In this document: positions 1-43,290 of the stretch, piece after piece
How the letters are laid out: each line of letters begins with the position of its first letter
Position numbering within the stretch: position 1 is the first letter of the stretch
NCBI GenBank assembly: GCA_018671895.1
Contig: JABHGV010000005.1
Span: 1-43,290 of the forward strand
Source of the DNA: Rhodospirillaceae bacterium
GTDB lineage: Bacteria; Pseudomonadota; Alphaproteobacteria; Rhodospirillales; JABHCV01
Direction of reading: 5' to 3'
DNA length: 43,290 bases
The notes under the pieces: model-generated
Seen by the model: the letters and a program-made list of their open reading frames with translations, nothing else
What the model was told of the DNA's origin: nothing
Database searches by the model: none
Position numbers and translations under genes: made by a program

Positions 1-2
1 TC

Positions 3-476
3 ACCAACCCGTCGACGAACAGCTACAAGCGGTTGATCCCGGGCTTTGAGGCTCCGGTCCTGCTGGCCTATTCGGCCCGCAACCGTTCGGCATCGTGCCG
101 TATTCCGTTCGCCACATCGCCGAGCGGCAAGCGCGTTGAAATCCGCTTCCCCGACGCCACCGCCAACCCGTATCTGGCGTTCGCCGCCATGATGATGGCT
201 GGCCTTGACGGTATTGAAAACAAGATCAATCCGGGCGACGCCATGGACAAGAACCTGTACGACCTGCCGCCTGAAGAACTGGCCGACGTACCGACGGTCT
301 GTGGATCACTTCGTGATGCGCTCGACGCGCTCGACGCCGATCGTGACTTCTTGAAGAAGGGCGACGTCATGACCGACGACATGATCGACGGCTACATGGA
401 TCTGAAGTGGGAAGAAGTCTACAACTTCGAACACACCCCGCATCCGGTCGAATGGCAGATGTACTACTCGAGCTAG
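3..476 (+). CDS. glnA: Glutamine synthetase type I, C-terminal part (5' end outside window)
   Basis: This is the last 157 residues of type I glutamine synthetase, which makes glutamine from glutamate, ammonia and ATP in the cytoplasm. The frame is open from the window edge. It begins with the [10 protein letters not shown] and NRSASCRIP segments of the active-site region and ends with the family-typical [11 protein letters not shown]. The adenylylation motif [12 protein letters not shown] is intact, with the target tyrosine codon at 258-260, so activity is probably controlled by GlnE adenylylation as in Escherichia coli. The start, promoter and any upstream glnB lie outside the window. A terminator-like hairpin follows at 560-591. 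Identification is very secure. Confidence 0.97.
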
Positions 477-559
477 GTTTCCTGCCCCTCAATCGCCGGG
501 CGAGGCTATTCGCCTCTTGGCTTTTGGGGCCTCTAGAAGTCAAAACAAGTTTGGATACA

Positions 560-591
560 GGAGTCAGGTCTTCAAAAGCCTGGCTCCTTTT
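560..591 (+). terminator. Intrinsic terminator after glnA
   Basis: A 9-bp stem (GGAGTCAGG at 560-568 with CCTGGCTCC at 579-587, one G-T pair) and a 10-base loop are followed by four T residues at 588-591. It lies 84 bp after the glnA stop and points in the same direction. Confidence 0.75.
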
Positions 592-637
592 GCCTTCTAA
601 AATCAGGCTTCCAGAATTAGCGCCCCGCAGGGTGGAT

Positions 638-674
638 AAAAAAAGGCCGCCCCTTGAAAAAGGAGCGGCCTTTT
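638..674 (-). terminator. Intrinsic terminator of the cold-shock gene (possibly bidirectional)
   Basis: A GC-rich hairpin (GGCCGC at 645-650 with GCGGCC at 665-670, extended by CCTT/AAGG) is flanked by seven A on the left and four T on the right. Read on the minus strand it ends in seven U, just after the cold-shock gene. It could also back up glnA termination on the plus strand. Confidence 0.85.
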
Positions 675-708
675 AATGTCGCGTGTTTCAGCGACAGATC
701 GGGTGTCG

Positions 709-918
709 TTACTCGACCGCAGACAAATTTTCTGCAGACGCTTTTCCGTCCCGTCCATCTTCCAGATCGAAAGAAACTTTCTGACCTTCGTTCAACGTCG
801 TCATTCCGGCGCGCTCGACGGCCGAAATATGAACAAACGCATCTTTTCCGCCGTCATCCGGCTCGATGAACCCAAATCCCTTGGTCGGGTTAAACCATTT
901 CACAGTACCTGTAGGCAT
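709..918 (-). CDS. Cold-shock domain protein (CspA family)
   Basis: A 69-residue single cold-shock domain that binds single-stranded RNA and DNA and typically melts mRNA structure. The ribonucleoprotein motifs KGFGFI (RNP1) and AFVHI (RNP2) are intact, as is the start [11 protein letters not shown] chose the ATG at 916-918, not the one 18 bp upstream, because an AGAGGA ribosome binding site sits seven bases before it and the family normally starts there. A strong hairpin terminator follows at 638-674. More than 300 bp without a gene lies upstream, as is common for cold-shock genes with long structured leaders, although no leader structure was established here. Confidence 0.95.
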
Positions 919-1275
919 CGCATTTTCCTCTAACATAGCTGTTTTCTAACGTGTCCTCACAAAACGTGACGGCACAATTTTAATAACGCTTACATTGTCA
1001 GGGGGAAACTAAAAGCTAATCGGCGAACCGGCTGTTCAGGTAACTCGAAACAAATGTAATACGTATTTTTTATAGTGATGCCAATACTCGTTGAAAGTCA
1101 ATGTTCGTGCGCTTCTGCGATGGTTGTTCTTCAGATTGTCCTGGCCCGTGATTCTGCGTCTTGCCAGTTATCCAGCAGGCGGGTAACGACGCCCCCGTTG
1201 ATCCAGTCGAATGTCATGACGCCGCCCCGCTGCCTCAATTGAAGGAATAGAAGCTAACATACTGTGTTATAGTCA
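919..1275. other. Gene-free region upstream of the cold-shock gene
   Basis: About 357 bp between the cold-shock gene (minus) and a small hypothetical gene (plus). No ORF with family resemblance, tRNA or clear hairpin with a T-tract was seen. It probably holds the cold-shock promoter and leader. I could not find a convincing -35/-10 pair with correct spacing in either direction. Confidence 0.5.
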
Positions 1276-1590
1276 ATGTTAATGATTGTGAATGATGTCC
1301 AGATAAAAAGCGGCCAGCTGCCCTTGAGCGAGACTCCCAAGGGCCCCCGCGAGGGTGCGCCCGAAGAACGGGTATCGGCGCGGGCCGTGAACGATACCGT
1401 CACGCTTTCTGATTCCGGCCAGAAAATGGTCAACCTGAACCGGGGGGCAGAATTGGGACAGGAAATCAAAACCGCCGCCATTGATGAAAATTTCGCCGAT
1501 AAACTGAAACGGGCCACCGACGATATTTTCCGCGTCAACACGCTGTTCAGGCGGACCATGCACGCATTATTTAATTGGTGGAAACGCTAA
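1276..1590 (+). CDS. Hypothetical protein, 104 aa
   Basis: I do not recognise this protein. It is hydrophilic through its first 80 residues, with a proline/glycine-rich stretch (residues 20-30) and a segment DTVTLSDSGQK that faintly recalls the middle of anti-sigma factor FlgM. The rest does not match FlgM, so that is not claimed. The C-terminus ends in an aromatic/basic HALFNWWKR tail. The start is uncertain: ATG at 1276 and at 1282 are both possible, and neither has a clear ribosome binding site. The stop codon overlaps the stop of the convergent greB gene. It is kept because the frame fills the space between its neighbours, but it could be non-coding. Confidence 0.45.
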   Translation: MLMIVNDVQIKSGQLPLSETPKGPREGAPEERVSARAVNDTVTLSDSGQKMVNLNRGAELGQEIKTAAIDENFADKLKRATDDIFRVNTLFRRTMHALFNWWKR

Positions 1591-2075
1591 GGTCCGCCCG
1601 GATAAGAAATCTCTATCACGACAATTTCTTCTTCGCCGCCCGGTGTCTGCACCATCAGCACCGCGCCGACGGTCTTTGTCATCAAGGCCGCACCGATAGG
1701 TGAGTCCATGCTGATGTGCCCCAGTCCCGGTTCCGTTTCATCCTTGCCGACGATGGTAACGGTTTGCGCCTCGCCACTTTCCCGCTCGAATTTGACGGTT
1801 GCACCGAAAAATACCTGATCGTGGTTTTCCTGTTGGGACGGATCGACGACATTCAGATTTCCCAGACGCTTGCGCAGGTACCGCACCCGACTGTCGATCT
1901 GGCGTAAACGCTTTTTGCCATAGATATAATCGCCGTTTTCCGACCGGTCGCCGTTGCCAGCCGCCCAATGCACCGTGCGCACGACTTCGGGGCGCTCGTT
2001 GTCCCATAATTCAGAGAGTTCGGCCTTCAGACGCTGAAACCCCGTCGGGGTAATGCAATCCGTGAAATTACTCAT
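1587..2075 (-). CDS. greB: Transcription elongation factor GreB
   Basis: A 162-residue Gre factor that enters the RNA polymerase secondary channel and stimulates cleavage of backtracked transcripts. The N-terminal coiled coil carries the family signature: TPTGFQRLKAEL, then LWDNERPEVVRTVHWAAGNGD, then RSENGDYIYGKKRLRQID. The acidic tip residues (D and E of GDRSEN) that position the catalytic Mg2+ are present. The YGKKRL version and the length fit GreB rather than GreA. The C-terminal FKBP-like half includes VKFERESGE and the DSPIGAALM motif. It ends tail-to-tail with the small hypothetical gene at 1276-1590 and lies just downstream of the FNR-type gene in the same direction. Confidence 0.93.
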   Translation of the reverse strand: MSNFTDCITPTGFQRLKAELSELWDNERPEVVRTVHWAAGNGDRSENGDYIYGKKRLRQIDSRVRYLRKRLGNLNVVDPSQQENHDQVFFGATVKFERESGEAQTVTIVGKDETEPGLGHISMDSPIGAALMTKTVGAVLMVQTPGGEEEIVVIEISYPGGP

Positions 2076-2102
2076 GGCTCAGCGGACCTGATGTATTGGA
2101 AA

Positions 2103-2819
2103 CTAGTGAACGGCACCGATCTCGTCGAAAATCGCATCGATATTCATGAAGTGCGCATTGCGTCCTTCAAAATGCACCAGATTGTCTTCTTCAAGGTTGT
2201 TGATGGTGCGCGAAACGGATTCCGGTGTCACGGTGATCAACGATGCCAGGTCTTTTCTGGAAACCGGAATTTTCAGGACATAGCCCTTTTGATCATTGCC
2301 GTCGCCGTATTGATCGAACAGCACCATCAGGCAATGCAACAAGCGTGTCCTGACCTTCAGGTTTCGCGATCTGACAAGATTTTCCTCGGCCTCGTTCAGC
2401 TCGTTCAGGCTGCGGACCAGAAAACGCTCTCCGATAACCGGGTTGTGGGACAGTAAATCGGTGACAATTCTGCGCTCGATAAAGCAAATATGGCTCGGGG
2501 CCAGGATTTCCGCGTAGTGGCTGTGCTCGCTGTTACTCAGCAAAGCCCGATAGCCAATTGTTTCGCCGGGATTGCACAGCCGCAGCAGCGTTTCCTTGCC
2601 GTCGGCATCCAGTTGTCGAATGCCCACCAGGCCGGACTGGATGCAATATACCCCTTCGCTCTGATCGCCTTGCTGATAAATGATCTCGCCGGGCTCCCGA
2701 TCGCTGACCCGCTTGAAGCGATCGATCAGGTCCAGTTCTTCCTCACTTAAATCTTTCCACTCGGTATTTTGCCGGGTTGGACAGGCATTGCATTTCGAAT
2801 GAGAGCCGCTTTCGCTCAT
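2103..2819 (-). CDS. Crp/FNR-family transcriptional regulator, FNR-like but lacking one N-terminal cluster cysteine
   Basis: A 238-residue regulator with an N-terminal cNMP-type sensory fold (about residues 30-150) and a C-terminal winged helix (about 165-235). The recognition helix contains PESVSRTI, the E-x-x-SR pattern that in FNR reads TTGAT half-sites. It aligns without gaps to Escherichia coli FNR at the N-terminus: C10 and C13 match C20 and C23, and C112 (HICFIE) matches C122. Residue 19, where FNR has the cluster ligand C29, is threonine. It is therefore unclear whether it carries an oxygen-labile 4Fe-4S cluster. A perfect FNR palindrome lies 42 bp upstream, suggesting autoregulation. 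The start has a GAGGA ribosome binding site. Confidence 0.88.
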   Translation of the reverse strand: MSESGSHSKCNACPTRQNTEWKDLSEEELDLIDRFKRVSDREPGEIIYQQGDQSEGVYCIQSGLVGIRQLDADGKETLLRLCNPGETIGYRALLSNSEHSHYAEILAPSHICFIERRIVTDLLSHNPVIGERFLVRSLNELNEAEENLVRSRNLKVRTRLLHCLMVLFDQYGDGNDQKGYVLKIPVSRKDLASLITVTPESVSRTINNLEEDNLVHFEGRNAHFMNIDAIFDEIGAVH

Positions 2820-2860
2820 TATATCCTCAATTGTATTTTCTTTGTTTTTGGCCGCAGCAA

Positions 2861-2874
2861 TTGATCACTATCAA
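2861..2874. promoter_or_regulatory. FNR box (TTGATCACTATCAA)
   Basis: A perfect TTGAT-N4-ATCAA palindrome, the consensus for FNR-type regulators. It sits between the FNR-like gene (start 2819, minus) and a small plus-strand gene (start about 2939), so it could control either or both. Confidence 0.85.
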
Positions 2875-2938
2875 TGCGATGCGGACTCTATCAGCACTAG
2901 GGTCATTTCTTAAATTAATTTTCCCGGTTATCAGGACA

Positions 2939-3139
2939 ATGTCTGGCGACCCACGGATAATGAAAACAGCTCAACATATGATTGATCGGTACGGCGACGA
3001 CGCGTGCCGACAGGTTGATGTCCGCATAGAAGAGCTAAGCAAATCAGGCGATGGCTATGACGAGGCCCATGCAACCTGGTGTCAGGTTCGGGAATACATC
3101 ATCACGCTGAACAGCAATTCAACGAAAAAAACCGTTTAA
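2939..3139 (+). CDS. Small conserved-looking alphaproteobacterial protein, 66 aa
   Basis: A short, charged, probably helical cytoplasmic protein. The core MKTAQHMIDRYGDDACRQ followed by a helix of the type RIEEL and WCQVREYI resembles small uncharacterised alphaproteobacterial proteins of the DUF6961 kind. That assignment is from memory and tentative. The frame is open further upstream, but the extra N-terminal stretch looks non-coding and would start before the FNR box. I therefore start at the ATG at 2939, which has an AGGA just before it; the ATG at 2960 is an alternative. It is divergent from the FNR-like gene and 64 bp downstream of the FNR box, so oxygen or redox control is plausible. 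Confidence 0.6.
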   Translation: MSGDPRIMKTAQHMIDRYGDDACRQVDVRIEELSKSGDGYDEAHATWCQVREYIITLNSNSTKKTV

Positions 3140-3148
3140 TATAACGAT

Positions 3149-3517
3149 CTAGGGAATTTGCACGGCGAAGGGGGCCGGGCTGTCGCCATGCACCTTGTCG
3201 TGGGCGACAATATGGACCTGTTTGACGCCAACTGGAATTTTAACCCCGCCAAGAGAGCGTGTGAACGGCTGTTCATTGACATGCGGGTGCGCCAATACGC
3301 GTGTGCCCAGCACAGCGCCGCCCGGCTCCAGCACGGACCAGCCGTCGGCATAATGATCCCAGCCGGAATCCGCATGGCGTAACGTTACCGAAAAATGATA
3401 AATGCCAGCGGTGCCTCGGACCTTTACATCGACAATCTTGACCTCGTCGGCCCATGCATCGCCCGAACCAACTGGCGTCATCAGCAGCATCGCCAGTAAT
3501 CCCATCCTTATCCACAT
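3149..3517 (-). CDS. Exported protein of unknown function, 122 aa
   Basis: This is a small periplasmic or secreted protein. It starts with a signal peptide (MWIRMGLLAMLLMTP, cleavage probably after AWA near residue 23). A single beta-rich domain follows, with segments such as VKVRGTAGIYHFSVTLRHAD, GWDHYADGW and QVHIVAHDKVHG. The pattern is that of small uncharacterised proteins seen next to redox or stress genes in marine alphaproteobacteria. I know no function for it. The start at 3515-3517 was chosen because a strong GAGGTGG ribosome binding site lies eight bases upstream; the longer frame lacks one. It converges with the small gene ending at 3139. Confidence 0.8.
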   Translation of the reverse strand: MWIRMGLLAMLLMTPVGSGDAWADEVKIVDVKVRGTAGIYHFSVTLRHADSGWDHYADGWSVLEPGGAVLGTRVLAHPHVNEQPFTRSLGGVKIPVGVKQVHIVAHDKVHGDSPAPFAVQIP

Positions 3518-3660
3518 AGTGTTTTCCACCTCTATGGTTTGCCCATGTGATGCCCTGATTTTTATCGCCCGCGGTCCACTTTGGCCAATCAAACAGGCGT
3601 GATCGCATATCCTCTATAAAATCACTATATATCTGTTTTTATTTGATTATCTAATTCATG

Positions 3661-3689
3661 TTGCTATTTTGTTCTCATTATATTATAAC
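3661..3689 (+). promoter_or_regulatory. Sigma-70 promoter upstream of a 50-codon ORF and parE
   Basis: TTGCTA (3661-3666), a 17-bp spacer and TATAAC (3684-3689) lie in an A/T-rich stretch. Transcription would begin near 3696, 47 bp before the start of the small ORF at 3743. Spacing is ideal and the -10 matches consensus at five of six positions. Confidence 0.7.
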
Positions 3690-3742
3690 TCTGACTCTCG
3701 ACAGAACAAACACGAACAGAAGATCGTAAAGGAGACATAAAA

Positions 3743-3895
3743 ATGACAACAACAACCGTATTCACACAAACCACGACCTCCCCGCACACAAAAAACCGTC
3801 GCTGTTGGGCTGACCGCAACGGCGGCCTTACCGGCGAGTTTGCGGCACTGGGTAGCTTATGCACCGCCGGATATCTGTTTTTGCTGATTATATAG
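3743..3895 (+). CDS. Small ORF, 50 aa, with strong promoter and ribosome binding site
   Basis: ATG at 3743 is preceded by AAAGGAGACATAAAA, a near-perfect ribosome binding site, and by a good promoter at 3661-3689. The product begins with a threonine-rich segment (MTTTTVFTQTTTSPHTKNRR). It has a basic middle and ends in a hydrophobic stretch (LCTAGYLFLLII), as if membrane-associated. I recognise no family. It ends 110 bp before parE in the same direction, so it could be a small membrane protein or a translated leader for parE. Coding status rests on the initiation signals only. Confidence 0.5.
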   Translation: MTTTTVFTQTTTSPHTKNRRCWADRNGGLTGEFAALGSLCTAGYLFLLII

Positions 3896-4005
3896 GCCAG
3901 AAACATACCAACCCTTGCCCGCCAGCCAGTCCTGATATACACAATATGTTGCCTCGCACAGTTGGCGGGGGCACACAATATGACAATCAGGCGAAATATA
4001 CGCAC

Positions 4006-6069
4006 ATGAGCGATCTGTTTCAGGCGGCGGCGAAAAGCAAAAAAAGCAAGGCCCCGAAAAAGTCCCCTGCGGTGAAAAAGACCGCAAAACAACCGGCGTC
4101 CAAAAAATCCGGCGATAAAGGTTATTCGGCCAAGGATATCGAGGTTCTAGAAGGCCTCGAACCGGTCCGTCTGCGCCCGGGGATGTATATCGGCGGCACG
4201 GACGAACATTCCCTGCACCATCTGGTCGCTGAAATCCTCGACAATTCCATGGACGAAGCGGTCGCTGGCCATGCCAGCCATATCACCTTGCAACTGGACG
4301 AAGACTATTCAGTCACGGTGTCGGACAACGGGCGCGGCATTCCCGTCGATCCACACCCGAAATTCAAAGACAAGTCGGCCCTGGAAGTGATTCTGACGAC
4401 CCTGCATTCGGGCGGCAAGTTCTCGGGCGATAGCTACGAAACATCCGGCGGCCTGCACGGTGTCGGCCTATCCGTGGTAAATGCCCTGTCCGATCAATTG
4501 ATCATCGAGGTCGCCCGCGACAAGACACTGTGGACCCAGTCCTATAGCCGCGGCAAGCCCGAGGGCCCGTTGAAGAAGGCAGGCAAGGCTCCCAACCGGC
4601 GCGGCACCCTGATAAAATTCCACGCCGATCATCAGATTTTCGGCAAACAGCACCGTTTCCGCCCTGCTCTGCTCTATCGTCTGGCACGGTCCAAGGCCTA
4701 TTTGTTCAAGGGCGTCGAAATCCGCTGGGTCTGTGCACCGAAACTGATCCGTGGCGATGACAAGACGCCGGAATCCGCGACCCTGCATTTCCCGGGCGGT
4801 CTGGTCGATTATCTGACTTCGACCCTGGAGGCGCGCAAAACCCTGACGCCAGCGCCGTTTTCCGGTGTTTCCAAGCTGAACGGTGGCTCTGGTAAGGCTG
4901 AATGGGCCGTCGCCTGGCCCATCGACGAGGAAGACTACTTCAATTCATACTGCAACACCGTGCCGACGCCACTGGGCGGCACCCATGAAAATGGCTTTAA
5001 AGGTGCCATCAACAAGGGCCTGAAGGCCTATGGTGAGCTTATCGGCAACCGTCAGGCGTCAAAAATCACCGCCGACGATGTTCTGGGCGGTGCCTGCGTC
5101 ATGATGTCGGTATTTATCGGCAATCCACAGTTTCAGGGACAAACCAAGGAGAAACTGTCGACAGTCGAGGCACACAAGTTGGTCGAAACCGCTGTCCGCG
5201 ATCATTTTGATCACTGGTTGTCGGGCGACCCGGAAACCGCCAAGGCCCTGCTTGAACGTGTGATCGAGCGGGCTGATGAACGGCTGCGCAAGCGCTCAGC
5301 GAAGGAAACCAAGCGCGCCAGTGCGACGCGCAAGTTACGCCTGCCCGGCAAGTTGACCGATTGCACCAAAACCACGTCTGACGGCACCGAGATTTTCCTG
5401 GTCGAGGGCGACAGCGCCGGGGGCTCGGCAAAACAGGGCCGCGACCGAAAAACCCAGGCCATTCTGCCGTTGCGCGGCAAGACCCTGAACGTCGCCAGCG
5501 CCAGCATCGAGAAAATCAACGCCAATCAAGAACTGCGTGACCTGACCGAGGCACTTGGTTGTTCGACACGTGACAAATTCAACATTGCAGCCCTGCGTTA
5601 CGAACGGGTCATTATCATGACTGACGCCGATGTTGATGGCGCGCATATCGCCTCTTTATTGATGACGTTTTTCTTTAAGGAAATGCCAGAACTTATTGAA
5701 AATGGTAATCTTTATCTTGCTCTACCCCCTTTGTATCGGATTACACAAGGAACCAAGAGCCAGTATGCGCGCGACGATGCCCACAAGGATGAATTGCTGG
5801 CCACCGACTTTAGCGGTCGCGGCAAGATCGAAATCAGCCGCTTCAAGGGACTAGGGGAAATGCCTTCGGCACAGTTGAAGGAAACGACCATGGATCCGAA
5901 CAAAAGGACGCTTCTGCGCGTCACCGTGCCACCCGATCATTCCGATGACGACAAGATCGAACGCCGGGAAACCAACCGCCTGGTCGATGATCTGATGGGC
6001 AAAAACCCGGAAAAGCGTTTCCAGTTCATTCAGGAGCACGCCGCCTTCGCCAGCGACCTTGACGTCTAA
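4006..6069 (+). CDS. parE: DNA topoisomerase IV subunit B
   Basis: A 687-residue ATPase subunit of topoisomerase IV, which decatenates daughter chromosomes together with ParC. A lysine-rich N-terminal tail (residues 1-45) precedes the GHKL ATPase domain, with RPGMYIGGTDE, EILDNSMDEAVAG, DNGRGIPVD and GGLHGVGLSVVNALS. The Toprim domain follows, with the catalytic glutamate in FLVEGDSAGGSAKQGRD, then TDADVDGAHI and FKGLGEM. The ParE form (GGTDE, and HPKFKDKSALEVI after the nucleotide motif) and the length favour ParE over GyrB. The frame is open upstream to 3859, but the extension is unrelated to the family, so the ATG at 4006 is used. The ribosome binding site is weak. Confidence 0.95.
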   Translation: MSDLFQAAAKSKKSKAPKKSPAVKKTAKQPASKKSGDKGYSAKDIEVLEGLEPVRLRPGMYIGGTDEHSLHHLVAEILDNSMDEAVAGHASHITLQLDEDYSVTVSDNGRGIPVDPHPKFKDKSALEVILTTLHSGGKFSGDSYETSGGLHGVGLSVVNALSDQLIIEVARDKTLWTQSYSRGKPEGPLKKAGKAPNRRGTLIKFHADHQIFGKQHRFRPALLYRLARSKAYLFKGVEIRWVCAPKLIRGDDKTPESATLHFPGGLVDYLTSTLEARKTLTPAPFSGVSKLNGGSGKAEWAVAWPIDEEDYFNSYCNTVPTPLGGTHENGFKGAINKGLKAYGELIGNRQASKITADDVLGGACVMMSVFIGNPQFQGQTKEKLSTVEAHKLVETAVRDHFDHWLSGDPETAKALLERVIERADERLRKRSAKETKRASATRKLRLPGKLTDCTKTTSDGTEIFLVEGDSAGGSAKQGRDRKTQAILPLRGKTLNVASASIEKINANQELRDLTEALGCSTRDKFNIAALRYERVIIMTDADVDGAHIASLLMTFFFKEMPELIENGNLYLALPPLYRITQGTKSQYARDDAHKDELLATDFSGRGKIEISRFKGLGEMPSAQLKETTMDPNKRTLLRVTVPPDHSDDDKIERRETNRLVDDLMGKNPEKRFQFIQEHAAFASDLDV

Positions 6070-6252
6070 TTGTCCATGAAGAAGTCCGGACTGACCTCAC
6101 GGATTGTTGATCTCCGTCCCGTTTTGGGAATTTTTACGTAAAATCAAACGACTAACCGGCCCATCGTTGCATTTTGCACATCTTGGGCCTTTTTCGAGCC
6201 CCCTTCGATCCCTATCTATGAATCTAGGACCAGATCCAAGGAGGGGTACCCC

Positions 6253-6693
6253 ATGCAAGTCAGCCATATTCTTGGAGACAAAGTCGCACATGTTGTCTCC
6301 GTCACTCAGAAAGACACGCTGGGCGATGTCGCCCAGACTTTCCGCGATAACAAAGTCGGGTTCGCTATCGTTCAAAATAATGGCGACGAGATTGTCGGCA
6401 CCATCAGCGAGCGCGATATCATTCGACATCTGGCGGATAAAGGTGCGAAAGCTGTTTCTGCTGCTGTTGAAAAGGCTATGACCGCCAGTTTCGTCTCGTG
6501 TCAGCCGAATGACACCCTGCAAAAGGTCATGAGCATCATGACCTTGCAAAGGACTCGTCATCTGGTGGTTATGGACAATAAAGAAATTCAGGGAATCATC
6601 AGTATCGGCGACGTCGTCAAGTCCAGGCTCGATGAGTCTATTCTCGATGAAGAATCGCTGCGCGATTACATCGCCGGAACCGGCTACACCTGA
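6253..6693 (+). CDS. CBS-pair domain protein, 146 aa
   Basis: A protein made only of two tandem CBS motifs (about residues 10-65 and 75-135), which together form a Bateman module that binds adenosine nucleotides. The repeats are visible as GFAIVQNNGDEIVGTISERDI and HLVVMDNKEIQGIISIGDVV; the SERD and SIGD signatures end each motif. Such stand-alone proteins usually act as energy-state sensors for partner proteins, but no partner is evident here. The ribosome binding site AAGGAGGGG lies just upstream of the ATG, so the start is firm. The gene ends six bases from the convergent Nudix gene. Confidence 0.92.
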   Translation: MQVSHILGDKVAHVVSVTQKDTLGDVAQTFRDNKVGFAIVQNNGDEIVGTISERDIIRHLADKGAKAVSAAVEKAMTASFVSCQPNDTLQKVMSIMTLQRTRHLVVMDNKEIQGIISIGDVVKSRLDESILDEESLRDYIAGTGYT

Positions 6694-6699
6694 TCGGGG

Positions 6700-7095
6700 T
6701 TACAGTAACGTCCGGCTTAAGTCGATTGCGGCACGAACATCGGCCCAGATTTCAAGGCTATCTATGTCTGCGATAGTCATATAACGCGCATCAAGGGCGT
6801 CCCCGCCGTGGACGGGGGTCCCGTTCATCCAACGCGCGGCATAATTTATCAGGGTGAAGTGTCCGTCCGGGCTAATTGAATCATAAACACCGATTAGCCC
6901 CAGAAGCTCGATATCAACACCTGTTTCTTCAAGCACCTCGCGGATTGCCGCGGCCTTTGTGGTTTCGCCGAACTCCTGCTTGCCGCCGGGAATGCTCCAT
7001 TGGCCCTTGCCCGGTGAATTGCCGCGTCGGATCATCAACACTTGGTCATCTTTCCAGACAACGGCACCGACGCCAACGACAGGACGTTCAGACAA
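6700..7095 (-). CDS. Nudix hydrolase, 131 aa
   Basis: This enzyme should hydrolyse a nucleoside diphosphate linked to another moiety; ADP-ribose or an oxidised nucleotide is likely, but the substrate cannot be told from sequence. The Nudix box is complete: GGKQEFGETTKAAAIREVLE continuing into ETG, with the metal-binding REVLEE core (about residues 38-60). It begins with a TTG codon (7093-7095), placed eight bases after a GAGGA ribosome binding site inside argC. The start region overlaps the argC stop by eight bases, so the two are translated from one message. Confidence 0.92.
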   Translation of the reverse strand: MSERPVVGVGAVVWKDDQVLMIRRGNSPGKGQWSIPGGKQEFGETTKAAAIREVLEETGVDIELLGLIGVYDSISPDGHFTLINYAARWMNGTPVHGGDALDARYMTIADIDSLEIWADVRAAIDLSRTLL

Positions 7096-8026
7096 GACCC
7101 GTATCCTCTGCCACGCCCAGCATCAGGTTCAGGTTCTGAACCGCCTGCCCCGAGGCACCCTTGCCCAGGTTATCAAGCATGCCGACGACAACCGCCTGAC
7201 CGTTTTCTTCATTGCCGAACACATGCAAACACAGATTGTTGCTGCCGTTCAGGGTCCCTGGCTCAAGCCCGGTCATCGTCGAGGATTCTTCCAGCGATGC
7301 TACCTGAACAAATTTCTGGCCCTGATAATGGTTGCTCAAGGTCGCATGGATATCGGTCGGTGATGGCGCACCCGGAAGGGCTGACAGTTGCAACGGCACC
7401 TGAACAAGCATCCCCTGACGGAAATTCCCAACACTGGGCATAAACAACGGCACCCGGTCGAGCCCGCTCCATGCCTTAATTTCCGGCACGTGCTTGTGAT
7501 TAAGGCCCAGCCCATAAACGCTGAATGGCGGGCTCGCGGTTTTATCCTCATATGCCTCGATCATCTTCCTGCCGCCCCCGGAATAGCCGGAAATGGCATT
7601 GATGGTGACCGCGGCGGACCCATGCAGGACCCCGCTTTTAACCAGAGGATGCAGGATAGCGACCGAGGTAATCGCGTAACAACCGGGGTTGGTGACCCTG
7701 TCGGCCGCAGCGATTGCGGCGGACTGTCCGGCATCCATTTCCGGGAAACCGTAAACCCAACCATCCGATACCCGGTGCGCACTGGATGCGTCGATCACCC
7801 GAACAGACGGATTGTCGATCATATCAACCGCGGCCCGGGCGGCATCGTCGGGCAGACACATAATAACGATATCGGCGTCGTTGAGCATCTTCGCCCGACA
7901 AGCATCGTCCTTGCGGTCGGTATCGCTGAGCGTCAAAAACGTCAGGTCATCCCGCCCGGCCAGCCGCTCGCGGATTTGCAGGCCGGTGGTCCCGGCCTCG
8001 CCATCAATGAAAATCTTCGCCGTCAT
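7088..8026 (-). CDS. argC: N-acetyl-gamma-glutamyl-phosphate reductase, type 2
   Basis: This enzyme reduces N-acetylglutamyl phosphate with NADPH in arginine biosynthesis. The product is 312 residues, the length of the short type 2 ArgC class. Visible are the nucleotide-binding GEAGTTGLQIRERL at the N-terminus, the catalytic cysteine C116 in TNPGCYAI, and the NHKHVPEI segment. The start ATG at 8024-8026 has AGGA upstream; the longer frame runs backward through a terminator and is rejected. It follows rplM-rpsI and overlaps the Nudix gene downstream. The oddity is that the rpsI terminator ends only 19 bp before the start codon. Confidence 0.95.
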   Translation of the reverse strand: MTAKIFIDGEAGTTGLQIRERLAGRDDLTFLTLSDTDRKDDACRAKMLNDADIVIMCLPDDAARAAVDMIDNPSVRVIDASSAHRVSDGWVYGFPEMDAGQSAAIAAADRVTNPGCYAITSVAILHPLVKSGVLHGSAAVTINAISGYSGGGRKMIEAYEDKTASPPFSVYGLGLNHKHVPEIKAWSGLDRVPLFMPSVGNFRQGMLVQVPLQLSALPGAPSPTDIHATLSNHYQGQKFVQVASLEESSTMTGLEPGTLNGSNNLCLHVFGNEENGQAVVVGMLDNLGKGASGQAVQNLNLMLGVAEDTGLV

Positions 8027-8045
8027 AAATCGATTCCTAGCACAT

Positions 8046-8075
8046 AAAAAAAGGGGCGTCCCATAAGGACGCCCC
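8046..8075 (-). terminator. Strong intrinsic terminator after rpsI
   Basis: A perfect 9-bp stem (GGGGCGTCC at 8053-8061 with GGACGCCCC at 8067-8075) and 5-base loop are followed on the minus strand by seven U (A run 8046-8052). It is 26 bp after the rpsI stop and 19 bp before the argC start. Confidence 0.93.
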
Positions 8076-8101
8076 AATCTTTGAAGTCGGGCCCTTGCGG
8101 G

Positions 8102-8644
8102 TTAACGTTTCGAGAACTGGAAGCTACGGCGCGCCTTGGCACGGCCATACTTCTTACGTTCAACGACACGCGAGTCACGGGTCATAAAGCCACCCTTCTT
8201 GAGCACGCCACGCAGCGCCGGCTCGAAGTTGACCAACGCACGGCTGAGGCCATGACGGACGGCACCCGCCTGTCCGGACAAACCACCACCGGTAACGGTG
8301 CAGGTAATGTCATACTGGCCTTCACGCTCGGTAACGGCAAAGGGCTGATTGATGATCATACGCAGCACCGGACGGGCGAAATAAACTTCCACATCGCGGC
8401 CATTGACCGTGATCTTGCCGGTACCCGGCTTGATCCAGACGCGCGCAATGGCGTTCTTGCGCTTGCCGGTGGCATAGGCGCGACCCAGATCGTCGATTTT
8501 CGGCTCAACCGGTGCGACGGTGGTTTCTTCGCTGGCCACTTCGGCTGCCGGTGCTTCTTCAGCGACCGGGGCTGCGGCGGCAGCGGCAGATGCTTCGACC
8601 ACGTCCTTCAGGTCGGCGAGCGTTGCTTTTACTTCATCAGCCAT
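8102..8644 (-). CDS. rpsI: Small-subunit ribosomal protein S9, with N-terminal extension
   Basis: Ribosomal protein S9 of the 30S head. The conserved domain starts near residue 55 ([17 protein letters not shown]) and runs to the invariant C-terminal [11 protein letters not shown] tail that reaches the P-site tRNA. It is preceded by about 50 residues rich in alanine, glutamate and valine, making the protein 180 aa rather than about 130. Such acidic/alanine extensions are seen in Rhodospirillales S9 proteins, which supports the taxonomic guess. It is three bases downstream of rplM, the universal L13-S9 operon, and is followed by a strong terminator. Confidence 0.97.
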
Positions 8645-8647
8645 GGA

Positions 8648-9112
8648 TTAGGCGCTCCTCTTGTTCTTCGTGTTCATAGCGGCGACGTCCAACGGAGTTG
8701 GGTTCTGCGCACCATGGGGATGTTCGGCGCTGGCATAGACGTGCAGTTTAGTCATCTGCCTGCGTCCCAGCGGGTTGCGCGAAATCATCCGCTCTACAGC
8801 CTTGATGACGACGCGTTCAGGATGATTGCCATCCAGAACCTTGCCAGCGGTGACACTCTTGATGCCACCCGGATGGCCGGTGTGGTGGTAATAAACCTTG
8901 TCGGTACGCTTGCGACCGGTCAGTTGCACCTTGTCGGCGTTGATGACGATAACGTTGTCGCCACAATCCATGTGCGGTGTGTACATGGGCTTGTGCTTGC
9001 CACGCAGGCGCATGGCGATAATGCTGGCCATACGGCCGAGTACTAGGCCTTCAGCGTCGATTACGAGCCAGTCCTGCTGGATATCCGACGGTTTGGCGGA
9101 ATAGGTTTTCAT
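8648..9112 (-). CDS. rplM: Large-subunit ribosomal protein L13
   Basis: Ribosomal protein L13, an early assembly protein of the 50S subunit, 154 residues. Recognised by [34 protein letters not shown], the [10 protein letters not shown] motif and [17 protein letters not shown]. The start at 9110-9112 ([12 protein letters not shown]) matches the family and has AAGGA upstream; the longer reading frame is not used. It is the first gene of the rplM-rpsI operon, with a near-consensus promoter about 70 bp upstream. Confidence 0.97.
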
Positions 9113-9190
9113 CTTGCATCCGTCCTTGAAAATGCTTGCTTCAATATCACGATCCCGCCCCGGCAATATGCCAGTGAATGGGAAGCACGG

Positions 9191-9219
9191 TTTTTAGACA
9201 TCATCGGGGCATGTGTCAA
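9191..9219 (-). promoter_or_regulatory. Sigma-70 promoter of rplM-rpsI
   Basis: On the minus strand TTGACA (complement of 9214-9219), a 17-bp spacer and TAAAAA (complement of 9191-9196) form a promoter with a perfect -35. Transcription would start near 9184, about 70 bp before rplM. Confidence 0.8.
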
Positions 9220-9396
9220 CCGGAACTTTCCGAAAAAAATCAATAATTTCCATACCTTAGAAGAACGGTATAATAATACCCTGATCTATCTGTCTATCCC
9301 CTCATTCAGACCACGGTTGACGGCAAGCATGGCAAATTCTGGCGAATCTTATATTCTTGTACCCAGAGGCAATAATTGTTTCACGGGGCAACACGG

Positions 9397-9876
9397 ATGG
9401 CGTTTCTAGACTGGAAAAATGAATTCAACACCGGCATTGAAGCCATTGATACTGATCACAAATTTTTGGTCAGCCTGATCAATCAGCTGGACGAGGCCCT
9501 CAGGGATGGACAAAACCAGGAAGTCGTCGGAAGCGTGCTCAACGCCCTGTACGATTACACCAATTATCATTTCCTGCGCGAAGAAAAGATGATGAAGGCC
9601 TGTGGCTATACCGACGAGAAAGAACACGCTGCGCAGCATCAGGACTTGAAAACGCAGGTCATGGAAGCCCGCGATGCCTACCTGAAACAACAAACTGACG
9701 ACATTAAGCAGCCCGTTATGGACTTTATGAAAACCTGGCTCGCCGATCATATTCTGGGCCATGACATGCAATATGTGTCGTCCATGCTTGCAAATCGTGA
9801 CGCCGCCGAGAACGCGGCCCGCATCTTCGATAACAACAAGGACTGGATGCTGACCGAAAACGGTGACGTGCAATGA
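9397..9876 (+). CDS. Bacteriohemerythrin
   Basis: A 159-residue single-domain hemerythrin that binds O2 at a di-iron centre, probably for O2 delivery or sensing. All expected ligands are visible: H21 (IDTDHK), H58 and E62 (HFLRE), H77 and H81 (HAAQH), H118 and D123 (HILGHD). It starts with the family-typical MAFLDWKNEFNTGI; the frame extends seven codons further, but this start fits better. A TATAAT at 9269-9274 lies upstream without a good -35. The gene overlaps the CoA-binding gene by four bases (ATGA), so they form one operon with the K+ channel. A second hemerythrin is at 25256. Confidence 0.93.
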   Translation: MAFLDWKNEFNTGIEAIDTDHKFLVSLINQLDEALRDGQNQEVVGSVLNALYDYTNYHFLREEKMMKACGYTDEKEHAAQHQDLKTQVMEARDAYLKQQTDDIKQPVMDFMKTWLADHILGHDMQYVSSMLANRDAAENAARIFDNNKDWMLTENGDVQ

Positions 9877-10307
9877 GTGTCCCCCCTGCCCCCAGCGACG
9901 AGCTACTGCGAAGCATTCTTGGTTCGGTCAAGACCATCGCCCTTGTCGGCGCTTCGCCTAAGCCGCATCGCCCATCGAACCGGGTTATGCGGTTTTTGAT
10001 GGACAAGGGGTATCACGTGATACCCATCAACCCCGGTCTGGCCGGAGGCGAAATCAATGGCGAGAAGGTCTATGAGACTCTCACGGACATTCCAGACACC
10101 ATCGACATGGTCGATATTTTCAGGCATCCCGACGCCGTCGGCGAAATTGTCGACGCCGCCATTACACTGGCACCGGACAAGGGCATCCGGGTAATTTGGA
10201 TGCAACTGGACGTTATTGCGCCAGAAGCGGCCGCGCGTGCCGATGATGCCGGATTGACGGTCGTCATGGACCATTGCCCGAAGATTGAATATGAACGCCT
10301 GATGTAA
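9873..10307 (+). CDS. CoA-binding domain protein (YccU-like)
   Basis: A 144-residue Rossmann-type CoA-binding protein. It shows IALVGASPKPHRPSNRVMRF (nucleotide-binding loop), then GYHVIPINPG, then DMVDIFRHPD and IRVIWMQLDV, the series of motifs of the stand-alone CoA_binding_2 family. The family resembles the CoA-binding part of succinyl-CoA synthetase, but its physiological role is unknown. It overlaps the hemerythrin gene by four bases and lies 14 bp before the channel gene, which argues for co-expression. Confidence 0.9.
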   Translation: MSVPPAPSDELLRSILGSVKTIALVGASPKPHRPSNRVMRFLMDKGYHVIPINPGLAGGEINGEKVYETLTDIPDTIDMVDIFRHPDAVGEIVDAAITLAPDKGIRVIWMQLDVIAPEAAARADDAGLTVVMDHCPKIEYERLM

Positions 10308-10321
10308 CTACAGGACCTGAA

Positions 10322-11491
10322 ATGGCAGAACGGCTGAAAATATCGGTCTACAACATCATCGAAGCCAGCGTTAAAAGCGACTGGCGGGGCCGCTGGTTCG
10401 ACATTTTCATGATGGTCCTGATTATTACCAACGTCATCGCCGTGGTGTTGGAAACTGTGCCATCGCTGGGCGCGGCTTACGAAGCGCAGTTCAATGCCTT
10501 CGATATCTTTTCTGTCATCATTTTTACCACTGAATATCTGCTCAGGCTGTGGGTGTGTACGGAAAATCAGCTTGAAGGATACGGCCATCCGATCGCAGGC
10601 CGCCTGAAATATATGGTTACGCCTATGGCGCTGATCGACTTTGTCGCCATCGCGCCGTTCTATCTGGCCATGTTCATCAGCGTCGATCTTCGCTTCATGC
10701 GAGTCTTCAGGTTGCTCAGGCTGTTGAAGCTGACCCGCTATTCGCCAGCTATCGAAACCTTCGCTGCGGTCATCGCCAGCCAAAAACGGGCTTTGGGGGC
10801 AGCGTTGCTGGTGATGATCATCATGTTGGTGTTTGCATCGTCCATTGTTTACCTGTTCGAAAAAGACACCCAGACGGAAACCTTTGCCAGTATTCCTCAC
10901 GCCATGTGGTGGGGGCTGGCGACCCTGACCACCGTCGGCTATGGCGATGTCACCCCGATCACCCCCTATGGCCGCATCTTCGGCGCATTCATTATGATTT
11001 TAGGCGTCGGCATGTTCGCCCTGCCCGCTGGTATCCTGACATCAGGATTTACCCGCGAATTGCGCAAGCGCGACTTTGTCATCACCTGGCGGCTGGTCGC
11101 CGCTGTGCCATTATTCGCCAATCTGGACGCCTTGAAAATCTCGGAAATATCGTCGCAACTGCATCCGAAAATGGTGCCGCCCCGCTTCGCCATCGTCAAA
11201 CGCGGCGAGTTTGCGGACTCCATGTATTTTATCGTCTCGGGCGAGGTCGAGGTCGATCTTCACCCGACGCCGAAAATACTGTCGAGCGGCGACTTCTTTG
11301 GCGAGATCGCGCTTATGAAAGACTGTGAACGCACGGCGACAATCACCACCTTGACCGAATGCCAGTTGCTGTCCCTGGAAGCACACGACTTCCACCGGCT
11401 TCTTAACGCCCATCCGGAGCTACGCGCGCCTATCGAAAAGAAAATGCAATTGCGTGTGGAAGAGCTGGAAGCGTCTGGACAAACACACTAA
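10322..11491 (+). CDS. Cyclic-nucleotide-gated potassium channel (MloK1-like)
   Basis: A 389-residue six-transmembrane K+ channel with a cytoplasmic cyclic-nucleotide-binding domain, the architecture of Mesorhizobium MloK1. Helices S1-S4 occupy about residues 30-150; S4 carries regularly spaced arginines (RFMRVFRLLRLLKLTR). The pore loop has the canonical filter TTVGYGDV. The C-terminal domain (about 255-380) includes SGDFFGEIALMKD and ERTATI, whose glutamate and arginine contact the cyclic nucleotide. It is the last gene of the hemerythrin operon. The stop overlaps the convergent VOC gene by four bases. Slightly longer than MloK1; otherwise complete. Confidence 0.93.
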   Translation: MAERLKISVYNIIEASVKSDWRGRWFDIFMMVLIITNVIAVVLETVPSLGAAYEAQFNAFDIFSVIIFTTEYLLRLWVCTENQLEGYGHPIAGRLKYMVTPMALIDFVAIAPFYLAMFISVDLRFMRVFRLLRLLKLTRYSPAIETFAAVIASQKRALGAALLVMIIMLVFASSIVYLFEKDTQTETFASIPHAMWWGLATLTTVGYGDVTPITPYGRIFGAFIMILGVGMFALPAGILTSGFTRELRKRDFVITWRLVAAVPLFANLDALKISEISSQLHPKMVPPRFAIVKRGEFADSMYFIVSGEVEVDLHPTPKILSSGDFFGEIALMKDCERTATITTLTECQLLSLEAHDFHRLLNAHPELRAPIEKKMQLRVEELEASGQTH

Positions 11492-11874
11492 TAGTTTGAA
11501 ATCTCGATCAAATTACCGTCTGGGTCGCGAATATAGATCGACGTGATCGGCCCCACCGCCCCGGTTCGCGGCACCGGCCCCTCTTCGATGGCGACACCTA
11601 GATCCTTTAAGTGCGATCGCACGGCATCAATGCTGTCGCTGGCAATCAGGCACAGGTCAGTAGAACCGGGCAGCGGAGTTTCAGCCTTTGGTTCGAACTC
11701 GGTCCCGGCCTTGTGCAGGTTAATCTTCTGTTCCCCGAACCGTAGTGCCGTTCGCTCGATGCCGCCCGATGTAAATGTCTGGACGTCCATGCCCAGAACG
11801 CGTCCATAAAAATCACAAGTCACGCCGATATCGGCGACGGTCAGCACCAGATGATCAATGCCGGTTATCTTCAT
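11488..11874 (-). CDS. VOC-superfamily (glyoxalase/dioxygenase fold) protein
   Basis: A 128-residue protein of the vicinal oxygen chelate fold, built of two beta-alpha-beta-beta-beta units. Candidate metal ligands are H8 (GIDHLVLTV), H54 (INLHKAG) and the glutamate in DPDGNLIEISNY near the C-terminus. Members are diverse (lyases, isomerases, dioxygenases, resistance proteins), so the substrate is unknown. Its start overlaps the stop of the MFS transporter gene by four bases, suggesting that transporter and enzyme serve the same compound. Confidence 0.88.
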   Translation of the reverse strand: MKITGIDHLVLTVADIGVTCDFYGRVLGMDVQTFTSGGIERTALRFGEQKINLHKAGTEFEPKAETPLPGSTDLCLIASDSIDAVRSHLKDLGVAIEEGPVPRTGAVGPITSIYIRDPDGNLIEISNY

Positions 11875-13079
11875 TCGGCGGCGACCTCGACGGATTGTGG
11901 CTTTTCATTGGGCAACAGCATGCCCGCAGTGGCGGCAACGACGGCGATACAAGCCAGCACGACGAACAACCAGTAAAAGCCGCCGGTGGCGTCGTATAAT
12001 TTTCCTTCCATCAACACGCCGAAACCACTGACCCCGAAGGCCAGAATGAATTTCAGGCCAAAGGCCAGGCCGCGCCACTGGGCCGGGGCATAGCGTGCAA
12101 CCAGACTGTTTTCCGCAGGTAATGCCCCTGTGTTGACGCTGACCATGATCAACGCCACCGCCATCAACGAGGCACCGCTGAAACTACCGGCCAGCGCCAG
12201 GAACGGCACCTGCAGCATGAACGCCCCCATATAGACGAACTTCAACGGATACTTGTCGGCCAACTTGCCCGCCAGGATCTGCACGCCACCGGCAAAGAAA
12301 TAGACGACGGCGACCAGCACAGAGATCCCGAACACACCATCATTGGTCAGGTCGGTCAGGCGTTCGGAAAAGACTTTTGGCAGCGCCGCCTGCGTCGCCT
12401 GATAAATCAGGCCGGTGCACAGCATGGTGACTGCCAGCACCAAAAAGGCCCGAATCATGTCGCGGCGCGTCGTCGGTGCATCCTGTTTGCGATCGACACG
12501 ATTCTCGACAATCGCACCGCGACCAATCAGCCAATAAAAAAGCCCGCCCGTTATCAGCAGCAATATGCCCGGCGCTATAAAGGCTACCTGCCAGTTGAAC
12601 CGATCGATCAGGAAACCGGCGCTCAAGGCCGCCACCCCGGGCCCGATGCCCCCGAACACGCCGTTAATACCCAGCGCCGTGCCGCGATTGACCGCGTGGC
12701 GCACCAGCCAGGCGATGCCGACGGGATGATAAATGGATGAAAACAGCCCGGTCATGGCCAGCGCCAGTGCAATCATCATCGGCGACGACGACATGCCGGT
12801 CAGCACCATTCCAGCCCCGGTGCCAACGAAGAACAGCCCCATCATGCCGGTCGAGCTCCACTTGTCGCCAAGCCATCCGGCCAGCGGGGCGGCGACGCCA
12901 TAAAGCACATTGCCGGCAACAATCAGGGCGATGACCTCGCCATGGCTTAACGACAGGTCTTGTTCCAGCGACAACGCGACGACATAGAAAATCGGCGCGA
13001 ACAAATGCGCATAGGAATGCCCGACACAGGAAAACCCGAGCGACAGCCGCGCCGACTGGGTTTCTGAGGGGGTGGTCAT
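11871..13079 (-). CDS. Major facilitator superfamily transporter (Fsr-like)
   Basis: A 402-residue inner-membrane transporter with about twelve hydrophobic segments and a central hydrophilic loop near residues 195-215 (ENRVDRKQDAPTTRRD). The early motif GWLGDKWSS matches the MFS loop 2-3 signature. SSIYHPVGIAWL recalls the YHP motif of fosmidomycin-resistance (Fsr-type) transporters. The second half begins MIRAFLVLAVTMLCTGL. The cargo is unknown. It shares an ATGA overlap with the VOC gene, and bioY lies 21 bp upstream in the same direction, so one transcript may cover all three. Confidence 0.88.
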   Translation of the reverse strand: MTTPSETQSARLSLGFSCVGHSYAHLFAPIFYVVALSLEQDLSLSHGEVIALIVAGNVLYGVAAPLAGWLGDKWSSTGMMGLFFVGTGAGMVLTGMSSSPMMIALALAMTGLFSSIYHPVGIAWLVRHAVNRGTALGINGVFGGIGPGVAALSAGFLIDRFNWQVAFIAPGILLLITGGLFYWLIGRGAIVENRVDRKQDAPTTRRDMIRAFLVLAVTMLCTGLIYQATQAALPKVFSERLTDLTNDGVFGISVLVAVVYFFAGGVQILAGKLADKYPLKFVYMGAFMLQVPFLALAGSFSGASLMAVALIMVSVNTGALPAENSLVARYAPAQWRGLAFGLKFILAFGVSGFGVLMEGKLYDATGGFYWLFVVLACIAVVAATAGMLLPNEKPQSVEVAAE

Positions 13080-13100
13080 GATTTCACGGTGTATGCAGGC

Positions 13101-13712
13101 TTAGTGCTGTTGACGCCTGAACAGCTTCCAGCAAACGGCTGACAGCGCCGTGCCCAAGGCCAGCTTGGTTGCGCCGCCTAAAATGAACGGTGTCAGTCCC
13201 CATGCCAGAATCGGCTTGTCCCAGCCAAACAGGGCACCAAGCCACAACACGCCGGGTGCGAAAATCAGCCCATAACCAATCAGCAGCGCCAATGCCGTCG
13301 ACAGGACATTGCGGTCCCATCCCCGTTCGGCAAGCCAGCCGGTTACTGCGGCGGCGAAAACGAAACCAACCAGATATCCACCGGTGCCGCCCAGCATATA
13401 GGCGACGCCGATACCTTTTTCAGGGGTTCCGGCAAATACCGGCAATCCCATGGCACCTTCGGCCAGATACAGCAGCACCGTCATCGCCCCCAAAGTCGAG
13501 CCATAGGCCATGGCGATAAACAGAATGACCAGGGTTTGCATCGTCATCGGCACCGGATAGAACGGCACCTGAATTTTCGCAGAAGCCCAAATCGCCAGAG
13601 AACCAACAATCGCCAAGGCCGTTCCACGAAGGGCACGGCTGAGCGCGCTCGTTTCCATGGTCGCAGGCCAAACCTGTGCTGCGAGGGTCTTTGCTCTTGC
13701 TTGTGAATACAT
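13101..13712 (-). CDS. bioY: Biotin transporter BioY (ECF S component)
   Basis: A 203-residue membrane protein that binds biotin and imports it alone or with the BioMN energy-coupling unit. Six hydrophobic helices are apparent. The diagnostic segment KIQVPFYPVPMTMQTL is present, followed by LYLAEGAMGLPVFAG and the GGTGGYLVGF motif that lines the biotin site. The start has an ideal AAGGAGA ribosome binding site. No bioM or bioN is adjacent, and I saw no BioR-type palindrome upstream. It may be co-transcribed with the MFS gene downstream. Confidence 0.95.
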   Translation of the reverse strand: MYSQARAKTLAAQVWPATMETSALSRALRGTALAIVGSLAIWASAKIQVPFYPVPMTMQTLVILFIAMAYGSTLGAMTVLLYLAEGAMGLPVFAGTPEKGIGVAYMLGGTGGYLVGFVFAAAVTGWLAERGWDRNVLSTALALLIGYGLIFAPGVLWLGALFGWDKPILAWGLTPFILGGATKLALGTALSAVCWKLFRRQQH

Positions 13713-13775
13713 GGCGATGTCTCCTTGGATGAATCTTTAACCTGAATACCCCGTTCGGGCGCGTCTGAAAAGGAA

Positions 13776-14228
13776 TTACGTCACCCGCTGGTAACGACTT
13801 TCCAGAACAAGCTCCTTGTTCGGCCCGTTGATTGTCCAGCTTGAGCGCCAGCCATCAGGACCATCGGCCCAGAAACTGCCGCGATAGGTGTCATTTTCAC
13901 ATAGGTGTTCGACTGTCGACGTACCAGTACTCAGGTCGAGGCGATAGAACGGGCGGCCATCTTCGAAACAGACCTCGGCAATGTGAGCTGCCGGAAACGT
14001 ATACAGATACTTGCGATACACGGTTTCGCGGTATTTGCCGAAGCTAAGCTTGCCTTCTTCGCGATAGACATAGCCGTCGCCGTCGGTGGCAATAATCGCC
14101 TTGCCTTGCATGATGCCTGGCATGTTCTGGCGAACGTCGCTGATTCTGCGCGACAGAGTCCACGACCCCTGTAAAAACGAACAGATATCGTCGACCGGCC
14201 AGGCCCCGTCTTGGGAAAAATCGTTCAT
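13776..14228 (-). CDS. DUF6314-type protein, 150 aa
   Basis: A soluble protein that looks like a single beta-barrel, lipocalin-like domain. It shows FLQGSWTLSRRISD at the start, EGKLSFGKYRETVYRKYLYTF in the middle, FEDGRPFYRLDLS and a final SSWTINGPNKELVLESRYQRV. These match the uncharacterised DUF6314 family of alphaproteobacteria as I remember it. Function is unknown. The ATG at 14226-14228 fits the family; the frame continues upstream to 14303 without support. Its promoter region now abuts the left end of the inserted element at 14319, so before the insertion it lay directly downstream of tRNA-Glu. Confidence 0.75.
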   Translation of the reverse strand: MNDFSQDGAWPVDDICSFLQGSWTLSRRISDVRQNMPGIMQGKAIIATDGDGYVYREEGKLSFGKYRETVYRKYLYTFPAAHIAEVCFEDGRPFYRLDLSTGTSTVEHLCENDTYRGSFWADGPDGWRSSWTINGPNKELVLESRYQRVT

Positions 14229-14318
14229 AGGTAAATTTACCGCACGGCAATGCGATTTCAACGCCCGATATTCGCCACCATTGGTGATGCCGATTCGAAG
14301 CATTGTTTTTTAGGAAGT

Positions 14319-14337
14319 CTGGTGGCGTCCCCAACGG
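14319..14337. repeat. Left attachment-site copy (tRNA-Glu 3' end)
   Basis: The 19-bp sequence CTGGTGGCGTCCCCAACGG is identical to 16042-16060, which spans the 3' end of tRNA-Glu including its CCA and part of the T-stem. Only the tail of a tRNA is present here, as expected for one end of an element integrated at a tRNA gene. Confidence 0.88.
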
Positions 14338-14371
14338 AGCCAAGTGTTTCTAATGATTTGATATGGTTAGA

Positions 14372-14389
14372 AAAAAGTTTGACACTTTT
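14372..14389 (-). repeat. 18-bp inverted repeat, left end of element
   Basis: AAAAAGTTTGACACTTTT is the exact reverse complement of 15990-16007. The gap to the left direct repeat is 34 bp, the same as on the right side. It could be a recombinase arm site. Confidence 0.88.
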
Positions 14390-14420
14390 ATTTTCCGCAG
14401 GTTTCCGCCACTTTCCAATT

Positions 14421-14434
14421 AAAGTGTCAAACTT
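14421..14434 (+). repeat. Second left copy of the element motif
   Basis: AAAGTGTCAAACTT is identical to 15991-16004 and is the reverse complement of 14375-14388, with which it could form a hairpin around 32 bases. Confidence 0.85.
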
Positions 14435-14574
14435 GTTTTTGGAACCCCCAAACCATAGTCATCAGGAGTTGACCTCTAATATTCAGATGGCGAAATTGAA
14501 GCCAAAATCAGACCTCCGTTCGTAATTTTTGAGTCCCCGTCCCCATATGGTGAATTGAGTCAGGACAGTTGTAG

Positions 14575-14603
14575 TTGCAACAATCTTAGGTGGTATCTAC
14601 TAT
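14575..14603 (+). promoter_or_regulatory. Candidate promoter of the RelA/SpoT-domain gene
   Basis: TTGCAA (14575-14580), a 17-bp spacer and TACTAT (14598-14603) predict a start near 14610, about 74 bp before the gene. The -35 overlaps the 8-bp palindrome GTTGCAAC (14574-14581), which could be an operator. Confidence 0.5.
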
Positions 14604-14683
14604 TGTGCGCCATGGCGTAGCAACCGAATTTCGGATGCAAGCTCGGCTTTTTGGAAATATCACCCAAACATTGAAAGCACCCT

Positions 14684-15703
14684 ATGAGTATAGAAGAACT
14701 GCGACTTCAGTATTCGGACAATTCAGGGCGCACTTCGCGGCTGCAGGAAGCCATGGTTGAACAGTTGTCAAAGCTGCTTGACGACGCCCACGTCACGCTC
14801 GGGGTTCCAATGGAAAGCCGAGTTAAGGATTGGTCGTCGATTGAGGAAAAGGTCGAGCGTAAGGGGTTGAACATCGACCACATCACGGCACTCCCAGACT
14901 TGATCGGAGTTCGAACTATTCTTCTCTTCCGTACCGATTTGGAAAAAGTCGATAAGCTCATTCATGATTCCTTTGACGTGCGCAGCTCCGAGGATACAGC
15001 TAAACGTCTTGGTGAAGCACAATTCGGCTATCAATCACAGCACTACTTGATCGGACTTCCCAAGACTTGGCTCACGATCCCAAGTATGGCGGATCTTGGT
15101 GATCTACAAGTGGAGATTCAAGTTCGAACAATTGCTCAGCACATATGGGCTGCTGCTTCCCACAAGCTGCAATACAAGCATGAATCCAGCGTGCCACCGC
15201 CTCTTAGACGAACGATCAATCGCGTTTCTGCCCTACTGGAAACTGTCGATTTTGAGTTCGAACGAGTGCTGTCAGAACGCGAGAGCTACAGAGAACAGAC
15301 AATACCTGAAGCCTCCGGATCCGAGATCCTGAATGTTGACCTTCTGACATCAATTCTTACTGATATATATCCTCCAGAGAATCGTGGTGACGATGAACCA
15401 TATGAAACTTTACTGAGTGATTTGATGGAACTCTCCGTGAACACAGTCGATGAATTGAAAACCATCTTGGATAAAAACCTTGAATCAGTGTTAAAGGAGG
15501 AACAAAGGGTAGTGAATGCAGAAGGAGATGACTCCGAATACAAAATAACAAATAAAGAGCGATATGACCGTGGTGTTTACTTCACGCATCTCGGGCTTGC
15601 TAGAAGTGCCTTACGTGAAGAGTTTGGCGTGGACAAGGTGGATGCTCTATCGACGAATCGTTTTAAACATCTTTCCTTAAATACTAAACGAAACAAACGC
15701 TGA
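14684..15703 (+). CDS. Stand-alone RelA/SpoT-type (p)ppGpp synthetase-domain protein, 339 aa
   Basis: The N-terminal half is a complete alarmone-synthetase domain. It has SRVKDWSSIEEKVERKG (R46, K48, K56 and K60 for ATP phosphates), PDLIGVRTILLF (Mg2+ ligand D72), GYQSQHY (Y116, guanine stacking) and VEIQVRTIAQHIWAAASHKL (E144, R148, H153, H160). There is no HD hydrolase domain and no TGS or ACT domain. The C-terminal 150 residues are acidic, probably helical, and of unknown type, ending in a GVYFTHLGLARSALREEFG segment. Family members make (p)ppGpp or act as toxins (toxSAS, CapRel). Whether the C-terminal part restrains activity is inference. The ribosome binding site is weak. It is the sole cargo of the att-flanked element. 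Confidence 0.88.
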   Translation: MSIEELRLQYSDNSGRTSRLQEAMVEQLSKLLDDAHVTLGVPMESRVKDWSSIEEKVERKGLNIDHITALPDLIGVRTILLFRTDLEKVDKLIHDSFDVRSSEDTAKRLGEAQFGYQSQHYLIGLPKTWLTIPSMADLGDLQVEIQVRTIAQHIWAAASHKLQYKHESSVPPPLRRTINRVSALLETVDFEFERVLSERESYREQTIPEASGSEILNVDLLTSILTDIYPPENRGDDEPYETLLSDLMELSVNTVDELKTILDKNLESVLKEEQRVVNAEGDDSEYKITNKERYDRGVYFTHLGLARSALREEFGVDKVDALSTNRFKHLSLNTKRNKR

Positions 15704-15735
15704 TCATTCGTACCGGCGAATGAGTTAAATAACTC
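15704..15735 (+). terminator. Hairpins directly after the RelA/SpoT-domain gene
   Basis: The stem TCATTCG/CGAATGA (15704-15710 with 15717-15723) begins at the base after the stop codon. It overlaps a second perfect inverted repeat, GAGTTAAATAACTC (15722-15735). There is no U-tract, so it may stabilise the mRNA end rather than terminate. Confidence 0.4.
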
Positions 15736-15923
15736 TACTATGCGCCCACGCAGGAAACACCTTCGGCTTTGTTGATGGAAGTCACGGGACACGTTGCCCC
15801 TGTTATTTCAACCTTGGCTGTTCTCGGTTGTGCCCGGCACGTCAGCGATGTGTCAAAGGGAGACATCTTCCCAGCGAGATCAGGCGAGTGACTGAAGAAA
15901 ACAAACATGCCCCTCAGGCATGA

Positions 15924-15935
15924 AAAGTGTCAAAC
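15924..15935 (+). repeat. Partial copy of the element motif
   Basis: AAAGTGTCAAAC shares 12 bp with the 18-bp end repeat, in the same orientation as the right end. A small hairpin (CATGCC/GGCATG, 15906-15922) lies just before it. Confidence 0.75.
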
Positions 15936-15972
15936 CTGAAAACATCGCAACATATTGATATAAAAGCAAAAA

Positions 15973-15999
15973 TGACACTTTTGAAAAACAAAAGTGTCA
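15973..15999. repeat. Inverted pair of element motifs near the right end
   Basis: TGACACTTTTG (15973-15983) and CAAAAGTGTCA (15989-15999) are perfect 11-bp inverted repeats around five A. The right arm overlaps the 18-bp end repeat. Confidence 0.8.
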
Positions 16000-16007
16000 A
16001 ACTTTTT
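15990..16007 (+). repeat. 18-bp inverted repeat, right end of element
   Basis: AAAAGTGTCAAACTTTTT is the exact reverse complement of 14372-14389, at 34 bp from the right direct repeat. A smaller inverted repeat, ACTTA-N5-TAAGT (16012-16026), lies between it and the tRNA end. Confidence 0.88.
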
Positions 16008-16041
16008 ACGTACTTATTACGTAAGTCATTGATATTGTTAG

Positions 16042-16060
16042 CTGGTGGCGTCCCCAACGG
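16042..16060. repeat. Right attachment-site copy inside tRNA-Glu
   Basis: The same 19 bp as 14319-14337, here forming the 3' end of the intact tRNA-Glu gene plus four downstream bases. Insertion at this place leaves the tRNA functional. Confidence 0.88.
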
Positions 16061-16121
16061 GATTCGAACCCGTGTTGCCGGCGTGAAAGGCCAGTGTCCT
16101 AGGCCTCTAGACGATGGGGAC
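16046..16121 (-). tRNA. tRNA-Glu (anticodon TTC)
   Basis: A full cloverleaf of 76 bases on the minus strand. The acceptor stem is GTCCCCA/TGGGGAC. There is a D-arm with GTCTAGAGGCCTAGGAC and an anticodon loop CTTTCAC with TTC at the complement of 16085-16087. The T-arm is ACGGGTTCGAATCCCGT, discriminator G, with encoded CCA. The 3' end serves as attachment site of the neighbouring element. Confidence 0.97.
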
Positions 16122-16309
16122 TGTGACCAGGAGCGGCTTAACTAAACGTCCCCGCCCATAAAATCAAGCAATACCTGTGCCGTGGAACACATTTCCCTTC
16201 CCTACCCTTTCGTGTGTTTCCAGACAGTATCGCGATCCATAAAATCCCCGCGACTTTCACGACAGTATTTCTTTGTTTTCAAAAAATCTCTTTTGGAGGA
16301 TTCCTCTTT

Positions 16310-17530
16310 ATGCTCACGGGTAAAGTTCTTGTCGCACAAGGTGGCGGACCGACCGCGGTTATTAACCAGTCTCTGGTCGGCGCGGTTATGGAAGCCCGCA
16401 AATTTTCGGGCGTCGAACATGTATACGGATCGCTGCATGGCATATCGGGCATCGTCAACGAGGACTTCCTTGATCTGACCCAGGAAACCACAGCCAACCT
16501 TGAATTGGTCGGCAACACTCCGTGCTCGGCGCTGGGCTCGACCCGCGACAAGCCGAACGTCAAATACTGTCAGGAAATTTTCAAGGTCCTGAAGGCCCAC
16601 GAAATAGGAACCTTCTTTTATATCGGCGGCAATGATTCGTCGGACGCCCTGAAAATTTTGTCTGCCATGGCGGAAAAAGAAAACTATCCGCTGACCGGCA
16701 TCCACATTCCGAAAACCATCGATAACGATCTGCCTGTTAACGATCACACACCGGGCTTCCCGTCCGCCGCTCGTTTTGTTGCCAGCGCCTTTGCCGGCAT
16801 CAACCAGGACAACATGGCGCTGCAAGGCGTCTACGTTGGCGTTGTCATGGGACGCCACGCTGGCTTCCTGACGGCTGCTGCGGCTGGTGCCCGGACATTC
16901 GGTGGCGATGCGCCGCACCTGATTTACCTGCCCGAACGCGCCTTCGATATGAACAGCTTCGTCAAAGACGTGAAAAAGGTTTACGACAAGCACGGTCGTT
17001 GCGTGATCGCCGTATCAGAAGGCATCCACGACAAAAAAGGCACGCCGATCATTACCAAGCTATCGAAAACGGTCGAAAAAGATGCCCATGGCAACATTCA
17101 GTTGTCGGGTACCGGCGCCCTGGCCGACCTGCTGACTGACGCCATTAAAAAGAAGACCGGCATCAGCCGCGTTCGTGGCGACACCTTTGGTTATTTGCAA
17201 CGCTCGTTCCTTGGTTGCGTATCAGACATCGACGCCATCGAAGCCCGTCAGGTCGGCGAGAAAGCGGCCCAGTTCGCCAACTTCTCCAACGCCAAGAGCG
17301 GCACCGTCACCATCCACCGTGTTGGTGACTATGCGGTCGAGTACAAGCTCAGCAAACTTGATGCGGTTGCCGGACTGACCAAGGTCATGGCCGACGGCTT
17401 CATCAACAAGGACGCCAACGGCGTTACATCGAAATTCATGGATTACCTGAACCCGCTTCTCGGCGCAGACATGCCGAAGGTCGGACGCCTTGACGCATCC
17501 AACCGGGTGAAGAAAATTTTGAACAAATAA
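16310..17530 (+). CDS. 6-phosphofructokinase, pyrophosphate-dependent type
   Basis: A 406-residue phosphofructokinase that phosphorylates fructose 6-phosphate in glycolysis. The N-terminal GGGPTAVINQSL loop, GGNDSSDAL and PKTIDNDLP are present. In ATP-dependent enzymes the second and third motifs read GGDGS and PGTIDND. A lysine in PKTIDND is the mark of the pyrophosphate-dependent class, so the reaction is probably reversible and uses PPi; this follows from family knowledge. The substrate-binding GVVMGRHAGF segment is also intact. The ATG at 16310 has a perfect GGAGGA upstream, so the longer frame from 16214 is rejected. A strong terminator follows at 17572-17604. Confidence 0.9.
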   Translation: MLTGKVLVAQGGGPTAVINQSLVGAVMEARKFSGVEHVYGSLHGISGIVNEDFLDLTQETTANLELVGNTPCSALGSTRDKPNVKYCQEIFKVLKAHEIGTFFYIGGNDSSDALKILSAMAEKENYPLTGIHIPKTIDNDLPVNDHTPGFPSAARFVASAFAGINQDNMALQGVYVGVVMGRHAGFLTAAAAGARTFGGDAPHLIYLPERAFDMNSFVKDVKKVYDKHGRCVIAVSEGIHDKKGTPIITKLSKTVEKDAHGNIQLSGTGALADLLTDAIKKKTGISRVRGDTFGYLQRSFLGCVSDIDAIEARQVGEKAAQFANFSNAKSGTVTIHRVGDYAVEYKLSKLDAVAGLTKVMADGFINKDANGVTSKFMDYLNPLLGADMPKVGRLDASNRVKKILNK

Positions 17531-17571
17531 TCGGGGGGAGACCCTCTTTTAAAAAGAGGGTTCCGTGAAAG

Positions 17572-17604
17572 ACGGGATGCGCCACCGGGCGCGTCCCGTT
17601 TTTT
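17572..17604 (+). terminator. Intrinsic terminator after phosphofructokinase
   Basis: A 12-bp stem (ACGGGATGCGCC at 17572-17583 with GGCGCGTCCCGT at 17588-17599, one G-T pair) is followed by a T run through 17604. A second A/T-flanked hairpin (ACCCTC...GAGGGT) lies just before it near 17541-17562. Confidence 0.9.
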
Positions 17605-17613
17605 CTTGGCCAA

Positions 17614-19404
17614 TCACCAGACCGGTGCCGCGTCCTCGATAATGATCTGGGCGCTGGACCGGCCCTGCCATGAATTGACGCGAATTTTACCGGCAATGTG
17701 GAACGGCGCACCGCCGTGTTTCAGCAACGCCTGACCCATCGGTGTTTCCACCGCACCAAAGGCAATGCCGTTCAGGCGTTTGCCGCTTTCATCGGTCAGG
17801 CTTAGGCGCAGATGGGACTGGTCGCGCCCGACCGGATCAGCATGCGCAATAACGGCTGATCGAATAACAAAACGTGGTTCCGGGTTACCCGCCCCATACG
17901 GCCCGACACCGGCCAGGGTTTCGGCCAGTTGAAGATTGGCGCCCCTAACGGCAATGCCGCCGTCGATGGTCATGCCGGGGATGGCAGGACGCGCCGCAAT
18001 ATCATCGGCCAGCCGATCATTCAGAAAGGCTCGCAAGTCTTCCAGACGATCACGTGGAACGGTAAGCCCGGCGGCCATGGCATGACCACCGCCTTTTTTC
18101 AGAATACCCGCCTGGCGGGCGGCGATAACGGCGGCACCCAAATCGATACCGGTGACCGAACGCCCGGACCCGGTTCCTTCTTTCTCGCCGATCCCGATAA
18201 CGAATGCCGGACGGTCGAATTTTTCTTTCAGGCGACTGGCGACAATGCCGACGACGCCCGGGTGCCAGCCCTCGCCTGCGGCAATGATCAGCGGATCGGG
18301 CTTTCCAGTTTCCTTGATGGATGCCTCAACCTGCGCCATCGCCTCTTGCTGAACGCGGGCCTCGATCTCTTGGCGCTCGCGGTTCAGGGTGTCCAGTTGG
18401 CTGGCAATATCGCTGGCCTCGGCCCCGTCATTGCTCGACAGGATGCGGCTGCCAAGGTCTGACTTGCCGACCCGGCCACCGGCATTAATGCGTGGCCCGA
18501 TAATGTATCCGGCGTGGTATGCGCCCGGCGGCTCGTCGATACCGGCGACGTCTGCCAGCGCCGTCAATCCTGTATTGTGACGTCCGGCCATGACCTTCAG
18601 GCCCTGCTTGACCAGCGCCCGGTTGACGCCCTTCAGCGGCACCACGTCGCATACAGTCCCCAGCGCCACCAGATCGAGCCATTGCAGCAGATCTGGCTCG
18701 GGCTTGTCCGTATACCAGCCCTGCTGGCGAAGCGCCCGGTTGACCCCGACGGCAAGCATGAAGGAAACCCCGACGGCAGCCAGAATGCCAAGTCCGCTGT
18801 CGTCATCAAGTCGGTTCGGATTGACCACCGCGGTGGCGGTCGGCAAGGCCTCTTCGACCACGTGATGATCAACAACAACAACATCCAGCCCGTCATCGGC
18901 TGCCGCCTGCAATGGTTCATGGGATGTAGTGCCACAATCCACAGTAACAACGACCGCCGCCCCGCCTTCACGCAATTTTTTCATCGCCGCCACGTTAGGG
19001 CCGTAGCCTTCGGCGATGCGATCGGGAATGTAGACCTGAACATCGGCACCGACGGCCTTGAAGAAGCGTTTCAGCAAGGCCGAAGACGTCGCCCCGTCAA
19101 CATCGTAATCGCCGAACACGGCGATGCCTTCACCACGGATGACTGCACCTGCAAGGCGGTCTGCGGCAGCTTCCATATCTTTCAGTGATGACGGGTCCGG
19201 CAGCAAGTCTTTCAAGGTGGGATTCAGGAAACTTTCGGCCTCGTCCAGGTCGATACCCCGGGCATCAAGCACACGCCCGACGATTTCAGGAACCCCGAGC
19301 CGTTGCGCCATCGCCAGCGCATTTCGGTCGTTGCACGCGCGCGCGATCCAGCGCCGCCCCGACAGGGATTTATCAACGCCGAGATAACTTTCGACGTCCG
19401 ACAT
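17614..19404 (-). CDS. recJ: Single-stranded-DNA exonuclease RecJ
   Basis: A 596-residue 5'-3' single-strand exonuclease of recombination and mismatch repair. The DHH phosphoesterase motifs are in order: GDYDVDGATSSALLKRF, TVDCGTTSHE, the DHH motif in VVVVDHHVV, and GPRINAGGRVGKS. A DHHA1 domain (GEGWHPGVVGIVASRLKEKF and GGGHAMAAGLTV) and a C-terminal OB-fold (ending WQGRSSAQIIIED) follow. Length is normal for the family. It lies two bases after the homoserine dehydrogenase gene and is probably translated from the same message. Confidence 0.95.
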   Translation of the reverse strand: MSDVESYLGVDKSLSGRRWIARACNDRNALAMAQRLGVPEIVGRVLDARGIDLDEAESFLNPTLKDLLPDPSSLKDMEAAADRLAGAVIRGEGIAVFGDYDVDGATSSALLKRFFKAVGADVQVYIPDRIAEGYGPNVAAMKKLREGGAAVVVTVDCGTTSHEPLQAAADDGLDVVVVDHHVVEEALPTATAVVNPNRLDDDSGLGILAAVGVSFMLAVGVNRALRQQGWYTDKPEPDLLQWLDLVALGTVCDVVPLKGVNRALVKQGLKVMAGRHNTGLTALADVAGIDEPPGAYHAGYIIGPRINAGGRVGKSDLGSRILSSNDGAEASDIASQLDTLNRERQEIEARVQQEAMAQVEASIKETGKPDPLIIAAGEGWHPGVVGIVASRLKEKFDRPAFVIGIGEKEGTGSGRSVTGIDLGAAVIAARQAGILKKGGGHAMAAGLTVPRDRLEDLRAFLNDRLADDIAARPAIPGMTIDGGIAVRGANLQLAETLAGVGPYGAGNPEPRFVIRSAVIAHADPVGRDQSHLRLSLTDESGKRLNGIAFGAVETPMGQALLKHGGAPFHIAGKIRVNSWQGRSSAQIIIEDAAPVW

Positions 19405-19406
19405 TT

Positions 19407-20699
19407 TTAAAAATCTTCTATGCGGATCATCACCGGACGCTCAACAACACCCTTCAAATCGGCAATGGCGTCGACGACACTGACCATGCGGAGCTCTTCG
19501 GTTTCATGCAACGTCATCACCAACGACACCTGCTCGCCCGGGTCGCGTCCGTGTTGCAGGATTGATTCCATGGAGACATCGTTATCGCGCAGGACTGCAG
19601 CAACATCGGCGACGAGTCCGGGCTCGTCAATGACTGTCAGGCGAATGTAATAAGCACCGAAATGACGATCCATCGAGGCCGGTTCTGCGGCACGCAAATC
19701 ACCGACAGGAATACCAAAGGTCGGCAGGCTGATGCCACGCGCGATATCGACAAGATCGCCAACCACCGCAGACGCCGTCGGCCCGGCCCCAGCGCCTCGG
19801 CCTTCCAGCATCAAGGTGCCAACTTGGTCACCCTCGGCAACAACGGCATTAAAGACGTCCTCTACACTGGCGATCGGGGCACTGTCAGGCACCATGCATG
19901 GATGCACGCGCTGTTCGATCCCGTGATCTGTTTCTGCTGCAATACCCAACAGCTTGATGCGATATCCCAGTTCCTCGGCGAACTGGATATCCAGTTGCGA
20001 TACCTGACGAATGCCTTCGATGTAGACAGAGCCAAAATCGACATTTCGGCCAAAGGCAACGGACGCCAGAATTGCCAGCTTGTGGGCGGCATCGACGCCA
20101 TCGATATCAAAGCTTGGGTCGGCCTCGGCAAAGCCCAGACGTTGGGCATCATCCAGCACCTCGGCGAAATCCAGACCTTCGTTGCGCATCCGCGACAGGA
20201 TGTAATTACAGGTCCCGTTGAGAATTCCATATACGCTGGACAATTTGTTGCCAGCCAGTCCCTCGCGCAGGGATTTGATAACTGGAATCCCCCCGGCGAC
20301 GGCGGCTTCGTAATTCAGGGTAACGCCCGCCTGTTCGGCGGCATTGGCCAGCGCAGTGCCATGATGGGCAACCAGTGCCTTGTTAGCGGTAACCACATGC
20401 TTGCCAGACTTGATGGCGGCTTCGACGACATCCTTGGCAACACCGTTCTCGCCACCGATCAGTTCAACGACAACGTCGGCATCCGCCTTGGCCGCCATTT
20501 CCACAGCGTCTTCGAAGAACGCATACCCGTCCAGCGGCACGCCCCTGTCGCGCGACTTGTCGCGGGCAGACACAGCCGTCACCTGTATCGAACGTCCTGA
20601 CCGGCTGGACAGCAGGTCAGCATTGTCCTGCAATACTTTCACGGTACCGGCACCGACCGTGCCAAGACCGGCAACGGCAATTTTCATGGGATTACTCAT
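19407..20699 (-). CDS. hom: Homoserine dehydrogenase
   Basis: This enzyme reduces aspartate semialdehyde to homoserine, on the path to threonine, methionine and isoleucine. The product has 430 residues: an NAD(P)-binding domain (AGLGTVGAGTVKVL near the start), the catalytic domain with NYEAAVAGGIPVIKSLREGL and GILNGTCNYILSRM, and a C-terminal ACT domain (LTVIDEPGLVADVAAVLRD) for feedback control by threonine. Two starts are possible, ATG at 20699 or 12 bp further in; neither has a strong ribosome binding site. It lies between the aminotransferase and recJ genes, all on one strand. Confidence 0.95.
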   Translation of the reverse strand: MSNPMKIAVAGLGTVGAGTVKVLQDNADLLSSRSGRSIQVTAVSARDKSRDRGVPLDGYAFFEDAVEMAAKADADVVVELIGGENGVAKDVVEAAIKSGKHVVTANKALVAHHGTALANAAEQAGVTLNYEAAVAGGIPVIKSLREGLAGNKLSSVYGILNGTCNYILSRMRNEGLDFAEVLDDAQRLGFAEADPSFDIDGVDAAHKLAILASVAFGRNVDFGSVYIEGIRQVSQLDIQFAEELGYRIKLLGIAAETDHGIEQRVHPCMVPDSAPIASVEDVFNAVVAEGDQVGTLMLEGRGAGAGPTASAVVGDLVDIARGISLPTFGIPVGDLRAAEPASMDRHFGAYYIRLTVIDEPGLVADVAAVLRDNDVSMESILQHGRDPGEQVSLVMTLHETEELRMVSVVDAIADLKGVVERPVMIRIEDF

Positions 20700-20720
20700 G
20701 GATAGACTTTCTTGAATTTC

Positions 20721-21944
20721 TTATCGCGCAGCGGCGTGCTTGTTTTCAGTTTCCTCGAGTGCCTTGTCATAATTCCCAAGGAACGCCTTGATGTTACGAA
20801 TAGCCTGACGAGTGCGGTGCAGGTTTTCGACCAGACCAATCCTGACATGACCATCGCCATGTTCGCCAAAGCCGATCCCCGGCGCAACGGCGACTTTCGC
20901 TTCGCGCAGCAGCAGCTTGGAAAATTCAATCGAGCCGAGATGCGCAAAGGCAGGCGGTATCGGCGCCCATGCAAACATCGTCGCTTTTGGTGATGGCACG
21001 TCCCATCCGGCGGCGGCCAGTCCTTCGATCAGAACGTCGCGGCGTTCCTTATACAACGCGCGCATTTCATCGACGCATTCCTGCGGTCCATTCAGGGCGG
21101 CGGCAGCGGCAACCTGAATCGGTGTGAACGCCCCATAATCCAGATACGACTTGATGCGAGTCAGTGCCGAAATCAGCGTCTTGTTGCCACTGGCAAATCC
21201 AATGCGCCAGCCGGGCATGTTGTAGGTTTTGCTCATCGAAGTGAATTCAACGGCAATGTCCCGGGCACCCGGCACCTGCAAGATTGATGGCGGCGGCTGG
21301 TCATCGAAATAGACTTCCGAATAGGCCAGGTCCGACAAAATCCAGATTTCATGATGGCGGCAGAATTCGACGACCCGGGCATAGAAATCCAGATCGACCA
21401 GTTCGGCCGTCGGATTGTTGGGGAAGTTCAAGACCAGCGCGCGAGGCTTCGGAGAAATTTCAGAAACGGCCTTTTCCAAGGCCTCCATATAGTCGGAATC
21501 TGCCGACACCGGCACATTGCGAACCGACGCACCGGCAATGATGAAGCCGAACGGATGGATCGGATAGCTTGGGTTGGGCACTAAAATGACATCGCCGGGG
21601 CTGGAAATAGCCGACGCCAGATTGGCCAGCCCTTCTTTCGAGCCCAGGGTGACGATGGTTTCCGATTCCGGATCGATGGAAACACCGAAGCGACGCTCGT
21701 AATAGGCCGATACCGCCTTGCGCAAACCGGGTATGCCACGCGAATTGGAATAGCGATGGGTCCGCGAGTCCTGTACCGCCTCGCACAATTTATCAACAAT
21801 GTGCTGTGGCGTCGGCTGGTCCGGGTTGCCCATGCCAAAATCGATGATGTCTTCACCATTGGCACGCGCGCGCGCCTTCATCGCGTTGACTTCGGCAAAC
21901 ACGTAAGGCGGCAAGCGCTGTATACGTTGGAACTCGCTGTCCAT
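20721..21944 (-). CDS. Class I/II aminotransferase (AlaC / LL-diaminopimelate aminotransferase-like)
   Basis: A 407-residue PLP-dependent aminotransferase of fold type I. The PLP lysine is in SMSKTYNMPGWRIGF. Other conserved pieces are IIDFGMGNPDQPTP, YSNSRGIPGLRKAVSAYY, LNFPNNPTAELV and the C-terminal VRIGLVENLHRTRQA. The overall pattern is that of the AlaC group, which transaminates pyruvate and glutamate. Close relatives in alphaproteobacteria are often annotated as LL-diaminopimelate aminotransferase, so the substrate is not settled. It is 21 bp upstream of hom in the same direction, as expected for amino-acid synthesis genes. Confidence 0.88.
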   Translation of the reverse strand: MDSEFQRIQRLPPYVFAEVNAMKARARANGEDIIDFGMGNPDQPTPQHIVDKLCEAVQDSRTHRYSNSRGIPGLRKAVSAYYERRFGVSIDPESETIVTLGSKEGLANLASAISSPGDVILVPNPSYPIHPFGFIIAGASVRNVPVSADSDYMEALEKAVSEISPKPRALVLNFPNNPTAELVDLDFYARVVEFCRHHEIWILSDLAYSEVYFDDQPPPSILQVPGARDIAVEFTSMSKTYNMPGWRIGFASGNKTLISALTRIKSYLDYGAFTPIQVAAAAALNGPQECVDEMRALYKERRDVLIEGLAAAGWDVPSPKATMFAWAPIPPAFAHLGSIEFSKLLLREAKVAVAPGIGFGEHGDGHVRIGLVENLHRTRQAIRNIKAFLGNYDKALEETENKHAAAR

Positions 21945-22044
21945 TTCAATGGTCCAAACTTACTTAAATTACAAACACTTGATCCTTATCGCCCCAAAAT
22001 AAGGCGATTTTACGGGGGAATAAATCAGTTGTCTCAGTTACGCC

Positions 22045-23166
22045 TCAGTTAACGAAGTAGATTTCCGCCCGCCTGTTACCGGCTTCGCCCGACGGCATGC
22101 TTTCATAGTAAAGCGGTGCGGTATCAGAACGTGCGTCAACGACGACATTGGCCGAGGCAAGCCCCAGGCGCATCAACTGCTTGCCGATAATCTGGGCACG
22201 GTCTACAGAGACTTTATAATTAACCATCTTGTGGCGAACCGGGTCCATGTTGCGGGTGCGGCTGCTGGCATGACCAACGATACGAACCTTGCCGCCGCGC
22301 TGACGGTGCAGGCTGACAATTTCAGTCAAAATCTGGCGATCCCTTCCGGTCAGGCCATAAGAGCCGTTGGCGAACAGGATCGTCGCCACATGCTGACCAC
22401 CAACCATTGGTGCAATCGGCCTTCTGAGCGACGCTTCGACGGAATTCATGGTCGGCGACGGGGCGGCGGCGAGTTGCTGCATCGGCGGAGTAGCTTGTGG
22501 TTGTTGCGGTGCCATGGCTTGCGCCGCGCCCTGCATTTCAACGCCACTGGACGATACAATCACTGTGGCAAACGGATCATCGCTTAAACTCGCCATGGAA
22601 TAGGCGGGCATTCCAGACGGCGGAGTCAGGCCGGCAATCCTCGGGGCCGGAGAAGGAGCCGTCATCGGCATGACCGGGGCAGCAGGTGCTGCAACAGGCA
22701 CAGACGGAGTCAGCGGCGGTTGCACGGCAACCACGGACGGTACCGGCATCGCCGGCGGTGCCGGTTGCTGTGGCGGCGTTTTGCTGGCCGTCAGCGTACT
22801 GGCAGCCTCGCCTTGTCGGGCGACAGCACCGGCGTATTTGCGTTTCGTGGTGTCAGCAACAAGGCCACCCTGGGCGGTGCGCTTCGGACGCTCGGGAACA
22901 CTTGCCAGGTTCGGGAAGCTTTTACCCTCGCCGGGGTTTTCCTTCACTTCATCGGGCACACTCTTGTTCTGGACCAGTTGACCGTCTTCGTCTTCACCGG
23001 CGAAGAAGTCGACGGTGCTGTTGTACCACTCAGCCGGGTTCAGCGAATCAGGCACAGACGAACAGGCGGAAACACCGGACACTCCCACCAATAACGTCAC
23101 CAGCGCAAGGATCCGTACCGAATGGCTGTTTTCATGATGAACCTGTTGTTTTTGCGTCATTTTCAT
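22045..23166 (-). CDS. Outer-membrane lipoprotein with OmpA-like peptidoglycan-binding domain
   Basis: A 373-residue envelope protein. A signal peptide ends in a lipobox (VSGVSAC, lipidated cysteine at residue 35). A long proline/alanine/glutamine-rich linker follows (about residues 95-240). The C-terminal domain (about 255-373) resembles OmpA: KVRIVGHASSRTRN, then NYKVSVDRAQIIGKQLMRLG, and the closing NRRAEIYFVN, which provide the diaminopimelate-binding asparagine and arginine. It probably ties the outer membrane to the cell wall. The linker explains the low complexity of this stretch. The gene ends about 100 bp before the aminotransferase gene; a hairpin in between has no U-tract. Confidence 0.85.
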   Translation of the reverse strand: MKMTQKQQVHHENSHSVRILALVTLLVGVSGVSACSSVPDSLNPAEWYNSTVDFFAGEDEDGQLVQNKSVPDEVKENPGEGKSFPNLASVPERPKRTAQGGLVADTTKRKYAGAVARQGEAASTLTASKTPPQQPAPPAMPVPSVVAVQPPLTPSVPVAAPAAPVMPMTAPSPAPRIAGLTPPSGMPAYSMASLSDDPFATVIVSSSGVEMQGAAQAMAPQQPQATPPMQQLAAAPSPTMNSVEASLRRPIAPMVGGQHVATILFANGSYGLTGRDRQILTEIVSLHRQRGGKVRIVGHASSRTRNMDPVRHKMVNYKVSVDRAQIIGKQLMRLGLASANVVVDARSDTAPLYYESMPSGEAGNRRAEIYFVN

Positions 23167-23362
23167 CGAACTTGGAGTCCCCTGGCCCTTAAAAAAATAT
23201 ACACGTCAAATTCTTTTCGCACTTGCACAATAATCAAAATACACGCATATCGTTAACGGACAATGATTAAGCAAGGCTTTCCACCGGGATAATTACACGA
23301 AACCTTTCAAATCCCCACACAATTTTCGCCATATCTATGAAACATGGCTTAGGGAATCAGGC

Positions 23363-25165
23363 ATGGACGACCAACCGTCAAAAAAGACCGAAACAGACGC
23401 CCTGGCGCATTCTTTCAGTGAGATCGCTGAACAAAGCCAGCGACTGCTCAACGATTTTGTCGCCCGCCAATCATCAGAGGGCGGCAAGGTCGATACCGGT
23501 TCCATGTCCCATATCACGTCTGCCTTTATGGAAATGACGACGCAAATGATGTCGAACCCGGCGAAGCTCGCCGAAGCCCAGATGTCATTGTGGAACGACT
23601 ACATGTCGTTGTGGCAATCGACCGCCAACCGGATGATGGGCGGCGATGCACCTGACGTTGTCGAACCGGAAAGCGGCGATCGGCGCTTCCGCGATGAATC
23701 CTGGAGCGAAAACGAAGTCTTCAACTACGTCAAGCAGTCCTATCTGCTGACATCGAACTGGGTCCGCTCGACCGTTGCCGATGTCGAAGGGCTGGATGAA
23801 AAAACCGCCAACAAAGTCGACTTTTTCACCCGTCAGTACGTCAACGCCCTGTCGCCCAGCAATTTTGCCGCGACCAACCCGGAAGTGATGCGGGAAGCCA
23901 TCGAAAGCAAGGGCGAAACCCTTGTCAAAGGCTTGAAGAACCTGCTCGGCGACCTGGAACGCGGCAAGGGACGGCTCGACATAACCATGACCGATACCAG
24001 CGCCTTTACGCTGGGGGAAAACGTCGCCACGACACCTGGCAAGGTTGTTTTTCGCAACGACCTTCTGGAACTGATTCAGTACGCACCTGCGACCAAGACC
24101 GTCTACAAGACGCCGCTGCTGATCGTCACGCCGTGGATCAACAAGTACTACATTCTCGATTTGCGTCCGGAAAACTCGCTGATCAAGTGGGCCGTCGATC
24201 AGGGCCACACGGTGTTCATCACCTCGTGGGTCAACCCTGATGAGAAACTGGCCGCAAAAGACTTCAACAATTACATGAAAGAAGGCGTGCTGGAATCGCT
24301 GGACGCCATCGAAGCAGCCACCGGAGAAAAACAGACCAACGTCATCGGATACTGCATCGGCGGCACCCTGCTGGCCTGCACACTGGCATATCTGCACGGT
24401 AAAAAAGGGGCTGATGCCAAGCGCATCAAGTCGGCGACCTATTTGACGGCGATGGTCGATTTCTCTGATCCGGGCGAACTTGGCATCTTTATCGACGAAG
24501 AACAGCTGGCCGACATGGACAAGAAAATGTTCGAACGCGGTTATCTGGAAGGCCGCGAAATGGCCGCCACCTTCAACATGATGCGCGACAACGACCTGAT
24601 CTGGTCTTTCGTCGTCAACAATTACTTACTGGGCAAGGACCCCTTCCCGTTCGATCTGCTGTACTGGAATTCCGACTCCACCCGCATGCCAGCGGCTATG
24701 CATTCGTTCTATTTGCGTAAAATGTATCTGGAAAACAAACTCGTCGAGCCGGGCGGCATAGAACTCGACGGCGTCGCCCTCGACCTGAAGAAAATCAAGA
24801 CACCCAGTTACATGCTGTCGACCCGCGATGACCATATCGCGCCGTGGCAATCGACCTATGCGGCGACTGATATCTATTCAGGACCGATCCGTTTCGTGCT
24901 GTCGGCGTCGGGTCACATTGCCGGTGTCGTCAACCCGCCGGTTAAGGAAAAGTACTGTTACTGGACCAACACCAAGATTCCGAAGAACCCTGAAAAATGG
25001 CTTGATGCGGCGAAACAGAACGACGGTTCATGGTGGCCCGACTGGAACAAATGGGTGGCCAAACACGCTGGCAAAAAAGATACTCCCGCCCGCACCCCCG
25101 GCGACGGCAAGCTGAAAAGCTTGGCTGATGCGCCCGGAACTTATGTTCAGGTCCGCTCTCAGTAA
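23363..25165 (+). CDS. phaC: Class I poly(3-hydroxyalkanoate) synthase
   Basis: A 600-residue polymerase that joins 3-hydroxyacyl-CoA units into storage polyester on granules. It has the PhaC N-terminal domain (about residues 60-250) and the catalytic alpha/beta-hydrolase core with the lipase-like box GYCIGG, whose cysteine is residue 331. The catalytic aspartate is in STRDDHIAPW and the histidine in LSASGHIAGVVNPP. Length and lack of a PhaE or PhaR partner fit class I. It stands alone, with no phaA, phaB or phaR next to it; meaB downstream hints at propionate or methylmalonyl-CoA metabolism. The start has a usable GGGA upstream. Confidence 0.96.
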   Translation: MDDQPSKKTETDALAHSFSEIAEQSQRLLNDFVARQSSEGGKVDTGSMSHITSAFMEMTTQMMSNPAKLAEAQMSLWNDYMSLWQSTANRMMGGDAPDVVEPESGDRRFRDESWSENEVFNYVKQSYLLTSNWVRSTVADVEGLDEKTANKVDFFTRQYVNALSPSNFAATNPEVMREAIESKGETLVKGLKNLLGDLERGKGRLDITMTDTSAFTLGENVATTPGKVVFRNDLLELIQYAPATKTVYKTPLLIVTPWINKYYILDLRPENSLIKWAVDQGHTVFITSWVNPDEKLAAKDFNNYMKEGVLESLDAIEAATGEKQTNVIGYCIGGTLLACTLAYLHGKKGADAKRIKSATYLTAMVDFSDPGELGIFIDEEQLADMDKKMFERGYLEGREMAATFNMMRDNDLIWSFVVNNYLLGKDPFPFDLLYWNSDSTRMPAAMHSFYLRKMYLENKLVEPGGIELDGVALDLKKIKTPSYMLSTRDDHIAPWQSTYAATDIYSGPIRFVLSASGHIAGVVNPPVKEKYCYWTNTKIPKNPEKWLDAAKQNDGSWWPDWNKWVAKHAGKKDTPARTPGDGKLKSLADAPGTYVQVRSQ

Positions 25166-25177
25166 TTCGTCCCATCA

Positions 25178-25219
25178 TTGACGAGCGTCAAGGAGCGTCC
25201 TCGAACCCGTTCCTAAAGT
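25178..25219 (+). promoter_or_regulatory. FNR/FixK-type box with class II promoter before hemerythrin
   Basis: A perfect palindrome TTGACGAGCGTCAA (25178-25191) fits the TTGA(C/T)-N4-(G/A)TCAA pattern of FNR/FixK regulators. A -10-like TAAAGT (25214-25219) predicts a start near 25226, putting the box centre at -41.5, the classic activating position. Confidence 0.72.
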
Positions 25220-25255
25220 TCCCCTATCGCTTCTAAACAACGAGGGACTTTAAAG

Positions 25256-25639
25256 ATGGCTATTGAATGGACGGACGAGCTTTCCGTCGGTCACGCCGAT
25301 ATAGACCATGATCACCGCGAAACCATTGACAGGATTCAGGATCTTGTTGAGGCCGTGGATGATGAATCCTTCAAGCGTCTGTTTTCCGATTTCGCCGAAC
25401 ATCTGCGGATACATTTCGAGATGGAACAAACACTGATGAAAGACAACGGCTTTTTCGCCCAGGTCCCCCATACCAAGGAACACCAGCGCGTTCTCGGCGG
25501 CATAGACAGCCTGTTGAAACAGAATGATGTCGGCGATCTGAATGCGGCGCGGCAATATATCGAATTTGATTTTCCGGAATGGTTCCTGGCGCACAGGGCA
25601 ACCATGGACAAAGTAACCGCCGACTTCCTGGCCGGTTAA
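25256..25639 (+). CDS. Bacteriohemerythrin, probably FNR-controlled
   Basis: A 127-residue hemerythrin-domain protein. The di-iron ligands are recognisable: H20 (DHDH), H53 and E57 (HFEME), H72 and H76 (HTKEH), H113 and D118 (HRATMD). It is shorter than the copy at 9397 and only distantly similar to it. The ribosome binding site GAGGGA precedes the ATG. The FNR/FixK-type box upstream suggests induction at low O2, fitting an O2-carrier or O2-scavenging role. The stop codon overlaps a scrap homologous to the end of meaB on the other strand. Confidence 0.9.
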   Translation: MAIEWTDELSVGHADIDHDHRETIDRIQDLVEAVDDESFKRLFSDFAEHLRIHFEMEQTLMKDNGFFAQVPHTKEHQRVLGGIDSLLKQNDVGDLNAARQYIEFDFPEWFLAHRATMDKVTADFLAG

Positions 25640-25674
25640 CCGAAATCCTTCAGTAACTTCTCCGCCGCCGTATG
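25636..25674 (-). pseudogene. Duplicated scrap of the meaB 3' end
   Basis: On the minus strand this stretch still encodes HTAAEKLLKDFG and a stop, the exact C-terminus of MeaB (27986-28921), with a few base changes. Nothing else of meaB is here. It joins the lysozyme-gene scrap at about 25674, so the two form a mosaic. Confidence 0.88.
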
Positions 25675-25804
25675 AGGCGCGGGCGAAATCGCGGTCTCGT
25701 AGTTGGCCCATGAAGTCACGAAACTCTCCGACGGGTTTGAATTTGCCATCCCCAAGAGAGTCCGCGAACAAGTTCGGCAAGTCGCCGTCGGAGGTAAGCT
25801 TCAT
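25675..25804 (-). pseudogene. Duplicated internal scrap of the lysozyme-like gene
   Basis: About 130 bp closely similar to 27246-27376, encoding the TSDGDLPNLF...GEFRDFMGQLRDRD stretch (residues about 143-183 of the intact protein). It has no start, no catalytic domain and no ribosome binding site. Similarity stops at the end of the neighbouring secreted-protein gene. Confidence 0.88.
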
Positions 25805-26454
25805 TCATGACAATCGGAGCATCTATGTGTCGCATCGGCAGTTTTTATATTGTAATTTTTGCCGCAAGCATGAGGGTGGATTTGATCGCCATCCTGGCGG
25901 TCATCTCCCTCTACACTATAAGTCTCACCGTTCCATACAGCGCACATATCACCGAACCAAAGAGTTTGATACCCATTGCGGCTCGGGGGGCCGACAATAA
26001 CACCTTCCATAATTGATCCCCAGCCGATCTCTGACCAGGAATTATTTACACGTTCAAGAATGAAGCCATTGCAACCAATGGAACCACAATAAGCTCCATG
26101 AGACACACGGACAACAACCTCATCCAGGCCGTCGGAATTAACATCAATCCACAAATATTCCAATTCTGACGCCTTAATTCCGAAAGGATCTTCTTCATCA
26201 ATCAAGCCTTGAAAGTATTCCCCATGCCCACGCATGGCACCCGGTGCGAACTCATAAAATGTAGCCTCTTTATACCCTTGCCTCATCTCAATCACAGATG
26301 GCCAAGTTTTTGGTAGCAGACCCTGCCCAGCACCTGAACGTAACTTTGACGAAAAGGAAGGGCCTGCACTTTTTGACAGGTTCTCCCCCTTGACCGCCGT
26401 TGCCATAATCAGAGTAACGGTGGCCAGGGAAATTAAAGTTAGTTGACGAATCAT
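25801..26454 (-). CDS. Exported cysteine-rich protein of unknown function, 217 aa
   Basis: A signal peptide (MIRQLTLISLATVTLIMATA) is followed by a soluble domain. It includes LWIDVNSDGLDEVVVRVSHG, an FG-GAP-like D-x-N-x-D-G calcium-type loop, and AYCGSIGCNGFILERV, a cysteine pair seen in uncharacterised exported proteins. Two further cysteines lie in GDMCAVW and HACGKN, suggesting disulphides in the periplasm. The last residues, CSDCHE, contain a CXXCH motif at 212-216. Because the gene ends exactly where the mosaic scrap begins, the C-terminus may be of recombinant origin. It lies 127 bp downstream of the lysozyme-like gene on the same strand. An immunity or inhibitor role is possible but unproven. 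No strong ribosome binding site. Confidence 0.72.
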   Translation of the reverse strand: MIRQLTLISLATVTLIMATAVKGENLSKSAGPSFSSKLRSGAGQGLLPKTWPSVIEMRQGYKEATFYEFAPGAMRGHGEYFQGLIDEEDPFGIKASELEYLWIDVNSDGLDEVVVRVSHGAYCGSIGCNGFILERVNNSWSEIGWGSIMEGVIVGPPSRNGYQTLWFGDMCAVWNGETYSVEGDDRQDGDQIHPHACGKNYNIKTADATHRCSDCHE

Positions 26455-26581
26455 GTCTTAGCACTACCGCCTTTGTTAGTGTTTTGATCTATCAGTCCGC
26501 ATCCTATACAGGGTACGTCAAACTGATTAGCAGCCAAGAAAATACGATCTAAAATCTATTGCTCGATATTTTTCTCAATTT

Positions 26582-27796
26582 TCAGTAGTTCTTACTTTGG
26601 AACAACCTGAGACGCGTTTCAATGTTTTCGAATATTGTTCGTTCAAAATTATTCTTGGCAGCACTAAAATCTGACGACCAGCCGTTCTTCGTTTGGAAAT
26701 CAAGATATTTTTTTACGTTGCCGTGCCCTTGCCGGTGTGCGGCAGCGAGGAGTCCGCTTTTCGTAATCTTGATGCCTTCTTTCTTGACGCCAGGGAAAGT
26801 CTTGCCGAGAAAGTTCGTTGAGCCATTATTGTGAAGATAGCCCTCTACTTTTCCCATGTATGTGGCAAAGGCCTTTTCCTGGGCTTGCGGATTGTTCAGA
26901 AAATCACGGGCATTTTTGACGCCGTGTTTACCAGTCCATTCGCCCGTTTCTTTATCAACAAGCCCAGCGTCCTTCAAAGCACCTTCGCGCATTTGGTAGC
27001 GGCCTAAAGCACCAATTCCATTGCCTTCTGGATTAAAGGACTTGTACCCATCTACTTTGGACTCATGCTCACTAAGCCCATCACGAAAACTCTTGTTGAT
27101 AGGAGATATGAATCCGTCGGATGAACCTGTTGCCGCTGATGTTTTCTCCACATTCGCCAGAGGTGTTGGTTTCGCCCCCGTCATCTGCACCAGACGGGCG
27201 CGGGATTGTTCCGGCAGTTTGGCCATCACCGCTTTCTCGAAGCGATTGGCACGGGCGGGATCGCGCTCACGCAACTGGCCCATGAAGTCGCGGAACTCTC
27301 CGACGGGTTTGGTTTTGCCATCGCCCAAGGTGCCTGCGAACAGGTTCGGTAGGTCGCCGTCGGACGTGGATTTCATCATGCTGTCGACGGTGCGACGGTT
27401 AGACGCCGAGGCTTCGTCGGGAATGGGTGCAAACGGCGTCGTGCGATACTTTTGAGCATCCGTGTCGGCTTTGGGCCTGTTCAGCGGAGGACGCCCGGGC
27501 TTGGGCTTGAACAACTTGTTGCCGATGCCGGATTCCGAGAGCGACTTGTTCAGGCCCTTTTCCGTCTCACCGCTAGGTTTCATCATGCCATCGGCCTTCA
27601 GGCCAGCAGACTTCTGAAACGATTTCAGGCCATCGAACAGATCATTGTCGGGATAGGGCGTGCGGCCAAAATTAGGCGTCTTGTAAAAGCCGAGACCTCC
27701 CAATGCCTTTTTAACGTTCAGCACGTCATCGCCAAAAGCGCTGGCCGCCGAACTGAGGCTCTGGCCGATGTTGAGGAAGTTCGAGAATATAGACAT
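26582..27796 (-). CDS. Peptidoglycan-binding / lysozyme-like protein without signal peptide, 404 aa
   Basis: The N-terminal region (about 22-85) looks like a peptidoglycan-binding domain: DVLNVKKALGGLGFYKTP, then DNDLFDGLKSFQKSAGLKADG. A linker rich in proline and charge (90-140) is followed by the segment duplicated at 25675-25804. The C-terminal domain (about 235-375) resembles a lysozyme or lytic transglycosylase. E245 in LSEHESKVDGY is the likely acid catalyst, followed by GIGALGRYQM and AHRQGHGNVKKYL. No signal peptide or membrane segment is seen, so export would need a dedicated system or lysis. The ribosome binding site AAAGGAGA is strong. Two terminators stand directly upstream. The exported protein gene follows. 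Phage, housekeeping or effector origin cannot be separated. Confidence 0.75.
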   Translation of the reverse strand: MSIFSNFLNIGQSLSSAASAFGDDVLNVKKALGGLGFYKTPNFGRTPYPDNDLFDGLKSFQKSAGLKADGMMKPSGETEKGLNKSLSESGIGNKLFKPKPGRPPLNRPKADTDAQKYRTTPFAPIPDEASASNRRTVDSMMKSTSDGDLPNLFAGTLGDGKTKPVGEFRDFMGQLRERDPARANRFEKAVMAKLPEQSRARLVQMTGAKPTPLANVEKTSAATGSSDGFISPINKSFRDGLSEHESKVDGYKSFNPEGNGIGALGRYQMREGALKDAGLVDKETGEWTGKHGVKNARDFLNNPQAQEKAFATYMGKVEGYLHNNGSTNFLGKTFPGVKKEGIKITKSGLLAAAHRQGHGNVKKYLDFQTKNGWSSDFSAAKNNFERTIFENIETRLRLFQSKNY

Positions 27797-27830
27797 GAAT
27801 GTCTCCTTTTAAGATTTGGGGTAAGCGCAC

Positions 27831-27863
27831 AAAAAAACCGCCCGGAACGGATTCCGAACGGCG
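27831..27863 (-). terminator. Intrinsic terminator just upstream of the lysozyme-like gene
   Basis: On the minus strand a stem of about ten pairs (CGTTCGGAA with TTCCGGGCG, two G-T pairs, loop TCCG) is followed by seven U (A run 27831-27837). It is 34 bp before the start codon at 27796. Confidence 0.8.
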
Positions 27864-27881
27864 TCGATGGTGATTGCGCAT

Positions 27882-27920
27882 AAAAAAGCACACGGGCCCA
27901 GAAAGTGGGCGCACGTGTGC
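27882..27920 (-). terminator. Intrinsic terminator after meaB
   Basis: A long hairpin (GCACACG...GGGCCCA with TGGGC...CGTGTGC, 27888-27920) is followed on the minus strand by six U (27882-27887). It lies 66 bp after the meaB stop and is the first of two in tandem. Confidence 0.82.
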
Positions 27921-27985
27921 CGGATCGATAGAGGAATTTATACCCTTAAAAGGCGTGGAAAGTCAAGCTTAAACGCGGGCATGCC

Positions 27986-28921
27986 CTAACCAAAATCCTT
28001 TAGTAACTTTTCTGCCGCCGTGTGCGGGTCGAGCGTGCGGTCCATGGCATCGTCGAGCAATCCATCCAGCGTGTTGTCGCTGCGGCCCAACAAGCGGGCA
28101 CGGACAATATCTTCAGCCGCCTTCAGAACCCGCATTTCAACAATCCGCCTGCGGCGTTCAGCAATCTCGCCAGACAAATTCAGGTATTCCAGATGACCGT
28201 CGATACGGGCCAATAAACCCTCGATTCCGGTTTCGACTTCGGAACTGGTTTCAATCACCGGTGCCTGCCAGCCGCCCTGCTTCTTGCGTCCCAGTGACAT
28301 CATGCCGTTCAGGTCGGCAACAGTTTTTGCCGCGTCCTTGCGGTCGCATTTTGAAACAGCATGAATGTCGGCGATTTCCAGCACCCCGGCCTTGATCGCC
28401 TGGACATCGTCGCCCAGTCCGGGTGCCGAGACGACAATCACCGTGTGGGCAGCGTTGACCACATCGACCTCGTCCTGGCCGACACCGACGGTTTCGATCA
28501 GCACCACATCGAAACCAGCGACGTCGAGCACGTCGACCGTATCCATAGCCGGTCGCGCCAGCCCACCCATCGCCCCGCCGGTCGCCATGGAGCGGATAAA
28601 GACGCCATCGTCGCCGGTCAGGTCGTTCATGCGAACACGGTCACCCAGTATGGAGCCGCCGGAATACGGGGACGACGGATCAATGGCGACAATACCGACG
28701 GTGCGTCCGGACTTGCGGATTTCCTTTGCCAGACAGCGCACCAGACTGGACTTGCCGGAACCGGGAACCCCGGTCAGCCCGACCACGTGCGCCTTGCCGG
28801 CACGCCGAAACACCTCGGCCAGCAATTCACGGTCCTCGGGCTTCGAGGACTCGGCGCGCGACATCATGCGCGCAATAGCGCGCGGGTTGCCGTCGACAAC
28901 GCCTTGCAAGTCGTCACTCAC
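27986..28921 (-). CDS. meaB: Methylmalonyl-CoA mutase-associated GTPase MeaB
   Basis: A 311-residue G3E-family GTPase that gates loading and protects adenosylcobalamin in methylmalonyl-CoA mutase. The P-loop GVPGSGKSS is at residues 51-59. Further motifs are IDPSSPYSGGSILGDR, FIRSMATGGAMGGL (the MeaB switch region), ETVGVGQDEVDV and VSKCD for guanine recognition. Length matches the family. Neither mutase subunit is in the window. The start overlaps the stop of the gamma-carbonic anhydrase gene by four bases. A copy of its final 12 codons occurs at 25636-25674. Two terminators follow. Confidence 0.93.
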   Translation of the reverse strand: MSDDLQGVVDGNPRAIARMMSRAESSKPEDRELLAEVFRRAGKAHVVGLTGVPGSGKSSLVRCLAKEIRKSGRTVGIVAIDPSSPYSGGSILGDRVRMNDLTGDDGVFIRSMATGGAMGGLARPAMDTVDVLDVAGFDVVLIETVGVGQDEVDVVNAAHTVIVVSAPGLGDDVQAIKAGVLEIADIHAVSKCDRKDAAKTVADLNGMMSLGRKKQGGWQAPVIETSSEVETGIEGLLARIDGHLEYLNLSGEIAERRRRIVEMRVLKAAEDIVRARLLGRSDNTLDGLLDDAMDRTLDPHTAAEKLLKDFG

Positions 28922-29454
28922 GCTTTTGTATCTCCGATCTCGCTGATGTATTGGCGGGCCAGTTCGACATAGTGCGGAGCAGTATATTGCATGATTTTCA
29001 GATCGTTTTCATTGAGTTCACGCACCATGCGCGCCGGTGACCCGGCCCATAACTGCCCGCCGCCGATGCGCTTGCCCGGCGTCACTAGCGCACCGGCCGC
29101 AACCATTGCCCCGGCCTCAATGTGCGCACCGTCCATGACGGTGGCCTGCATGCCGATAAAACAGCCATCTTCAAGGGTGCAGGCATGGATCAAAGCCATA
29201 TGGCCGATGGTGATATCGTCGCCGATGTAAGTGCCTTGAGACTGGCTGGCAACATGAATAATGGTGCCATCCTGAATGTTGGTACGTGCGCCGATACGGA
29301 TTTCATTGACGTCGCCGCGAATGACGCAATTGAACCAGATCCCGGTGTCAGGGCCGATTTCAACGTCACCGATAATCGTCGCGTTGGGCGCGATAAAGGC
29401 ATCGTCAGAAATGCTGGGCCTTGTGCCTTTATAGGGAAGAATATGTTTTGTCAT
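28918..29454 (-). CDS. Gamma-type carbonic anhydrase family protein
   Basis: A 178-residue left-handed beta-helix protein built of hexapeptide repeats (for example AFIAPNATIIGDVEIGPDTG). The metal-binding histidines of gamma-carbonic anhydrases are all present: H67 (TIIHVAS), H85 (IGHMAL) and H90 (LIHACT). So are R47, D49, Q61 and D62 around the active site. The product is either an active carbonic anhydrase or a scaffolding YrdA-like homologue. I chose the start at 29452-29454 (MTKHILPYKGTRP); the longer frame overlaps the hydrolase gene and is not conserved. It is in an operon with the hydrolase and meaB genes. Confidence 0.9.
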   Translation of the reverse strand: MTKHILPYKGTRPSISDDAFIAPNATIIGDVEIGPDTGIWFNCVIRGDVNEIRIGARTNIQDGTIIHVASQSQGTYIGDDITIGHMALIHACTLEDGCFIGMQATVMDGAHIEAGAMVAAGALVTPGKRIGGGQLWAGSPARMVRELNENDLKIMQYTAPHYVELARQYISEIGDTKA

Positions 29455-29455
29455 T

Positions 29456-30157
29456 TTACACCTGTAACCAGTACCGCAGCGCCGCACTGACGGCCCGTGG
29501 CCTTTCCAATGGTGCCAGATGACCGCTGTCTTCAACGACAACCAAGGCAGCTTCGGAAATAGCCTCGGCCATGATCGCATGAACCTCGAGCGGTGTCAGC
29601 GCGTCTTGCCTGCCGCATAATATCAAAGTCGGGCAGTGGACATGGGCCAGTTCATCAAGACCATCGACACGTCCCATGATCGCCGTCTGTTGACGAATAA
29701 AGGCATCCTTGCCGACGCCTTCGGCCATGCCCTGCACAACATTGGTCAAGGCGGCGTCTTTAAGACGGTCTTCGTGGATCAACATCGGCAGCAGGCGCGA
29801 TGTGACACCCCGAAACTGCCCTTGCTTGACCTGTTCGATAAATCCTTTACGGCGTTCCGATTGCTCATTGGTATCGGCATAGGGCGAGGTGTCGACAAGT
29901 GCCAGTCGCGTCACCCGCTCAGGTGCCTGACGGAGAATTTCCTGAGCCACATATCCGCCCATGGACAGCCCGGCAAGGGCGAACGTCGGCGGTGCACCTT
30001 CAAGCGCGCGGGCCGCCATGTCGGTCATGGAGTCATCCTGGGTCAGGTCTGCGACCGTCATGTCCGCAATATCAGACAAACTGTCGATCTGGTGTCCCCA
30101 CAATTGGTGATCACACAACAAACCGGGAAGAAACAATAAGGGCGTTTTCTCAGACAT
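29456..30157 (-). CDS. Alpha/beta-hydrolase, 233 aa
   Basis: A soluble esterase- or lactonase-like enzyme. The nucleophile elbow is GLSMGG with S65. The catalytic aspartate is in CGRQDALTPLE and the histidine in DSGHLAPLERP, so the triad is complete. The oxyanion-hole segment near the N-terminus is LPGLLCDHQLW. Substrate unknown. The family includes enol-lactonases and pimeloyl-type esterases. Its stop precedes the carbonic anhydrase start by one base, so the two are translationally coupled with meaB. Confidence 0.88.
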   Translation of the reverse strand: MSEKTPLLFLPGLLCDHQLWGHQIDSLSDIADMTVADLTQDDSMTDMAARALEGAPPTFALAGLSMGGYVAQEILRQAPERVTRLALVDTSPYADTNEQSERRKGFIEQVKQGQFRGVTSRLLPMLIHEDRLKDAALTNVVQGMAEGVGKDAFIRQQTAIMGRVDGLDELAHVHCPTLILCGRQDALTPLEVHAIMAEAISEAALVVVEDSGHLAPLERPRAVSAALRYWLQV

Positions 30158-30185
30158 GAATCGTTCTCTTAAATATTGACTGTAT

Positions 30186-30725
30186 CTATTTGATTAATTT
30201 TGACAGTTCCTTGAACTCATCCGTTCCTGCACGGCCCAGCCATTCGAACAGAACCATTTCGGTAGTGACAATTTCGGCCCCGGCGGCGGCCAGACGTTTC
30301 ATGGCCGCAGCATGATTTTCCGGTGTCCGCGACGTCGTCGCATCCTTGACGACAAACACGGCGGTCCCCCCGTTGATCAAATCCATCGCGGTTTGCAGAA
30401 CACAGACATGCGCTTCGATTCCTGCAATCACCGCCTGCGGGCGCTTCAGTTCATCAAACCGGGTCGCGTATGCATCTTCGCCAAGGCAGGAAAATGCTAG
30501 TTTTTCCATAGTTTCAGCGCTATTCGAACCGGCCAGTTCGCGAACCGTTGCCCCTAGTCCCTTGGGATACTGTTCGGAAATCAGCATCGGTACCGACAGG
30601 CGTTCCGCTGCCTGCATCAGGATCGCGGCGTTATCGATGACCGGGGCAATGTCATGCATGGCCAGCGTCAACACCTGCTGTATATCAACGACCAACAGTG
30701 CCGACTTCTCACTTTTCACAAGCAT
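30186..30725 (-). CDS. Isochorismatase-family cysteine hydrolase
   Basis: A roughly 180-residue hydrolase of the isochorismatase fold (YcaC-like). The catalytic triad parts are visible: aspartate in LLVVDIQQV, lysine in SEQYPKGLG and cysteine in EAHVCVLQTA. Relatives hydrolyse amides or nicotinamide-like compounds; the substrate here is unknown. The start is ambiguous. The ATG at 30723-30725 is given, but a TTG six bases upstream has the better-placed GGGAAG ribosome binding site. The gene is divergent from rhlE and 28 bp upstream of the hydrolase gene. Confidence 0.88.
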   Translation of the reverse strand: MLVKSEKSALLVVDIQQVLTLAMHDIAPVIDNAAILMQAAERLSVPMLISEQYPKGLGATVRELAGSNSAETMEKLAFSCLGEDAYATRFDELKRPQAVIAGIEAHVCVLQTAMDLINGGTAVFVVKDATTSRTPENHAAAMKRLAAAGAEIVTTEMVLFEWLGRAGTDEFKELSKLIK

Positions 30726-30844
30726 CCGCAATGCTTCCCATATCTTTAAAATGACCCTGTAATCGGTAGCCCATATAGCTGGTAATTACCATGGCTTGCG
30801 TTACAGCTTTACGTGTACGCACTCCTTGAATAAACACTCCTGCA

Positions 30845-30872
30845 TTGACTTGAGACCCGGAATGCCTACTAT
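30845..30872 (+). promoter_or_regulatory. Sigma-70 promoter of rhlE
   Basis: TTGACT (30845-30850), a 16-bp spacer and TACTAT (30867-30872) predict a start near 30879 and a leader of about 65 bases. Confidence 0.65.
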
Positions 30873-30943
30873 CCGGCAACTTTTGAATATGACCGTATTA
30901 AAGAAGGGCGGCGGTACGATATCGCCGAAATGACTCACACCAA

Positions 30944-32452
30944 ATGAATTTCAGAGATCTTGGACTTGGCGACGACGTGCTAAATGCAGTCGAGGACGCC
31001 GGATACATCACCCCCACTCCCATTCAGGCGCAAGCCATCCCAACCGTTTTAATGGGACGCGACATTCTTGGTTGCGCCCAGACCGGCACCGGTAAAACGG
31101 CGGGTTTCACCCTGCCGATGATCGATATTCTGGCCTCTGGCCGGGCCAAGGCGCGGATGCCGCGCTCGCTCATCCTGGAGCCGACCCGCGAGTTGGCGGC
31201 CCAGGTGGCAGACAACTTCGACACCTATGGCAAATATCACAAGCTGACTAAGGTGCTGTTGATTGGCGGCACCTCAATGAACGAACAGATGAAAATCATC
31301 GAACGCGGCCCCGATGTTCTGATCGCCACACCGGGACGTCTGCTCGATCTGTTTGAACGCGGTCGCCTGTTGCTCAACGACGTCAAGACCCTGGTCATCG
31401 ACGAAGCTGACCGGATGCTCGACATGGGCTTCATTCCCGACGTCGAGAAAATCGTTTCGCTGGTTTCACCGATGCGTCAGACCCTGTTCTTCTCGGCCAC
31501 AATGGCGCCGGAAATTCGTCGTCTGGCCGACAAGTTCCTGATGAACCCGAAAGAAATCACCGTTGCCGCCGTCGCCCCAAGCGACGAAACCATTACCCAG
31601 GGACTGATCATGGTACCCCACGGTGACGGTCGCCGCCCCGGTGGCGGACAGAAAGAAAAGCGCGCAGCCCTGCGCAAGCTGATTGCGCGCGAAGACGTTA
31701 AGGATGCTATTATTTTCTGCAACCGCAAACGCGATATCGGCACGCTGTATCGGTCGATGAAGAAGCACGGCTATTCGGTCGGCCAACTGCATGGCGACAT
31801 GGATCAGTCTTCGCGTACGGAAATGTTGAAGAACTTCAAGGACAAGAAGTTCACTTACATGATTTGCAGCGACGTGGCCGCCCGTGGTCTTGATATTCCG
31901 GCCCTCAGCCACGTCTTTAACTTCGACGTGCCGACCCACGCCGAAGATTATATCCACCGTATTGGTCGCACCGGTCGTGCCGGTATCGAAGGCCATGCCT
32001 ATACCATCGCCGTCGCCGAAGACGGCAAGTATCTGGACGCCATCACCAAGCTGATCAAGAAAGACATTCCATCGGTCAATCTGGATAGCGATAAGTCCGC
32101 GTCCCCCGCGCCAAAGGCGAAGGAAGAGGCAAAGGCTGAGGCGACCCCGGAAGCCGACAAAAGTGCATCTTCAGACGATACCGAGGAGCCCCGCGAGCGC
32201 GCACCGCGCAGGCGTCGTCGTGGGGGTCGCGGTCGCAACAAGAATTTCGACCAGAATTCGGCGCAACCGGAAAACACCGGCAACGATGCTCCGAAAGAAG
32301 CCGCCAAAGAAGCATCCAAAAATGAAGTGTCTAAAAACGACGCTCCGAAGCAGGAACCCCCTAAACAGGACTCCAACAACGCCCAGCATAAGAAGAGCTT
32401 TGGCATGGGCGATCATGTTCCGGCATTCATGAAGCCTCCCGGAGAGGCTTAA
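30944..32452 (+). CDS. rhlE: DEAD-box RNA helicase, RhlE type
   Basis: A 502-residue ATP-dependent RNA helicase. All DEAD-box motifs are in order: PTPIQ, AQTGTGKT, PTRELAAQ, TPGRLLD, DEAD (IDEADRMLDMGF), SAT, IIFCN, ARGLDIP and HRIGRTGRAG. The short N-terminus and the RMLDMGF form fit RhlE. After residue 375 comes a low-complexity tail rich in lysine, alanine and glutamate, with a basic RAPRRRRRGGRGRN patch that should bind RNA. It acts in ribosome assembly or RNA turnover, often in the cold. It converges with thiSG with no clear terminator between. Confidence 0.95.
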   Translation: MNFRDLGLGDDVLNAVEDAGYITPTPIQAQAIPTVLMGRDILGCAQTGTGKTAGFTLPMIDILASGRAKARMPRSLILEPTRELAAQVADNFDTYGKYHKLTKVLLIGGTSMNEQMKIIERGPDVLIATPGRLLDLFERGRLLLNDVKTLVIDEADRMLDMGFIPDVEKIVSLVSPMRQTLFFSATMAPEIRRLADKFLMNPKEITVAAVAPSDETITQGLIMVPHGDGRRPGGGQKEKRAALRKLIAREDVKDAIIFCNRKRDIGTLYRSMKKHGYSVGQLHGDMDQSSRTEMLKNFKDKKFTYMICSDVAARGLDIPALSHVFNFDVPTHAEDYIHRIGRTGRAGIEGHAYTIAVAEDGKYLDAITKLIKKDIPSVNLDSDKSASPAPKAKEEAKAEATPEADKSASSDDTEEPRERAPRRRRRGGRGRNKNFDQNSAQPENTGNDAPKEAAKEASKNEVSKNDAPKQEPPKQDSNNAQHKKSFGMGDHVPAFMKPPGEA

Positions 32453-32484
32453 AGAATCACCGTTTGCGTTTCGACAAATTTTTT

Positions 32485-33486
32485 CTAGATCAAGCCGCTT
32501 AAGGGCGAGCTTGGGTCGGCGTACATTTTTTTCGGCATCCGCCCGGCGAGGTACGCCTCGCGTCCGGCAATCACCGCGTGTTTCATGGCACTGGCCATCT
32601 TCACCGGGTCTTTTGCACCGGCGATGGCAGTATTCATCAGCACCCCGTCACAGCCCAGTTCCATCGCCACCGTCGCATCGGACGCCGTGCCGACACCGGC
32701 ATCGACGATCACTGGCACACTTGATTGCTCGACAATCATGCGAATATTGACCGGGTTTTGAATTCCCAGCCCCGAGCCGATCGGTGCACCCAGCGGCATG
32801 ATGGCGACACAGCCCAGATCTTCGAGCCGCTTGCACATGATCGGGTCGTCAGAACAATAGACCATCACCTTGAAGTCATCAGCGATCAGCGCTTCTGCCG
32901 CCTCAAGTGTTTCGATCATGCGCGGATAGAGACTCTTTTCGTCGCCCAGAACCTCCAGCTTGACCAGGTCCCAGCCACCGGCCTCGCGCGCCAGACGCAG
33001 GGTGCGCAGCGCGTCGTCTTTGGTAAAACAGCCGGCTGTGTTGGGCAGGTAAATGTATTTCTTCGGATCAATGGAATCCATCAGCATCGGGGCGCTGGGG
33101 TCAGTCAGGTTGACCCTTCTCACCGCGACGGTGACCATATCGGCACCCGCCGCCTCGACAGCCAGACGATTCTGTTCGTAATCAACGTATTTTCCGGTGC
33201 CGACGATCAGTCTGGATTTCAACGTGCGTCCGGCGACGACCAGAACATCGTCATCGGTCTCGTCAGCAGCGCCGCCGCCGATAAAATGGACGATTTCCAG
33301 ACGGTCACCGTCCGTCAATTGAACATCGCCATAGGCAGACTTCGGCACGATCTCCAAATTGCGCTCGACGGCAACTTTGGTCGTATCAAGGCCGATATCT
33401 GTCAGCATTTGTTTGACGTTGATTGCGTCGGCGACGGTTTTATTTTCGCCGTTGATGGTCACCTGCATGGCGCGTGTCATTCCCAT
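32485..33486 (-). CDS. thiG: ThiS-ThiG fusion: sulphur carrier plus thiazole synthase
   Basis: A 333-residue fusion of two thiamine-synthesis proteins. Residues about 7-72 are ThiS ([12 protein letters not shown] to [10 protein letters not shown]). Residues about 80-333 are ThiG, with [23 protein letters not shown] (lysine for imine formation), [15 protein letters not shown] and [10 protein letters not shown]. In separate ThiS the C-terminal GG carries the sulphur; here GGG is internal, so the fusion must be processed or work differently. Such fusions are known in some bacteria. Starts at 33486, 33480 or 33468 are possible; the last gives the normal ThiS N-terminus. No TPP riboswitch was seen upstream. 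Confidence 0.93.
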
Positions 33487-33569
33487 GTTTGAAAGTCTTG
33501 GTTATACATTTCTTACAGCATGGTATAAACCCTCAATCAGGCAATGAAACAAGCCAAAGATTTAGAATC

Positions 33570-34016
33570 ATGACGTCAAAAATTCTCGTCCTGAACGGAC
33601 CAAACCTGAATTTGCTGGGAACCCGCGAGCCGGAGGTCTATGGCAAGGAAACCCTTGCCGACATCGAAGCCGCCAGTGCCGCGTGCGCCGAAGGCCTTGG
33701 TATGACTGTCGAATTCCGCCAAACCAACACCGAAGGCGAGCTGGTCGACTGGGTCCAACAGGCAAAGGCTGACAATGATTTGCTGATCGTCAACGCCGGG
33801 GCCTACACCCATACGTCGGTCGCCTTGCTGGACGCGCTGTTATCATGCGATATTCCAGTTATCGAGGTACACTTGTCGAACATCCATCAACGCGAGGATT
33901 TCCGCCATCATTCCTATGTCTCGAAGGCGGCACAGGGTATGATCTGCGGATTCGGCGGTTACGGGTATGAAATGGCGCTGCATGCGGCGTCCCGAATTCT
34001 GAATAAACAAGACTGA
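33570..34016 (+). CDS. aroQ: 3-dehydroquinate dehydratase, type II
   Basis: This enzyme dehydrates 3-dehydroquinate in the shikimate pathway. The 148-residue product matches the small dodecameric type II enzyme. It shows [18 protein letters not shown] (active-site loop arginine and tyrosine), [16 protein letters not shown] and [17 protein letters not shown], which contains the catalytic histidine, then [11 protein letters not shown]. The ATG at 33570 gives the family N-terminus; the frame upstream overlaps thiSG and is rejected. It is first in a run aroQ-accB-accC-aat, a common alphaproteobacterial order. Confidence 0.96.
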
Positions 34017-34029
34017 TAGACTGTGAAAA

Positions 34030-34512
34030 ATGGCAGATAAAAAACCATCCAAATCCAAGAAAAACCTCATCGACCCCGATATGGTGCGTGAGCTGGCCGA
34101 ACTTCTCGACGAGACCGGATTGACGGAAATCGAATACGGTAACGATGAATGGCACTTGCGCGTCGGCAAGGGGGCCACATCTGCACCGGCAACCGTTGCC
34201 ATCAGCGCACCGGCCCCGGCGATACAGGAAACCCTGAACGCACCCGCCAAAGACGATGGCGACGATCATGCGAACCATCCGGGCGTTGTCGTCTCACCCA
34301 TGGTCGGAACCGTATACACCTCGCCCGATTCGGATTCCGCGCCTTTCATCAAAATTGGCGATTCCGTCAGCGAGGGCGACACCCTGTTGCTGATCGAAGC
34401 CATGAAAGTCTTCAACCCCATCAAGGCAACAAAAAGCGGCAAGGTCACCCGTATCTTCTCGGACAACGCTACGCCGGTCGAATTCGGCGAACCTCTGCTG
34501 ATTATTGAGTAA
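34030..34512 (+). CDS. accB: Biotin carboxyl carrier protein of acetyl-CoA carboxylase
   Basis: A 160-residue carrier for biotin in fatty-acid synthesis. The N-terminal part (residues 1-50) contributes the subunit-contact region. A linker of alanine, proline and charged residues follows, and the lipoyl/biotinyl domain (about 85-160) has the biotin acceptor lysine in the invariant EAMK of LLLIEAMKVFNPI. The stop and the accC start share one base (TAATG), so translation is coupled. It lies 13 bp after aroQ. Confidence 0.97.
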   Translation: MADKKPSKSKKNLIDPDMVRELAELLDETGLTEIEYGNDEWHLRVGKGATSAPATVAISAPAPAIQETLNAPAKDDGDDHANHPGVVVSPMVGTVYTSPDSDSAPFIKIGDSVSEGDTLLLIEAMKVFNPIKATKSGKVTRIFSDNATPVEFGEPLLIIE

Positions 34513-35855
34513 TGTTTGAAAAAGTCCTGATCGCCAACCGGGGGGAAATCGCGCTTCGTATTCAGCGCGCCTGTCGGGAAATGGGCATTCGCACCGTCGC
34601 CGTTCATTCAACGGCGGACGAAACTGCGATGCATGTCAGGCTTGCCGATGAAAGCATCTGCATCGGCCCGCCTGCGGCCAAGGACAGTTACCTCAGCATG
34701 CCTGCGATCCTGACGGCAGCAGCGATTTCCAACGCCGACGCTATCCATCCGGGCTATGGCTTTTTGTCTGAAAACGCCGACTTTGCGGCCAAGGTCGAAG
34801 AACATGACTTCACCTTCATCGGCCCGAAGCCCGAACACATCGAATTAATGGGCGACAAGATCGCCGCCAAGCAAGCGGTCAAGGACGCGGGTATTCCTGT
34901 CGTCCCCGGTTCTGACGGTGGTGTCGCAGACGTAGCCGAGGCGCTGAAAATCGCCAATGAAATTGGCTATCCGATCCTGATCAAGGCGACCGCAGGCGGT
35001 GGCGGACGCGGCATGAAGCTGGCCCATTCCGCAGACGATCTGCCTGAATGCCTGAGCACTGCCCGAAAAGAGGCCGAGGCCTACTTCGGCAACCCCGAAG
35101 TCTATATGGAAAAATACCTTGGCAAGCCACGCCATATCGAAATCCAGATCCTTGCCGACGGGTTCGGCAACGTCGTTCATTTGGGCGAGCGCGATTGCTC
35201 CTTGCAGCGTCGTCATCAAAAGGTGCTTGAAGAAGCCCCCTCGCCCGCGCTTAACGACGATGCCCGCCAGAAAATCGGCAACATTGCCGCCGAAGCGGTT
35301 AGGAAAATCGGTTACCGCAGTGCCGGCACCATCGAATTTCTGTACGAAAACGGCGAGTTCTATTTCATCGAGATGAACACCCGCTTGCAGGTCGAGCACC
35401 CGATCACCGAAATGATTACCGGGCTTGATCTGGTGCGCGAGATGATCCGCATCGCCAACGGGGCGCCCCTGGGCTACGAACAAAAAGACGTGCGTTTTTC
35501 CGGCCATGCCATCGAATGCCGGATCAATGCCGAACACCCGGAAACCTTCATGCCGTCGCCGGGCACCATCGGCGATTACCATGCGCCGGGCGGGCTTGGC
35601 GTGCGTGTCGATTCTGGCCTGTATTCCGGCTACACGGTGCCGTCCCACTACGACAGCATGATCGCCAAGTTGATCGTCCACGGCACCAATCGCAATGAAT
35701 GCCTGATGCGCCTGCGCCGGTCGCTTAGTGAATACGTCATCGACGGCCTCGACACCTCGATCCCGCTGCATCAAAAGCTGATGGGTGAAGTCGATTTCGT
35801 CAACGGCGACTACGACATTCACTGGCTCGAAAAGCTCGTCGGTCTGAAGGAATGA
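34512..35855 (+). CDS. accC: Biotin carboxylase of acetyl-CoA carboxylase
   Basis: A 447-residue ATP-grasp enzyme that carboxylates biotin on AccB with bicarbonate and ATP. The order of motifs is complete: [33 protein letters not shown], the glycine-rich ATP lid [30 protein letters not shown], and [14 protein letters not shown] with catalytic glutamates and arginine. Length is the same as in other bacteria. Start coupling to accB and a four-base overlap with aat place it in one operon. Confidence 0.97.
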
Positions 35856-36550
35856 GCCGCCCTACTCCGGGTCCTCACAAACTGACACCGGAGATTCTCG
35901 TTCGCGCCTATGCCGCCGGTATTTTCCCAATGTCGGAAAGCCGCGACGATCCAAGTATCTTCTGGGTTGATCCGGAAGTACGTGGAATTCTTCCCCTTGA
36001 TGATTTTCACATTTCAAAAAGCCTGAAGAAAACCATTCGCCGAAAGCCCTTCGAGGTTTCTTTCGACACCGATTTCCGCGCCGTCATCAACGCTTGTGCC
36101 GAAATTCCACGTGGCGAACAGGATGGCAATCAAGGCACCTGGATCAATGATCAGATCATCGACGCCTATTGCGAGCTGCATGTCCTCGGGCTTGCCCATT
36201 CGGTTGAATGCCGTCTTGATGGCACGCTGGTCGGTGGCTTGTACGGGGTCTCGCTGAATGGCGTATTTTGCGGCGAGAGCATGTTCTCGACTGCCACCGA
36301 CGCATCGAAGGTGGCGCTAGTGCATCTGGTGGCGCGGCTTAAGCTTAGCGGGTTCCGGCTGCTCGATTCACAGTTTGTCACCGAGCACCTGCAACGTTTC
36401 GGGGCCATCGAAATCCCGGCCCGACATTATCAAATGCGTTTACAGGAAGCGCTCGAGACCGAAGCCGGATTTCAGTTGGATGTCTCGGGCGAAGAGTCCT
36501 GGGGCGCGGTCGAGGCCCTGTTGACACAATCCAGCACCCAGACATCGTAG
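35852..36550 (+). CDS. aat: Leucyl/phenylalanyl-tRNA--protein transferase
   Basis: A 232-residue transferase that adds leucine or phenylalanine to proteins with N-terminal arginine or lysine, marking them for ClpS-ClpAP. Motifs visible: [69 protein letters not shown] and [15 protein letters not shown]. The start overlaps the accC stop (ATGA). The last 79 bp overlap the 3' end of the convergent DUF2155 gene, an unusually long tail-to-tail overlap. Confidence 0.96.
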
Positions 36551-36867
36551 ACCGGGTGTTCCAGCGCCGACAGTGCCGGTGATGAGGCAAACATCCAGCC
36601 CCGGAAAATGCTGATTGCCGGTTCGCCGGGCTTGACCTCCCAGATATCGAGGAACGTCGCGCTTTCCGGCGTTTCTTCAGGCGGGCGTTTGTCACAGGTA
36701 CGCGCGATGATTTCCAGCGCTCCGAACTTGATGCTGTCGCCGACCGGGGCCTCAATCGTTGAAACCCGGGCCGTCACCTTGTCTAGGCCTTGCAGGACGG
36801 CAGTGTTGTAGGGATCTGCTGTAGCGGGAAACGCCAGCAGCACAAACACAACAACAAGCGCCCTCAT
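36472..36867 (-). CDS. DUF2155 exported protein
   Basis: A 131-residue exported protein with signal peptide ([17 protein letters not shown]). The mature part shows the DUF2155 signature: [55 protein letters not shown] and a final VWVLDC. Its two conserved cysteines probably form a disulphide. Function is unknown; the family is nearly confined to alphaproteobacteria and usually lies near complex I accessory and mla genes, as here. The product continues 14 residues beyond the conserved DC, into aat on the other strand. The start overlaps the methyltransferase stop (ATGA). Confidence 0.88.
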
Positions 36868-37634
36868 GGGGCGCCGCCTTTCAGGGCCCTAAACCTGAGA
36901 CGCACATAATCGACATTCCAATTGCCATCCGCATCGCGCAGGATTGGCGCCAGCAAATCACGCACCCGGTCAACGAAGGCCGGGCGTTCATCTTTGGGCA
37001 CGGCTTTAAGAAAACTCTCGCAAAACGTATCAAGCCAGCCTTCGATGTCACCGGGGATCGGCGTCGGGCGCTCGAACAGGAATATTTCTTCGACATCGAA
37101 ACCTGCGGCTTCCAGTCTTACGCGATAATCGTCGACAGTCGGGAAATACCAGGGCCAGACATCGGCGATGGCGACGCCACGGGATTCCAGCACCTCGACC
37201 AGGGCACCGGCGACCGCGGCAACATTACCCGAACCGCCAAATTCACCAACGAAGCGACCGCCCGGTTTCAAAGCCTTGAACACCCCTTCGATGACAGCGT
37301 CCGCTTCTTTAATCCAATGTAAGGCTGCGTTTGAAAAAACCGCGTCAAATTCAGTTTCGAAATCCAGCCGGGTGGCATCCATGACGCGGGCATCGAGGTC
37401 TAGTTCCTGAGCTGCGGCCACTTGTTCGGCGCTGGCATCAATGCCGATGACATCGCACCCCATATCCTTGAGGCGAACCGTCAGTTTGCCGTGCCCGCAC
37501 CCCAGGTCGAGAATTCTCTCGCCCGACTGCGCATCGAGCAGATCCAGAGTATCGCTGCCCAAATCGGCAACGAAACCGGCATTCGCCTCGTAACGGTCAG
37601 GATTCCAGTGTTGTTTGGGCTCTTTTCCGGTCAC
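36864..37634 (-). CDS. Class I SAM-dependent methyltransferase
   Basis: A 256-residue methyltransferase with the Rossmann fold. The SAM-binding motif is ILDLGCGHGKLTVRL, followed by the acidic GIDASAEQV, then DAVFSNAALHWIKE and LKPGGRFVGEFGG. The pattern resembles trans-aconitate 2-methyltransferase relatives, but the substrate is not known. It uses a GTG start (complement of 37632-37634) six bases after the mlaD stop, with no clear ribosome binding site, suggesting translational coupling. It overlaps DUF2155 by four bases downstream. Confidence 0.88.
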   Translation of the reverse strand: MTGKEPKQHWNPDRYEANAGFVADLGSDTLDLLDAQSGERILDLGCGHGKLTVRLKDMGCDVIGIDASAEQVAAAQELDLDARVMDATRLDFETEFDAVFSNAALHWIKEADAVIEGVFKALKPGGRFVGEFGGSGNVAAVAGALVEVLESRGVAIADVWPWYFPTVDDYRVRLEAAGFDVEEIFLFERPTPIPGDIEGWLDTFCESFLKAVPKDERPAFVDRVRDLLAPILRDADGNWNVDYVRLRFRALKGGAP

Positions 37635-37640
37635 GACGGA

Positions 37641-38093
37641 CTATTTGTCGCCGCCAGTGGCGAGGAAGATAATTTCACCGACCTGATCTTCCAGCGAACG
37701 GAAGTCCTTGGTCTTGGTGATCGATCCACCATCTTCGATATAGGTCTTTTCTACACCCGGTTCGAGGCGCACGTACTTGCCACCGAGCATGCCTTCGCTG
37801 GCAATCGAAGCAACGGTATCGGTCGGCAATTTGATATCCGACGAAATCGACATTTTGACGACGGCATCATAAGTATCCGGGTCCAGCCCCTGGCTTGTCA
37901 CGGAACCAATCTTGATGCCGCTGACACGCACGTCGCCGCCCTTGTTCAGACCGCCGATCTTGTAGAACGCGGCGTTCACTTCATAGCCTTTGACCGCCTG
38001 CACTTCTGCCGATGTATAGGCGAAATAGACAAACATTCCGGCAACCAGCAGGACGACGGCTCCCAAAACGGTTTCGATGGCGTTTCTGCCCAT
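37641..38093 (-). CDS. mlaD: MlaD-family lipid-transport protein, copy 1
   Basis: A 150-residue inner-membrane-anchored MCE protein that passes phospholipids between membranes in the Mla system. It has an N-terminal transmembrane helix (TVLGAVVLLVAGMFVYFAY) and one MCE domain: YEVNAAFYKIGGLNKGGDVR, VSGIKIGSVTSQGLD, ISSDIKLPTDTVASIASEGM and GGKYVRLEPG. MCE proteins form hexameric rings around a hydrophobic pore. It lies two bases downstream of a second, divergent paralogue. MlaE and MlaF are not in the window. Confidence 0.92.
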   Translation of the reverse strand: MGRNAIETVLGAVVLLVAGMFVYFAYTSAEVQAVKGYEVNAAFYKIGGLNKGGDVRVSGIKIGSVTSQGLDPDTYDAVVKMSISSDIKLPTDTVASIASEGMLGGKYVRLEPGVEKTYIEDGGSITKTKDFRSLEDQVGEIIFLATGGDK

Positions 38094-38095
38094 GA

Positions 38096-38638
38096 TTATT
38101 CGTCTCCCTTTATGGCGCCTTTGATTTTACCGAGTATCCGGTGTGCTTCCTTGACCTGGGCCTTGGCTGCCTTGGCTTCTTTTGCCTGTTTCTTGCCCTC
38201 GGCGATAATCAAGTCCAGCAATTCGCTGACCACCAAGGCGTCCTGGGTGAATGTGATAACGCCGCCGTCGGTCAGGTATTCTTCGTCGCCGCCCGGCTCC
38301 AGCGTGATGTATTTCGAACCAAACAGGCCGTCGGTGTGAATGGCTGCCGACGTGTCGGTCGGCAATTTAACATCCGTCTTCATGGTCAGGCTAACAATCG
38401 CCCGGTAATTTTCATCAAGTCTCTGCGAGGTAACGCTGCCGATGCGCACACCACCCATATGGACCTCGTCGCCTTCGACCAGGCCATCGACGCGATTAAA
38501 CACCGCCTCAATTGTGTAGCTGCCGTCAGCAGCGCTTTTCGCCGCATCGTGACCACCCGGAAGAACGACGAAGACCAGCGCAAAAACGATGACCATGACG
38601 GCACCGACAACAATGGATTTGCTTTCCGATACATTCAT
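38096..38638 (-). CDS. MlaD-family lipid-transport protein, copy 2 (longer)
   Basis: A 180-residue paralogue of the next gene. It has a transmembrane helix (IVVGAVMVIVFALVFVVLPG) and an MCE domain with YTIEAVFNRVDGLVEGDEVH, MGGVRIGSVTSQRLD, LPTDTSAAIHTDGLFGSKYITLEPG. It then carries a C-terminal lysine/alanine-rich helix (about residues 145-180: AEGKKQAKEAKAAKAQVKEA) absent from copy 1. The ATG at 38636-38638 gives the family start; the frame upstream is antisense to the complex I gene. Two MCE proteins in tandem could form mixed rings or serve different lipids. Confidence 0.9.
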   Translation of the reverse strand: MNVSESKSIVVGAVMVIVFALVFVVLPGGHDAAKSAADGSYTIEAVFNRVDGLVEGDEVHMGGVRIGSVTSQRLDENYRAIVSLTMKTDVKLPTDTSAAIHTDGLFGSKYITLEPGGDEEYLTDGGVITFTQDALVVSELLDLIIAEGKKQAKEAKAAKAQVKEAHRILGKIKGAIKGDE

Positions 38639-38651
38639 GATGGGCCTGCTT

Positions 38652-39005
38652 TTAAGGTGTCCAAGACTGGTAGTCGCCGGTGGCATGGTCGCGCTTGCCG
38701 CCCTTGAAGTCATGTCCGGCCGGGAAATAGGCAGCGGGCGTGCCACTGGGGTTGGCTTGATGCTCTTTCTGCCAGTCACGGGGTTGGGCGGCGGTTTCCG
38801 TAAGCGGGGCATCGACCGTGTGATGCAGCCATGCATGCCATTCCGCCGGCACCGAAGAGGCTTCGGTGCGCCCCTTGTACAACACCCAACGACGTTCGCG
38901 GCCATGCAGTTTTTTACCCTTGGAGCGGTAATAACGGTTGGAGAACACGTCGGTTCCAACCAGTTCACCCTTAAACCAGGTATAGAGAATCGTGCCGATA
39001 ATCAT
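38652..39005 (-). CDS. NDUFA12-like accessory subunit of complex I
   Basis: A 117-residue accessory subunit of NADH:ubiquinone oxidoreductase, homologous to mitochondrial NDUFA12 (B17.2) and characteristic of alphaproteobacteria. Recognised by YTWFKGELVGTDVFSNRYYR, RRWVLYKGRTEASSVPAEWHAWLHHTVD and the C-terminal YQSWTP. It is the first gene of a minus-strand group with the mlaD genes, methyltransferase and DUF2155, spaced 13 bp from copy 2 of mlaD. Confidence 0.94.
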   Translation of the reverse strand: MIIGTILYTWFKGELVGTDVFSNRYYRSKGKKLHGRERRWVLYKGRTEASSVPAEWHAWLHHTVDAPLTETAAQPRDWQKEHQANPSGTPAAYFPAGHDFKGGKRDHATGDYQSWTP

Positions 39006-39326
39006 GATGTCCCCGTTTTCTTGTCTGCGACGCTTGAAAGCTGTCCGTTTGTTGCCAAATCAATAGCCCAATGCACCCGATGCGTCCAGCAATTCTCAGG
39101 TGGGACTCGCAATCGTAACCAACATACCGGCCTAAAACGATGGCTCAGGCATTTGCTCAAACACTGCTTCAGGCAACACTCGTTAAGCCCTCAATTATAA
39201 AGACAACTTTACGGTTTAATGAGGGCAAATCCCGACAAGCGACATACGGGCGTCTGCGATGCTTGAATCATTTTCAACACCTGCTCGTAAGAATTTGAAA
39301 GTACGGGAAAACCTGCCCAGCTCAGA

Positions 39327-39400
39327 CTACATTTTGTATGTTTATTTAAACCAGATACGAAATGTTGTTGCGTCGGCGAGAAGCATCTTCTACATTTTGT
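39327..39400. repeat. Direct repeat CTACATTTTGT, 63 bp apart
   Basis: An 11-bp direct repeat at 39327-39337 and 39390-39400. The spacing is close to six helical turns, and the second copy starts 32 bp before the NrdR-like box. Possibly regulatory, possibly chance. Confidence 0.45.
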
Positions 39401-39421
39401 GCCTCGGTTCTGGGCAAACAC

Positions 39422-39437
39422 ACACTATCTGGTGTGT
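39422..39437 (+). promoter_or_regulatory. NrdR-like box upstream of nrdJ
   Basis: ACACTATCTGGTGTGT matches the NrdR consensus (acaCwAtATaTwGtgt) at 13 of 16 positions. NrdR boxes precede ribonucleotide reductase genes in most bacteria, usually in pairs; I could not find a clear second box. Confidence 0.6.
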
Positions 39438-39652
39438 ACGCATTTCGAAGCGCCGTACGATGAAACGCATGAATATGGGAATTTGTGAATTTCGTCCGAC
39501 GCAGACCAAAGCTCGCTACACAGGCCGATTATTGAGTTCGGGGGGGATTTCCGAATTCAAAAAAACAATAACAAACCGGTTGGGATTGCCTCCCTACAAG
39601 TAGGCGATATCCGATCATGATTTAAGGCTTACTGGGAAATATTGGGGGCTTC

Positions 39653-42600
39653 ATGCGCGCTAATCGTCTTTTCACCAACAAAAACGTTTCACCTTACGAT
39701 TCCATCGAGTTTCGGCATACGGCCAGTGAAATCCGTAACCCCGATGGGTCCGTTGTCTTTCAACTTGAACGCATGGAAGTCCCTGCCGCCTGGTCACAGG
39801 TCGCTTGTGATGTTCTGGCGCAGAAATATTTCCGCAAGGCTGGCGTTCCGGCCAAGCTGAAGAAGGTAAAGGAAAAAGACATTCCGGAATGGCTGTGGCG
39901 CAGCGTTCCCGACGAAAAGTCCTGCAAGGCATTACCCGAAGGCCAGCGTTGCTGCGGTGAAACCTCTGCCAAGCAGGTCTTCGACAGGCTCGCCGGCACC
40001 TGGACCTACTGGGGCTGGAAAGGTGGCTTCTTCGACACCGAAGAAGACGCGAAATCCTACTTCGATGAAATGCGCTACATTCTGGCTGCCCAAATCGGCG
40101 CGCCGAATTCACCGCAATGGTTCAACACCGGTCTGCACTGGGCCTATGGCATCGACAGCTCGGCGCAGGGACACTCGTTTGTCGATTTCCGCACCGGCAA
40201 ACTGGTTCAGTCGACATCCGCATACGAGCACCCGCAACCCCACGCCTGCTTCATTCAGGGTATCAGTGATGACCTTGTGAACGAAGGTGGCATCATGGAC
40301 TTATGGGTGCGTGAAGCACGCCTGTTTAAGTACGGGTCTGGCACCGGCACCAATTTCTCGAAGCTGCGGGCTGAAAACGAAAATCTGTCCGGTGGCGGCA
40401 AGTCATCAGGGCTGATGAGCTTTCTGAAAATCGGTGATCGCGCCGCTGGTGCCATCAAATCGGGCGGCACCACGCGTCGCGCCGCCAAGATGGTTGTCGT
40501 CGATGTTGACCACCCGGATGTTGAGCAGTTCATTAACTGGAAAGTCCGAGAAGAACAGAAAGTCGCCGCACTGGTCGCTGGTTCCCGGCTGGCCGATATC
40601 CACCTGAACGCAGTTATGCTGGCGTGTCAGGAAAAATGCGATTGCAGCGGTGACGAAGAGTCCAAAGGCGAAGGAAACGGCGATTGCCGCTTCGATCCAA
40701 AGAAAAACCCAACCCTGAAAACGGCCATTCTTGCCAGCCGAGCCGCGATGATCCCGGAAAACTACATCCAGCGCGTCATTCAATTCGCCCAACAAGGATT
40801 CACGGAAATTGACTTCCCGGTCCTCGACACCGACTGGGATTCCGAGGCCTATCTGACGGTTTCCGGACAGAATTCCAACAACACGGTCCGCATCACCGAC
40901 AAGTTCCTGCAACGCGTCCTTGAAGATGGCGATTGGGAACTGATACGACGCACCGACGGTGCGGTTGATAAACGTATCAAGGCCCGCGAACTGTGGGAAA
41001 ACATTGGCCATGCCGCCTGGGCCTGCGCCGATCCTGGAATTCAGTTCGACACCACCATCAACGACTGGCACACGTGTCCCGAAAGCGGACGCATCAACGC
41101 ATCCAACCCGTGTTCCGAATACATGTTCCTGGATGATACGGCGTGCAATCTGGCGTCGCTGAACCTGATGGCGTTCGCTGGCGAGAACAAGGGCGGCGAG
41201 TCCCAGTTCGATGTCGAGGCGTTCGAACATTCGGTCCGTCTGTGGACCATTACGCTGGAAATTTCGGTGCTGATGGCACAGTTCCCGTCTGACCGCATCG
41301 CCCAGTTGTCCTATGAATTCCGCACCCTTGGCCTCGGCTTCGCCAACATCGGCGGTTATCTAATGGCCGCTGGTGTTCCGTACGACTCAGAAGCCGGACG
41401 CACCATTTGCGGCTCAATCACTGCCCTGATGACCGGCGTTTCCTATGCCACGTCTGCGGAAATGGCCGAAGAAATGGGTGCCTTCCCGCGCTATGAGGAA
41501 AATCGCGAGCACATGCTCAAGGTTATCCGTAACCACCGCCGCGCCGCCTATGGCGAGGTCACCGGCTACGAGGACCTGAGCGTTTCACCGGTTCCGCTCA
41601 GCGTCGAAGGCTCGCCGGACCCTGAATTGTCCGTTGCCGCCCGTACCGCCTGGGACCGCGCCCTTGAATTGGGTGAAGCGCACGGTTTCCGCAATGCCCA
41701 GGTCAGCGTCATCGCACCGACCGGAACCATTGGTCTTGTTATGGACTGCGACACCACCGGCATTGAGCCGGACTTCGCTCTGGTCAAGTTCAAGAAACTG
41801 GCCGGTGGCGGGTATTTCAAAATCATCAACCGCATGGTGCCGACGGCCCTGACGCGTCTTGGGTATTCCGAGCGTCAGATCGCCGACATCAAGGGCTATG
41901 CCGAAGGCCACGCCACATTAGAGGCCGCACCCGGCATCAACCATGACACCCTGCGCGGCAAAGGCTTCACCGAAGAAGCCCTGGCTGCGGTGGAAAAAGA
42001 ACTGGCAGAAGCTTTCGACATTAAGTTCGCTTTCAACAAGTGGACTCTCGGCGAAGCCTTTTGCACAGAGACCCTGGGGATATCCCCCGATCAGCTTGAC
42101 GATGTCTCGTTTGATCTACTGACTCATCTGGGATTCTCCAGGGACCAAATCGACGCCGCCAACACCTTCGTTTGCGGCACCATGACGCTGGAAGGCGCGC
42201 CGCACCTGAAGGACAAGCACCTGTCCGTATTTGACTGTGCCAATCCGTGCGGTCGCACCGGCAAGCGTTATCTGACGGTGGAAAGCCACATCCGCATGAT
42301 GGCCGCCTCGCAGCCGTTCATTTCGGGTGCTATTTCCAAGACCATCAACATGGCGGCCAGTTCAACCATCGAAGACTGCATGGAAGCCTACATGCTGTCA
42401 TGGCGTCTGGGGCTGAAGGCCAACGCGCTGTATCGTGATGGCTCAAAACTGTCTCAGCCCTTGCAGGCACAGGTGCTGGATGCCGACGACCTGGAATCCA
42501 TTGCCGAAGCGCCGTCCGCCGTCAGGGCTGAAATCGTCGCCGAACGCATCGTCGAGCGGTTCATTACCGAACGCGGCCGCTTGCCACATCGTCGCAAGGG

Positions 42601-43290
42601 CTACACCCAGAAAGCCGTCGTTGGCGGCCACAAGGTGTACCTCAGGACCGGTGAATACGAAGACGGCCGTTTGGGTGAGATTTTCATCGATATGCACAAG
42701 GAAGGCGCAGCCTTCCGCAGCCTGATGAACAACTTTGCCATCGCCATTTCCATCGGTCTGCAATACGGCGTTCCGCTGGAAGAATTCGTCGAGGCCTTTA
42801 CCTTCACGCGGTTTGATCCGTCGGGCATTGTCGAAGGCAACGACACCATCAAGATGGCGACATCCATTCTGGACTACCTGTTCCGCGAACTGGCCGTGTC
42901 CTATCTGGGACGCAACGATTTGGCCCATGTGGAACCGGATGATCTGGCACCCGACAGCATCGGACGCGGCATTGGCGAAGGCGAACTTCCGTCGGAAGCC
43001 GACTCCGAAGCCATGGAAGCGGTCGAACGCATTGCATCAAAGGGCTATGTGCGCTCAAAGTTTCTGGTCATCAAGGGGGCCAAGGGATACGGCGAGGAAC
43101 GTATGGCAGGGACCGGCACAGACGGCCCGGTAAGTTCAGCCGGTGGTAACGGTGGCGGACAAACGCTGACGACAGCCGAAGTAACGGAAACTGTCAGCAT
43201 CGAGACATCGGTGATAGAAAGCGCCGACGGCCACTTGAACCAGGTGCGCGAAGCCAAAATGAAAGGCTACGAAGGCGATGCTTGCGGCGA
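39653..43290 (+). CDS. nrdJ: B12-dependent (class II) ribonucleotide reductase, 3' end outside window
   Basis: The visible 1212 residues are nearly all of adenosylcobalamin-dependent ribonucleotide reductase, which makes deoxyribonucleotides with or without oxygen. Motifs: [84 protein letters not shown] (active-site cysteine and surrounding residues) and [16 protein letters not shown]. The window ends in the start of the C-terminal cysteine cluster ([11 protein letters not shown]). The ATG at 39653 has GGGGG upstream. It is preceded by a NrdR-like box. The large antisense frame inside (40406-41230) is not a gene. Confidence 0.97.

Follow-up and report, generated by a model that had tools for sequence, protein, structure and literature searches.

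We propose that the window (the whole 43,290-nucleotide stretch analysed here) encodes an anaerobic activator of the FNR type that would regulate its own gene and bind a [4Fe-4S] cluster with C10, C13, C59 and C112, a reading to which we assign a probability of about 0.5. Oxygen switching by a [4Fe-4S] cluster has its textbook example in FNR, and the annotation of oxygen sensors makes use of the FNR ligand set. The parts of the proposal that the sequence supports are the predicted fold, the DNA-recognition residues, an FNR box at the gene, the lack of cysteines at positions 19 and 22, and a family-wide linkage between C59 and the N-terminal CxxC motif.

A CRP/FNR regulator and its cysteines

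The gene and the residues on which the argument turns are the following (basis in brackets):

2103..2819, minus strand: gene of a CRP/FNR-family regulator, 238 aa, ATG start (ORF; Pfam; orthologue at 83% identity)
2781..2792, minus strand: C10-x2-C13 motif, matching FNR C20 and C23 (CxxC in 77/95 family members)
2763..2765, minus strand: Thr19, aligned with FNR C29 (Thr/Ser in 62/77 CxxC members and 13/18 CxxC-less members)
2754..2756, minus strand: Lys22, at the place of a third N-terminal Cys (TEWC) in 46/77 CxxC members (alignment)
2643..2645, minus strand: Cys59, the proposed fourth ligand, in beta strand 56-70; E. coli-type FNR has Ala here (model, family alignment, tree test)
2574..2576, minus strand: Cys82, in 6/95 members, five of them from the clade of the window protein (family alignment)
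2484..2486, minus strand: Cys112, in beta strand 102-115, matching FNR C122 (alignment, model)

The regulator is a member of the CRP/FNR superfamily: it has both the beta-barrel and the HTH_Crp domain, with Pfam matches above cut-off to cNMP_binding (PF00027, 64.6 bits) and HTH_Crp_2 (PF13545, 43.9 bits). Its AlphaFold2 model (24 aligned sequences as input; pLDDT 88.5, pTM 0.81) superposes over residues 7-238 on residues 17-247 of Aliivibrio fischeri holo-FNR 9qll (VIA-align: Z 24.7, rmsd 2.7, 226 aligned, 21% identity across the structural alignment), and Foldseek also gave matches for the model. Because VIA-align matches further CRP-family chains to the model as well as it does holo-FNR, the fold by itself does not single out FNR.

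The sensor domain of the regulator aligns with that of E. coli FNR (whose cysteine numbers match those in an excerpt of PMC5398030) with the FNR numbering running ahead by 10 throughout, which pairs C10 with C20, C13 with C23, T19 with C29 and C112 with C122. An earlier note, made from the sequence alone, had described this pattern of three matched cysteines and a threonine at the C29 place, and the alignment confirms it. That the threonine might be a sequencing error, as the note had also considered, is unlikely, and so is a pseudogene, because an 83%-identical orthologue in another genome likewise has Thr19 (plus C10, C13, C59 and C112) and the substitutions between the two show purifying selection (dN 0.10, dS 1.45, dN/dS ~0.07).

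The TEW family

We coined the name TEW family for 95 distinct sequences that score at least 180 bits against the family profile. The window protein belongs to this family both by its profile score (325 bits, the profile having been built with the window protein included) and by its C10-C13-C59-C112 quartet. Its 83% orthologue is found in one of five other genomes of the same taxonomic family; matches at E 1e-20 or better occur in 80/297 genomes order-wide, and 11/385 genomes class-wide and, with the relative L030 as query, 5/398 genomes phylum-wide contain a match. A scan of a contig collection gave nothing with the single sequence and 28 loci with the alignment. Most of the named relatives belong to MAGs assigned to Rhodospirillales or to Alphaproteobacteria, and some to Contendobacter and further Gammaproteobacteria. 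The family is uncharacterised and has its centre in Alphaproteobacteria of the Rhodospirillales type.

Most members carry the N-terminus CxxC-x(5)-T/S-E-W. The E. coli spacing C-x2-C-x5-C, by which the earlier note had judged the protein, is therefore not that of its family: when homologues are aligned at residue 19, a check the note had proposed, Thr or Ser is the usual residue and Cys occurs in 0/95. Read from this alignment, T19 is part of a conserved T-E-W stretch and not a lost cysteine. In many members, a third N-terminal cysteine stands instead at position 22 (C-x2-C-x8-C). Homologues thus do have the shifted cysteine that the note had envisaged, but it does not rescue the window protein, where position 22 is Lys (Asn in the 83% orthologue), so that C22 is absent in both. 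The six-member clade of the window protein (SH-aLRT 99) is mixed in this respect: C22 is present in L086 and L087 and missing from the remaining four.

Cysteine 59 tracks the CxxC motif

C59 is present in 74/77 members with the CxxC and in 1/18 members without it, and no other column in the range 14-229 reaches the mutual information that column 59 shares with the motif (0.586). C112 occurs in 77/77 CxxC members as against 16/18 CxxC-less ones, and 13/18 of the latter retain C10, which means that both can be retained where the motif is absent. Correlated evolution was assessed with shared ancestry taken into account, by comparing the fits of a dependent and an independent two-state model on a family tree built leaving out residues 1-22 and the cysteine columns; on this tree position 22 changes ten times, positions 59 and 13 five times each, and position 112 twice. 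C59 ranked first of 201 testable columns (LR 22.3; runner-up 16.1), with a nominal chi2(4) p of 1.8e-4 that becomes borderline once corrected for ~200 columns x two residues tried. The independent events behind the linkage are few: an independent-pairs test found 3 pairs on well-supported branches, a number at which significance is out of reach. Other candidates for a CxxC-coupled residue were rejected, namely C22, C54 and C82 (LR 4.3, 2.2 and 4.0) and C38 (LR 7.6). T19 and E20 were likewise rejected as O-ligands: they do not track the CxxC (E20 is found in 60/77 CxxC members vs 15/18 CxxC-less ones), and their LR values are 3.9 and 2.5, each the better of two residue states tried.

Among CxxC members lacking C22, C59 is found in 29/31, and the remaining two, L147 and L151, have R59; since they keep the CxxC and C112 with neither C59 nor C22, three cysteines may suffice. 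Among CxxC members that have C22, C59 is present in 45/46, so that C59 is no clean replacement of C22. The single exception, L120, has Tyr59 and retains four cysteines through C22; it offers a natural contrast for the interchangeability of C22 and C59. In canonical FNR sequences with a third N-terminal Cys, column 59 is Cys in 0/22 (7 with x5 and 15 with x7 spacing), and two of these (L201, L219) have a Cys two residues before that column. Outside the TEW family, C59 occurs in L155 and L167 among 35 lower-scoring sequences. A separate CRP/FNR group (L198, L200 and the sequences with 'CxIRxxALFADL') has the CxxC and C112, Thr59 and no third N-terminal Cys; lacking both C59 and the third Cys, it indicates that three-cysteine FNR-like proteins also exist outside the TEW family.

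In the jelly-roll order of the domain, strands 56-70 and 102-115 are neighbours. Judged from the strand positions in the model and from this topology, C59 could therefore face the same site as C112. The earlier note had presented the protein as missing a cluster cysteine: C29 is indeed absent, but the description is probably wrong, given that C59 tracks the CxxC. Its suggestion that another ligand might be used is plausible, with C59, which it did not mention, as the candidate.

DNA recognition and genomic setting

Two further features concern DNA binding:

2208..2222, minus strand: E200-S203-R204, DNA-recognition helix (translation, alignment)
2861..2874, no strand assigned: perfect FNR box TTGATCACTATCAA (start codon 41 bases downstream; the orthologue is preceded by an identical one)

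In 24 aligned sequences E200 and R204 are invariant and S203 is nearly so, in agreement with the earlier note, which had called the DNA-reading helix FNR-like. Perfect boxes lie upstream (up to 310 bases) of 14/94 family genes vs 0.02% of shuffles, and boxes with at most one mismatch upstream of 34/94 vs 1.15% (exactly one: 1.13%), the control being 50 letter shuffles per upstream region; as the 94 genes are related, they do not amount to 94 independent cases. At the sequence level, recognition residues and boxes speak well for the FNR-type DNA recognition predicted for the regulator.

The window genome contains 10 perfect boxes, six inside ORFs and four between genes, and the genome of the orthologue contains 9. 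The four intergenic boxes are at this gene, at nosZ/SCO1, at nirS (cytochrome d1)/tetrapyrrole methylase, and at nnrS/FGE-type gene; the nirS, nosZ and nnrS sites are at G000:C49:46351, C27:7288 and C86:5997 (L180, L177 and L184), respectively. With NirS and NosZ, the organism is probably a denitrifier. It also has a cbb3 oxidase gene; the 4.4 kb ccoN locus contains no perfect box, and the closest match upstream of ccoN deviates at two positions. Neighbours of family genes include HemN, NiFe hydrogenase, molybdopterin oxidoreductase, NrfD and Usp/CBS, each cluster at 3 to 9 of 95 loci, and suit an anaerobic regulator. The earlier note had wondered about a signal other than oxygen; nothing points beyond oxygen, NO or redox, and boxes and neighbours speak of anaerobic respiration.

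A second, complete FNR, for which the note had advised a search, was not found in the 98.5%-complete assembly (2.5 Mb, 98 contigs): three proteins pass the HTH_Crp_2 cut-off, and the other two are without an N-terminal CxxC. A second CRP/FNR protein, on contig C86 and lacking the CxxC, lies near nnrS and has an E-SR helix, and for these reasons may share or own some of the box targets. Within the window itself, ORFs 3149-3592 and 8081-9046 have no Pfam match, one of them sharing the strand of the regulator gene and lying immediately upstream of it; on the plus strand at 9376-11491, genes follow in a row for a hemerythrin-domain protein, a CoA-binding protein and a cyclic-nucleotide-gated-type ion channel (Ion_trans + cNMP_binding).

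Proposed mechanism

The regulator would act as a homodimer that is active at low oxygen, oxygen being the presumed signal. When oxygen is absent, a [4Fe-4S] cluster would be bound by C10 and C13 from the N-terminal loop and by C59 and C112 from neighbouring barrel strands. Oxygen or NO would then destroy the cluster, which could weaken the dimer and abolish DNA binding. The active dimer would bind TTGAT-N4-ATCAA, including at its own promoter, and its likely targets would be the denitrification genes nirS, nosZ and nnrS, perhaps shared with the second, cysteine-poor CRP/FNR protein.

Alternative ligand sets and sensing modes

How else could the cysteines be used? C10, C13 and C112 could be the only cysteines that bind a [4Fe-4S] or [3Fe-4S] cluster, the fourth site being open or filled by a residue other than Cys, and we regard this as possible but improbable. 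Such an arrangement has been suggested for the Acidithiobacillus ferrooxidans FNR, which according to an excerpt of PMC6659574 has Cys only at 20, 23 and 122 and still functions in E. coli, and has been shown for the Bacillus subtilis Fnr, which uses Asp141 (cited in PMC3520743, in excerpt); within the TEW family, L147 and L151 have C10, C13 and C112 but neither C22 nor C59. However, the nearby candidates T19 and E20 fail to track the CxxC, and a highly conserved C59 is on hand. A regulator with no Fe-S cluster at all, in which the CxxC and the barrel cysteines meet oxidants directly as a thiol/disulfide switch, is an unlikely option. A switch of that kind reportedly operates in the Lactobacillus FLP. 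The pairs C10/C13 and C59/C112 would suit disulfides, and C183 of FixK2 is a non-cluster redox cysteine (PMC12937710, in excerpt); yet the CxxC and C112 of the window protein are exactly at FNR ligand positions, and no CxxC member of the family is without C112.

Loss of the cluster, leaving the regulator constitutive or with another effector in the barrel, is quite improbable for the window protein. The CxxC is absent in 18/95 family members, from which it follows that cluster loss or replacement probably does occur in the TEW family, but here the 83% orthologue retains each of C10, C13, C59 and C112 under strong purifying selection. Least probable of all, and hardly to be expected, is that C82 rather than C59 is the fourth ligand: five of the six members with C82 belong to the clade of the window protein (L001, L006, L082, L086, L087), but L085, of the same clade, has neither C82 nor C22 and yet has C59, while L086, L087 and L039 combine C82 with C22.

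A second cysteine set in CxxC-less members

CxxC-less members have C38 in 16/18, C54 in 15/18 and C112 in 16/18, and in 11 of them the set is exactly C10, C38, C54 and C112, as though the first ligand set had given way to another (CxxC-less examples are L007, L009, L010, L013, L042, L047, L121-L124, L126 and others). All six cysteines C10, C13, C38, C54, C59 and C112 are present in 15 family members, and tree-aware support for C38 is weak (LR 7.6). The strands of C38, C59 and C112 should be neighbours in the barrel. Tentatively, and with the odds clearly against it, one could imagine that ligands migrate within the CRP/FNR fold, from C10/C13/C22 (+C112) through C10/C13/C59/C112, the set of the window protein, to C10/C38/C54/C112, the members with both sets being intermediates.

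Comparison with known systems

With the FNR of E. coli and Aliivibrio fischeri the window protein shares the fold, the C20/C23/C122 equivalents, the E-SR recognition residues and the FNR box. There are a number of differences: (i), E. coli-type FNR has four cluster cysteines (C20, C23, C29 and C122), whereas the window protein has three of them and Thr at the C29 place; (ii), column 59 is Ala in E. coli-type FNR and Cys in the window protein; (iii), the window protein reaches 59.6 bits with the NCBIfam Fnr model, for which the cut-off is 228. With FnrN, FnrL and FnrP of Alphaproteobacteria it has in common the N-terminal CxxC, the bacterial class and the box type. The third Cys of FnrN/FnrL, shifted by two residues relative to E. 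coli FNR (PMC7713065, in excerpt), falls at column 21 (C-x2-C-x7-C), where the window protein has Trp21, and the score with the NCBIfam FnrL model is 74.8 bits vs a cut-off of 300. A Pro after the CxxC is found in FnrP (excerpt of PMC4771820) and often in the TEW family, including Pro14 directly after C13 of the window protein. According to the same excerpt FnrP is about six times slower with oxygen than E. coli FNR (PMC4771820); by analogy, Pro14 may slow the reaction with oxygen in the window protein.

An FNR lacking C29 is already known, from A. ferrooxidans (AFE_0270). As far as excerpts of PMC6659574 report, this protein has Cys at 20, 23 and 122 only of the four, drives an FNR-dependent promoter in E. 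coli and is unusually air-stable; its authors proposed Ser29 as ligand and disfavoured Cys40. Like the window protein it has no Cys at 29 and a short N-terminus, with Ser at 29 where the window protein has Thr. In B. subtilis Fnr the [4Fe-4S] ligands are C-terminal cysteines and Asp141 (cited in PMC3520743, in excerpt), a set that differs from that of E. coli FNR, as the one proposed for the window protein would, and that differs from the latter in these very ligands. DNR/FixK-type regulators resemble the window protein in fold and in their similar DNA boxes, but, to go by excerpts of PMC7713065 and PMC5398030, the N-terminal cluster cysteines are absent from them, unlike in the window protein.

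No description of a TEW(C) FNR group or of a column-59 ligand was found in the open PubMed Central literature, searched by title and abstract start; as far as that search shows, the TEW(C) family and the C59/CxxC linkage are new. If C59 is a ligand, an entire group of denitrifying and hydrogen- or sulfur-metabolising bacteria would have cluster sensors that a check for C29 scores as broken. A cysteine in the barrel where FNR has Ala70 would moreover be a testable explanation of how FNRs that lack C29, the A. ferrooxidans protein among them, might keep their cluster.
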